Below, in pieces: positions 1-64,000 of a stretch of 64,000 nucleotides of DNA. Every line of letters begins with the position of its first letter. Position 1 is the first letter of the stretch. The position numbers and the translations under genes are program-made. The DNA is from Multifurca ochricompacta. Lineage: Eukaryota; Basidiomycota; Agaricomycetes; Russulales; Russulaceae. Under the pieces are notes generated by a model. The model saw only the letters and a program-made list of their open reading frames with translations. It was not told the DNA's origin and did not search any database. The stretch spans positions 1 to 64,000 of the forward strand of contig WTXG01000056.1 of NCBI GenBank assembly GCA_022496185.1, written 5' to 3'.

Positions 1-384
1 GTATTTTAGATAGTGCCAGACTGGCAGAATTGGTCGCGCGTTGATAAAACAGGTGCATCATGATTTTCAAGAAGTGGATCACTGATAACACTTTTATTTT
101 ACATCGCACCATTGATCTGCTTTGATATTTCATATGATAATACTAGAACATATTTAAAGATACCCTATAGCATACATCAGACGAGATCTTTTATTTTGTG
201 GCTGCAGATGTGTTTTATCTTAGAATTTCTACTGATCTTGTCAATGCATGATTGGCGCCTATACCCGCCAAACCTGCCGCGCAGGTACAGGTTTCCATGG
301 GTTGGGAGCCGTATACCCATACCCATACCCGGCAAAACCCATGGTGCTTACCCGTGCGGGTATGAAAACCCTTGACAATCACTA
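1..384 (+). mobile_element. Right part of a hAT-like non-autonomous element (same family as 5147-6575 and 30988-32438)
   Basis: The stretch matches, base for base over most of its length, the right part of the element at 5147-6575 (from about 6188) and the inverse of 30988-31400. It carries the alternating GTACCC/GGGTA pyrimidine-purine tract near 240-365 and ends in ...cttgacaatcacta, the inverse of the terminal TAGTGATTGTCAAGG seen at 30988. The left end lies outside the window, so the 8-bp target duplication cannot be checked here. No transposase is encoded. Confidence 0.7.
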
Positions 385-2458
385 ATTCTCAGCAGAAGCG
401 CCACACCTCAAGGCAGGTAGCTGAAGACAAAGCTAAATCAAAAGGAGAGGAAGCCACTGCAAGAGAGATGGAAGCCACCCAGCATCGAGCAGTGGTCAAT
501 CATATTGCTAACATAGAGGACAGAATTCAGCTTGCTGAATTCTCAGCACAAAAACATGCTGCAAGACCTGATCTGGCCCCGAGTGCTGAATATTATCCCT
601 TACAGATGGCCCATTCTATCAGAATGGCGGTTACTGCAGACAATCCAAGTCTATACGATGTGATTGAAGAAGTTGAGCATGGCCAAGAAGAGGTGCATGG
701 CCAAGAAGAGTATGTATTTCTGTCAATTTATTACGGAGCACACATTCTAATTCTGATCAATTATGACAGTGGACCATCCAACCTTGAATCTGAAAGTGAA
801 TTACAGGACAGTGGTAGTGAGGACAGCAGTGCACGAGCACAATCCTATCCACCAACTGTGTCACCTGCTTCATTTACAGACACTGAGCCAGTCCCAAATA
901 TTAATGCAGGCAGAGATCAAACAGATCACACTGACAACGATGACAACAATAACGAATTTATCTCCATTTGTTTCAGTGATCTGGAAGAGGAGGAAGAGGA
1001 GGAAGAGCCAAGGCAGTGGCGGCACAAAGGAAAAGGAAAACAGAGTGCGAGAATGGTAATATTAATTTCCGATTCTCACATGACTGATTCCACCAATGCC
1101 ACTGACAACACCACACATCATAGGAGTCACGTCATACAAAGAAGAAGTCATCTAGTGCGGGCCAGTTGTGGAGTGAAGTTGCAAAGGCGTGTGTCATAAA
1201 CTCCACAGTCATGGGGTCAATCGACAAGCGCAAGCGAAAGGAGCTGCAGTAAGAGTATATCTGGGATACACAGTTCATTCTTATGACAATTACCAGGGAG
1301 TCCTATCATGGCCAGAGAGATCCCAAGTGCAGCAAGATTGATTCCACAGGGCTCCATGTTAACTGGGAAAGAAGGAGTGAAACTCGTAAGTCACTCTATT
1401 TGCAATCAATTATCACTATCTGATCATATATAGAAGTCCCCACTAGCACCGGCATGAAAAGTGCTATCATGGCATCTGGGTCAAACTACGCTAGTACAGG
1501 AGTTAGTGGGATCCATGAAGACAACAACACATCCCAAGCATCCCAGTACATCGAGCATGGTCGCCAGAACACATGGACTACAGCACAGGTATCACTTTAT
1601 ATCTTTTTAACTTACACAGATCGCTCATCAATGTACAGATGGGGATCATGTTAACTAATGTAGCTGTGGGCACAGAAGACAACTTGCAAGATGCCAATCC
1701 CAAGTGTCCCCAAAGGAGGTACTTGGTTACAGACCTACCATTTCCACATGGTTCAGCTCATAGGCGCGCATGGCGAAAAACATTCGTTCCAACTTTGATA
1801 ATGTGGGCAGGGTCCGTAGAAGACCCATTTGGTGCAAACAATCATGTGGAGGGCATTATTAAAGATATATGGTGTCTTGTATATCCAGACATACCACTTG
1901 GGCCCAAGGAAATGCAGATCACACTAGGTGTGGTACGTCCATCATTTTTCCTTACTGAGTATTGATCTTATGACTTTCAGATTGATAATGTACTCAATAA
2001 CTGGTGCAGCAACATTGGAAAGGTGGGCTACAAGGTTATCTTGGATCTATGGGACAACGACGCATGCTATGACTTTGCTTCTTTGGAAGAGTTCACAAAA
2101 TTTGCTGGGTCTGCTCTTGAAGGCTTTCGCTTTATTTACCAGTACCCAGATTTCAAGGTAAGTTATATTATGATGTACTATAACTGTCTAAAATTGCCAA
2201 CAGGGTTCACGTGCAGCATTTTGTTCAGAGTTAATCATGAAAGTATATGCAAAACACCTTCAAAGGATAGAAAAATCACCAATCAATTATGGCCCTCAAA
2301 TTGGAGCACTGGCATTGGTAACAGCTGCAGTTGAGCAAGGGCTAACGTTGTTCAGGGATGGTGTCAAGGGACCTGGTTTTATTGAAGATCCTTGGGGCAG
2401 AAAGGTGCGAGAATGGGTTGGCATTACAAAAAGAGTTGATGGCGAACATTGGGAATGA
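385..2458 (+). pseudogene. Degenerate basidiomycete repeated-family gene, DUF6532-like, 5' end missing
   Basis: Reading-frame blocks run from 385 to 2458 with plausible small introns, for example gtatgt...gacag near 709-765, gtatca...acacag near 1588-1621 and gtaagt...near 2159. The N-terminal block is charged and coiled-coil-like, followed by an acidic tract of Glu (about 985-1010). The conserved-looking block lies at 1720-2150 (LVTDLPFPHGSAHRRAW, then GAN-HVEGIIKDIWCLVYP, then NNWCSNIGKVGYKVI) and continues at 2230-2458 (GALALVTAAVEQGLTLF). This order resembles a lineage-expanded basidiomycete family (DUF6532-like) that I recognise only by general pattern. An in-frame stop near 1250 and frame breaks suggest decay. 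The coding start is not visible because the hAT-like element ends at 384, so truncation by that insertion is likely. The function is unknown. Confidence 0.4.
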
Positions 2459-2640
2459 ATAATTGACCAATCGCAATACTATTATCACTCAAGTAAGGGG
2501 TCCTCTCAAGATGCTGGAGGACCCACTGATACTGCCTTTCCCCTCATCAAGCTTGACTGGTATGTCTCATTAATATATTATATTCCTCTGATTTATTCAT
2601 GCTAGATATCAAAAAACATCACGCGTGTAGATTACCATCT
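2459..2640. other. Unassigned AT-rich stretch
   Basis: Spacer between the decayed gene and the LTR fragment. I see no coding frame, repeat end or RNA gene in it. Confidence 0.5.
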
Positions 2641-3085
2641 TCATGTAAATTGCTTAGTAATAATGTTAAACTATTATGGACTATCTGAGAACTGCTTTGT
2701 GAACTGCTTTGTGAACCGCTTTGCCAACCCAAAAAACGTGATAAACATAAAAACTAGACTAACAAGTCCTAGATTTGAAAAGTAGCTTTAGATTAAAAAG
2801 TAGCTTTACATTGAAAAGTAGCTTTACATTTTCAAAAGTAGTTCTAGGCATGAAGACATGTTTGCTATATCTACTTTTGAATTTAAAGTGCTAGAAGGGC
2901 TAGATTGGCTAGCAATAGTCAATCTAGCAATATGTCATTTTCCTGATGTCTTATCTTTACTGTAGTTAGCTAACGCTTAGTAATAGCCTATCCGCTATCT
3001 ACATAGGTAAAGATACTAATTAATATATAAGTTTTGACCACAACAACTGAACCTATCCACTATCTACATAGATAGCTAAACCCTT
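2640..3085 (+). repeat. Decayed LTR fragment with E2-spacer-E1-E2 leader modules
   Basis: AT-rich sequence whose right half has the layout of the copia LTR at 15696-16098, with a different primary sequence. An intron-like 3' end (...tagctaacgcttagtaatag, ending 2986) is followed by E2 (2987-3006), a gt...ag spacer (3007-3031), E1 (ttttgacc..., 3032-3051) and a second E2 joined directly to it (3052-3071). The first E1 is not recognisable. LTR limits are approximate; no target duplication was found. Confidence 0.5.
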
Positions 3086-3222
3086 TCATAGCTGCGTTTC
3101 GTCAATAACTAATGGGAAAAGCCCTGAAGACACCGCCTATCAGATGTCTTGGTTTACATGGAACACTAATCTTTCCCCTTCCCGTGAATGGCTACAATTA
3201 TGGCAGGCGATTCAATTATGGA

Positions 3223-4508
3223 TAGTGATGTTCCGGCCCAGCTTGGCCCAAAAGCTGTGGCTTTGGCTTGGCCTGAGGCGGCTTTGGCTTTCCTGATGTC
3301 TGGGCTGAGCCAAAGCCGCCACAAACGGCTTGGCCCAAGCCACAGCTTTTGGCAGAGAAAGTACATATATGCAGAGACTTGAAGCGTTGATTTGGAGGGG
3401 ATCAAGGGAAGGAAAAATCTCATTGAAAAAAACTACACAAGTTGTACATATATATGCAGGAGCTCCTGCAACAAGAGATGCAGTAGACATTTGTGGTTGA
3501 GGGTGGGTCAGAGTGAACATATTGGAAAATTATGTCCCGGATGCACGTTTTCTGCATTCCCGGGGCATTTGAGCTGCCCAGAGTGTCTCACGTGCATCGT
3601 GTTTACTCAAGATCAAACCCTCACAGTCAGGAGAGTGGCCAGACCAATGCAGTCCGCCCTGCACTTTGCACATTTACGCATTAACAGAGCTGCCCTATGT
3701 AGCACGGACAATATAGATACTCGCAGACACTGTGTCAGTAGATAGAACAATAGATAATTACCAGAATTGTCTAACAATAGTCTAGGATGTATTTCAGAGG
3801 GTGCCAGACCACACAAATAGATCGCATGTGATCAGACAAGACACAGCAGTATGGAGATATGCACATCTGCACCCCATAACTGATTGTTGTCTTATTTTAC
3901 ATCGGACTCATGATCCAACTTGTAACTTCATATAATAACAGTAGACATGTATTTAAGACGTTCTGTAACACGCTGCAGACCCCATCTGGTCCTCTTGATG
4001 CTGCAGGTGAGTTTACATTGTATCTAGACATAGTATGAGCCGATCCTGTCCTCTTGGGGCTGCAGGCTCTTGATATCGTCAATATAGGCGTATTCTTGCT
4101 GTACAAGCAGGGCTGTTCATCTATGACTACCTCAAGCCTTACACGTGCATCAATCTCCGCATTCTGTGCAGTTTTTGACAAGCATTTTCATCATTTTCAT
4201 TGTTATCTCATTTAAGAACACTTTTTACATATCTTATCCTTGTAATCGGGATCATTGCACCTGTTACAGCCACGATGCAGCTGATAAACATGTTCATGCT
4301 AAATCATCCACTTTGTGATCAGATTTCTACTGATTTTGACGATTGCTATTGCACTTGTACACACTAAAATTATGGTCAAAAGCCGCGGCCTGAGCCAGCG
4401 GCTTTGGCTTTTAGCCACTCTGAGCCGGGCCAAAGCCCTTGCTGGGCCATCACCAATGGCTTGGCTTGGCCCGGCTTCCGGCTTTGAGCTGGGCCAGGCA
4501 CATCACTA
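3223..4508. mobile_element. hAT-type element, 1286 bp, inserted in the DUF3638 gene
   Basis: Both ends carry the inverted termini TAGTGATGT...ACATCACTA, followed inward by GGCC/GCCAAAGCC-rich sequence shared with the 477-bp MITE. It is flanked by perfect 8-bp duplications ATTATGGA (3215-3222 and 4509-4516), the size expected for hAT. The central part (about 3370-4260) is not shared with the short MITE and has no recognisable transposase. Removing the element restores the host reading frame. Confidence 0.85.
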
Positions 4509-4702
4509 ATTATGGAGATCAATTGGCCCTGCCAGCAGCAATATTTCACTGAGATATAATCGATACTGGCTTGGTTTCAGCACTGCGCAAGACTTTCTGG
4601 GCATATATAATGCCTGTCAACAGTCGTTAAGTTCCAACTCTCAAGACTTGAGGATTACCTTAGCTTTCAGCCTTTCTGTGGCAAGCTTCAGCCAGTCGGC
4701 TC

Positions 4703-6616
4703 TAGTGATGTTCCGGCCTGGCTTGGCCCAAAAGCTGTGGCTTTGGCTTGGCCTGGGGCGGCTCCGGCTTTCCTGAAGTCTGGGCTGAGCCAAAGCTGCC
4801 ACAGACAGCTTGGCCCTGGCCCGGCTTGGCCCAAGCCGTGGCTTTTGGCAGAGAAAATTTTATGACATATAACTAGTAGTTATAGTTCAGCTAATCCAAA
4901 TATGACTTAGTGTGTTACATATTGCAAAGCTATATCGAAGAAAAAGTTTGAAATGCCGCAATAAACATGATCATGTGACCCAAATCAACCAATTTGTGAT
5001 CAGATTTCTACTGATTTTGATGATTGCTATTGCACTTGTATGTGCTGTTGAAAGCCGCGGCCTGAGCTGGCGGCTTTGGCTTTTAGTTTCTCTGAGCCAG
5101 GCCAAAGCCCTTGCTGGGCTGTCACAACAGCCTGGCTTGGCCCGGCTAGTGAATAGCAGGGGTAACCCCCGGGTATCTTCATTGGTACCCGTACCTGTAC
5201 CCGTACCCGTCGCTATGGGTATGGGTCACCTGCAGGTTGCCTGTGTTAAACGCGTGCAAGTTCTTTACTTGCATCGCGCATTTCGGATATCCGGCCCAGG
5301 CCATCCCGGACCAAGGAGATACACAATGCATTCATTTATGGCTGCTTAAGATCCCTCAATGACTCTTGTTTTATGCTCAGAAGATTAAGATAATTCATTA
5401 TTCCATTTTTATTTTATTATGCTGGTCTCAATTTTATACAAGCACAACTAAAATCCACCCCAATATACAGAGATGATTAGATAGGATGTAATAGAACATT
5501 GAATGAAAAGCCTGTCAGATAACCACACAGAATGCAAAAATAATTGACAAATGCATAGTGATTGGCAGGGGTAACCCCTGGATATTTGTTTTGATACCCA
5601 GGTTACCCATAAAATGAAACGCATGCAAGTTCTTTACTTGCATCGCACATTTCGGACACTCAGCCCGGTCCATCCCGGTCAAGGAGATATGCACTTGGAT
5701 ACAACACGTTCATCTGTAGCTACTCAGGATCCCTCAATAATTGCTGATTTATGTTCAGAAGATTAAGTTTATTCTTTATTTACATTATTATTTTATTTCA
5801 TTTTGTGGAACAGGCATGGGCAGGCTTGTACTTTAGATGTACTATATCAGCTACTAGATTAAATGAACGCATTATCTCATTATCTCGTTTAATGATGTGA
5901 TTTGATCATATGTCAGATCTTAGATGTATATTCTATGGATCTAATTAATTTGTGAATGCGTTTCTGTTGTGTTATCTATGCGTGATCACAATCTTGTCGG
6001 ACCAATGGAAAATCGCAGCCGTGATTGTTAAGTCAACCTTCCTTAATAGGAAGGAGATCAGACCAATATGCTGGTCCATGCGATGCAATGTAGTTGCTGC
6101 TCTATGCAGCCTGTAGATACACGCGGGCCTTGTTTCAGTAAAATAATTTGATAATTAGATTATAGAATAGTCTAAAGTAGTCTAGAGTGTATTTTAGATA
6201 GTGCCAGACCAGCAGAATTGATCGCACATTAATAAAACAGTTGCATCATGATTTTTAAGAGAGTGGATCACTGATAACACTTTTATTTTACATCGCACCG
6301 TTGATCTGCTTTGATATTTCATAGGATAACACTAGAATATATTTACAGAAACCCTGTAGCATACATCAAATTAAATCTTATCATTTGTTTGCTACAGATG
6401 TATTTTATCATTACATTTCTGCTGATCTTGTCAATGACCGATGACCACTTATACCTGCCAAACCTGCTGCACGGGTATGGGTTTCTGGTGGGTTGGGAGT
6501 TGTATACCCGTACCCGTACCCGTCAAAACCCACAGCGCTTACCTGCACAGGTATGAAAACCCTTGCTGATCCCTAGGCCCGGCTTCTGGCTTTGAGCCGG
6601 GCCAGGCACATCACTA
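4703..6616. mobile_element. hAT MITE (477 bp net) carrying a nested element, inserted in the DUF3638 gene
   Basis: Termini TAGTGATGTTCCGG...CAGGCACATCACTA. The flanks are 8-bp duplications GTCGGCTC (4695-4702) and GTCAGCTC (6617-6624), differing by one CpG-type change. Subtracting the nested element at 5147-6575 and its 8-bp duplication leaves exactly 477 bp, the same length as the uninterrupted copy at 32702-33178. Removing it joins the host gene in frame. Confidence 0.88.
5147..6575 (+). mobile_element. hAT-like non-autonomous element, 1429 bp, nested in the MITE
   Basis: Starts TAGTGAATAGCAGGGG and ends CTTGCTGATCCCTA, both close to the termini of the inverted copy at 30988-32438. It is flanked by perfect 8-bp duplications GGCCCGGC (5139-5146 and 6576-6583). 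Inside are two tracts of alternating GTACCC near the ends and a long AT-rich core. No coding frame resembles a transposase, so it is probably mobilised in trans. Confidence 0.85.
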
Positions 6617-9600
6617 GTCAGCTCTTGCAGGTTTCCTTCCTCTTGTTTTAATCTTTGTGACGGATATCCGCTTCCGAGGTCTTAGACCTCCCCCGGACCC
6701 TGTGTACATGCTTTCAGATGGCACATCTCCAGATTATAAACGTTTAGAAGCCCTGATAGTCCAATGCGCCCATCGAATGGAGATAACTCCAGCACAAGAA
6801 ATGGCAGTGACGGCCACAAGCAGCAAGAAGGTTGTCAAGCAACGAAGGCAGGAGTATGATAGAATTGTTGGGAAACGGGCGTCAGAGGCTGCGTCTTTAA
6901 TCATTAATCGGTGGCCGAGATCTGCTTCCCTCAAACTTTCCGACAAATGGTTCGCCACATCAAGTTGCAGAAATTGCGTTGACGTGTACCTCCGCTCCAT
7001 TTCCAGAAATAATGAGCTCAAATGTCATATAGAACGCTTGCAGGGAATCTTAAGCGACTATGGGAGCACCACTTTCTCTGGTCTTCCTTACACGTTTTCC
7101 TAAAATAATTTCCTACTTGATGCAAGAAGTACTGGCGTCTCGTGCCGACGTTCCACCGCCACTGTCGTGTGAAGAGCCTATCGTGATACCTTCCAACGTG
7201 ACGGTAGGAGCTGGAAGCAGTCCGCAACTCACAGGAGAAGGTCGTCTAGGAAGCCTTATTCAGGAGTTTCGACACTCTCAAGAATCATTACTTCAACTTT
7301 ATGGAGATGACTTGGAAGACAGTCACTGCGCGCTTGTGGGAAAAAAGGCTCCTCTCCTCACACAGCGCGTTATCCCCTCATACGAAGTTTTATGCGACCA
7401 TCGCGATAGGTGTTCCGAGAGAAAGGATACAATCTTCTCTGAGCTCTCGAAATCTCTCAAGCCATCCCAGAAGATAGAGAAAGTCATCAGCGCTGCAGGT
7501 CTTTGGCCTCGAATAACGCCATGATCGATCCTACGTGAGTTGTCGAGAGATCGCGTTGACGCACTTACAGGACTGTGGAAATACGCTGTCACCACGTACG
7601 CCGTGGAGTTGCTGAGATACCAGCAATCTCAGCGATTGCTGGAGCTTTCATCCAGGGGTCGCGACGAAGAGCTCCTACGTGAATCCGATACTGCTTGTGA
7701 GGATGTAGCGGCGGTTTGTTCTGAAGATTGTGTACTGATTCAAGTTAGTAAACTTCTTTATTGAACGTGAAAGTACTGATATGTTCTGCGGTTAGATCGA
7801 TGCAAACTTTTTAGCACGCCCACTACAATTAGCCATCGCGCGTGAGATGGTCTCTCCCTCATCGGGGCGCAGCTCATCCTTACAACTCAACATGGGAAAG
7901 GGAAAATCATCTGTAATTGTGCCTTTGGTCGCTGCAACCTTGGCGAACGGCTCCAGGCTCGTCAGAGTTGTGACGCTTAAACCATTATCAAATCAAATGT
8001 TCCAGCTGCTCCTGAGCCGACTTTCTGGCCTTGCGGATCGACCCATCTTCTATATTCCCTTCTCTCGAGACCTGCGGATGACTGCCCCTCTAGTTCAAAA
8101 CATCAGCGCTCTTTACAGACGATGCGTCGCTGATGGTGGGGTTCTTGTCATCCAACCTGAGCATATACTCTCACAGAAACTCATGTGCATCGATTTCCTC
8201 CTGGCATCACACAATGACAACGAGAAGACCCCTTTAACTCTCAATCTCAAGTTACTGCAAGACTGGCTTGAAAAAGTATCGCGCGATGTCCTTGATGAGA
8301 GTGACGAAATCCTTCACGTTCGATATCAATTAGTTTACACAGCAGGAGGGCAAAAGCCAGTTGAAGATTTTCCCAATCGCTGGTGCACGACACAACAAGT
8401 GTTTAGCCAGTTACGAGCACATTCCGCACAGTTGCACGCCCAAAGATTTTCGAATGTGATCAAACCGAGAAAGGATTTCCAACGGTGCGAATCCTCGATC
8501 GCGAGGTTTCCCTAGAGATATCGTCACTCATCGTCGATGACGCTCTTGGCGGCGCATTATCAAGCCTTCCATCAGTCGTACTCTCACCCCAATTCCGAGA
8601 GGCTACTCGTCGATTCATCATTCAGAGGGATGTTTCTGACGAGGACCATGACTTAATTCGGTCTCAATGCTCTGGAACTACCCTATGGCGTGGAATTCTC
8701 TTACTCCGTGGGCTTCTTGTTGATGGCGAGGGAATTCTTGGCTACGTACTCAAGGAACGCCGTTGGCGCGTCGATTATGGCCTTGATCCCGGAAGAACTC
8801 CCATGGCCGTTCCATATCGCGCAAAGGTATGTTTTGGAAATGTAGCTGCCTACGGTTGCTCAGTGTGGATGTAGGATGTCCCAAGCTTGAGAGCCGAGTT
8901 CGGTCACCCAGACGTCGCCATTGCTCTGACGTGCCTCAGTTACTATTATGGCGGCTTAACGAAGGAACAAGTACTGCTTTGCTTTGATTTACTATCCAAA
9001 CTCGACAATCCTGAAATGGAATACGATCAGTGGGTAGAGTCCGGAAAAGACCTTCCCGTAACACTGCGGCAGCTCAACGGAGTAAACACAAAGGACGACA
9101 TTCAAGTCGACGAATTCCTAGTGCCCCTCTTATCGAGGAATGTAAGGGCAGTAGACTTTTATCTGTCTCAAGTTGTCTTTCCTCGAGCGGCCAAGGAGTT
9201 CCCATCCAAGCTCTCCACATCTGCCTGGGATCTTGTGGAGAACAAGACGAATTTGACAACCGGTTTCAGTGGTACGAATGACAATCGATACTTATTGCCG
9301 ACGTCAATTTCGCAGGAAGACCCAGTCTCTCAGCTCAGCACAAATGCGCTTGTTCTGCAGTATCTCTTGCAACCTGAGAACAATCACTATGAGTGTACGG
9401 AAGGAGAAAATGGCGAACGCGAATCCGCGAAAGCTTTCTTGAAGCGTCTTGTTAATCAAGACCCTGAAATCCGAGTACTATTAGACGTCGGAGCTCAGAT
9501 GCTGGAACTCCAAAACAAGGCATTGGTCCGACATTGGCTTTCTCTCCGACCTGATGTCTTAGCAGCTATCTTCTTCAACGACTCGGATCATCTCACTGTT

Positions 9601-11063
9601 CTTACACAAGATGGGATGACAGAACCATTTATTTCTTCTCCTTTCAACAGGCAACTGGATAAATGCGTAATATATCTGGGTGACGCGCACACTCGAGGAA
9701 CAGACTTGAAGCATCCTCGAGGGACCCGCGCGGCGGTCACACTTGGGCCGAAGGTCACTAAGGACAGACTACTACAAGGCGAGCATTAACATTCATGGGA
9801 ATGTCAGAGACTGACAATGACGCAGGGTGTATGCGAATGCGCCAACTGGGGAAAGGACAGTCGGTGATGTTTTTCGCGCCAGGAGAGGTCGATCGCCGGA
9901 TCCGGAATCTTATTCCAAGTGAGGGAGGCCCTTGTTATCGAGTTGACGTCCTGGATATCCTCCGCTGGGCCATGCACGAGACTTGCGAAGACACCCGTCA
10001 TCACCTCCCACACTGGGCGGAGCAAGGTCTTGACCACCACAAGCGTTTTGCGGCGTACAAACTGCATAGTTGGACTGGAAACTTGGGAACTCTGAAGGGT
10101 ACTTGGTTGCAACCCGAGTCAAGAACCCTGGAAGAGATGTACGACCCAGTTTTGGATGTACATGGTGCCGCGACGGGCTTGGAAATAAATGGCATCCCAA
10201 GTTTACGTGAAAGAATAGAGCGTCTAGGAATGAGGACGTTGGCCGATGTTAGGATGGCGGAGGAGCAAGAGCGCGAGGTAAACCATGAAATTGAGCGAGA
10301 GCGTCAAGTAGAGCGCCCTCCGAAGGTCTATCCGGCTCAGCACGTCATCTGTGATGTCATTCGCGCGTTCGTTCGTACAGGAATACTCGCAAAATCTTTG
10401 AGGTATATCCTTCCACTCTTCGCACCCACTGGAATCCACACGGCCCTGGATTCGGTAAGTGAATGGTCCCCATCCCCACTCGCGACGGCGGATTTCGCGA
10501 TCACCACCACGAATTCGAATGGCTCGGAGTTAACAGACTATCTTCGCCCCATTAACTGGGTTCTTTCGAGCGGATCAGGGAAGGACAGTACCGTCATCGC
10601 GATTAGCCCCCATGAAGCAAATGAGTTGCTCCCTGACATCCGCAAGAGCAAGAAAGTGCGGTTGCACATCTATGCACCTAGAGTCACCGCGTCAATGCGT
10701 TCATTTTCTGACCTTGCATTTTATTCCATACCGGTGCTTCAAACCGGATCGTGGTCGCCTCCTGCACATGTCCGAACGAAATTGAATCTATTTGCAGGAC
10801 AGCTCTACTTTGACAGTAGAGAAGAATACGAAAAAATATGCGTGCTCCTCGCGTTACATATGGTACATCCGGGTGCGGAGCGGATCAAAGTAGATGGATT
10901 CGTACCACCGCAGTACCGCACTGGGGAGAGCTCCCCGTTCACCACTAGCAAGATAACGTTATTCAAGAAGTTGACCGGATTGTGGAGGAAGGGTATGGCG
11001 TATGGCGGAACAGATCTTGGACGAGTTTTAGATGCCCGTCCATTGAGCAGCGATTTTGCGTAG

Positions 11064-12592
11064 AGACAGAGGAAGCCCTGGCTGCTGATCCAGAAAGTGT
11101 TCAAGTTATAGTGAATGCAGAACATATAGCTTCCAGAATATGATAAATTTATGAATCGAATTGGGTTTGCGCCACTGACCAGACAGTCGCTGATTCTCTT
11201 CCAATTGTAGTGTTGAGAGACGTTCTCATTTCAAGCTGTGTATTCTCGAGAGCCCGTCTTCCAGCCCACAGGAAGAGCCTGCTGCTGGATATGTTAACAA
11301 CCAGTGCCGATATATGTATGCCAAGGGCAAGGGCTCAGCCCTGCCTCTCTATGATCTGCCTGAATGACGGCATCAATAGTGTGAGTGCCCACAAAGTAAA
11401 CAGGTAAACAAAATGGACTAGAATAAACACCTTCCACATATCTTATCCGCTTCCTGAATAGGAAGCCAAATCTAATTTTTCATAGCTGCACCCAACATGA
11501 CGCGGTACAATATTTGTCCTTGCTCGTTCTTCAGCTGAATCATATCATACTGCTGTATGGATCCAATTTGCGGTAAGTTCGAGGCAAGGCATGTTACCCA
11601 AATGAGGAGAGAGGCAGAGATGACTGAGGAAAGGAAGAGAGGGAGCCCCGAGATGACTATGACTTCGAATTTGAGAGTTCATCGTGCTCATGCTTGAACT
11701 TGGCAATAACGCTGCTAGTTGGTTCCGTTTGACCTTGCGCTTGAGAAACCGAACAATGAATGGGAAGACGGCCCGGAGCACACACTGTACCATATCAGAG
11801 TCTGTCCAACAATTTTTATTGTCAAAACTTGTAAGGAAATGGGAGATTAAACAGGTCAAGCCAGAAGTGAAGACCGGAGGTTTCATGCCCAGCGTCCGAG
11901 TCATCCTTACACTACCAACCCATCAAGTAGTTTATTGGGTTCTCAGAACTGAGATATTACACATCAGTTTACCACTTCTCTGCAGCGCAATACGCTTCTC
12001 TCCAGTGTGCTCTACAGCCTCTCCAAGCACCTCACGGACTTTGAAACCAAGGAGGTAAAAGTAGTTGCACAGCTAATAAGTTCACCTTGAGTATAACATT
12101 TAAGATAAACAAACGAAAGACAATGTTGAAGCGGGTCAGACGTCTCGCAGTACACCTATTGGCTGGTAGGACAACAAGGCTGAAGTCTTGACAGAGATTC
12201 CGGCACCAGAATTTTCTTGGATTCGCGAGAGGTGGTGAGGAGCTGCGGGTTCATGTGATGTGTGTGCGGCCAAACACCAGGATAATCAGGTCACGTGTCA
12301 TTTCCCACCTCCCATAGCACAGCCTCGGCCATCAATGCATGTTGTTCTCTTTTTTTATTTTCTTTCGCGGGCATCGTCTGCAAAGTCAAATTTAAACATG
12401 AAATCTAAATCATCTTCTCTCAGGAAAAGGCTCTACAAGATATTTCCTGCATCATCTAGCGGCCAACAGCTAACTTGTATGTATTCCCATGCATTTGCCT
12501 GCCTGGTCCCTCCTTCCAGCTAATCGCCTCTTCTAGTAGCTGACACCCTCAATCCGGCCCCATCGGATGACATCGATGGATATAGTTCTACA
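11064..12592. other. Intergenic stretch before the NLR gene
   Basis: Short, unsupported frames only, with no family I recognise, no tRNA and no transposon termini. The last 300 bp (from about 12280, including cacgtg at 12291) presumably holds the promoter of the receptor gene, but no element can be assigned with confidence. Confidence 0.5.
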
Positions 12593-15557
12593 ATGAGTAA
12601 CGCTATTCAACTGTCTCTTCAAGTCCTTAAAGAGGGGAGCGCTTTTGCAAGCAAGATCCCTTATATCGCCCCCATCGCGGGCCTCTTACTTCAAGCGCTT
12701 ACCATGAGAGACGCAAGTACCCAACCCCCGCCTAGCGTCACAAATCTTATAAATCCATCTTCAGGAAATAAATCAGTACAAAGGAGAGTGTGAAGAGGTC
12801 ATGCGGAAGCTTATCAGGATCGCGGGACTTGTCATCAATGTTGGAGAGTCATGCCGAACCCACAAACTGAACGAGGACGATCTTCCTGCTGGCCTGCATG
12901 CTATTTTCAAGTCGCTTCAAAGGTACGTATCTCGTGTCGTAATAATTTAATCTCTTCGTCTCCTGATCGATGGAAAGTGAGTTGGATGGGATCAAACACG
13001 TCCTTGGAGAGTGTGCCAAAGCCAGAGGGGCCAGAAGCCTATTGCTGCGCAAGGATCTACTCGGGAAAATCAAGAAGTATGATGCCAGGTTGGCGAATGT
13101 ACTTGAAGTCTTTCAGGTCCGTCTCGAATCTGTCCTCTACATTGTCCGTCTGATAAGATCTACATAGGCGGAGCTGTTGGTGGATATTCGCTTTGCGCAA
13201 ATCGCCGATAGGCGCGATGTATGTTGCATAGTCTACGTCAAGGGTATTCTAGTCGACTGACTTGTATTTAATAGGTCCACCGTGCTGTCCCTACTGAGAT
13301 CTCAACGTAGGCACTCCTCCCTCGTGCTCATCCCACGAGCGACTCCTGATTGTCGTTCAGGTCTATTGTACAGTCCGCGCTTGCTCCACCCCCGCCACAG
13401 ATATTTTTTGGACGTGATGCCGAACTTGCCCACATCATTCACATCATATTCACCAATATCGGGTCCCGCCCAGGCAGGATTGCCATCTTAGGTCCTGGCG
13501 GATACGGAAAAACTACGCTTGCCAATGCGGTACTCAGTCATGATCGCGTTCAAGAACACTTCGAGGATGCCAGATATTTCATATCTTGTGAATCTGCCAC
13601 TTCATCCGATGCCCTCTTGATCCAGATTGTGAAGACCCTTGGCCTCGTAATGGGTCCCCCAGATTCCCTCTGGCCTCAAATCCTTGCTACTCTGAATTCA
13701 AAGGAGACCATCCTATGTCTTGATAACTTTGAGTCACCATGGGATCAGTCTAATGAGACAAAGCGCTCCGTTGAGGTTCTTCTGTCTCGGATCACATCAC
13801 TTCGTCATGTCACTGTTCTTGTCACCATGCGAGGTGCCCAGCGGCCAGGTCAAACTGAATGGACACAACCATTCTTAGATCCACTTGGAACCATTGGTTT
13901 AACTGCTGCCAAGGAGATCTGGAGGCGTATTGTTGGCAGTTATGATGACTTCTCAGAGAAACTTATTATGGCTGTGGACTATGTTCCTCTTGCTGTTGAC
14001 TTGCTTGCCCATCTTTCTCAGGTCACTCCACCTAGGTTGTTATGGGAGGAATGGAGCACAAGGCAGACAAAACTCATCAAAATGGGTGAAGTGAACAGGC
14101 TTTCAAACATGGAATATTCTATACAGCTCTCCATCAATAGTCACAGGATGACCAGCAATCCAGATGCAAAGGATCTTCTTGGGATTCTCAGCATGCTTCC
14201 AGATGGGCTTCATATTAAACAGCTGAACAGATTTAAAGGGATTCTGGTTGACATGGATATGTTATCATGCATTCAAGTTCTTCAGCAATGCAGTTTGATC
14301 AATATGATTGGAGATAGATATCAGCCACATCCTATAATCCGTCAATTCTGTAATAATCAAGGGTTTACTTTGTCTACACACAAAACAGCTCTTGAAGAAT
14401 TCTATGTTTCCTTAGGATTGATTGATGTGTTGAGAGCAGCTCCAGAGACTTATGCAGAAATGGTTCTAGAAGTGAACAACACTAAAGCCATGTTATCAGG
14501 CTTACTGAAATCAAACCTTGTTGATCAATCAAGGCTAATTCATGCTATTTCCATGTTCACTGAACTCTGCATGAATATTGGAGACTTCTCCAGTACATTG
14601 CTAAATCAATCTGTCCAATTGTTGGCAAAAGGTGATGCTCCAGCACTTTTAATTGAATGCTTGAGGGTATGGGGAAGACTATGCTATCGTGCAGATGACA
14701 TGGAATCTGCAAAGCAGAAATTTCTGGAAGCAGAAAGATGTTGCTTATCAAGTACAGTGGATGTTGGTTATCTCCATGGCTCTATCCTTACTAGTCTTGG
14801 CCTTGTTTATTTATCCAAATTTCTACTGAATGAGGCTGAGGCCACATATCAAAAGGCATTAGACCTGCATAAGGCAAACCAGAACATCTTTGGCCAAGGG
14901 GAAAGTCATTATGGGCTTGGACAGACATATGCAGGACTAGGCAAGCTGAATGAGGCAAAGGCCTCATACCAAAGAGCTTTGGAATTCCATAAAGCTGCAG
15001 GTGATAATGTTGGGCAGGGAAATGATTACCACAAACTTGGAGAAACATACCAGAGGCAGAACATGTTTTTTGATGCAGAGGCTTCATTCCAGAAAGCATT
15101 GGATTTTCAAAAGATGGCCAATCATGTTATGAATCAAGGAAATGCCTATTCTGGCCTTGGACACACATACAGAAAGCTAAACAAGTTAAATGAGGCAGAA
15201 GCCTCATATCAAAAGGCATTAGAACTTCATACAGCTGCCAATAGCCTTTTCAACCAAGGAATAGATCATCAAGGACTTGGAGAAACATATTTACTCATGA
15301 ACAAAGTAAATGAAGCGGAAGTCTCATTTCACAAGGCATTGGAAATCAAGAAGGTTGCAAATGATTCTCTTGGCCAGGGAATTGCCATAAATGGACTAGG
15401 AAGGGTGCATGTGCTGAGATCACAGTTTGAAGAAGCCAGGAGCTTGTTTGAAGAAGCTTTGAAGCTTCATAGACACATGCAAGCAACAGATTGGGAAGAA
15501 AATGACCAATTGCACCTAAATAATGTCTTAGCTAAAATGAGGATTGCTTCAGAGTGA
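12593..15557 (+). CDS. NLR-like receptor: MLKL-type helical N-terminus, NB-ARC-like NTPase, TPR repeats
   Basis: Six exons: 12593-12712, 12765-12922, 12978-13116, 13168-13218, 13275-13306 and 13361-15557. The product is 898 aa. The first intron has a GC donor (gcaagt). Residues 1-165 are predicted helical (e.g. GLLLQALTMRD, LLVDIRFAQIADRRDVHRAV) and resemble the MLKL_NTD/HeLo-like four-helix bundle of basidiomycete receptors. A STAND NTPase follows with Walker A GPGGYGKTTLA, Walker B ILCLDNF and a sensor-like VLVTMRG. The C-terminal 270 residues hold about six TPR units of about 40 residues (pattern LNEAEASYQKALELH). By family analogy it is a cytosolic sensor that oligomerises on ligand binding and may act through its N-terminus; this is inference. 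All frames are open. The part from about 13,930 onward is almost free of CpG, unlike the upstream part. A copia element lies 138 bp downstream. Confidence 0.85.
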
Positions 15558-15690
15558 GAGTTTCTCATGGCACCATCAAGCTGGAGTACAATTGTAAGTA
15601 ATATTGCATTTATATCTTGGGAATAGTGGCTGATACGCTCTACCTTACACTGGGCTTCAAGGGCTGGCCATTGCCTTTTATTTGTACAAG
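15558..15690. other. 3' flank of the NLR gene
   Basis: Short 3' flank between the receptor stop codon and the TATCA target duplication (15691-15695) of the copia element. It probably contains the 3' UTR; no polyadenylation signal is clear. Confidence 0.5.
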
Positions 15691-15695
15691 TATCA

Positions 15696-16098
15696 TGTCG
15701 GAAATGGATCAATATGGCCAGGTCGGATCAATCGCTAAGTGTGTGGTACTAACAAGCGAGTTGTGTGTTGTGCAGTAGCACGCGGACTGTGTTTCACCTT
15801 CCTGTGAATACTTTGATACCTTACTTGATTAGACACAATCCTTTATTGTCTTGGTTACTATAAGCACACTCGTTTACAGTATTTAAAGGACGCTTTTACT
15901 GTACAGTTCACTTCAGTTCTGACCAACACAACTGAAGTGAGTATTTTGTTATCTTATCTTTACCTATGTAGCTAACGCGTACTAGTTATAACTACCATTC
16001 TAGGTAAAGACTAATATTATCAGTTCTGACCAACACAACTGAATTATAACTACCATTCTAGGTAGTTTGGATTATCTAACCTCAGGCTGCGTTCTTTA
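15696..16098 (+). repeat. 5' LTR of the young copia element
   Basis: Holds a TATA-like tatttaaagg at about 15880-15889. From 34 bp downstream it has the leader modules E1 (15914-15936), intron-like gtgagt...gctaac...ctag (15937-15985), E2 (15986-16003), spacer gtaaag...cag (16004-16023, its cag overlapping the next module), second E1 (16021-16043) and second E2 joined to it (16044-16061). The rest is U5-like. Confidence 0.92.
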
Positions 16099-16113
16099 GG
16101 TTATGGGCCCTGG
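16099..16113 (+). promoter_or_regulatory. Primer binding site, half tRNA-iMet type
   Basis: GGTTATGGGCCCTGG follows the LTR with no gap. It is complementary to the anticodon arm of initiator tRNA-Met, as in Drosophila copia, so minus-strand synthesis is probably primed by a cleaved tRNA-iMet half rather than by the tRNA 3' end. The same motif follows the LTRs of the two related minus-strand copies (34899-34913 and 36786-36800). Confidence 0.85.
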
Positions 16114-16462
16114 CCGTAACTGAATTAATCCAGAAGAAGATCGAATTTCATACACAAGCTTCCTTACTCAGTAATTCACGCATTTTTGCATCTCCCGATA
16201 AGGCAAGTCTCTGTTCTTTTGTAGTCCTATTCCCTGGTCCCTGGAACCAGTGGATCGGTGTAGACTGGGCCCCTCACCGGGCTTCGCGTGAGCCGTGCGA
16301 TGGAGCGTGGCGACGCTGAAGCACGTGTGAGCAATCCCTAATCGGGACTGGACCCTTTGCGGTTCAGAGCGTACAGTTGGATACATCGGGACTTGATCGG
16401 TCTTCACGATCTGGGTCTGACAGCTCCTCTACCCAGATTGGAAATCGTCGCTTACACGCACC

Positions 16463-19400
16463 ATGGCACCTGCGTTCACTTTCCCACCTTCTGCTGCAAT
16501 CGAGATCCTAGATGGATCGAACTGGCCAGTTTGGTCAGCGCGTATGATGGCTCTGTTCCGTTTGAATGGCGTCCGGAACCACCTGCTTGAAGACAAGCCT
16601 GCTAGCCCTCCTGCTGACTGGGAGGCTACTGAAGGGGTTCTCTTAGCAATCCTCGAGCTCTATGCTCAGAAGGATGTCTGGACAGCCGTGGCAGACGACA
16701 CTAAGTTTGTCACATGTAAAGCTAAATGGGACGAGCTCAAACGCGTCTATGGGGGAGTCGGATCTATGTCCGCATTCAATACTTGGTCTGCCCTCACCGG
16801 CACCGCGCTGGACGAGTCCTCCCCCATGCTCCCGCAATTGCAGAAACTCAATGATGCCCGCGTCACACTGAAAAACAACGAGATGGAGATTTCAGATCTC
16901 CAGTTTAGTTTCATCCTGATCAAAGCACTACCCGAATCGTACTCCGCCGTCGCGTCCACCATACTAGCATCCGGATCGCCGAAGGATCTTACCCCTCAGA
17001 CTATCCAAGAGCGGATTCTGAATGAGGAAGGTCGTCGATCTGGTGGTTCCGCCTCACTCAACAAAGCCGCGCCCATCAAACAAAAGCATGACAAGAAGAA
17101 CACCAAATGTTTCTATTGTCAGAAGAAAGGGCACAAGGCAGTAGAGTGCTGGAAGAAGAAAAAGGATCTGGAGGAGAAGAAGGGATCGGAGACCGCGCAG
17201 GCCAGTAACAAGGCCGTTAACGCGCACTTAGCAGTTCAGACAGCGTCTATCGTAGAGATAGGCGATGACAATGACGATCTCCGCGTTTCCCTTTACTCGG
17301 CTGTGCGATCACGTTGGATGATGGATTCCGGCGCAACGCATCATATCACCCCAAATCGGTCTGACTTTATTCAGTATACTCCGGCGGCTGGCATTGTACG
17401 CCTGGGAGACAACTCAAATGTGCGACAAATTGGGGTTGGGACTGTGGTATTCAAGACCACTGCAGGTAGTAGAGGTTCTGAGATCACCCTAAGCAACGTG
17501 CTGCACATACCAGACGTTACGACGCGTTTCATTTCTACGCGTGCACTTGCTCAGAAGGGGGCTCAGATCTCTTTCACAGATAAAATCTTTAAGATCTCAG
17601 TCCGAGACCGGACGGTAGCGCAGGGTTACTTGGAGGACAACCTATACTGGCTGGATGCCTCCATGGCTGGACTCAATGCGCACGCTCAAACGTCGCAACC
17701 TATCGACATCTGGCATCGCCGCATGGGGCATATGTCATACAACGCCCTCAAGCGGTATCATGAATCCATCAAGGGAATATCATTTGATGCTCTGATCGAT
17801 CAACATCAGTCGCCATGCCCCGGGTGCGAGCTCGGGAAACACACGCGACTCCCCTTTAAGTCCTCTCACAAGCGATCGGACCGGCGGCTACAGATTGTTC
17901 ACAGCGATCTGGCCGGGCCGATGCAGATTCAGTCTATTCAAGGCGCGCTCTACATTGCAACATTTATCGACGACTACTCTAGACATGGTGTGGTCTACTT
18001 CCTCAGATCCAAAGATCAGTGTGCAACAGCATTTCGGAAATTTCTAGCTTGGGCTGAGACTCAATCATCGGAAAAGATGCTGGCCTTGCACTCAGATCGC
18101 GGGGGGGAGTACATGTCAGGCGCGCTTAGAGCTGTACTGGACGAACGGGGGATCGAGCATAAGTTGACGATGCCGGGATCGCCGCAACAAAACGGCATAG
18201 CCGAGAGATGGAACAGGACCATCATGGACAAGGCGCGCTCTATGCTACACAGCGCTGGCCTGTCCCTTGGCTTCTGGGAGTTGGCAGTGGACACTGCCGT
18301 TCATACTTACAACAGGACTCCCACCCGAACTATAGGTTGGCGCACGCCTCACGAGCTCTGGAGTGCTGGTCACACTCCAGACGTCTCTTATTTCCGCGTC
18401 TTCGGATGCAAGGCATATGTTCATGTGCCTGAGAACAAGCGAAGAAAGCTCGATCCGAGATCAATCGAGATGACGCTTGTTGGGTATGAGCCGGGTTCTA
18501 AGGGTTACCGGCTATGGAACAAGAGTACCCGAGCAGTCGTCCTGTCGCGCGACGTGACATTCGACGAACGCTCCTTCCCATTTCAGGACAATGGTGAGCC
18601 GTCCATTCGTTCTGATCAACCTAAGGCCCTGGAGGGGCCACTGGCCGTTACATTCCCTATGGCTGTCCCTACGCAAACTCAAGGGGAGGTCGATCCGCCA
18701 AGGACGCCATCCCCTGTTGCCACACAGCAAACCCCAAGTTCTGGTAATACAGTCTGGGCTACCCCGCCTTCACGCCCCGCAATGCAAGAGCCCCCGCCCT
18801 GCGCGCCGCGCAACCGGTTTCTCCGGACTCAGCGGACCGTTGTCCCCACTTTGGGGGACGTGCCCCCTCGGAGACTGCGAGAGAATCCTCGCAGGAATCC
18901 ACATTACTTTGGCGATGATAATGCCGAGTTAGGTGAGGATGGGCGACTCGGGCATCGTGCTTTGCTTGCGGCGGCTGCATATAGTGATCCGCTCACATAT
19001 CGGGAGGCGATGAAGTCAGACTATGCTAGCGACTGGCAGGACGCGTGCCAATATGAAATGGACGCACTAGCCAAGAATGGAACTTGGACGCTAGTGGACT
19101 TACCGGCCGATCGGAAGGCTGTGAAGTCCAAGTGGGTTTTCAAGCGCAAGGCCGATGGACGCTTTCGCGCACGCTTAGTTGCTAAGGGATTCACGCAAAT
19201 TCAAGGTATTGATTATGATGAAACATTTTCTCCAGTAGCCCGGTTCGAGTCATTGAGACTGTTACTGGCGTTGGCCGCGCTAGAGGATTGGGAGATCCAT
19301 CAAATGGACGTCAAGTCGGCGTTCCTGAACGGACTACTGGATGAGGAAATTTACATGGAGCAACCGGAGGGTTTCATCACATCGGGCCAGACGAATAAGG

Positions 19401-20524
19401 TATGCCTACTGAAAAAGGCAATTTACGGACTCAAACAAGCCTCACGCGCATGGAACTTGCAATTCCATGGAGTTCTATTGGAACTCGGCTTCACGCGCAC
19501 ATTTTCTGATGCCGGGGTATACGTGCGTCGTCGCCAAGACAGGGAGGGTACAGCAATTATAATCCTCTATGTCGACGACATCACTATCTTAGGCGATACT
19601 CTCAAGGAGGTTAACCGGATCAAGGGGATCTTATCTAAGCGCTATGAAATGACAGATCTAGGTGAGATCGACTCATATCTTGGAGTCCAGATCACACGCG
19701 ACAGATCTATCAAGCGTCTGGAAATTGATCAATCACGGTACATTGGAGAGATCGTTGCACGCTTTGGGATGGCGGATGCGAACCCCACGCGCACACCACT
19801 CCCTGCTGGGGCAGATGTCCATCTGGTAAAGCACACTGAACAGGCTACTCAAACAGAAATCACTTATTATCAGCAAATTATTGGGAGCCTTCTGTATGTG
19901 CAAATTGGGACTCGCCCTGACATTTCTTTCGCTGTAGCGCGTCTTGCGCAGTATGCAGCAAATCCTTCGCCGCAACACCTACGACTTGCCAAATATGTGC
20001 TGGCTTATCTAAGGAGTACAGCCAACCTTAGGCTTCGTTACGATGGAGCGCGCGGAGAGGGACTTGTCGGCTACTCGGACTCCAGTCTTGGGGACCACGC
20101 CGACGATCATCATTCCACCTCGGGCTACGTTTTCTTACTCGCTGACTCATCCATCTCTTGGACCTCGCGTAAGCAGAAGACTGTCGCCCAAAGCACCACT
20201 CACGCAGAGTACATGGCACTTGCCGAAGCGGCAAATCAAGCCACTTGGTACCGGAGCTTCCTCTCGGAACTCGGCTACGATGTCACAGATCCGATTCCCT
20301 TACATGGCAATAACAAAGGGGCAGTGGACTTGGCTCTCAACCCCGTGACCGGGCGAAGATCCAAACATATTGCTATCAAATTCCACGCCATTCGCGAATA
20401 CGTCGAACAGGGACACATCGATCTAATCAGGACACCCACTGGAGAAATGCTAGCTGATGGATTCACAAAACCACACGCGCATACGCAACTCCAAGACTTC
20501 GTCACTGGACTAGGGCTTATCTAA
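16463..20524 (+). CDS. Copia Gag-Pol polyprotein (1353 aa, intact)
   Basis: Single open frame. Domains in order: Gag (UBN2-type, residues about 1-200), CCHC zinc knuckle CFYCQKKGHKAVEC (about 215), aspartic protease MMDSGATHH (about 290), GAG-pre-integrase block WHRRMGHMSYNAL (about 418), integrase core with HSDLAGP, HSDRGGEY and the Q-Q-NGIAERWNRT region (about 480-600), reverse transcriptase from KSKWVFK (about 890) through QMDVKSAF and the catalytic ILYVDD (about 1035), and RNase H with GYSDSSLGDH and STTHAEYMAL (about 1200-1260). The order protease-integrase-RT-RNase H is that of Ty1/copia (Pseudoviridae). Gag and Pol share one frame with no shift. All catalytic motifs are present, so the element could be active. 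Confidence 0.97.
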   Translation: MAPAFTFPPSAAIEILDGSNWPVWSARMMALFRLNGVRNHLLEDKPASPPADWEATEGVLLAILELYAQKDVWTAVADDTKFVTCKAKWDELKRVYGGVGSMSAFNTWSALTGTALDESSPMLPQLQKLNDARVTLKNNEMEISDLQFSFILIKALPESYSAVASTILASGSPKDLTPQTIQERILNEEGRRSGGSASLNKAAPIKQKHDKKNTKCFYCQKKGHKAVECWKKKKDLEEKKGSETAQASNKAVNAHLAVQTASIVEIGDDNDDLRVSLYSAVRSRWMMDSGATHHITPNRSDFIQYTPAAGIVRLGDNSNVRQIGVGTVVFKTTAGSRGSEITLSNVLHIPDVTTRFISTRALAQKGAQISFTDKIFKISVRDRTVAQGYLEDNLYWLDASMAGLNAHAQTSQPIDIWHRRMGHMSYNALKRYHESIKGISFDALIDQHQSPCPGCELGKHTRLPFKSSHKRSDRRLQIVHSDLAGPMQIQSIQGALYIATFIDDYSRHGVVYFLRSKDQCATAFRKFLAWAETQSSEKMLALHSDRGGEYMSGALRAVLDERGIEHKLTMPGSPQQNGIAERWNRTIMDKARSMLHSAGLSLGFWELAVDTAVHTYNRTPTRTIGWRTPHELWSAGHTPDVSYFRVFGCKAYVHVPENKRRKLDPRSIEMTLVGYEPGSKGYRLWNKSTRAVVLSRDVTFDERSFPFQDNGEPSIRSDQPKALEGPLAVTFPMAVPTQTQGEVDPPRTPSPVATQQTPSSGNTVWATPPSRPAMQEPPPCAPRNRFLRTQRTVVPTLGDVPPRRLRENPRRNPHYFGDDNAELGEDGRLGHRALLAAAAYSDPLTYREAMKSDYASDWQDACQYEMDALAKNGTWTLVDLPADRKAVKSKWVFKRKADGRFRARLVAKGFTQIQGIDYDETFSPVARFESLRLLLALAALEDWEIHQMDVKSAFLNGLLDEEIYMEQPEGFITSGQTNKVCLLKKAIYGLKQASRAWNLQFHGVLLELGFTRTFSDAGVYVRRRQDREGTAIIILYVDDITILGDTLKEVNRIKGILSKRYEMTDLGEIDSYLGVQITRDRSIKRLEIDQSRYIGEIVARFGMADANPTRTPLPAGADVHLVKHTEQATQTEITYYQQIIGSLLYVQIGTRPDISFAVARLAQYAANPSPQHLRLAKYVLAYLRSTANLRLRYDGARGEGLVGYSDSSLGDHADDHHSTSGYVFLLADSSISWTSRKQKTVAQSTTHAEYMALAEAANQATWYRSFLSELGYDVTDPIPLHGNNKGAVDLALNPVTGRRSKHIAIKFHAIREYVEQGHIDLIRTPTGEMLADGFTKPHAHTQLQDFVTGLGLI

Positions 20525-20550
20525 TCCAGGATTGTCTCAATCACGGGGGA

Positions 20551-20953
20551 TGTCGGAAATGGATCAATATGGCCAGGTCGGATCAATCGCTAAGTGTGTG
20601 GTACTAACAAGCGAGTTGTGTGTTGTGCAGTAGCACGCGGACTGTGTTTCACCTTCCTGTGAATACTTTGATACCTTACTTGATTAGACACAATCCTTTA
20701 TTGTCTTGGTTACTATAAGCACACTCGTTTACAGTATTTAAAGGACGCTTTTACTGTACAGTTCACTTCAGTTCTGACCAACACAACTGAAGTGAGTATT
20801 TTGTTATCTTATCTTTACCTATGTAGCTAACGCGTACTAGTTATAACTACCATTCTAGGTAAAGACTAATATTATCAGTTCTGACCAACACAACTGAATT
20901 ATAACTACCATTCTAGGTAGTTTGGATTATCTAACCTCAGGCTGCGTTCTTTA
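20551..20953 (+). repeat. 3' LTR of the young copia element
   Basis: Same length and, by reading, same sequence as 15696-16098, preceded by the purine tract ggggga and followed by TATCA. Confidence 0.92.
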
Positions 20954-20958
20954 TATCA

Positions 20959-21250
20959 CATGTTGAGAAATGATTGTTGATATGTTGGTTATGGCAATGA
21001 ATTCACTCTTACCTGCTACAATCATGTGTTTCTGTGTAGGGTTGTGCATGGAGATTGGCAAGGGTTTTGCTGGTAAGGGTCTGGGTATATGGTTTCAAAC
21101 CCACCAGAAACCTGTACCCACCTGGCAGTGAATGCAATTCACCCAGCAGTTTGACAAATCATGTGATGTAAAGTAAACAACAGCAAATTTCTGTTGAACC
21201 AAGATAGTGGTACAGAGATTCTGGGATAGTGGTTTGACATGTGATGTAAT
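20959..21250. other. AT-rich spacer with a GGGTA-type hAT end fragment
   Basis: Contains about 80 bp (21042-21130) similar to the GGGTA/TACCC-rich end of the 1.4-kb hAT-like family (gggttttgctgg... then cctgtaccc...). The rest is unassigned AT-rich DNA. Confidence 0.4.
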
Positions 21251-22373
21251 GTAAACCAAGATACCTGTACCCAACTCTCCCCCACTGCTGACATCCTCAA
21301 AGTGGTAATCTTGTCACATGACTGTGATTTGTAATAATATTTATTTTAAAAAGGAAAGTTATTGTTGATCAACAAAAAGTCATTACAAATCAAAGTCATG
21401 TGACATGTAGACAACATTTTCAAACCTAATGAAAGACCAGCTCTGCTCATGCAATGACCTCACCCCCCTCACCTTCCCTCATGCACTCCTCTACTAGCCC
21501 TCCACTCTGACTGTCAACAGGATCTCCAATTCCTGCTTGACTGGGCTCTGGAACTTGACCCACTTCCATGGCACATACTCTTCACTTGCAAACTTTACAT
21601 TGAGGATTTGTTCACCTTTATCCAGGACATGTGGGCCTTCACAAGGCTTCCTTTAGCAAGATGACCTTGCAAGCTGGATTAAGAGTCTGAGTTGGTGACA
21701 TTGGGTAGTATGGGTAAGTTTGCTTTTCTTCTCCAACACATGGGCTCTGTTCCCCTCTCCACTCCTTCTCTGTTACACACTGTCTCTCTTGTTTCCCTCT
21801 ACCAAGAGGTTTTGCACATGGTGGTTCTCTCATGTTCACAACAGTAGTTATTATGTACTGGTAGTTAGCTGTGTGATTTAGGCAAGGCAAATAAAATTGA
21901 TTTCAAAAACAAAACCCTAATTTTTGTACCTTTACACTTACTGCACAAGACTTGACTCTCAAAAGCAAGATAGGAAAAACAAGAAGCACCAGGTCCAATT
22001 CTGGGACCACTGTGTGCTCCAAGTGCTGGAACAAGAGGGTGGCTCATTCTTGAGGCTAGCAAGAACATGTGAGAATGCCAAAGTTCTTATCTAATCCTTA
22101 TCTGATCTTATTCTAACTGATTTGTAATGATATTTCATTCCATGCACTTAGGCAAAGCCTTGACATGTGTTATAAAGTCCAAAAAAAGGTATTTCATTGA
22201 TAACTCTCCTTTTTAAAATAAATATTCAACAATAACTTCCTTTTTAAAATAAATATTCAACAATAACTTCCTTTTTATAATAAATATTATTACAAATCAC
22301 AATTGTGTGACAATATTACCACTTTGGGGATGTCAGCAGTGGGGGAGAGTTGGGTACCAGTATCTTGGTTTAC
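21251..22373. mobile_element. Foldback element with about 118-bp inverted arms
   Basis: The left arm 21251-21368 and right arm 22257-22373 are inverse copies (gtaaaccaagatacc... against ...tatcttggtttac), agreeing at most positions. The right arm is preceded by a threefold tandem repeat of a 31-bp AT-rich unit (about 22200-22285, containing aataacttcctttt). The roughly 890-bp interior has no recognisable transposase. No target duplication was identified; the superfamily is unknown. Confidence 0.65.
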
Positions 22374-22376
22374 ATT

Positions 22377-22615
22377 TAGTGTTTAAAGGTCCAGTTGCCC
22401 AAACCAAAAAGCAACCAAAACTGGACCAGACCCAACCAAATGCAACTGGACCATTGGTTGCAGTTGCCCAGATTCTGTGACTTACTGGTTGCTGGTTGCA
22501 AGCTATTACAGAATATTGAAAGACCAATGAAAACCAGTTTAGACTGGTTGCAACCAGTCTTTTCCATATATGGCATAGCACAGGTCCCTGTGAGTAAAGC
22601 CATGGGAATACCCAA
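22377..22615. repeat. Unclassified repeat rich in CCAGT/TGGTTGC motifs
   Basis: Short stretch dense in inverted CAACCAGT/ACTGGTTG motifs (for example near 22440-22560) that can fold on itself. It looks like a small MITE, but its ends are not defined. Confidence 0.35.
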
Positions 22616-23285
22616 CTTTCAGATCCAAGGGATCCATGAGAAAATTCTCACACAGATCTGGGCTCCTGAATCTGGAAACATAATGGCCACATTGGGGATT
22701 GAACCCAAAACCTCCAGACAACCTGTGTCTACACACACACACACACACTCCAACCACTGAGCCACCCAGCCTCACTAGTAAAGACACACAATATATTATA
22801 TATAGGGTTATGAAAAATTGATTTTATCACTTGTATCTAATTAATTGTGAACACATTTTTGATCTTATCACTTAGATGTATGTCCTAAGTATCTAATTAA
22901 TTATGAATGCATTTTTGATCTTATCACTTGTATTATCTAAAACAAAGATACTGGTACAGATGTTTCAAAATAGCAGTCTGACATAATTGTGATTACACAT
23001 AGATAACACAAGTGATAAGATCAAAAATGCATTCACAATTAATTAAATACTTAGGATATACATCTAAGTGATAAGATCAAAAATGTGTTCACAATTAATT
23101 AGATACAAGTGATAAAATCAATTCTGCATAACCCTATATATAATATATTGTGTGTCTTTACTAGTGAGGCTGGGTGGCTTAGTGGTTAGAGCACTGGACT
23201 GAGCTTGTTCCCAGAGGTCTTAGGTTCAATCCATGTTTCAGCCATTTCTGTTCTAGGTTGATGAGCCTAGTAAAAAAATAATTTT
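22616..23285. repeat. Inverted repeat of about 200-bp arms carrying a tRNA-like SINE head on each side
   Basis: Two inverse arms (about 22755-22945 and 22990-23190) meet around 22968: gccacccagcctcactag... on the left is matched by ...ctagtgaggctgggtggc on the right, with repeated ataagatcaaaaatg blocks between. Outside each arm runs a pol III-type head: on the minus strand near 22690-22765 (box A TGGCTCAGTGG, box B GGTTCAATCCC) and on the plus strand near 23168-23238 (box A TGGCTTAGTGG, box B GGTTCAATCC). These are tRNA-derived SINE copies placed back to back, not functional tRNA genes. Confidence 0.6.
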
Positions 23286-23465
23286 ATATAATAATATTCC
23301 CATGAGTATTCCGCAAGTACCTGTGTGGGTACCTGGGGTGCCAAAATCAATACCCGGATCCGCATGAGTATTTTCCCACAGATCACCCGGATCCGCGAGT
23401 ATCAATACCCGTGAGTTTTCCCACGGCTCTACTCAAAAAACTCGTGAGTTACCCAGACTCGTGCT
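23286..23465. repeat. Short repeat with alternating ACCCG/CGGGT motifs
   Basis: Contains inverted tracts (acccggatccgc..., ctcgtgagt...) with MITE-like internal symmetry. Boundaries are not certain. It abuts the truncated copia at 23466. Confidence 0.35.
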
Positions 23466-26083
23466 ATGCCCTATATATAACAGAACTCCCATCCATTCCA
23501 ATAAGTGGAAAACTCCGCTTGAGCTTCTGGTTGGGAACAAACCAGATGTCTCGTATTTCAAGGTCTTTGGTTGCAAAGCCTATTATCATGTTCCAGAGGG
23601 CAAGTGGTGTAAATTAGATCCCAAAGCAAGGGAAGCCGTCTTTGTCAGGTACAAGCCCACCTCTAAGGGCTATACACTTTGGGATAGTCATACCTGGTCT
23701 CTCATCTCTTCATGAGATGTTACATTTGATGAGAGATCCTTCCCATCCCGCTCTGAAAAGGACAACAGAGCAGATAAATCCATGGAGCAACCTAGTCAAG
23801 GTGGCTCATTTACTTTACCTAGTGGCCAAGTCCAGCCACCACCAGCAACTGCTACGCATGTTCCTGAGGCTCCTCAAGATGAGGAAGACCTGGAAGAGGA
23901 ACAGGAGGACATCATACCTCCTCAATTACCACCACAGCCTACCACACCCACACGTAATGTAGACACCACACAACCTCAGACTATATATCAGACCCCTCCA
24001 TCACAAGTTATGGAACCATCCTCCCCTCCCAAAAGAACCCATGCAATCAGAAAATCAGAAAGGATTGCAGGCAAAATTCCTCAACCTAATTTTCAGAGGA
24101 CAAGTCCCCGCTCTGAATGATGAGATAGGGCAATCCAAGAAGATTTAGACTTGGATACTGCATGTCCCAATCGCAATCGTCGTCTGAACCCTCAATTCTA
24201 CAATGAGGATAATGCAGAGTTTGTGCAAGGTTCTTCCAGACTTGGTCAGATGGATCTACTCAATGCTGCAGGATCGCCTTATAGGGATCCTCTCACATTT
24301 AAAGAAGCAATGGAGTCTGATAATGCCAGTGACTGGCTTGAGGCATGTCAATATGAAATTGATGCCTTAGAAAAACTTAAAGTGTGGCGCCTTGAAGACC
24401 TTCCAGAAGGTAGAAAGGCTGTAAAGTCCAAGTGGGTCTTTAAATTAAAAGCAGATGGATGATTTCATGCTAGGCTTGTAGCAAAAGGGTTCACCCAAGT
24501 AGAGGGGGTGGACTTCGACAAACTTTCTCCCCAGTCGCCAGATTTGAGTCTCTTAGACTATTGTTAGTGTTGGCCACACTTGAGGATTGGGAAATCCACC
24601 AAATGGATGTTAAATCAGCATTCCTACATGGCGATCTGGATGAGGAGATTTATATGGAGCAACCTGTTGGTTTCGTCATTGCTGGACAAGAGTCCAAAGT
24701 TTGTAGGCTACAGAAGGCTCTGTATGGCCTCAAACAAGCTTCCCGAGCATGGAACTTGCAATTCCATGCAGTTCTCAAAGAACTGAGCTTTACTTGGACA
24801 TACTCTGATGCAGGAGTATATGTGTATCATCACCAAGAGGGGGATGGTTCACTTTTCGTCATTTTATATGTTGATGACATCACTATACTTGGGTCCTCCA
24901 CTAAGAAGATTCAATGGCTGAAGGATGCTCTATCTAACTGATATGAGATGTCCGATCTCGGCGAAATCCAGTCCTACCTTGGAGTTAACATCACCAGGGA
25001 TTGTCCTAACAAGACACTGGATATTGACCAGACAGCCTATGTATCCTCCATAGTTGAGAGGTTTGGAATGGGGGATTCCAACCCAGTATATACTCCTCTA
25101 CCCTCTGGCATGGATGTTCATTTGGTCAAGTTTGAAGACCAGGCATCTACCTTTGATATTAAGAGGTATCAGCAGTTAATGGGGTCTCTGCTTTGGGTGC
25201 AGATTGGAAGCAGACCTGACATTAGTTTCGCTGTTGCATGCCTTAGCCAATTTGCTTCCAACCCTTCCCAGCAGCACATGCAACTAGCAAAGTATGTCTT
25301 AGCCTATCTAAATGCTACAAAAGACTACAAGTTGCGCTATTCTGGAGGGAATGGTGAAGTTGGCCTTCATGGCTTTGTGGATTCCTCATGGGGAGATCAA
25401 GAGGACTGCCACTCCACCTCTGGCTATGTGTTTTTCCTTGCAAATGGAGCCATTAGTTGGTGCTCCAGGAAACAAAAGACAGTAGCACAGTCCACCACAG
25501 AAGCCAAGTATATGAGCCTAGCAGAGGCTTCAAATCAGGCTGTGTGGTATAGGACATTCATGCAGGAATTGGGATATGAAGTTAGTTCACCCATACAACT
25601 GCATTGTGACAATAAGGGTGCAGTAGATCTTGCATTAAACCCTGTCACTGGAAGGCGATCAAAGCACATACCAATAAAGTACCATGCCATTAGGGAGTAT
25701 GTAGAATCACACCAGATAGACTTGGTGCGAACTCCCACTGGAGAGATGCTAGCAGATGGCCTTACAAAGTCTCTGCCTAGATCATCTTTTGATCTCATGG
25801 TAACTGGATTTGGACTAGTGCTGGAATGAAGGAGCTGGAATCTGGAGACCTTGTACACCAGTTTCACTTTCCCACCATGCCACATGAGCACATTCTCAAC
25901 CTCAAGAGTGACGCAAGAAGTGTGTAGAACTAGCATAAGTGAATCTACAACTCGTATGCAAAGCTCACAAAGAGTTAGAGAAGTTGGATCTCTGGCTGGT
26001 GACATGTTCATTCAATTGTGAACAAACAGTGTGCTCATTCAACTCATTTCCATCTAATGATCGATGCCTTCACCATGGAGGGA
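23466..26083 (+). pseudogene. Older copia element, 5'-truncated pol with TGA stops at CGN codons
   Basis: The coding remnant starts in the integrase C-terminal region (KPDVSYFKVFGCKAY), runs through RT (DWEIHQMDVKSAF, ILYVDD at about 24866) and ends with an open RNase H-containing block (24948-25829). Gag, protease and most of integrase are missing. In-frame TGA codons at 23713, 24460 and 24939 sit where the young copia has CGC, and a one-base deletion lies near 24519. A 254-bp non-coding stretch leads to the 3' LTR at 26084. The RNase H end is well preserved, but the element cannot move on its own. Confidence 0.9.
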
Positions 26084-26569
26084 TGTTGACACAGGACATG
26101 TCTGGAGATGCTTCAGGCATCTAAGGTTCGCTTCAGCTGTAGATTAGATTAGATTAGATTTCGGAGTATCGGACTTTTTATGTTATCTTTATTACATTTC
26201 TTTCTCACCTTACTCAGCTGATTAGTGATGTCCTTAGTAATGCGCAGTAAGCATGTGATATCTCTTTGGCCAATGGCCTTTATCCCTCTACTGTTTATTG
26301 TCGGCACTTGTGGACTTATTCCCAGTGCGCACAGACCATCCCTTGGGGTATATAAGGGTGTCTGTTTCATCTCTTTCACTTCAGAGTTCTTCTAACCTCT
26401 GAAGTGTAAGTTCCTCTTTTACTATACTGTCTTTTACCTTTAACTAACTGTCTTATGTAGACTACTTGTTTTCTAGGTCAGTAGTATAGTTAATACAGAG
26501 TTCTTCTAACCTCTGAAGTACTACTTGTTTTCTAGCCTAACACGCTACTAACCTCAGTCAGTATAACCA
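26084..26569 (+). repeat. 3' LTR of the older copia (about 486 bp) with duplicated leader modules
   Basis: Begins tgttgacacagg after a purine tract (ggaggga) and ends near ...gtataacca. It contains tatataagg at about 26350, then E1 (26382-26405), intron-like gtaagt...taactaac...tgtag (26406-26460), E2 (26461-26476), spacer (26477-26498), second E1 (26496-26519) and second E2 joined directly (26520-26535). It also forms the left outer part of the large palindrome. Confidence 0.85.
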
Positions 26570-26613
26570 GCAGCATGATTGTTTGACATGAGTTTAGTGG
26601 CATCATGGAGCTA

Positions 26614-28207
26614 CAGTGGGTCAAAAAACCGTCCCGATGTTTGCACCATTTCTAGTATTCACTCTATAGCACCTCAGCATTTAGGAATCTGGTTATGGTG
26701 TGGCTGTATGTCTGAAAGCCCTGCTTCCTGGCTACCATGCCCAATTTGGATCAAAGAGATTGGCCATGATATAAGCATTTTATGATCAAATCAAATCAAT
26801 CAATCATCGGGATGGTTTTTTGACCCACATTTTAAATCCACTATCTGCCCAATTACTCCTTTTTTTCACCCCTTTTTGCCTTGGTAACTCCTTGAATCCT
26901 TTTAGTCATCCTTTCTATAACCTTTTGCCATCATTCTGGTGCATTTTTATTCCACTCCTCCACCACCCTCTCCCACAACTCAGGTATCCCCTTGACTGGT
27001 TAAGAACCTTCTTCAGATCCACCCAGAGGTGTCCAATGGGGCTAATATTTCAAGGGATTGGGCTATCCATACCAGGCTTCAATATTCCTGTCTTAAAACT
27101 GCTGGCTTGCCTTCTTGGAATTGTGTTTTGGGTCATTGTCCCACTGAAACATGCTTTCACCCTCCACCATTTCTTACTTTTCAAACCTTTCCACCACTCC
27201 GCCATCCAAAATATCACAGTACTGGCATGGATTCATGATCCCCTAAACCCCTGTAAGCATTCCTAGTCCATTCCACCCCATACAAGACCAATACCATAAG
27301 TTCTTCCTCCTCCATGCTTGACTGTCAGGGTGGTGGTTCTGTCAGAGGGTGGTTCTCCCTTATTTTTCCCAAGTGTAGCTCCTTCTGTCTGAACCAATTC
27401 TGTTCATTATAGTCTCACCTGACCACAAGATCCTTTTCCAGTCATCCACTGTCCAATTTTCATGGTAACCACCCTCTGACAGAACCACCACCCTGACAGT
27501 CAAGCATGGAGGAGGAAGAACTTATGGTATTGGTCTTGTATGGGGTGGAATGGACTAGGAATGCTTACAGGGGTTTAGGGGATCATGAATCCATGCCAGT
27601 ACTGTGATATTTTGGATGGCGGAGTGGTGGAAAGGTTTGAAAAGTAAGAAATGGTGGAGGGTGAAAGCATGTTTCAGTGGGACAATGACCCAAAACACAA
27701 TTCCAAGAAGGCAAGCCAGCAGTTTTAAGACAGGAATATTGAAGCCTGGTATGGATATCCCAATCCCTTGAAATATTAGCCCCATTGGACACCTCTGGGT
27801 GGATCTGAAGAAGGTTCTTAACCAGTCAAGGGGATACCTGAGTTGTGGGAGAGGGTGGTGGAGGAGTGGAATAAAAATGCACCAGAATGATGGCAAAAGG
27901 TTATAGAAAGGATGACTAAAAGGATTCAAGGAGTTACCAAGGCAAAAAGGGGTGAAAAAAAGGAGTAATTGGGCAGATAGTGGATTTAAAATGTGGGTCA
28001 AAAAACCATCCCGATGATTGATTGATTTGATTTGATCATAAAATGCTTATATCATGGCCAATCTCTTTGATCCAAATTGGGCATGGTAGCCAGGAAGCAG
28101 GGCTTTCAGACATACAGCCACACCATAACCAGATTCCTAAATGCTGAGGTGCTATAGAGTGAATACTAGAAATGGTGCAAACATCGGGACGGTTTTTTGA
28201 CCCACTG
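26614..28207. mobile_element. Tc1/mariner-like element rearranged into a palindrome with two 3' ends
   Basis: Both ends read CAGTGGGTCAAAAAACCG (inverse at the right) and both are flanked by TA, the Tc1 target. Within the arms is a decayed transposase C-terminal half (HGGGRTYG, GTMTQNT for the DNDPKH-type region, PIGHLWVDLKK for NPIEHLW, LWERVVEEWNK). The loop on the minus strand encodes WTVDDWKRILWSGETIMNR, the block holding the first catalytic Asp, here changed to Gly (WSGET). No N-terminal DNA-binding half is present. In each arm an inverted inner copy of the terminus (left arm 26805-26828) delimits a 215-bp end module. Confidence 0.8.
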
Positions 28208-28249
28208 TAGCTCCATGATGCCACTAAACTCATGTCAAACAATCATGCT

Positions 28250-28735
28250 GCTGGTTATACTGACTGAGGTTAGTAGCGTGTTAGGCTAGAAAACAAGTAG
28301 TACTTCAGAGGTTAGAAGAACTCTGTATTAACTATACTACTGACCTAGAAAACAAGTAGTCTACATAAGACAGTTAGTTAAAGGTAAAAGACAGTATAGT
28401 AAAAGAGGAACTTACACTTCAGAGGTTAGAAGAACTCTGAAGTGAAAGAGATGAAACAGACACCCTTATATACCCCAAGGGATGGTCTGTGCGCACTGGG
28501 AATAAGTCCACAAGTGCCAGACAATAAACAGTAGAGGGATAAAGGCCATTGGCCAAAGAGATATCACATGCTTACTGCGCATTACTAAGGACATCACTAA
28601 TCAGCTGAGTAAGGTGAGAAAGAAATGTAATAAAGATAACATAAAAAGTCCGATACTCCGAAATCTAATCTAATCTAATCTACAGCTGAAGCGAACCTTA
28701 GATGCCTGAAGCATCTCCAGACACATCCTGTGTCA
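28250..28735 (-). repeat. Inverted LTR copy, mirror of 26084-26569
   Basis: Inverse copy of the LTR, including the E1/intron/E2/spacer/E1-E2 series. Its U3 end (tgttgacacagg) abuts unrelated hAT sequence at 28736, so this is not the second LTR of an ordinary insertion. Confidence 0.85.
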
Positions 28736-29283
28736 ACAACTCACCCATGAACTCCACATCCAAGTTGCATTGACACTATCAGTGTCCATCCCTGAGCCAT
28801 CATCTTTGTCCTCCATCAGCATATCATTCCAACCCTCAGCATCAGACCCTTCTTCAGACCCTTCTCCACCATCATTGCCATCCTCCTCATCTTCACCATC
28901 TGGGTTGATCTCTGCTTCAAGAATTGAGGAAGGAGCTGGTTCCTGAAAGAGTAGACCATGTTGTATTGCACATTTGACACCCTGCAGGGCCTTGACAATA
29001 TCTCCTTTGAGTTGGTTTCAATTTTTGGTGATTGTAATGCCACCCTGCAAGAATGTGTGTTCACTTGACACAGAAGATGACATGATCAATAGATAGTCAT
29101 GAGCTAGCAAAGCCCACACAGGATGATAGTGAGAGCAATTGACCTGAGAAACTTTCATGATAAGATCATCTGAATCTTGAGCTGTGAGGTACAACCACTC
29201 ACCCCCCACCATCTAATTGCAGACCAGCCATCTGGTACCTGCTCACTAACATCCATGTATGCATCAAAATGCCAAGACCATGG
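28736..29283 (-). pseudogene. hAT transposase C-terminal fragment
   Basis: On the minus strand, about 29212 to 28760 encodes VWALLAHDYLLIMSSSVSSE followed by TFLQGGITIT and an acidic tail. This is the pattern of the hAT dimerisation domain of basidiomycete transposases (normally ...ARDYLPI-SSVSSERAFS...GITI). The RNase H-like catalytic core is absent. The fragment lies between two LTRs and is truncated on both sides. It is possible evidence of the autonomous source for the many hAT MITEs here. Confidence 0.65.
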
Positions 29284-29775
29284 TGTTGAACACAGGATGT
29301 GTTTGGTGATGCTTCAGGCATCAGGAGATTAGATTAGCTACTTTGTGGACTAGATTAGATATTGGAGTTTCGGACTATTTACCATATCATTATTACTTTC
29401 TTTCTCACATCCCACAGTAGCTGACTGATGTACCTTAGTAATGATGTACAAGCATGTGATTCCTTATTGGCCAATGGCCTTATTCCCTCTTATTTGTTGT
29501 TTGCACTTTGTGCAGCACTTGTGGACTTATTCCCAGTGCACAGACCATCCCTTGGATAGTATATAAGGGTGTCTGTTTCGTCTCTTACACTTCAGAGTTT
29601 TCTTCACCTCTGAAGTGTAAGTCCCAGTCTCTATACTTACTGCCTTACCTTTAACTAACCATCTCTTGTAGATAACTTGTTTCTAGGTGTGTAGTATAGT
29701 AATACAGAGTTTTCTTCACCTCTGAAGTATAACTTGTTTCTAGCCTTACATGCTAACCTCTACAGTCAGTATGCT
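29284..29775 (+). repeat. Third LTR type (about 490 bp) with duplicated leader modules
   Basis: Related to but diverged from the 26084 LTR. It starts tgttgaacacagg, has tatataaggg near 29560, then E1 (ending 29616), intron-like gtaagt...taactaac...tgtag (29617-29671), E2 (29672-29686), spacer (29687-29707), second E1 (29705-29728) and second E2 joined directly (29729-29743). The right border is approximate because it was judged by where similarity to 26569 ends. Confidence 0.75.
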
Positions 29776-30089
29776 GTGCCTCATGCCTGTTCAACAGACC
29801 TTAAGTCTGTTCTCTTGTACCTAATACAGGTGTATTCGACTTCACAAAGACCCCTTTGAACTCCCTAAGTAGCAGCTTAGAGAGCCTTCTTCCCCAGTGA
29901 CTCTAGCAGGGCTGATTGCCACTGCTCCTGACTCATTTTCTGTGTGCGCCCCCTCCATAATGTCATGGGCACCTGAAACTTTGACCTGAGCTAGGCCTTC
30001 TATAGTGGTCCTTGAATCTTGAATGTGCTCTGCATCTTGAGAGCTCTTGACCCTTTGAAACACAATCTGATGCAGCAGACACCTGGCTG
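29776..30089. other. Unassigned sequence between LTR and Tc1-like remnant
   Basis: No recognisable coding frame. It may be interior sequence of the element that owned the LTR at 29284. Confidence 0.35.
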
Positions 30090-30983
30090 TGACATAGCCT
30101 TTGCTTTGAAGTACAGAGAGTGGACTGTGGAGGACTGGAAGAGGGTTATTTGGTCAGATGAGACCAAAATCAACAGGTTTGGGTCAGATGCCAGTCCTCC
30201 ACAGTCCACTCTCTGTACTTCAAAGCAAAGGCTAAGTGCTTCTTGCAATGTACTGCAGAGGGTAGTGGCTTTTTCTTCTTTGTTACAGCCTTGAATGAAT
30301 GTTGTTTAAGAACCCAGTGCACAGTTTGTGAAGAGACATGGTTGGGGATGATGGAATTGATGTTCTTTGTGGCCTGGACAGCATTGGCAACCTTTCCTGT
30401 GGTGATTTGTATCATGATAGCATGTTCAGAGGTAGCAGAGAGCTTGGAAGGATGACCAAAATGAGGTGACTGATGGTTGGCAAGGAGGGTTCTGAGTGTC
30501 CTAGAGACTGTGGACTGGCTGAGGCTGAGTCTGGAGGCAATAGTGTGAGCGGAATGACCTTCAGAGGCCAGAGAGAGCATGTTTTCTTTCTCAGCAGAGG
30601 AGGTGGGGTGCATTGGGAAATTATAATATTCTGGGAATGTAAACCATGGTTTAATAGCTCTATTCCAGGTCCCATCAATATTAAGATAACTATGGTAACC
30701 TTATATTAAGGATTGGTTGCTGTACATTTGGTGGAGCATCAGATTCTGATATTTCTGATACCCACTCACAAAACTGAGTCAATGAGTCCCCAATTTGAAA
30801 TGGGCATAGCTCCACAGGTTATGATCAGAATTATATAATTATTGTTGCATTACATAGCCCTTATCATGTACCTTTTATGGTATACCAAGACTTTGTTTAT
30901 ATTTGTTTTGGCTGATGCAATATTCAACAAATAGTGCAAAAGTGCAAAAGTGCAAAACATTGACTCAGTTTTGTGAGGCACTG
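30090..30983 (-). mobile_element. Second Tc1-like element, N-terminal half, with a mini-palindrome
   Basis: Minus strand 30613-30170 encodes the N-terminal HTH part of a Tc1 transposase (STVSRTLRTLLA, then KKPLPSAVHCKKHLAFALKY, then REWTVEDW). At 30190-30228 the sequence turns back on itself: 30099-30137 is the inverse of 30190-30228, and the 52-bp loop encodes KRVIWSDETKINRFGSD on the plus strand. The right end CAGTGCCTCACAAAACTG (inverse, to 30983) is followed by TA. An inner inverted copy of the terminus at about 30764 delimits a 220-bp end module. The C-terminal half is missing. Confidence 0.75.
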
Positions 30984-30987
30984 TAAA

Positions 30988-32438
30988 TAGTGATTGTCAA
31001 GGGGTTTCATACCCACGCGGGTAAGCGCCATGGGTTTTGCTGGGTACAGGTACAGGTATATGGCTCCCAACCTGTGGAAACCCATACCCACATGGCAAGT
31101 TTGGCAGGTATAGGCACTGATTATGCATTGTCAAGATCAGTAGAATTTCCAAGATAAAACACATCTGCAGCCACAAAAATATAAGATCTCATCTGATGTA
31201 TGCTACAGGGTGGATTTAAATATGTTCTAGTGTTATCCTACAAAATATCAAAGCAGATCAACAGTGTGATGTAAAATAAAAGTGTTATCAGTGATCTACA
31301 TTCTTGAAAACCATGATGCATTTGTTTTATTAACATGCAATCATTTCTGCCAGTCTGGCACTATCTAAAATACACTCTAGACTAATATAGACTATTCTAT
31401 AATCTAATTATCAAATTACTTTATTGAAACAAGGTCTGCGTGTATCTACAAGCTGCATGGGGCAGTGACTACATTGCATCGCATGGTGGTCTGACCTCCT
31501 TCCTATTAAGGAAGGTTGACTTAAACACCAGAATTGTGCATCCAGGGACCAGGACAGTCACACTTGTATGAAATGAAACCAGAATAATAAAATGATAATG
31601 TAAATAAAGGATCCTTTTAATCTTCTGAACATAAACCAACAATTTTTGAAGGATCCTGAGTAGCCATAAATGAACGCATTGTGTCCAAGTGCTTATCTCC
31701 TTGACTGGGATAGCCCGGGCCACTTATCCAAAATGCACAGAAATGCAAAGATTGGTCGCACTCATATAAAATTGAAACCAGAATAATAAAATAAAAATAG
31801 AATAATAAATTATCTTAATCTTATGAACATAAAATAGGAATCTTTGAGGGATCTTGAGTAGCCATAAATGAACATGCTGTGTCCAAGTGCGTATCTCCTT
31901 GACCAGGATATCCTGGGCTGGATGTCCAAAATGCACAATGCAAGTAAAGAACTTGCACGCATTTCATTTTATGGGTAACCCAGGTATCAAAACAATTATC
32001 CAGGGGTTACCCCTGCCAATGTCTATGTGTTCATCAAATTTTTTTGCATTCTGTGTGGTTATCTGACAGGCTTTTCATCAATGTTCTATAACATCCAATC
32101 AAATCATCTCTGTATACTGGATTTTAGTTGTGCTTGTATAAAATTGAAAGCAGAATAATAAAACAAAAATGGAATAATTAATTATCTTAATCTTCTGAAC
32201 ATAAAACAAGAGTCATTGAGGGATCTTAAGCAGCCACAAATGAACATGTTGTGTATCTTCTTGGTCTGGGAAGGCCCAGGCTGGTTATCTGAAATGCGCG
32301 ATGCAAGTAAAGAACTTGCACACATTTTCACAGGTGACCCATGGGTAACCCACAGGTTACCTGTACCCGTAGTGACAGGTATGGGTATGGGTATGGGTAC
32401 CAATGAGGATACCCCAGGGTTACCCCTGCCAATCACTA
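30988..32438 (-). mobile_element. hAT-like non-autonomous element, 1451 bp, inserted across a Tc1/copia junction
   Basis: Termini TAGTGATTGTCAAGGGG and ...CCCCTGCCAATCACTA; perfect 8-bp duplications ACTGTAAA at 30980-30987 and 32439-32446. The left copy of the duplication contains the last bases of the Tc1 end plus its TA, and the right copy runs into copia sequence. The insertion therefore postdates the Tc1 insertion into copia. Internally it repeats segments (about 31470-32280) containing aacttgcacgcat-type and ggtaaccc-type tracts. No transposase gene was found. Confidence 0.88.
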
Positions 32439-32701
32439 ACTGTAAAGGGGAGTTGCATGTGTTTCCCAAGCTCACACCCAGGGCATGGCAACTGATTGTG
32501 ATCAATCGATGCATCAAATGATATCCCCTTGATGGATTCATGATACCACTTGAGGGCATTGTATGACATATGCCCCATGCAGCAATGCCAGATGTCGATA
32601 GGTTGCAACGTTTGAGTGTGTGCATTGAGTCCAGCCATGGAGGCATCCAGCCAGTATAGGTTGTCCTCCTGGTAACCCTGTGCTACTGTCTGGTCTCAGA
32701 C

Positions 32702-33178
32702 TAGTGATGTTCTGGCCTGGCTTGGCCCAAAAGCCATGGCTTTGGCTCAGCCTGAGGCAGCTCTGGCTTTCCTGAAGTCTGGGCTGAGCCAAAGCTGCCA
32801 CAGACAGCTTGGCCCTGGCCCAGCTTGGCCCAAGCCACAGCTTTTGGCAGAGAAAATTTTATGACATATAACTAGTAGTTATAGTTCAGCTAATCCAAAT
32901 CTGACTTGGTGTGTTACATATTGCAAAGCTATATCAAAGAAAAAGTTTGAAATGCTGTGATAAACATGATCATGTGACCCAAATTAACCACTTTGTGATC
33001 AGATTTCTACTGATTTTGATGATTGCTATTGCACTTGTATGTGCTGTTGAAAGCCATGGCCTGAGCCAGCAGCTTTGGCTTTTAGTTTCTCTGAGCCAGG
33101 CCAAAGCCCTTGCTGGGCCATCACAATGGCCTGGCTTGGCCCAGCTTCCGGCTTTGAGCCGGGCCAGGCACATCACTA
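32702..33178. mobile_element. hAT MITE, 477 bp
   Basis: TAGTGATGTTCTGGCC...GGCCAGGCACATCACTA, flanked by perfect 8-bp duplications TCTCAGAC (32694-32701 and 33179-33186). Both halves are rich in GCCAAAGCC-like motifs that can pair. It has the same length as the net copy at 4703-6616. Confidence 0.9.
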
Positions 33179-33394
33179 TCTCAGACTGAGATTGTGAAAA
33201 TTTTATCTGTGAATGAGATCTGAGCCCCCTTCTGAGCAAGTGCATGCATAGAAATGAAACATGTTGTAACATCTGGTATGTGCAGCATGTTGCTTAGGGT
33301 GATCTCAGAACCTCTACTACCTGCAGTGGTCTTGAATACCACAGTCCCAACCCCAATTTGTCACACATTCAAGTTATCTCCCAGGTGTACAATG

Positions 33395-33613
33395 TTGACA
33401 CAAGTGTAGTGCCGCACATGCAACTCTCACATGACCTTGGTATATAAGGTTATGCTCCATGTAGAACCCAGGCCGTGTAGCTCAGTGGTTAGAGTGCCGG
33501 ACCCGGATTGTCCAGAGGTCTTGGGTTCAATCCCCAACGTGGCCATTCCTTTTCTAGAGCGTGGGTTAGGGTCTTACTTAAGGTCCCTTTGCCGGAGTGC
33601 GTGTGGGCCAACA
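33395..33613 (+). mobile_element. tRNA-derived SINE, 219 bp
   Basis: Flanked by 7-bp duplications TACAATG (33388-33394 and 33614-33620) within copia sequence. It contains a tRNA-like region at about 33474-33548 with box A TAGCTCAGTGG and box B GGTTCAATCCC, and acceptor-stem pairing that needs two G-T wobbles. A roughly 78-bp leader precedes the tRNA-like part, which is unusual for a SINE. The 3' tail is not poly(A). Confidence 0.7.
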
Positions 33614-34913
33614 TACAATGCCAGCCACCAGAGTATACTGAATAAAGTCAGATCAATTTGGGGTGATATGATGCATTGTGCTGGAATCCATCATCCAACA
33701 TGATTGCACAGCCAAGTAAAGGGAAACACAGAGATCATCATTGTCATTGCCTATCTCTATGATAGACGCTGTCTGAACTGCTAAGTGCACATTAATGGCC
33801 TTGTTACTGGCCTGTGCAGTCTCTGATCCCTTCTTCTCCTCCAGATCCTTTTTCTTCTTCCAGCACTCTACTGCCTTGTGCCCTTTCTTCTGACAATAGA
33901 AACATTTGGTATTCTTCTTGTCATGCTTTTGTTTGATGGGTGCAGCTTTGTTGAGTGAGGTGGAACCACCAGATTGACAACCTTCCTCATTCAGAATCCG
34001 CTCTTGGATAGTCTGAGGGGTAAGATCCTTCAGTGATCTGGATGCTAATATGGCGGATGCGATGGCAGAGTACAATTTGGGTAGTGCCTTGATCAGGATG
34101 AAACTGAACTGGAGATCTGAAATCTCCATCTTGTTGTTTTTGAGTGTGATGCAGGCATCATTAAGTTTCTGCAATTGTGGGAGCATGGGGGAGGACTTGT
34201 CCAGCACAGTGCCAGTGAGGCAGACCAAGTATTGAATGCAGACATAGATCCAACTCCCCCATAGATGCGTTTGAGCTTGTCCCATTTAGCTTTACATGTG
34301 ACAAACTTAGTGTCATCTGCCATGGCTGTCCAGACATCCTTCTGAGCATAGAGCTCGAGGATTGCTAAGAGAACCCCTTCAGTAGCCTCCCAGTCAGCAG
34401 GAGGGCTAGCAGGCTTGTCTTCAAGCAGGTGGTTCCAGATGCCATTCAAATGGAACAGAGCCATCATATGCACTGACCAAACTGGCCAGTTCAATCCATC
34501 TAGGATCTCAATTGCAGCAGAGGGTGGGAAAGTGAACACAGGTGCCATGGTGCATGTAAGCAATGATTTCCAATCTGGGTAGAGGAGCTGTCAGACCCAG
34601 ATCATGAAGACCAATCAAGTCCCAATGTATCCAACTGTATGCTCTGAACCACAAAGGGTCCAGTCCCAATTAGGGATTGCTCACACATGCTTCAGCATCA
34701 CCATGCTCCATCACATGGCTTGTGCAAAGCCCAGTGAGGGGCCCAGTCTACACCAATCCACTGGTTCCAGGGACCAGGGAATAGGACTACAAAAGAACAG
34801 AGGCTTGCCTTATCAGGAGATGCAAAAATGCATGAATTACTGAGTAAGGAAGCTTGTGTATGAAATTCAATCTTCTTCTGGATTTAATTCAGTTATGGCC
34901 AGGGCCCATAACC

Positions 34914-35209
34914 TAATGAACACAGCCTGAGGTTAAATAATCCAAACTACCTAGAATGGTAGTTATATTTCAGTTATGTTGGTCAGAACTGAAGTGAACT
35001 GTACAGTAAAAGTGTCCTTTAAATACTGTAAACAAGTGTGCTTATAGTAACCAAGATAGAGAAGGATTGTGTCTAATCAAGTAAGGTATCAAACTATTCA
35101 CAGGAAGGTGAAACACAGTCCATGTGCTACTGCACAACACACAACTCACTTGTTAGTACCACACACTTAGCAATTGATCTGACCTGGCCATATTGATCTA
35201 TTTCCAACA
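34914..35209 (-). repeat. Short LTR (296 bp) with only the joined E1-E2 leader
   Basis: Same family as the 403-bp LTR, but the intron-like segment, first E2, spacer and one E1 are missing: E1 runs straight into E2 and on into the U5-like part (about 34951-34994, minus strand). The opposite end tgttggaaat is preserved. Confidence 0.85.
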
Positions 35210-35243
35210 TTCTGGCTTTGAGCTGGGCCAGGCACATCACTAA
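35210..35243. mobile_element. Fragment of a hAT MITE end
   Basis: TTCTGGCTTTGAGC...CACATCACTA, the right terminus of the 477-bp MITE family only. Its partner end is lost. Confidence 0.6.
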
Positions 35244-35560
35244 GTGGAGGGAGAGGGGGGGGAGGCTAAGCTGTAATAATCTCAAAAAGTAAGGATGGTC
35301 ATTCAGATGCAAGCATCAGAGGGACACCCAGAAGGGTGACTGCATCAGAAAAGACTGGACACCTCCTGTGTCAGTGTAGGGATCAGACGGAGGCAGTCCA
35401 CATCAAATGTAAGGAAGCAGGGCATCGAGTTACGCACATGTTAGCAGTACCCCCATAATTTGTTAGTTGTGGGTACATATTGTTTTCGGCCCCCATGTGG
35501 GATCTCCGGAGATTGAATGGCTGATTAGTTTGAAGCAAGGAAGCAAGGGAATGGGTTTTG
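35244..35560. other. Unassigned spacer with a short Gag-like zinc-knuckle remnant
   Basis: Minus strand of about 35460-35340 and plus strand 35370-35450 contain short frames, one with a pattern like CRDQTEAVHIKCKEAGHRV on the plus strand. This may be a degraded CCHC knuckle of another retroelement. The rest is unassigned. Confidence 0.3.
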
Positions 35561-36303
35561 AGTGTGACGCAGGCATCATTGAGTTTCTGCAATTGCGGGA
35601 GCATGGGGGAGGATTCATCCAGCGCGGTGCCAGTGAGGGCAGACCAAGTGTTGAAAGTGGACATGGATCTGACTCCCCCATAGACGTGTTTGAGCTTGTC
35701 CCATTTAGCTTTACATGTGACAAACTTAGTATCGTCTGCCATGGCTGTCCAGACATCCTTCTGAGCATAGAGCTCGAGGATTGCTAAGAGAACCCCTTCA
35801 GTAGCCTCCCAGTCAGCAGGAGGGCTAGCAGGCTTGTCTTCAAGCAGGTGGTTCCGGATGCCATTCAAACGGAACAGGGCCATCATTCACACTGACCAGA
35901 CTGGCCAGTTCAATCCATCTAGGATCTCGATTGCAGCAGAGGGTGGGAAAGTAAATGCAGGTGCCATGGTGCGTGTAAGCAACAATTTCCAATCTGGGTA
36001 GAGGAGCTGTCAGACCCAGATCGTGAAGACCGATCAAGTCCCAATGTATCCAACTGTATGCTCTGAACTGCAAAGGGTCCAGTCCTGATTAGGGATTGCT
36101 CACATGTGCTTCAGCGTCGCCACACTCCATCGCACGGCTCACATGAAGCCCAGTGAGGGGCCCAGTCTACACCGATCCACTGGTTCCAGGGACCAGGGAA
36201 TAGGACTACAAAAGAACAGAGGCTTGCCTTATTGGGAGATGCAAAAATGCGTGAATTACTGCGTAAGGAAGCTTGTGTATGAAATTCGATCTTCTTCTGG
36301 ATT

Positions 36304-36764
36304 TAGTGATGTTCCAGCCCGGCTTGGCCCAAAAGCCGCGGCTTTGGCTCAGCCTGAGGTGGCTCCGGCTTTCCTGAAGTCTGGGCTGAGCCAAAGCCGC
36401 CACAGACGGCTTGGCCCAAGCCGTGGCTTTTGGCAGAGAAAATTTTATGACATATAACCAGTAGTTATAGTTCAGCTAATCCAAATCTGACTTAGTGTGT
36501 TACGTATTGCAAAGCTATATCAAAGAAAAAGTTTGAAATGCCACGATAAACATGATCACATGACCCAAATCAACCACTTTGTGATTAGATTTCTACTGAT
36601 TTTGACAATTGCTATTGCACTTGTATGTGCTGTTGAAAGCCGTGGCCTGAGCCAGCGGCTTTGGCTTTTAGTTTCTCTGAGCCGGGCCAAAGCCCTTGCT
36701 GGGCCATCACAATGGCCTGGCTTGGCCCGGCTTCTGGCTTTGAGCCAGGCCAGGCACATCACTA
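36304..36764. mobile_element. hAT MITE, 461 bp
   Basis: TAGTGATGTTCCAGCC...GGCCAGGCACATCACTA, flanked by perfect 8-bp duplications TCTGGATT (36296-36303 and 36765-36772) inside copia leader sequence. It belongs to the 477-bp family with a small deletion. Confidence 0.9.
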
Positions 36765-36800
36765 TCTGGATTAATTCAGTTACGGCCAGGGCCCATAACC

Positions 36801-37204
36801 TAAAGAACACAGCCTGAGGTTAGATAATCCAAACTACCTAGAATGGTAGTTATAATTCAGTTATGATGGTCAGAACTATATATTGATTAGTCTTTACCTA
36901 GAATGGTAGTTATAACTAGTGCGCGTTAGCTACATAGGTAAAGATAAGATAACAGAATACTCACTTCAGTTATGATGGTCAGAACTGAAGTGAACCATAC
37001 AGTGAGAGCATCTTTAAATACTGTAAAAGAGTGTGCTTATAGTAACTGAGACAATAAAGGATTGTGTCTAATCAAGTAAGGTATCAAGGTATTCACAGGA
37101 AGATGAAACACAGTCCTAGTGCTACTGCACAAGACACAACTCGCTTGTTAGTACCACACACTTAGCGATTGATCCGACCTGGCCATATTGATCCATTTCC
37201 AACA
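36801..37204 (-). repeat. 404-bp copia LTR with full leader modules
   Basis: Inverse-strand LTR of the same family as 15696-16098, including the gtgagt...ctag intron-like segment and the joined E1-E2 copy. It differs by scattered substitutions and so is older. Confidence 0.85.
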
Positions 37205-38307
37205 ATGGGGACAGGAAAAGGAAAAGGAAAAGGAAGAGTTATGATGAGATTGAGGAAGTGGGGTTGAAAGGTGCGTGTCTATTCATTCAATCAACCGACA
37301 ATGGCGGACTTTTTATTTTTCTTGATGCCACTCTCTACCATGGCCCGGATGCCAATCTCCCATCTACTCATGATTGTAGCAGCTGAAAGGGTGCCTTGCC
37401 TTGAACACAGGTCTCACATCTTTTCTAAAAACCAAAGAAAAAGATTGTTTGCAGTCATGGCTTTCGCCGCAAGGGGGTGCCCTGGCCGATGTGTGTGCGG
37501 GGATCGTAAGCTCTTGGTGGTGGTATGACTACAGCCATATTGGCGGCGAAGTTTGTTAGTCGTACACCCAGCGTTTGTACCAAACACCAATTACCATTCG
37601 ACCGATCAAAGGATCCCATATGAGTGCCTCACTGGGATGGTGCGTATTTTTTGTGTCGTTCACCTTTGCTTGGAGTACGCCTGCCTGCCTCGATCCATGT
37701 GTGATGATCATGTTGAAACAGGGTGACTCCTAGTATAGCAGCTGACTTGCTCTATCCTCCTCTGCTCTGCTCTGGCACACGCACACATACACACACTGAA
37801 CGTTCCTTCTGGCCAGGATCACCCAGATTAAGAATTGCATAACCTTCTTTGAAAATCGATTCAGCCACCAACCACCATCAAATCGTGGCCTATTCAATTT
37901 GGCTGTTGACTGTCCACATTCTGTTAATTGCCTACGTAAGGTACGGCGAGGCTGGACGTCTCGACGCTTCATGGACGCTGATTCGAAAACGAAAACAAAA
38001 GCAAAAAGAAAAGAAAACTTCTCCGTGAACCTTCATAGTGCGGATTGTGCGGTTGTTGGTTGGTCGCACTCAGTCGGCTTGAAGACTCACATGACTAGTT
38101 TTGGCTCTGGTTGGACAGGCTGGACAGGCACACACAATCCCATGATTTCATTTAAGGGGACCCCATGTGTCTTCATCTTTTCGTCTCGTCTTCCAATTCA
38201 AGTCCCAGGAACATTAGCGCGGCGCCAAGACCAAATAAAAGTTGAGACCCGACTCCCACTGCCCCCGGCGTCTAATTTTGAATTGACTACCAAGTCCTTG
38301 CTCCACT
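37205..38307. other. Intergenic region at the edge of the gene-rich zone
   Basis: Starts with a short tandem GGAAAA tract (about 37210-37235) and continues with mixed-composition DNA. No supported gene. The last part is probably the promoter of the transporter gene at 38308. Confidence 0.45.
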
Positions 38308-40223
38308 ATGTCTCCCCTATATGGCCTCTCTTCCAGACTGTCTTTGGTGTAAGGACCAAAATTTGACTGATTTTATTCGCCATTCTCGCTCAAAGCTCTT
38401 ACCTACCCTATGCTAGTCTATCTTTCAAGTCACCCTTGTATCCATTCTTGGTTACGCTCTTGCTCGACAGGGTATTTTGGACAAGACGACGCAGAAAGCA
38501 CGTCAGTTTTTATTAATCTTGCCTACCTCCCTCTCTTATTTTCTTTGTTCATGTACAGAAACTTAACGTTATAAATGTGAATTTCTTCACCCCGTGTCTC
38601 CTCTTCTCTAAAGTTGCCTTCTCCCTCTCATCCGGTATGTAAACCCTCCACGGCCTGACCAGTTTATCCATTAATATTTCTGTAGATAAGCTACGAGAAC
38701 TATGGATCATTCCAATTTTTTTTGTGCTCGTCAGTGTGGTCTCCCTGGGTGTAGCGTGGATTCTTGGACCCCTGTTCAAACTTGATCGTCAACAGCGGTA
38801 TAGCCCCATCTCCTGTTTATGGATGGATATTGACATTCCACATAGAAACTTCGCCATGGCTGCTGCCATGATCATGAATTCAAATTCTCTTCCAGTCGCT
38901 CTTCTTCAGTCGCTTGCCGTTACAGTTCCAGGACTTAATTGGGGGCAAGAGGACACAGTCGATGCCATAGTGGGACGCTCACTCACCTATCTACTACTTT
39001 GTGGTACTATGGGGCAGTTGGTGAGTTCATTTCTTTTTTTTTCCCCAATCATCATCAGGCTACCAACCCATCGCATCGGGGGGGGGGGGGATTTTTGAAA
39101 TAGCTTCGCTGGAGTTATGGGGTTCGCCTACTCTCCAAAGCGGTATCCCCAGACGAAACTACGTGCGCTTCAAGCTTTGGTGTCTCAGAGGAACTTGAGA
39201 ATGATCGTACTTCTTTTGGTGTCCACCCTTCTGGCTTTGGTGACAGTGATCGGGCCCCACCACTTATCGTCGCCGACTCCCACCAAAGCTCTCAATATAG
39301 TAGTGTTAACTCGCTACCAGCATGGTCGCGCCCACCTCCCACGCTTCTACAGCGTACAGTACGCTCAGGACTCACGGCCTGGAGAACTTTGATTGGGTCG
39401 ATGACTGTGCCTCTCTGGGCATCCATCGTATCCTCGTGGTCGCACTTAATGAACCGCTGCAACATTTACTCTCTGTCTATCTCCGTCCCATTTGTGGTGC
39501 AATCTCTCAAGCAGGAGACTGTTCGATTCCTCTCACTCTCGTCGTTCTCGGTGCATACTTCCACCAGAAATCACCCTCTGATATTCCTGAACCGTCCAAC
39601 TCTGACGACGTTTATGAATCACAGAGCCTGAGAGTTTTATTTGCAAGTAGGTTACACAAGATGATTTTCTGTCTGAGGAAGAGTCAGAAAGATGACACTG
39701 GAACGCGACCGTGTTCAACGCCACCACTTCAGAATAAGGGTGAGGGGACGACCGTGTTCGTCGTAATACTTGCTCGTATGTTTCTTGCTCCCGCGTTGCT
39801 CCTTCCATTCGTGGTGTTCGGAACGGTGCGAGGCTATCCGCATGTGTTCAAAGAGTGCGTTACCCACCCAAAAGAAAAAAGCGTTTCATAACTGAAAAAT
39901 ACACACACACATATATATATCTATATATCTCCAGCCCCGTTTTTATACTGAGCCACGTGCTCTTGCTAGCGTCCCCTCCTGCCCTAACTCTGGCCCAAGT
40001 ATGCCACCTCACTTTCTCGGGGCAACCTATTGTTTTTTTTCTCTGTCTGATCTTCCTTTCTCTGCCTCCTCCCCCCCCCTTTTTTTTTTTATAGATCACA
40101 CAGGCCACTAGCGATTCGTTCGAGCGACTAATAAGTCGGACCATCTTCTGGTCTTATTGTCTCGTTGCACCGCCAGCCATGGTAGCATACGCATTGATTG
40201 CTTTATTGATTATACAATTCTGA
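38308..40223 (+). CDS. PIN-like auxin efflux carrier family (ECM3-type) membrane transporter
   Basis: Eight exons: 38308-38346, 38417-38497, 38559-38634, 38686-38797, 38846-39020, 39104-39854, 39935-39998 and 40095-40223. Each junction keeps the family alignment. The N-terminal half has hydrophobic helices with GYALARQGILDKTTQK, FFTPCLLFSKVAF, KLRELWIIPIFFV and the hallmark MNSNSLPVALLQSLAV. A long hydrophilic loop follows LRWSYGVRLL, then the C-terminal helices SIPLTLVVLGAYF, LLASPPALTLAQ and RTIFWSYCVV. This is the membrane-transport family PF03547, probably in the endoplasmic reticulum or plasma membrane; the substrate is unknown. Intron 38498-38558 appears to use a GC donor (gcacgt). One base seems missing near 39420 (a GGG run) because the frame shifts between MTVPLW and VVALNEPLQ. 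It is convergent with the acetyltransferase gene. Confidence 0.85.
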
Positions 40224-41074
40224 ATGGGGAGGGGGTGTATGTATGATTTTTATTACTAGTCACACAAAACCAACCCAGAGCGAGGCGTCGATCTTGATCG
40301 CTCATGCTCAGCTCCCATGACTTTTGGTTCAGTTTTGGATTATATTACTTTCAAGATCATAGGGGAAGCGAGCAGTATAATACCTGGCCTGGTGATAAGT
40401 GAGCAGTTCATCAATGACTGGGCAGACGCTAAAGCCTTGCTCCTTGCCCGCATGAAACCACTGAGGAGGGGAGGAACCCCTCAAAAAACAACGTAAAGAT
40501 AGGAAAAATTTGGAGGGAACAAGCAAACGAACACAAAATAGCCAGAGACCTTACCACCAGTGATGAGATATATAGACGGAGCAATGCAAATTGAACCCAA
40601 ATTGAACCCAACTAAGACCGTGTGTGTGTGGGTTTTAGGGGGGGCTGGGCCCCTGGGGATGGTTCCCAGAGCCAACCCAACGCCCAACTCCTTCGAGGCG
40701 AGAGCGTAAAACTGTTTGGTCAAAAAAAAAGAAGAGCAAAAGAGGCGCGCGATTTGTAAAAAATGTGTATTTGGTACATGTCCGGAGACGCTGAGACGAA
40801 GCAGGACGTTTAATCCTAACCCTTTTATGTTGCGGCGCCGAGGAGGGGGAGGGGGGGGGGGAGGCGAGGAGGAATCGCGTGGTACGCATACCACACCATT
40901 CTCAATAATGCGGTAGTTTTGAAGGGGGTGTACAGCGTATTTTCCTAACCCACTTAGTTGTGGCTCACTCGCCCCCAGCACAGATGCGAACTCAGTGAAA
41001 GTGTTGTGCGGCGTACGTAATTGCAGGGGACTATGTGGCAATTACCTTCCATATGGACAACTTAGTATACGTCG
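40224..41074. other. Region between convergent genes
   Basis: Holds both 3' UTRs. It contains a G-rich run (about 40848-40862) and CA/TG microsatellites. No supported gene. Confidence 0.5.
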
Positions 41075-42229
41075 CTATGATCTAGACCGACTCGCCTATT
41101 CATGTTGGGTTAGGTACGATAATCATAAGTTGACGCACTCACTTGCTTAAGGACTGAATCGAACTCGGTATGCCCACACACCCCACTCCCACCCCAGGTG
41201 AAATATAGCCCATCAAAGATTTCGACTGGCGTCAGGTTGGACGTTGGACTGGTGTATGAATATATTACCAGTGAAGCACCCCCAGGGTGTGTCTGCATCC
41301 AAGCGGCCATGCTCAACGAACCCGCGATTACGATAGAATGTAGCCTGAGGTGCAGTCTTTTTCAGATAACGGGGTGGGAAAAAAAATGACGATGTGACGC
41401 ACATTCTTCTCGGTTTGTGTTCCGAGAGCGACCACGCTCTTTGTCTCTGCGGCCTCAGCGATCACGTGATTTATGATGGCAGACGCCAAGCCGCGGGATT
41501 GGCATGACGGATCGGTGGCGATGCAATTAGCATACCAGGTATCGCGTTCAAGCTAGTTGAACCCAATTCATACGGGGTTGTTGATAGGCCTTGGGGGAAA
41601 AACTCACCGTCGGTCCGAAAATACGCGCCTTGAGCTCCCGAGTCTTGGCGGAAAACTGATAAGGGTATTGGGAGCTGTGGGACATGAGGGTGGGGAACAA
41701 CGAACATCATTTAAGAACCAATTGAGGTGCTCTGGGGAAAGTCGTGCGAGAAGGTCAGAGAAACCAAGGGCGAGCTGGTCTGGACTGATGAGTGTACGGG
41801 AGAGCGTGAGAGCGCGTGAGAAAGAGCTTAAAGGACTAATTGTTTACTCACGTCGCGTAGAGTAACTGACCGGGAGGAAACCAAAGCCCGATGGCGTTTA
41901 TCGATTCCGGCTCTGTGGATGCAACATAGAGGACGCCACTGTGGACACCTGCTTTGATCATCGAGCGCCAGACGAGGTCAGCCAATGCTGGGTCACCGCC
42001 AGTAAAGACTTGTTCGGCGATGTCTTGATGTTTGCTTGATGGTCAACAAATGAAAGATGTGAAAATTGTGAGTGTATGCGCGCACCTCCGGCATATGCCC
42101 TTATTAGAATATTCACAACTAGGTCGAGTTGTACGGCTGTATACGTGAATGGGGGTTCTCGGGAATGGAAAAGATCATAATTGACGTACGAGTTGGATGC
42201 TCAAGTTTACGAACATAAATTTGAGACAT
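41075..42229 (-). CDS. GNAT-family N-acetyltransferase
   Basis: The start ATG is at 42229 (MSQIYVRKLEHPT). Early exons are 42190-42229, 42086-42136, 41852-42023 and 41719-41784, with further small exons down to the stop at 41075-41077. The reconstructed protein reads AYAGDIAEQVFTGGDPAL, then IGLWFPPGQLLY, then the acetyl-CoA-binding motif A CIATDPSCQSRGLASAI and motif B-like TAPQATFYRNRGFVEHGRLD. This is the layout of the roughly 220-residue fungal GNAT proteins that acetylate small molecules or are related to spermidine/toxin acetyltransferases; the substrate is not predictable. The exon with YPYQFSAKTRELKARIFGPT fits only if a 44-nt intron (donor gttctt) is accepted, so that junction is the least certain. 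The gene shares a 285-bp divergent promoter region with the UstYa-like gene at 42515. Confidence 0.75.
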
Positions 42230-42514
42230 TGGAGGATAGTGATTGTGTATGAGGAGCACGAGCGAGGAGAATCCACCGCCCGCAAATTTAAATCATAGCG
42301 AGCCATACATGCATGAACCCGAAAAGAAAGTGGGGTGTTGGGGTGCTGGCCTTTGTAATAATATTGTTATTTGATTTGTACAGTGTGTGTAAGCTACAGC
42401 TATACGGATTTTGCCGATACTATTTCTCACGCATTCCTCTCCCTTACACCCTTCGTTATCTCTTCTCTTCTCTTCTCCCATCCGACCAGAGTTAGCTAGT
42501 TGACTATCGCTGTC

Positions 42515-43190
42515 ATGAACCCTCCCAACTCCAATTTTTCACTGTGGAGGGCACCACCGACACTCTTCACCTTTGTGATAACCTTAATGATTCTTCTCAA
42601 GCTTGGTGGTACCTTGTACTTGCATCATATCCTCCATCCTCTGCCTGACCCTCCTAGCCCTTTCAGTATGTGTCACATCACGTTATTTTACTCCTTAAGA
42701 TCATCCACCAACAACCCAATTAGCCTTTGTCGGTAGTGATTACCCTCGTTTATGGCCCATAGCCGAGAGTCAGCAAAAGGTTTTAATGTCTTCGGAAGAG
42801 TCAACTCATTATCAATTGGATACCCATCAAGCCGACATGGAATGGCGGGAACTCATCCCCGAGAATGGAACAATCTACCTTGGTACCGCCGAACAGCGCC
42901 CGTTCAGTATATCTATGTTTCACCAACTCCGTTGTCTTGATCTCATCCGTACCGAACTTCTGAGCGCCCACAAGACGCAACCACCTTCCTCCCCTTCGGA
43001 GCTTAATCGTCATTGTTTCAACTACCTTCGGCAGATGTCCCTTTGCCGTGCTGATACGACCCTTATTCAAGTACTCAACCCGGATAACCCTCACCCTTTT
43101 GCTAATATTGCGGTATGCAACGATTGGGAACATGTGTATGAACAGGTTTTACTCAACCAACAGTCGTATCGAGAGAAGGTCTGTGTCTAA
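42515..43190 (+). CDS. UstYa-like (DUF3328) protein with both HxxHC motifs altered
   Basis: Exons 42515-42665 and 42724-43190, intron 42666-42723 (gtatgt...ttag). The first exon gives a short cytosolic N-terminus and one transmembrane helix (PTLFTFVITLMILLKLGG). The second carries SDYPRLWPI, SSEESTHYQLD and the two family motifs. Motif 1 is HQLRC instead of HxxHC, and motif 2 is LNRHC instead of HxxHC (FNYLRQMSLCRADTTL follows). UstYa-family proteins are membrane-anchored oxidases known from peptide cyclisation in ustiloxin-type pathways, where both motifs are needed. This copy may be catalytically dead or a partner of the intact neighbour at 43401-44162, which is tail to tail with it. Confidence 0.82.
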
Positions 43191-43400
43191 TTTCAACCCC
43201 AATAACATCCTTGTGATGTTCATCTGTTTTCTTTTTTATAGTGATAAGGATGTCCGATTCCGACATAGAACTAGATTATATATAATAGACAGACACAGAC
43301 AGACTAAGACTAGGTGTATAATATGATATAATATATATTCGTTGTCATTTCCCAGATACCGCATCGACACTCTTTGGTTTTCCTAAAACTAACGACAACT

Positions 43401-44162
43401 CTACGTCAATTTCAAGGGAAAAAAGGACCAGTCCTTACCAGTAATGTTATGTGCTTTGCCATACTTCCACCACTCCACCCAATTGACTGCCATCTGATCG
43501 TACACAGCCCCCCAATCCCGACAGACATGATATTGGCCCAAGCGATCCGACGTGAAATCACGCTCGGTAAAGTCTCCAGGCTCGAGAGTCGTATCAGCAT
43601 CGCACAACACCGCGCGACGAAGTAGATTCATGCAATGCTGAACGTGGGGCCACACGGGCTCTACGGCGACAACTTCATCACGAAGGTATTGCAGACAATG
43701 TAACTCGTGGAACATCCCGACGATGAACGCTCTGTTTTCGGGGCCAAGACGGACGACGCCAGCGCCGGGGGGTAGGTAATGCATCCACTCTTCATAAGCT
43801 TCGGGTGTATCCAACGCAAAGTGAACGCTTTCTTCCGCGACTAGACCCACCGAGGGTAATAAATCGATTGGGAGCATCGTGGGGAAGTCAAGGCCTTCGT
43901 AAGAGTAAGAGGAAGAAGCTATTTTACACTCTCAACTCTCACTCTCTCACACACTTTTTTGGCATCAATAGAGGAGGAGTTACGTGGACATACGATGTGA
44001 CGAGGACGAGGATGTGCTTGGTATTATGCAAGTCGCTGTGATGATGGCACTGAACTTGAATTGCCTTACCGCTCTTATTAGCGTAACCGTCCAAACTGCA
44101 GAGACAGCACTCAAGGCGAAGAGGAGCGCTGCGGCAGAGCGTGGATAACGGGATATCATCAT
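43401..44162 (-). CDS. UstYa-like (DUF3328) oxidase-type protein with intact HxxHC motifs
   Basis: The first exon begins at about 44162 (MMISRYPRSAAALLFALSA: a transmembrane anchor) and ends at a gtaagg donor near 44075. The main exon (about 43920-43401) reads YSYEGLDFPTMLPID, LVAEESVHFALD, then HELHC and HVQHC, then LLRRAVLCDADTTLEPGDF and CRDWGAVYDQM. The exact joining of the first exon is unresolved; a small middle exon may exist. Length about 200 residues, as usual. The last codons after NITG may be intronic, since gtaagg occurs there. It lies tail to tail with the other UstYa-like gene and divergent from the membrane-protein gene at 44722. Confidence 0.75.
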
Positions 44163-44721
44163 CGAATGTGGGTTCGGGCGTAGAAAGAGCACTAGTGAGT
44201 GAGTGAGAGAAAAGGTATTGATAATATGGGATTGCAGAAACAGGAACTGGCTGCCGGCATTATGTATAGGGTCCGTGGCACCGCGTGACCCACAATATCC
44301 CAATCCCAATCCCAATCCCAATCCACTTTTTCCACTTTTCCACCTTTTTCACTCCTTCCACTTCTTCTACTTACTCTTCTGTACGTGGGTGTACGTACGT
44401 GGTCAATCTCGACAACCTTCCATCTGCTAAATAAGAGTGGATGAATGAAAATACTGTACGGAGAGAGAGGTCCAGGCACACACACACACACATAAAGCGC
44501 TTAAGGAAGACGGGACGGTTTTCATTCGCTTGTTGCTCACGCTCACGACAGAGAGAATGAGATAGTGTTCTGAGGAAATGAATGTGTGCGTGTGTGATAA
44601 TTGAAATATATCAGTCAATCTGCGAGAAGTTTCTTCCTCCTCTTTCTCTTCCTCCTCTTCCTCCTCCTCACTCCCCACTCCCTCCCCTCCTCACCCACCT
44701 CTCCAGCTCATACTCATCGTG

Positions 44722-46193
44722 ATGGCAGCAGCCGTCTCTCCAACGACGCCCATCGATCTTCCCTTGGAGCGGTCCCTCTACGTTGGTAATTTTTTCCGTG
44801 CAATCCTTTACGGTAGGCGCATATTCTAAAACTAAAACTTTTTAAAAAAAAACTAAATACTTTTTACCGTAACCGTAGGAATTGAAGTCTGCACTTTCTT
44901 CGCTGCGGTATATTGTATCTCGGGTCGTTCCTCAAGTTACCAGAGGGGTCGAAAGATATATGTGACCTACGGCGCTGTCCTACTCTCTCTTGTCACCATC
45001 GCTGTAGTCACGGATGCGCTGTGGGGCCAGTTCATGTGGATCGACCATCGTAATTACCCGGGCGGCCCGCTCGGATATTTCTCAGCCACCGAAAACGCAT
45101 GGTACAACGTCTTCGGATCCGCGGCAGACGCCACAGCTAACATTCTCGGTGACGGGCTCCTCGTATGTTTCCGTTCCGGTTCCATTCTGTTCTTTCTTAT
45201 CTTCTCTCTTCCCTTCTCTTTCCTTCCCTTGCTTTCCCCCTCCCCCTCGGCTTGCGGCGCAGCAAGCCAAATGGAAGCCTTTTGTTTTTTCTTGTTGTTG
45301 TATCGTATCCGCATCTGTATCTGATCTGACGCTATGCGCGCGGTGATTATTGACAGGTGTATCGGTGTTACATGATTTGGGGTTCACGCTGGTACATTAT
45401 CATCTTACCGGTGCTAATATACCTAGCTTCTTCCGGTATGTGGAGTTTGGGCTTGTGTATGTGTGTATGTGAGCGCACTTCAGCGGCTTATCATCATTTG
45501 CATCCGTTCCCCCCGCACAGTGCTCGTGATCATTACGATAGTGGAGAGCTCCTTACCCAACTCGTTCTTGTTGAACGGCAAACCGGCCAACTTTGGCGTA
45601 CCATGGGTGGCTCTAAGTGTCAGCCTGAACTCATCGTCACTTCCATGATCTGTTTTCGACTCATGAGAATGCGAGCACTCACCAGGGAGGTTCTCTCCCC
45701 TGAGATGTCCAAGACTTACACGAGCGTCACGGCGATGCTCATCGAATCCGCAGCCCCGTTTTCCATTCTTGGAATCGGTCTCGTTGTCACGGAAGCCCAA
45801 AACGGTCCTTTGGCTATCGCGTTCTCCTACACCTGGGGTATTTTTTGCGTTGAGTTTCTTTTTCCTTTCTTCCCCCCCCCCCCCCTCTCTCTTCTTTGTA
45901 GAACACGAACGAACTGATACGTGGTTTTTCTCTCTTGATTAGTCGCTATCTCCACAAATGATCATTCTTCGCGTCGCCATGGGCCATGGCTGGCTTAAGG
46001 AGACGGTGGATCAAATCAGCACGGCTCCCGCTTTCGCAGAGCCCCTACATTTCGAGAGAAAGATCATGGAGTACACACGACGATCAACCATTCAGAAGGT
46101 CCCACTCTCGGCTCGAACACGTTTGCGCAGGGATCAGACCTGTCTATCAAGAGAGACAAGAGTATGGTCGATGTGGTTTCCCTCGTCGTTTGA
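44722..46193 (+). CDS. Multi-pass membrane protein of a basidiomycete-expanded family
   Basis: Exons 44722-44812, 44879-45162, 45357-45435, about 45521-45852 and about 45943-46193. Successive hydrophobic helices occur: VGNFFRAILYGIEVCTFF, VTYGAVLLSLVTIAVVTDAL, WYIIILPVLIYLASS, LVIITIVESS, MLIESAAPFSILGIGLVV, then SYTWGIFC joined to SLSPQMIILRVAMG. The motif VYRCYMIWGSRWYIII after GDGLL is typical of a large family of Agaricomycete proteins with about seven helices and no assigned function. One base is missing near 45625 (between FGVPWVALSVS and LIVTSMICFRLM), and the end of the frame after about 46080 is ambiguous. Intron 45853-45942 contains a C13-type run. Confidence 0.7.
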
Positions 46194-46454
46194 TGTTTCT
46201 TTTAATGCCATGACTTTCCTTGTTTGTACGATAAAAATTATTTTTTTAAGAAACTTGTCCGATTTAATATATTCTAACCCACTTGGCAGGATTATGCCCA
46301 TCGCCCCTCGGGATTCCTCTATCGCTTGGCCGGAAGGGGGGGGGGGGGTGAGAATGCAACTGTGACATGGAAGCAAGGATAAATTATAAGACCGTACAAA
46401 AAGAACTCAATTGTGGCCCTGCCTGCCAAACCATAGTGACCAGGGGTCCTCGAT

Positions 46455-47753
46455 TTATATGGACTGATACTGTTTCACGTAAATACCTTGTGAAAAAAAA
46501 CCCAAAAAAAGACAAGGTCAATGACCTTTAGAAAATTAAAAAAAAGAGATGAAAGAAAGGGCGTACCCGATTCACCACGACCAACACCTAGGATGTCCAA
46601 ATGACATCCAGGGGTCCCACACGATATCTCAAAAGTATGATATGATCCTGAAGGACAAGCGAACGTGCGCGTCTCCCCTTCAAGTTTGAGTAACCCAATG
46701 TGTTCCTTACGCTCAGGCCGTGAAGCCCACGTGAGCTTGCGTACGTTGAATTGTGGAGGGACTTTTAATGCCCATACGTCCAAGTCCCCTTGAGTGGTGG
46801 TAGTATTACTCCCCGTGACCATGACTTTTACATCTGAGGGCATTTCGCCGCTGGTGGTTGAAGTGTGGTTGGGGTTCGGTACGGGTGCAATAGTTGTGGG
46901 TGAGGCAGATGTGGGTGTGATCAGGGCGATCGTACAGTTCTCCATCCCGTAATCGATCGCGCGAAATTGCACGATCGTCGATATCTGCGACGGATTCCAA
47001 GGGAAGGGGAGAGAGAGAGAAAACGAAAACGGAGCGCTCGAGTTTGTCAACTCTGAATAGAGGATTCATGGAGTGCGTAACTTACCTCATCGTTGACCCA
47101 GAGCCTTCGCGCATCGAGAGGGACGAGACCGTTTATGGTCATCCCCCCACCAGGATTACTAGATATGACCGTGTTTGGATGGAGGCGTGAGAGGTGTGCG
47201 ATAGCGATGATATGGTTGATGATCGGCCCGTGTGGAGTTGGGCGAATCTTACCACCACCACCGCTGCTGCTGCTTCCCCTTGGCTGCCATATAGTTGATC
47301 AAAATTGATGTAGGAACTGCGTAGCTGAAGGTGCGGTTGTCCAGGGGGGCAATCGTAAGGAAAAAACGTGTTCTTGGCGTAGAGGAAGAAAAGTAGAGTA
47401 CGACGACTGCGTCGATGATCGTACATGAGGTGATGAAAATGATAGCCCAACGAATGAGATGCTTCCAAAATTCGGAATCAGGGGAGGGTCCCACCGTTGC
47501 TGAAGCTGTTTTTTTTTTTTTTCACAAAATGTTTTAAAAAGAAGAAGGATGAAGGAGGATGTATTCAGCAGCTTTTCCAAAAAGACCGAAGAAGAATGTG
47601 TGTGTGTGTGTGGTTGAGTGAGCCAACTAGATCACACGTACACTTGTTATTGTCGTCTGTATCACAATCACGACGACCCTGAGCTCCGGTTGATCGATTC
47701 GAATCCTCGTCTTCTTGGGGGAGAAAGGTATATCTACCGCGTGCCTCTGACAT
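46455..47753 (-). CDS. Single-pass membrane-anchored basidiomycete protein of unknown function
   Basis: The N-terminal exon (47644-47753, MSEARGRYTFLPQEDED) is followed by an exon with one transmembrane helix (WAIIFITSCTIIDAVVVLYF) and a lumenal part with LQLRSSYINFDQLYGS, GLVPLDARRLWVNDE, then after an intron ISTIVQFRAIDYGMENC, SYHTFEISCGTPGCHLDILG, and a last short exon IYVKQYQSI ending at 46455. This order (short cytosolic tail, one helix, SSYI.FD.LY, TIVQFRAIDYGME, YQSV-like end) is a widespread Agaricomycete family of unknown role. Reading it through needs one extra C in the C6 run near 47350 and one extra G in the G4 run near 47277 (given as the complement). The junction of the first exon is uncertain. 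Confidence 0.65.
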
Positions 47754-49933
47754 GAGCGACGCAGCAGCACGCGACAGGGCTAAAAACTTTGGTGATTTGC
47801 GTGGAAGTGGTTGGTGTCAAAAGGACAGCCCTTCCGGCCCGCCGAATTAAAGAAAACAAGGTCTTAGGACCCAAAACTGAACCCATCATAAGAACCCGCG
47901 GGTGATGATGTTTTTTCCTACCTGTCGCAAAAAAATGCAGTGTCCTTGGAGGAGGGGGGTGTCGCGCTCTGTATGTATGTAACATTTCCCAGCGGGCCGC
48001 ATAAAGAAGAATGATCCGGGTGCAAAAAATAAAAATAGAAATACCAATTTTAACCAGAGAACAAGTGAGTGAATGGGTGTGTGTGTGGTGAGTCACAGGA
48101 AAAAAAAAAATAGCAAATTCCCAAAACATTTTGCCGAAGGGGAGATGAGTCGAAATAATGGCGGTGCGGGCGCAGAAGAAACCTTCGTCCGAAGCAAAAA
48201 AAGGGTGATGGAACTTGAGAGGGAAAGTGGTAGGTATGTATGTAGCGTGAGGATAAGGAACCCGTGCAGTAGTGATACGATGGGCGGGTGAAGGGAGGAA
48301 AGAAGGAAGGAGAAGAGTCAAAGAGACAGAGAACACAAGTTCCGATTCATACATCTGTTATTCATTGCCTTCGTGCCATTCTCCTACCAATACAACTTGT
48401 GTACTTGCAAAACGCGGTGTACTGGATTAGGGTAAGGGTGGTTGTATGTAACTGACAGGTTGACTTAAGGGCAAGGCGGGCAGGGCAGGGCGTGCAACAT
48501 CCAACGACGACGACGACGACGATATGTATGACGTCTATGTGTCTCAACACCACAATAAGCAGGTGGCTCACTCGGACCTGAATGTCATGTTTTGATACAC
48601 GCCACAAGGACCCACGTCATGAGCCACCGAATTTTGAAATCTACCCGTCTCACGCTGCTCACCACACCCATACAGAAGAAGAATAAGAATAAGGTATTCT
48701 CATGAAAATCCCCGGGTAATGACGTTCTTGGGGGGGCCACACCATCATCTGGGAACGGATCAGTCAGCCAGGGAAGCGGTTGCCGTAAAGGCGTATCTCT
48801 CTCTTTCTGTTCTCTTTAATTGTTACCGATGAAGAAGGGAAAGTGCCGTGCTGCTATAATTGAAAGATGAATATCAGACAGTCGTCTCGCTTGCAGTAAG
48901 CATCGCCTCATGGAGTAGTAGACAATTGATTTGCTGAACTGGGAAATTTGTAGGAATCACCAACGACGAGAATTGTATTCTCGTAAACACCTCAATAACT
49001 GTATAGTTAGTACTAAACTTACTACAGGCCATGAAACGGCATTCCCCCAACCAACCGCAGCAAGTAGTCGTACAGATAGTCAAACCTAGAACGGTCGAGA
49101 TCTCTCTCTCTCAAAACAAAAACAAAAAAAAAGCTTTTCTGACTCTCACACGTGGTAGCGGCTGTGAGAAGAAAACAAATAGGTCATCTCAGTTCATCAG
49201 GCTCGTACCATGGGACACAGGTTAAGGAGTCAACGTGATTCATCATCATCGTACGTGTTTTGCTTGCGTTAAGGGCCCAGCCAGCTACTGTACTAACCCC
49301 AAACTTGGTAATTAGGTCCCCCAACTTCCCCCTCTTCCTTTCCCTAGAGGCAGAGGCTTGGTCTCAGACATACGTGCTTGATATATCACTGTGTAAGCCT
49401 GTTTCTCTGAAACGAACTATATTGTACTTCGGGAACGGGAAAGCGATGAACTAGGCAACTATCAAGTGCGATGGGAGATGGGGCCGGGTGACTGGCCGAA
49501 ACCGCTTAGGGCCCTCATGTGTTTCCATATGGCGTGGGATTTCGCTATACTTTCCGCCCCACTAGGCGAATTCCTACACAATACAAACCCACAAACGAAT
49601 GATTCATACGAGACTGCGCCCAATCAATTGAACACTTGCAGTGCCATTTTCCAATTGACTTGTTGCTTGGTTTTTTCCCCATCATGACTCCGCTCCCCCC
49701 CTTCCTCCCCCAAAACTTGCGTGCCGCGGTAGGATAAATAGCCAGAAGGTCGATAAGAAAGACTTCTGCAAATCACAAAGTTTACCGAATCTCTTGCGTA
49801 ACGCAACCCATCTACCCACACACGCACACAGATACATTGTACACACTCTCCCCTCCACCTCACCACCACCACTACTATTACCACTACCAAGACCACCACC
49901 ACCACCACTACCACCACTACCCCTTTGATCTAA
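47754..49933. other. 2.2-kb intergenic region
   Basis: No supported gene, RNA or transposon end. There is a microsatellite of cga repeats (about 48508-48520) and several poly-A runs. The last 100 bp, rich in CACCAC repeats, lies before the secreted-peptide gene. Confidence 0.5.
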
Positions 49934-50150
49934 ATGAAGCTCGCGGTATCCACGCTCATCCTTCTCGCGTTCTCGCTTCTCCAGCTTGCTGGGTCGGTTC
50001 CGACTCCTCTCAATTCTCGTTCTGACCCTGATCAAGGTACGTTTTTTCCCCTCCTGTACTATCCATCATTGGAACCGATGATTAACTGACGGCCAAAAAA
50101 CAAAAGATGATGCTCTGGATTCCGATTTTCGCTCGAACGTGGTTTTCTAA
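49934..50150 (+). CDS. Small secreted peptide precursor (48 aa)
   Basis: Exons 49934-50036 and 50107-50150; intron 50037-50106 (gtacgt...aaaag). The first exon is a clear signal peptide (MKLAVSTLILLAFSLLQLAG, then SVPTP). The remainder is short and acidic (NSRSDPDQ, then DDALDSDFRSNVVF and stop). No cysteine, no CaaX box and no repeated core, so it is neither a typical effector nor a lipopeptide pheromone. If further exons follow, the protein could be longer, but the second exon ends in a good stop 44 nt in. It is upstream of, and on the same strand as, the coiled-coil gene. Confidence 0.5.
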
Positions 50151-51168
50151 ATCACTGTTGGGTGTTTTATGATGATGATGCAGATCAGTCAAGTCTTTTT
50201 TAAACCCTGGGAGCTTTGGCAAGAAGAAGCGGCGAAGTCTCACCGGCTAGTTGTGGCAAGAAGTGAGATTATTATTATATTTGTTAAAGTTCATTCGTTC
50301 TCGGAGGAAAGGGGGAACACCGCATGTCACCGGGAATGATCTCATGGATGAAGGATGAACCATATTTTTCAGGGTTCAGTTATAATGGCGTTGAAAGGAG
50401 ATGGGGGTTTCTCCAAATTGTTTTTATTTATTCAAATTCGATTTATTTATTTACTGTTTTTTTATTTATTTATTTATTGTCACACGGACACGGATGCGAA
50501 TAAGAATTTTGGACCTGTTGAAGAAGAAATGGTACACCAAATCATAATCCGACTCGAACAAAATAGTCCGATATCATTATCTTGATTGGCAAAGGTACCC
50601 CGCTGTGGGGTGGGGATCTAGGTACTGATCGTGCGACAGGGTAAAGGCAAAAGAAATGAATGATGTCTATCTGACAGGTCAAAAAGTTCGTAATACTACC
50701 GTGTCGTGTCATGATCTGTTCGTGCCACGAGGGAGACAGGGACCAGTCGTGGAATAGGAATAGGTACGGGTAAGATACAGAGAGATAGTACGATAGACAA
50801 TTGCTGAGAAGCTCGGTTGATCAAAGGCAAGGCATTCATGTTTGGAAGCGAAGAATAAGATATCGTTGAACCAACAAACAGTTCGTCGTTGGGAGAGTGA
50901 AGATCAATCGTTGTTCGGTCGTCAACAGTCCGAGTAGTGACGGGAACGAGAGTACATCGTCGTCGGGTATCAACACTCGACGTTCACTTCCACTTCCTCA
51001 CCGTTATTATCATCATCATCCGTTCCGTTCATTCTTATTCGCGTTCGTTCGCATTCTCATTCTCCTTCGGCTTCGGCTGTTGTGTTGTCCCCCCCCCTTC
51101 TTGCTGATTAATGAATGAGCGCTCATTGATAACTCTCAACTCTCTCACCGTCACTTGTCAACTTGACA
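50151..51168. other. Intergenic region upstream of the coiled-coil protein gene
   Basis: AT-rich TTTATT tract (50420-50480) and TCATCGTCG-type low complexity near 50950-51060. No supported gene. Confidence 0.5.
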
Positions 51169-54018
51169 ATGATTACAAGAACAAACTCTCATTCTCATTC
51201 TCGCTCAATCGAACCTGAACCTGAACCTGAACTTGAACTTGAACTTGAACCTGAACCTGAACCTTCTAGCTCGAGCAATACTAATAATAATAATTACTCT
51301 TCTTCTTCATCTTCACCAGATTTACTTTCCTTTCCATCTCCAACTACTTTACTTTCTTCTCCCACTCGATTCGCCACTTCTTCATCTATGCTTCGTCCTC
51401 GTCCTCGCCTTCCTGCTGGCCCAAGAACACGCAAACAGACTACTTTATTAGGATCATCTTCATCATCTTCATCCAAGGATCAGGATCCTTCCTTTCAACA
51501 TCATCCCTCTCTCCACTCCTCAGACCCTGCTCCAGCTTGGACTGCACCCGGATCAGGTGTTCAATTGACTGACCCTTTTTCTCCCTCTCCCCAATCTCTT
51601 CTCCCACCCTTATCAACAACCCTTCCTGCCCAACCATCTATCAATCAACAAACCGAACTTCCAATCCCAATCCCAGATCGATCCTTACCTTCTCACCCTC
51701 CTCCCTCGTCATCAAGTTACAGTTATAGCACCACTCCTTTATCTCCTCATGATCCCCCACAAACCACTTCATCCCCTTCTCAAGACCAACTACCCCTCGA
51801 TCCACAACATGTTTCTATTCAGCTAACCCCAGACACTTCTCGTGCAGGAACACCCACCCTTCCTCTCACCCTCTCAACATCTCTCATGAGCCCAGCCCCT
51901 CCTCGAAAACCCTCTCAAGCCACTATCTCATCCATATCTCCTCCAATCAATCCTCCTCCAGCTCAATTGGACATCACGCCCGAGCCCTTACCTTACAAGC
52001 ATCTCACTCTCGATGCCGCCCATTGGGCCCTTACATCAACCGAGCTTCAATCCCTTGTCTCGAGTGCCATCCGCGAGAGCGCAAAGGAACAATTCATCCG
52101 TCTCCTCCCTCCATCCGACATCGATTCCCGTTTACCCGAAGACTCTGCTCGTATCGAACGTTCCTGGGACACCGCTTCTGCGCGCTGGCGTTTCGAGGCA
52201 CATCGTCGTAACATGTTGCTACGTGCCCTTGCAGCATCCGGTGCAGATGGCGAATTGCTCACCCAACTCTCTAACACATTATGCAACATTGACACTCACG
52301 CTAAGGACCTTTTACACGCTTCGATTCACCGTAATCAGCTCGCGGCTGCTCGTGATACCCATCGTGCGAGTGCCCTCGCTGTGGCTCTGCGTAAGCTCAA
52401 TGCGAGTTATGCTCGTCGTACTCGAGATCTCGACAAGGCTCGCGCGCAAATAGCCACTCTCCGTAGTGAGGTTGACGAAGCATGGAACGCTGCTCATAAA
52501 GAGGCAACCGAAGTTGACAGGCTCAAGACCGCCGCAGCTACCAAGCAACGGGAGGCAGTGACGGACAACATTACACCTACTAATGCCGCCACCACCACTG
52601 CCACTACCACAACAACAACTACCACCACGGGCGGCACGGAAGATCCGACCGATATAACAGATGATGATAATGCTTACGAGGATGACACAAGCGGTAGTGC
52701 ACTACCAGATGGAGCCAGTGTGGATCTCACCACGGTCTCGCGAGCCGAAGTCATCGACGTGATGGGCAAAGCCATCGCTGCACAAGCACGATTCACGATG
52801 ATGCGTACTGATCATCCTTCCGGTTCGCGCCCTCCTCCATCCGCTTTCGGCAGGAGGAGGTCCCAATCCTCCCCTGTCACGTCTAGATCCAACACTCCAC
52901 ATCGACAACTGTCAATAGCGAGTCAGGTGAGCCGCGCAAGTGCCGCCCGTCGGCGTAGCATACGCAAAAACAAGGCTGGTCTACGCCTCCCCACTTCTGT
53001 GCGTGCGCGCTCAAGTTCTCGCTCGGTCGTGCGTGGAGAATCTGGCAGCAGCAGTAACCACAAAGCGCAGAGTAAGAATCGTAATAAGATGGGAAATGAG
53101 TCTGTACGGGCGGAACCACCCATTCCATGGTTACCGATGGATGCTGTGGGATCATTTTTGGAGATGGAAGGTCGCCCAACGGGAGAAGAGGATGGGGATG
53201 GGGATGGGGATGGGGATGGGGATGACAATGTAGAGGGGGACGAGGAGGGTGAGGAGGAGGAGGAGGAAGGAGAAGGAGAAAAAGAAAAGGGAGAAGAGAG
53301 TCGGTCAGTGGATATCTCGCGAGCAGGTGCGTGATGGCACATCCTCTCTCTCTCTGCCTTGTTGATCGAGCCTACTAACACAGCCACTGGACTCCCAACC
53401 CCCCGCTTACGCCTCTCGCCCCTTACACCTGTATCTGCCCAGCGCATGCCGGGAGGCGTCACGACCACATCTCCATCTACTTTCCTCCCATCACCTTTTG
53501 AGGATGAGGTATCACCCCAACGTGGCGCACAACAACATGATGATGATGATGAACATGACTCGCAACGTTCCCCAAATTCGGCAGTAGTTCCATCCACACG
53601 GTGTCCACGACCAGAGAGTAGTACCACCGATGATGCAACCACCAAAGGTGAAAAAGAGTGTGAGGAGGGGAGAGTAGCGGATTTAATACCCGATCCCGCT
53701 TCCATCTTCGCTCCAACTTTGAGGACGACGACGACGACGACGACGACTGCCACCACCACTACTACTACTACTACTACCTCCTCGTCTTTATCGACTACAA
53801 GCACTGGTACGGCCACATCTGGTCCTGACTTGGACGACCGTCGTGGTCATTCTCTTGACTTGCCATCCTCGAAGGGGAATGGAGGTAAGGAGAATAGTCA
53901 TCATGCGGGCGCGAAAATCCGAAGGAGTATCAGCGAATTACTTCATTTTGGAAGTAGTAGTTCAAGATCATCTCGTCGGCGTAGTAGTCATCATCATCAT
54001 GTGTTGGTTGGTGGCAGT

Positions 54019-54053
<35 letters not shown>

Positions 54054-54165
54054 CGACGACGACGACAAGAAGGTGGGTATAAGTGGTTTGGGAAGTGAAT
54101 TGAAGATGGGGTTGGGGCGTTCAGAAGATGGATGGGAGGATACGCGAGGTGATGATGGTGCGTAA
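51169..54165 (+). CDS. Large low-complexity, coiled-coil protein of unknown function
   Basis: Exons 51169-53326 and 53384-54165 (intron gtgcgt...acacag), about 979 aa. The N-terminal 250 residues are Ser/Pro/Gln-rich with an EPEPELELEPEP tract. Residues about 265-440 form the only ordered block: LTLDAAHWALTSTELQSLV, SAKEQFIRLLPPSD, then a predicted coiled coil (NQLAAARDTHRASALAVAL through TEVDRLKTAA). Poly-Thr, a Ser/Arg-rich region (RRSIRKNKAGLRLPTSVRA) and acidic Gly-Asp repeats follow, and the second exon has Thr, Asn and Asp runs. I do not recognise a named domain. The conserved coiled-coil block is of a type seen in other Agaricomycetes. A gtgcgt at 54160 could splice to 54241 and extend the end. 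Confidence 0.7.
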
Positions 54166-54498
54166 AAAAAAAGAGGTTCGATGAACCCCAAAAAAAATAA
54201 CAAAAATGAGTAATTTCTTCCTTTTTTTTTTCTCGGCTTTTAGTGAAGTTAAGGGTTTTTCCTATGATGATGACTTGTTGTATCTTTTCTCTTTCTCACC
54301 TTCTCTTTCTCTCTTTTCCATGCCATCATACCACATGCCATCGCTTTAAATACCTTACAATGTTTTTTTTTAAAAATTACATCCGTATCTCATCACTCCT
54401 GTCTTTGGTAATTTCAATTTCTTGATCCCATATCCTTCGGGAAGGATACATATATATAAACATATACGCCCCCGAATCCTCTCTCTCTAAAACTAAAA

Positions 54499-55728
54499 CT
54501 AAATGTTTTCCTGGGCTAAAGCACGCGCACCTCGGTTCATGACGACGGTAAAATTACGAGAACCTGAGACTCCCCAGTTGGTCGAGGTCGCTTCTGCGAT
54601 GGGTGGGAGACCGATCGTGCCTTGTTCGCCTGCGATGCGTATGCTCTTTCCGAGTTGGTCAACCTGGGGTGTGTTATATATATAAGCGTGTGTGTGTGTG
54701 TGTGTGATGTGTGTGATCTCTGACGCACGTTGATCTCAAGTTTATTCGTGAAAAACGATAGTCCTGTGGATATCGGTCTAAAAAAAGAAAAGAAAAAGGG
54801 GATCGGATCATTTAATTCTCCACGGGAAGAGAGAAGAGAGAGGAGAGAGAGAGAGAGAGAGGTTTTATTTTTCTCTTTTCTTACCCTGCGATCACTTCGA
54901 TAGGTCTTAACACTGGTCTATTCGTATTGCGTAAGAAACCGGGACGGAAGATGATCGTATCCTCATAACCCAAGTCAGCTAAACCTTGTTCGGTATCAGC
55001 TTTACTGCGTGAATAGAACGAGTACGAGTCCTTCTTTGCCGCGTTCGACTGAGGGGTGTGGACAGGGAAGGAGAGGGTCAGTTGGGCAATTACAACGGAA
55101 AGAAAAAAAAATAAAATAAAAGGACGAGAAACGGACTGAGACATAGATTAATCGTTGATGATGAGACGCGTCTTCAGTCTTTGCATAACGAGCAACGTTA
55201 AGGGTATAATCCATATCCACCCTTTTAAAATTCTCGCGAGTTTTAGCGTCGTGCATATTCGTTCCTAACCTGTTTCCCCCCCCCCCCAAATTATAGGTAT
55301 CAATAAAAAAAATGAGAGCCCTTTTTTTGTTTTTGTAAACTCACGCGATAAAGATGACGTCAAATGCGCCTTGTCGAAACGTCTCCTGCCACTTCCTCTC
55401 TCCTCCTCCTCCTCCTCCTCTACTACTGACATCATCATCACCAAAATCGACCACCTTGAGTTGTTCGAGCTTTCCACCATTCCCAGCTACTTTCTTCACA
55501 TCCTCCGGTAAACTTTCTATTTGGGTGAGACGACGCCCAGCCTCACAGACTCGAGTGAAATGTGTTGAACGGAGTACTTCATATAGAACGTGTTGGCCTA
55601 CTTGACCCGTTGCGCCTATCACGAGCGCAGATTTTCCTGCAGCTACAGCTACTTGGGGGGGGGGGGGGGGTGGGGGGTTTAGAAAAAGACACGTGATAGG
55701 AAGAGATAAAGGTGAACTGACCTGTCAT
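54499..55728 (-). CDS. FMP52/TIP30-like NAD(P)-binding Rossmann protein
   Basis: Six exons in transcript order: 55722-55728 (7 nt: ATG plus four bases), 55345-55651, 55137-55269, 54885-55048, 54729-54777 and 54499-54663; 274 aa with every phase consistent. It begins MTVAVAAGKSALVIGATGQ with the glycine-rich dinucleotide motif GATGQVG, then FDVIFIALGTNMHDAKTREN, LIYVS, YSFYSRSKADTEQGL (a YxxxK-like pair), DTIIFRPGFLRNTNRP and VDQLGKSIRIAGEQG. These fit the fungal FMP52 (mitochondrial outer-membrane) and animal HTATIP2/TIP30 group of atypical short-chain dehydrogenases; the substrate is unknown. Intron 55652-55721 contains a long C/G run, and intron 54778-54884 a GA repeat. Confidence 0.88.
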
Positions 55729-56158
55729 TTAGTTTTTGACCAAAAAAAAAAAAAAAAGGTGGTGGAGGAAAATAACTGTCTATAGAGGAGAGAGAGACAG
55801 AGAGAGACAGAGAGAGGACGTTATTGCGCTTATTGCCTATCGCTTTTAATGAGCGCGCTAACGAACAATCATCAATCATCCGACTCGACTCTCCCATCAC
55901 CGCTGACTGACAAAATGGCATCCTGTTACGGCAATATTTATAATGGCAACGGCTTATCCTACCAAACCTCAGTAATCACTAATTCTGATGGTTTCCTACA
56001 TGTGTAGTGGGGGCGGTTTTTCTGCTACTGATTTGAACTTTTAAAAACAAACACGTATCGAGCTCAAAAAATCTACACTCCTTCCCTTCCACCTGCTGCT
56101 ACTTTGGTAATCTTTGACACTCACACACACATACACACTCCCCCCCCCCCTCTTTTTA
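55729..56158. other. Short intergenic region
   Basis: Poly-A run near 55740-55757 and GAGA repeats. It carries the promoter of the FMP52-like gene and the 3' UTR of the ABP1-like gene. Confidence 0.5.
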
Positions 56159-58783
56159 CTATTGCACTTCAACGTAAGCCGCTGCAAAAAAGGAGGAAGG
56201 AAGGAAGCCTCTCGATCAGCCTGCACGTTCACACAAGGACAACTACACGGTTTTACCTGGGAACAATCCAACATTTCCATGTTGGTCACTGCCAGTCCAC
56301 CAATCATCCGAGATAGCTTCTATCCCAACGATCCGGTCACCCTCGTGGAATGATATTTCATTATCCTCCGCTGCGTCATAGCTAAGCCAAAAAAAAAAAG
56401 AAAAAAAGAAAAAAAAATCAGAGAGAAAAAAGGATCTTCAAGGAGGTTGGTTTGGGCCGGGCCAAGCTTACTCGTATAATGCGATCGCAACTACACCTTC
56501 ATCTACAGCGCGCGTAGGCTCTGGTTTCGGCACTGCGGCAACTGGAGCGGGTGGTGGCGGTGGAGGTGGTGGTGGTGGTGGTGGTGGTGTTGGAGGTGCT
56601 GCCTCAACTTCCGGCTCTGGTTCAGGCTCCGCGGGCGTCTCAACGAGGGCAACATAAGTTGCTGGGAAAAGTCCGCTCCGTGTGCCGTCCACATTGGTAC
56701 CAAACCACCAATCTTCGTCTTCCTGAACGATCTGTACAATAAGCTCTCCCTCAAAAAGGGACAGTTCGTTATCCTCTGTGGCCTTGTGAGAGATAGCGAT
56801 AGATTTAAAGTTCCATCAGTCAACGCGAAGGTGGGTGAACAAAAGGGGGGGGGGGGGGAGGGACTGCTACATACTTCATAATCATACTGAGCGATGGCTG
56901 TAAGTCCTTGATCCCCCACGGTGGGAACGGGAACGGGAACGGGAACGGGACCTGCTGCTTCGGGTTCATGCACACTTAGTTGTGCCAACTGCGAAGCAAT
57001 GTGTTCAGTCAGTACATGATCATCATCGACCAGAACCGGAGTGAAAGGGGGAGGGGGACCAACCTGGGCAACAGGGACAACCGGAGGCGGTGGAGGCGGA
57101 GGTGGTGGCGGGGGAGGCGGAGGCGGGACCACGAATTCTGGCTCTGGTTCGGTTTCGGGCTCAAGCACAACCGGCGGACGACTCGCTGCTGGCGGTGGCG
57201 GGGCGGTGGCGGTGGCGGTGGAGGCGGTGGAGGCTACGCGGGTCTCTCAACTCGAATACGGGGAGGACACTCTGTGAAGGATTTACATACCGCAAGCTCT
57301 TCCTCAGGTTCAGGTTCAGGCTCCCGAGATGCGCTGGCGATTTCTGCTCCAGCGACAACGCCAACAGTGGCGCGGCGGTAGTAGTGCCCCATCTTCCTGT
57401 GGTAGATACGGGCTGGATTGTTCGTGTGACTACCGGAGCGACAGCGGCGCGACTGGCAGCGGCTTCCTCTTCGGCACGCTTCTTTGCCAAAGCCTGACGT
57501 TCGCTCCAAGTCAATTTGCCGCCAGATCCCCCCGCTGGACGCGGTAGAGGAGTCGACTGGGTAGCCGACGCGGCCTGTGCGCGTGCTTCGAATGGATTGT
57601 TGAGTTTTTTAGGAGGAGGAAGCGCAACAGGCGTGTACGCGGTGCCCTGTACAAAATGTCCAATGTCCGATTTATTTGTTGAGGGGGGGAGGGGCACGAT
57701 TATATTACGTAAGACTCACAACAGGGCCGATACGATCTTCGTCCGAGGGCTTTGTAGGAACGTTCGAGCTGGAGACAGTTGCGGAATGAGCCGGCGCCAA
57801 GCGCGGAGTGGCCGCAGTAACATTTGGGGGAGGTCGTGAGGCTGTAGGCGGAGGCGGGGGCGGTGTAGCAATAACAGTCGGTTTTGGCGCATCCCAGGCA
57901 CCGACGGGTGCCCGAGCCGCAGCTCCTGCACTGCCAACAACTGCGGTACGGACAATCGAAGCTGATGAAGCCGGTGTAACAACGATTGAGGCCGCTGTGC
58001 TGTTGCTGCGGTTGGTCGGGGGCAGAAGGTATGGTAGGTTTGGGAGGCGCAGGAGCTGCCGCACTACGTATAGCAGCGATATCGACTTTCCCGACCGGGG
58101 TATAACTCGTGCCTACGGGAGCGATCGGTTCAAACTTGCGCACTTGTTCATTATGAGCGGAGTATCTCGCGCCGGAAGCGGCTTCCACACGCGACATGAT
58201 CAAGGATGGGGTTACATCAGACTTTTTTTCGTGAGACGTGAGAAATAGATGAAGATCAGACGCGATTTTCCTTCTTCCATTGGACAAAGAGCGGACGAAC
58301 CTCATTTCGAGCGCTGATTACGACGTGCGTCCCGCGGAAGAAGCGGGCGACGGCGGACGAGTGCGTATGAAACAGTCCCTTCTTCGCCTCCGGAACACCA
58401 TCTCCGCACCAATTAATTTGAACAAACTTGGGCAGTTTGGTCTGTCGAAATGGCAAGCGAAAGGAATTTAATCGAGGGGTCCTCCTGGAGCTGGCCACTT
58501 AAAGTAAAGCTCACGTTCGGATCAGTTACCCGGGCAAAGGCATATTGGATCCTGTAAGAGATTGTGTGAGAGGTTTTTAAATGGGACAAGGTAGAATGTG
58601 CATTCACCTGCCATCGGAGAATTCCTCCTCAAGATCTTCAAGACCATTCCCTGTGGACTGTACTCTGAGATCATTAGAGGCTTTCTCGTAAGTGAGGATG
58701 ACCCAATCTATCCCGCGTGAATTGAGGACATCTTGATAGGCCTTTGTTATATCTGAACTTGATAGATTGACTTGTAGAGACAT
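56159..58783 (-). CDS. ABP1: ABP1/drebrin-like actin-binding protein (ADF-H, Pro-rich linker, two SH3)
   Basis: Starts at 58783 (MSLQVNLSSSDITKAYQDVL). The ADF-H domain spans exons 58608-58783, 58515-58551 and one starting at 58441 (EEEFSDGRIQYAFARVTD, KLPKFVQINWCGDGVPEAKK, RFFRGTHVVISARNE). A Pro/Ala-rich linker follows with a short helical KLTWSERQALAKKRAEEEAA. Two C-terminal SH3 domains are GLTAIAQYDYE...ELSLFEGELI...DWWFG...GLFPATYVALV and GVVAIALYDYDAAEDNEISF...DDWWTG...GLFPAAYVEVQ. The end at 56159 comes from a last exon that splices after GLFPA. By homology it links endocytic actin patches to Arp2/3 and SH3 ligands. Two homopolymers (G5 at about 58018 and, as the complement, G4 near 57388) appear miscounted by one base. 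Confidence 0.88.
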
Positions 58784-58875
58784 TTGTCGTCTCTCAGGTG
58801 TGTTGTCGATAACTTGAAAGGTGAAAGTGAGTGAGTGAGCGATTAAGATTAAGCGTTAAGGGTTACCAAATAGGA

Positions 58876-58907
<32 letters not shown>

Positions 58908-59111
58908 ATCATCAGCATCATCTAAATAGATTAGATTAGATTAGATGAATTCATCTCTTCTTGCTTGCTCGGTTCCGTATCGGTTCTATTCACGCAACAT
59001 TTGCCTGAAATACTTCTTTCGTATGATGGTCCCCTCCTTCCTTTCCTCGTCCTCCCCCCCCCGGTGATAATCAAGATTGTTAGCAACCCATCCCTACTGA
59101 ATACGGGCTTT
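58784..59111. other. Divergent promoter region
   Basis: Between the ABP1-like gene (minus) and the SRPBCC-like gene (plus). Contains an ATT microsatellite (58876-58906) and gattagatta repeats (58930-58943). Confidence 0.5.
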
Positions 59112-59735
59112 ATGTTCACCATCAGATCTTCGAGCCTCATTAAAGCTCCCAAGCAAAAGGTTTGGGACACTCTAATCGACTTTGAGTCTTACAACGAATG
59201 GTATGTACTGTCTTTATTTTATTTTTTCAAAGCTGCTAGACATAATCATAATTCACAGGAATCCATATATGTATGTACTCACTCACCACCCTTTCTCACT
59301 CTCACCGCAAGACCGACATTCCACAGACGAAAGCAAGAGATCATCAACGAGCATGACAAGAGTCCCTCGGCCACTCAAATACCCGCACCAGGTCGCCGCA
59401 TCCGCATCCACACTAACTTACCCCCAACCATGGTCGACGATGAAAACAAGAAGCCATTCACAACGGGCGAAATCCTGACGCATGTAGATGATGAGGCCTT
59501 CCGGCTGGCGTGGCGCTTTGCGACGCCAGCGCACTGGCTGATCAACGCGGAGCGCTGGCAAGTCTTGCGAGACGATGAGTCACGCCCAGGTGGTCAAACG
59601 ACGGTATATGAGACATGGGAGACCTTTGGAGGTTTACTGGCCCTCCTTATCTGGTTATTCATGGGCACGAAGCTCCAGGTTGCGTTCGACGCCATGGGGA
59701 GTTCGTTGAAGGATCGAGCTGAGCGTGTGGCCTGA
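59112..59735 (+). CDS. SRPBCC (START-like) fold protein, copy 1
   Basis: Exons 59112-59200, 59259-59270 (a 12-nt micro-exon) and 59327-59735; 169 aa. The first residues MFTIRSSSLIKAPKQKVWDT match the start of Polyketide_cyc/SRPBCC proteins, then LIDFESYNEW joins NPYI and RKQEIINEHDKSP, GRRIRIHTNLPPTM, FRLAWRF, VYETWETFGGLLALL and LKDRAERVA. The fold binds hydrophobic ligands; ligand and pathway are unknown. The first intron has a normal gtatgt donor. It is paralogous to 62834-63487. Confidence 0.8.
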   Translation: MFTIRSSSLIKAPKQKVWDTLIDFESYNEWYVLSLFYFFKAARHNHNSQESIYVCTHSPPFLTLTARPTFHRRKQEIINEHDKSPSATQIPAPGRRIRIHTNLPPTMVDDENKKPFTTGEILTHVDDEAFRLAWRFATPAHWLINAERWQVLRDDESRPGGQTTVYETWETFGGLLALLIWLFMGTKLQVAFDAMGSSLKDRAERVA

Positions 59736-61105
59736 TAGAGAGAGAGAGAAAAAACGGGTGATGGGTGCTCTGAGAACCGCGACCTTGCTACGATATAATA
59801 ACCCAAAATTTATGTTTTTGAGAAAATGCCCTCTTTTGTAAACTGTGCGGAAATGCAACTCAGCATACAAGACGAGAGGCAAGCAAGGGTGCCAGAAGTT
59901 TGAAGTTTGGTTCTTCGGGTGTGTCTGTCGGCTCGACAATTCATCTGTTTGTATAAGTTCAAGGCGACTAGGTACACGAGCGGGTGCATTGAAACAATCA
60001 AGTCAATTGCCATTCCTTGCTCTGCGGATGCGGCCATGAACGATTTAAAGCTCTGACTCAGCCATTGATATTATTCGGAACAGGCGGAAAGAGATCTAGA
60101 GGGCACACTCGTCAGGGAACACGAACGAGTGGAGTATTGGTGTCAGTACGTAGAACCGGCCATGGCGCTATCAGTATTGAATAGATAGATGAAAAGTGAT
60201 CCTACAGTGAGCGATCATGAAGAGTTGAGCTCAGTCGACGTGTAATCCCAGGTACAGTAGCACCGGCTTGGACGATTTATAAGGGAAAGACGAAGGCGAT
60301 GAGAATTCAATTCCCTCTCGGCACTGTCGAACACAGCGTCCATTCACTTTGTGCGTATCTCTGTTTCATTTCCAGGCGTGCGCATAGGCACTCGAAGATC
60401 GTTCGAGACGTGTAATTTCATTCGAAGTTATTTTTTATTTACTGAAAATATGTTAGCGGGATATCTGGACTTCATTTTCTGGGCTTCGACTTAGAAGATT
60501 AAGAATATGATTAAGTGCACATGTCAGTGAAGAAAAAAGTGGGGTCGATCAGGATGGATAATCGCATGGCAGGCGTGGTAGAATCTTGGTAACTAACTAA
60601 GAACATTATTATTATTGTTATTGTGAGCCCCGTTGTTACCATCAACTCTTCATAGATTTTCTATGAATGAACAGAGGGCTTCCACCCGGCTCTCATTATG
60701 GGAACTCTTTATTGTTTTCATTGTGTGGTAATAAGATGTTCTTATTGTCTCTCTTTCTCGCTCGAATAATCGAACATGGCCTTTAAGTCCCCCCCCCCCC
60801 CCAACATACTCGACATCTCACTCAACTAATTCGCAACCACAAATAATCCTCCTGACGACTCTCTGCTTTCTGCTCTGTTGCACTCTGTCTCCTTTTGTCT
60901 TGGTTAGTGGCATTGTGTATCGAATCTGCTAAACCCGCTCTTTGACCGTTATTCTAGATCGCATCTCGTACTCGTTTCCTCGTAATTGTGTCTTTTCAGC
61001 TCCGCCTCTCTTGCTGTTCTCTTGTAAGAAACTTGCTTTGACCCATGGCCTTTCCGTGTTTCTGACATTTTTCCAGACCTCCATTCACTTTACAATCTCT
61101 TTATA
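59736..61105. other. Intergenic, partly duplicated downstream of the second SRPBCC copy
   Basis: Segments around 60170-60290 (gaatagatagatgaaaagtg, taatcccaggtacagtagca) recur at 63880-63970 with substitutions. This shows that the duplication unit extends well past the coding region. No gene is supported. A C14 run lies at about 60789. Confidence 0.5.
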
Positions 61106-62527
61106 ATGATGCCCGCCCACGTTACCCATAAGCCTACATACGAATTTCTTGCTTACCCTCCCTCACCCCGGGTTCGACCAACCGAGCCACTCCCACCGAC
61201 ACCTGGAGTGTGGACCACCACCAGTACCTTCTCACGCCGCATTCTAGCACTAAATCTAGTATTTCTGACTGGATAGCACGCGTTATACCTGGTTCACCTG
61301 CGCCTCCCAATTCTGCGTCTTGTCTCTCGTTCACTGATACCCCCACTCCCGACGCAAAGGTCCAGAGCCCTGATCTGCACACACACGGATACGCCTACGC
61401 GATCATCCCACTTCCAGTCACACCTCACACCGCCGCTCCGTATATGTACACTTCCTCCACCGCAGAAGGAGATAGGCATTACAAGATGCTCACTCTCTCC
61501 TCCTCGACGCGCCAACGCAAAACGTCCACTCCATCGGCCGGTCCGCCTCTCCTCTAACGCCAACGCCAACCAAAAAAAAGGGTCTCATGCGTTTCTTGCG
61601 CCCTCGACCTCATCCCCATTCGCGCTCCACAACGCATACATCACCAACAACTTCTCCTTTCACCCGCACGCGCAAAAAAACCCCACGTCCATCTTCCCCG
61701 ACTTCGCCAACGACTCAGGCCTTCCGTATCGCGCACAAAAAACGCGCTCAGTATGCACAACATGGCGCACTCCCGCTCCCGCTTGACTCGGAAGTCGCAC
61801 TCATGCAATATGTAGACGGTGGCTCACGCGCGAACGCCGCGAGGCGCTTGGCCGGAGATGCCTACTACACCGACGGGGCGGGGGTCATTTACGCGGATGA
61901 GGCAGAAGCGGGGGAATGTCTCCCACTTTTACTACTCGCCACGAATGAACCTAGCACTGCCTTGGAGAGCGCAGAGCTAGATGTTATGCCTCCTGCTTCT
62001 GCTGCTTTTGGGGGGCTGCCCAGTGCGCTCTCTGGTGGGTTCGAATTCTCCCCATCCGCGCCACCTTCTCCATCGGGGCTTGCCTGGAGCACGCCAGTAG
62101 AAATCTCACCCACCACCTGTATTCAGTCCTCTTTTCCTTCTTCCCATAGCGCGTTATTCTCTATCCCCGCCCGTGCACGACTCGGACTTGGATTTGGACT
62201 TGGCACCATTGAGGGACTCGGACGCGGAGGGGATAGTGGCATGCCCGCGTACCTACACACCACCATGTCTTCCTCCCTCGTCACCTCTCAACCGGAGACC
62301 CCCACCCAGCTCTGGGTTCTTCACTGTCACTGCCATTGCCACTTGCACGATCGGCAGAGACGGTGATGACGAGGTCGACACCGCCGTGTAAGAAGCAAAG
62401 GAGACGGCCCACGCCACTCGCATTGTCAGTGCCGGCTCAGCGGGCGATGATAATTGGAGGGTTTGAGGACTCGTTTATGCCAGCTTCGCACGCTCCTGCT
62501 CTGCATGTGGGGAGGGAGGAAATATAA
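61106..62527 (+). CDS. Conserved basidiomycete protein of unknown function, several frame breaks
   Basis: Starts MMPAHVTHKPTYEFLAYPPS, continues in other frames (TKSSISDWIARVIPGSPAP, then RPRPHPHSRSTTH) and has the conserved block AHKKRAQYAQHGALPLPLDS followed by EVALMQYVDGGSRANAARRL and a D-rich VIYADEAEAGECLPLLLL (61730-61940). The C-terminus is Pro/Ser-rich; a natural end (FEDSFMPASHAPALH, stop at 62525-62527) lies in another frame after about 62340. The PLDSEVALMQ.VDGG block recurs in Agaricomycete proteins of unknown role. At least three one-base shifts (near 61245, the A8 run at 61571 and near 62340) are needed, and the introns are unresolved, so limits are approximate. Confidence 0.55.
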
Positions 62528-62833
62528 AGGGAGAAAAGCAAAATGATCGATCGAGCGCGCCACGAATTTCACGTTTATTTGTTTGTTAAAGTTTCCCCCA
62601 AAATCCGCTACTGTATTTTTAATATCTTATTTTTCTTGTATTGGCCACAATTTTGTTGTACTACTACATGTTACCTCACCGTCTCACCGTGGAATGATGA
62701 TTGATTGATTGATTTAATTTAATTTAAATTACTTACATACATACAATCATCACGTGAGTTGTTGCCTAACTAATAAGTCAACCACAAGTCCACTTCAAGT
62801 TTGGTCACGCCACCTCCCCCCAGCCAGCCAAAG

Positions 62834-63487
62834 ATGGGTCTCATATTCTCATTCACCATCAGATCTTCAATCTCCATTGATGTTCCCAGGCAGAAAGTTT
62901 GGGACACATTAATCGACTTTGAGTCCTACACCGAATGGCACGTAATCCCTCCTTATACTATAATCTTTTGTTTCCAAGCTGTTAGACCCAATTTACAGGA
63001 ATCCATATATGTATGTACTCACTCACCACCCTTTCTCATTCTCACCGCGAGGCCAATAACGCAACCGACATTGCACAGACGAAGGCAAGAGGTCATCAAC
63101 GAGCATGACAAGAGTCCCTTGGCCTCTCAAATAGCCGTGCCAGGTCGCCGTATCCGCCAGCGAGTCAACATACCTCCGACCATGGACGATACAGGCAAAC
63201 CATTCACGACGGAAGAAATCCTGACGCATGTCGACGATGAGGCATTCCGGCTGGCGTGGCGCTCTGCAAGGACCGCGCGCTGGCTTCTCACCGCTGAGCG
63301 CTGGCAAGTCTTGCGAAACGGCGGGTCAGTCCCGGGTGGTCAACAAACAACAACTACATATGAGACGTGGGAGTTCTTCGGAGGGTTATTGGCCCCTCTT
63401 ATCTTGTTATTCATGGGCACGAATCTCCAGGTTGCGTTCGATGCTATGGCGCGAGCGCTGAAAGATCGAGCTGAACGTGTAGGCTGA
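62834..63487 (+). CDS. SRPBCC (START-like) fold protein, copy 2, with a GC-AG first intron
   Basis: Exons 62834-62937, 62999-63010 (12 nt) and 63079-63487; 174 aa. It reads MGLIFSFTIRSSISIDVPRQ, WDTLIDFESYTEW, RQEVINEHDKSP, GRRIRQRVNIPPTMD, FRLAWRSARTARWLL and ALKDRAERVG. Exon structure, including the micro-exon, equals copy 1. The first intron starts gcacgt where copy 1 has gtatgt, so this copy relies on a GC donor. The coding frame is intact and divergence from copy 1 is moderate, so both may be functional. Confidence 0.8.
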   Translation: MGLIFSFTIRSSISIDVPRQKVWDTLIDFESYTEWHVIPPYTIIFCFQAVRPNLQESIYVCTHSPPFLILTARPITQPTLHRRRQEVINEHDKSPLASQIAVPGRRIRQRVNIPPTMDDTGKPFTTEEILTHVDDEAFRLAWRSARTARWLLTAERWQVLRNGGSVPGGQQTTTTYETWEFFGGLLAPLILLFMGTNLQVAFDAMARALKDRAERVG

Positions 63488-64000
63488 TAGAGAAATAAAC
63501 AGTGTTGTGTACTGTTTTGTTGTTTGTTAGGCTATGTGAGTTATAGGCGCTCTGAGAGCTACGATGTAACCCCACGCCTATTGTTTGGGTTTTCAATAGT
63601 TTTTTTTCTAAAAAAAAAAAAAAGAGCCCCCTCCTCCCTCCGGGCAAATGGCGTAGGGCTCCCTTCGGAGAATTCGTTAAGGGATTGAGAGTTTTAGTGC
63701 CACATTAGAAAGAAATAAGCAAGGAAGCCAGAAGCTGAGTTACGCAAATCCTGGCTCTGTCTGCAACACGAGCGACGACGCGGATTCCCGAAGGGCAGAG
63801 GGCGGGTGGACGTACTGAGTCACCCGTCACAGACACGTTCTAGTCAAATACTGCCAGGATCGCAAGGAAATCAGTTTTGAATAGACAGATGAAAGCGATC
63901 ATTTTTGTGAAGCCCAAGAAACGCTGCTCGTAATCCCATGGGTATAGCAGCACCAGCGTAGATGGTCCATATGGAGGCTCAGGCAGAAATGAGCCGCTCT
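63488..64000. other. Downstream flank of SRPBCC copy 2
   Basis: Resembles the flank of copy 1 at 59740-60300 (ggcgctctgagagctacgat; gaatagacagatgaaagcga). Poly-A run at about 63610. No gene. Confidence 0.5.

Follow-up and report, generated by a model that had tools for sequence, protein, structure and literature searches.

Long terminal repeats (LTRs) of a retroelement lineage in the fungus Multifurca ochricompacta carry their leader twice, once as two short exons (E1 and E2) separated by an intron-like stretch and once more, a little downstream, with the same two exons joined. This layout is real and general. In our view its best explanation, and quite a probable one, is a split R region that is spliced twice, followed by landing of the resulting cDNA on the joined E1-E2 and regeneration of the LTR. 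We also favour, with somewhat less assurance, the wider proposal that the lineage replicates through a spliced R, whereby the 5′ R would come into being only after two introns have been removed and a ready-spliced DNA copy would serve as the landing site.

The window, by which we mean the whole stretch of DNA analysed, comprises 64,000 nt of contig WTXG01000056.1 (positions 1 to 64,000), and the coordinates of its relevant features are collected in Table 1. For the founding LTR, the original prediction had given the order E1, 49-nt intron, E2, a spacer running from GT to AG, and joined E1-E2. That order is correct to the base; the supposed end of the spacer is not, since it is the second E1 that begins with this AG. 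The further claim that the second E1-E2 is the splice product of the first was borne out letter for letter. Transcription would start at 15915, give or take 2 nt.

Table 1. Coordinates of leader, LTR and element features in the window.
Feature	Position	Strand	Remarks
TATA-like box TATTTAA	15880..15886	+	35 nt upstream of the putative +1
First E1 (exon 1) AGTTCTGACCAACACAACTGAA	15915..15936	+	Exact repeat of 24 nt counting the preceding TC
Intron 1 (putative), GTGAGT...GCTAAC...ACTAG	15937..15985	+	49 nt
First E2 TTATAACTACCATTCTAG	15986..16003	+	18-nt micro-exon; TAG end, then GT
Spacer, GTAAAG...	16004..16021	+	
Second copy, E1 and E2 joined	16022..16061	+	Where spliced strong-stop cDNA is proposed to land in the 3′ LTR
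Proposed intron 2 (spacer + second E1-E2), TTCTAG end	16004..16061	+	Basis: AG/GT edges, missing E1-E2-spacer
U5	16062..16098	+	Basis: LTR end
Inverted repeat across the putative start site	15908..15940	+	U3 arm pairs with E1 end and intron-1 donor
5′ LTR, family A	15696..16098	+	403 bp
3′ LTR, same element	20551..20953	+	Identical to the 5′ LTR; double leader too
Likely primer-binding site GGTTATGGGCCC	16099..16110	+	Directly after the 5′ LTR
ORF, Ty1/copia gag-integrase-reverse transcriptase polyprotein	16421..20524	+	1367 codons stop to stop
Family C double leader	26383..26535	+	E1 26383-26405, intron 1 26406-26460, E2 26461-26476, spacer 26477-26496, E1-E2 26497-26535
Family C double leader, mirror arm of 2.65-kb palindrome	28287..28438	-	
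Another family C double leader	29594..29743	+	E1 29594-29616, intron 1 29617-29671, E2 29672-29686, spacer 29687-29705, E1-E2 29706-29743
Family A double leader	36838..36986	-	E1 36965-36986, intron 1 36916-36964, E2 36898-36915, spacer 36878-36897, E1-E2 36838-36877
Collapsed family A LTR	34914..35209	-	U3, one joined E1-E2 (34951-34990), U5
Truncated family D LTR	2987..3071	+	E2 2987-3006, spacer 3007-3029, joined E1-E2 3030-3071

The founding LTR belongs to an intact-looking element (15696-20953) with identical LTRs and one open frame; a 404-bp stretch at the 5′ LTR is 100% identical to 20550-20953, and the element is flanked by a 5-bp target-site duplication, TATCA (15691-15695 and 20954-20958). 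A domain search of the open frame returned Retrotran_gag_2, gag_pre-integrs, rve and RVT_2. The element therefore has gag, integrase and then an RVT_2-type reverse transcriptase in a single polyprotein, the order that defines Ty1/copia, along with the identical LTRs and 5-bp duplication of that group. Assignment to copia by coding domains rests on this family A element and, for family C, on an RVT_2 fragment at 24942-25829, which precedes the LTR at 26084. The likely primer-binding site is presumably complementary to the anticodon arm of initiator tRNA-Met. Both LTRs start with TG and finish, at 16098 and 20953, with TTTA rather than the usual CA. Just upstream of the copia element lies a 735-codon open frame (13350-15557) with NB-ARC and tetratricopeptide repeats, a STAND-type protein.

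Recurrence of the layout with other sequence had likewise been claimed, and we found it in two further family C leaders, in the mirror arm of one of them, in a family A leader on the minus strand and, in part, in a truncated family D LTR, together with the joined form alone in the LTR at 34914-35209, where a single E1-E2 is present as predicted (Table 1). The mirrored leaders belong to a palindrome (26084-28738; 97% inverted identity) in which a family C LTR and an inner sequence, by eye like a Tc1/mariner fragment, are joined to the mirror of both. A gapped-duplication detector accepting any 11+11 nt gave 1165 groups, of which 86 were GT-AG; among the matches listed, most of the others were tandem arrays or came from the same LTRs read on the opposite strand. 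We then searched the window and loci L001-L090 with the donor motif CTGAA(GT)/GTRAGT and the search range following it. The whole layout (at most 4 mismatches in 24) was present at 80 of 91 non-redundant donor-bearing places, a count that takes in alleles and near-copies and whose members are not independent; the remaining 11 were truncated, rearranged or mutated.

From these 80 places 78 LTRs on 48 contigs were parsed (33 of family A, 21 of family D, 21 of the GTAAGT-type group C and 3 others), those outside the parse being a minus-strand copy at L079 with a truncated U3 and L083 with a mutated GT. As the parse set E2 by AG/GT and E1 by TTC/AG or GTC/AG, the 78/78 at those sites holds by construction and is not evidence. 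In the parsed LTRs intron 1 measures 48-57 nt, E2 14-20 nt and the proposed intron 2 56-65 nt, while the spacer proper is 17-23 nt long and opens with GT. A TATA-like box precedes the putative +1 by 34 nt in 47 LTRs and by 35 nt in 26, none being found in 5.

Splice sites and copy boundaries coincide closely. The donor reads GAA/GTGAGT in 57 LTRs and GAAGT/GTAAGT in 21, and the second E1 ends accordingly in 78/78. In family C the E2 start shifts by as much as 3 nt with respect to a conserved ACTT, which gives 8 different heads, and the second copy tracks the head in all 21 LTRs. Exon ends that move with the splice sites would be hard to obtain without a spliceosome, and the ragged tandem duplication that had been named in advance as a refuting outcome is not what we see.

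At the other end of the exon pair, the E2 copies diverge at AG/GT in 42 of the 80 places and, in another 36 where U5 itself begins with GTA, three bases further on, with 2 exceptions; an AG/GT boundary stands at the E2 end in 78/80, and GT follows the second copy in 0 of 21 family C LTRs. Since identity ends at AG/GT, a donor comes after the first E2 and an acceptor closes the second, and this edge points to a second intron made up of the spacer and the second E1-E2. Removal of both introns would leave E1-E2-U5, which is just what the second copy reads together with U5. Two points weigh against this reading: the donor of intron 2 is frequently the weak GTAAAG, and no clear branch point was found for it.

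We began from a model in which only intron 1 is spliced. Under it the cDNA would be E1-E2-spacer-E1-E2-U5, and the extra units would later be trimmed by reverse transcriptase slippage between direct repeats. Intron 1 has the strongest signals (GTRAGT donor in 78/78, by the search rule, and CTAAY near the 3′ end in 77/78), and direct repeats of 40 nt could slip. This model predicts E1-E2-spacer joints, however, and in pattern searches of the genome (53.8 Mb, 605 contigs; 0 matches to a reversed control pattern) there were 0 in family A at up to 3 mismatches, versus 127 first-copy joints (intron 1-E2-spacer), and 0 in family C, versus 1,423 first copies, with an exact pattern that would fit the E2-spacer part of 15 of the 21 local LTRs. 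E1-E2-U5 occurs 148 times in family A. The totals of 127 and 1,423 take in alleles. The model also leaves the end of E2 at AG/GT unexplained; we have dropped it and regard it as unlikely. The original prediction, which had strong-stop cDNA made on spliced RNA, stands in so far as a reverse-transcribed spliced leader best explains the joined E1-E2, and has to be amended in that it spliced the first module only and lacked the second intron.

The two copies also change together. Both exons are identical between copies in 62 of 78 LTRs and 1 edit apart in 9 (identical in 32/33 of family A, 19/21 of family C, 9/21 of family D and 2/3 of the others), and the first copies fall into 30 haplotypes with a median difference of 15 edits. 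At shared variable sites, counted with rows of non-modal length omitted, the copies of family A agree in 33/33, 32/33 and 33/33, and those of family C in 18/18 at six E1 sites and in 15-16/16 at eleven E2 sites. Thus the second copy matches what splicing of the first would yield and changes along with it, in family D in part. Differences between the family D copies lie mostly at one CpG in E2, where they could reflect decay after insertion, and some lie elsewhere. In 11/78 LTRs the second copy is nearer to another haplotype, which, like the family D discordance, counts against our best model. The best reading of the co-variation is splicing-templated rewriting, i.e. the second copy would follow the first because it is rewritten from it in each cycle via splicing.

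Several individual cases deserve mention. L075 and L076, on two contigs with homologous flanks, have a first-copy difference in common that may be one event. The near-identical L086 (C564) and L087 (C111) have a second copy that is short by about 10 nt at its E1 end, a loss that affects both an A-like and a D-like LTR and for which the model offers no explanation. Finally, the window's insertion (15691-20958) is present a second time, between the same flanks, on the small contig C485, apparently its other allele, the assembly apparently holding both haplotypes. In the C485 5′ LTR both E1 copies, which set the two alleles apart, share a base that neither the 3′ LTR on C485 nor C512 has at that position, through either conversion from another element or an assembly error, and that both copies changed alike is a sign that concordance can arise without transposition.

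This allele, in which both copies of one LTR are altered together, speaks for a history at the DNA level: a tandem duplication, an intron-like insertion or deletion in one copy, and gene conversion keeping the copies alike. Deletion between E1 or E2 repeats would moreover yield the two by-product forms described below. From such a history one would not expect GT-AG joints that are exact and shift along with the splice sites, edges that are sharp on either side in all families, or a variable base right at the start-site edge, and an intron-free double form, the absence of which counts against it, was not seen in the genome-wide family A and C patterns. We consider it distinctly unlikely.

The variable base in question lies where the spacer meets the second E1. 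The two E1 copies are identical from +1 onward in 33 of the 80 places, from -1 in 14, from -2 in 29 and from -3 in 1. The -1 base before the second E1 is the most variable of the spacer; in family D, counted without the shifted L067, it is non-modal in 8/20 compared with 6/440 at the other spacer positions (Fisher p 7e-9). In nine spacer stems variation is confined to the final two bases, and in one family A subgroup five insertions share the same first 30 nt of U5 and have four different ends. C is much commoner at -1 (43/78) than elsewhere in the spacer (77/1,321), as if the C that stands before +1 in U3 were at times included. Under the double-spliced reading this edge would mark where the copied RNA 5′ end met the 3′ LTR, and either start-site wobble or untemplated addition would fit the variability.

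Collapsed LTRs (U3-E1-E2-U5) number 24 in family A and, by exact pattern, 34 in family C genome-wide. Their -1 base is C in 24/24 family A copies, and the junction variability is absent there. On a family A U3 tree of 52 rows (34 double, 13 collapsed and 5 in neither class, with one collapsed row under 200 nt omitted) the double/collapsed label needs 7 changes, which may be gains or losses; the starred branches force 5 of them, and the bootstrap is not settled. Given these several changes a single origin of the collapsed LTR was dropped. In the C595 element both LTRs have a U3 identical to that of double LTRs. Dropped too was the idea that the collapsed form is a mis-landed spliced cDNA, as repeat slippage or a spliced 3′ LTR would account for the invariant -1 base no less well. 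In family A, deletion between the two E1 repeats is as good a source of collapsed forms as splicing. A second form, intron 1-E2-U5, occurs at six places genome-wide in family A, which we count against our best model; of five inspected, three proved to be complete intron 1-E2-U5 LTRs, and the other two have rearranged upstream sequence. Since both forms could be repeat deletions, they favour no model over another.

Double splicing and landing on the second copy are, taken together, likely, and the proposed cycle would run as follows. Transcription would begin at the first E1, and the 5′ leader would lose introns 1 and 2, so that E1-E2-U5 comes to lie beside the primer site and strong-stop cDNA made on it consists of E1-E2-U5. 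The 3′ LTR of the RNA, whose 3′ end we place by inference, would keep its introns, perhaps through pairing of U3 with the first donor. The cDNA would anneal to the joined second E1-E2 of this unspliced 3′ LTR and extend through spacer, E2, intron 1, E1 and U3, giving a full-layout LTR equal to the parent LTR, with first copy, introns and spacer drawn from the 3′ LTR and second copy and U5 from the spliced 5′ leader. The earlier suggestion that the joined E1-E2 lets the intron persist gains support in this way, the joined copy being best explained as a reverse-transcribed spliced leader. Were the genomic RNA to start at the second E1, with the second copy as R, no splicing needed for transposition and the first module used only for spliced mRNA, the same strong-stop cDNA would result, yet this is highly improbable, as it is the first E1, not the second, that has the TATA-like box 34-35 nt ahead of it, and both copy co-variation and splice-site tracking would go unexplained.

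How the 3′ LTR would escape splicing in the double-spliced cycle is a matter on which predicted folding has some bearing, donor masking being one possible means. The U3 arm CACTTC is complementary to GAAGTG at the first donor. For 42 GTGAGT-type sequences the predicted cost of opening the first donor is 14.1 kcal/mol with U3, 3.8 in RNA starting from E1 and 6.1 with shuffled U3; for 20 GTAAGT-type sequences the respective values are 11.9, 6.0 and 5.2, and in 62/62 sequences opening is predicted to be costlier with U3 than from E1 or with shuffled U3. In the C type, however, U3 does not lower the mean predicted probability that the donor is unpaired (0.20 vs 0.18), and for that reason we advance donor masking as a hypothesis.

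Foamy virus comes closest among the systems we compared. Its major splice donor lies inside R in both LTRs, and an RNA structure in the 3′ LTR, which there takes in 13 nt from upstream of the start, keeps U1 from binding, the 5′ end staying open, so that a measured precedent exists for a 3′ LTR fold that hides a donor (PMC3694450). That donor governs poly(A) choice and spliced mRNAs, however, and neither a pre-spliced LTR copy nor an R intron regained in each cycle is described (PMC3694450). Ogre, EVADE and Cer1 are likewise LTR elements with functional introns, but these give subgenomic or regulatory RNAs, and none is described in an LTR or tied to strand transfer in the cited part of that review (PMC12786077). 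HIV-1 resembles the proposed cycle in that spliced retroelement RNA serves as a template of reverse transcription, although its spliced-RNA products, as the cited part presents them, lack genes and represent a side path, whereas here the spliced leader would be the normal template (PMC1868081).

A literature search, limited to open-licence papers, found no LTR with this double-leader layout. Penelope-like elements keep introns through transposition, but they are not copia-type LTR elements and their mechanism may well differ. Among the viral contigs searched there were no relatives; other genome contigs hold two distant copia fragments (L091 and L092), and no double leader is visible by eye in the first 1,500 bases of L091. 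At the protein level, the reverse transcriptase has relatives at 70-82% identity, among the matches listed mostly on short contigs, and the nearest named fungus among the 120 matches listed is Trametes sanguinea (56-57%). Protein relatives, together with the types of element and the intron signals, are suggestive of a basidiomycete.

Elsewhere in the window, a tRNA-Ser (GGA) call at 33471-33545 and two degenerate look-alikes (22671-22729 and 23167-23232) with short homologous flanks are perhaps a tRNA-derived SINE, and a tandem gene pair (58935-59735 and 62777-63487; 79% identity over about 650 nt) gives weak Polyketide_cyc2 matches.

An intron in the R of a retroelement should be lost in the first cycle because RNA is the template, and the double leader would solve that. 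If the proposed cycle is true, introns inside the terminal repeat survive passage through RNA, and one portion of the LTR is not inherited but documents the most recent spliced transcript. What R does as 5′ template would be separated from what it does as 3′ landing site; to our knowledge both roles fall to the same sequence in LTR elements. Each LTR, in a genome with more than 1,000 copies of one family, would store its last parent RNA as it was after splicing, including the positions of its start site and splice sites.
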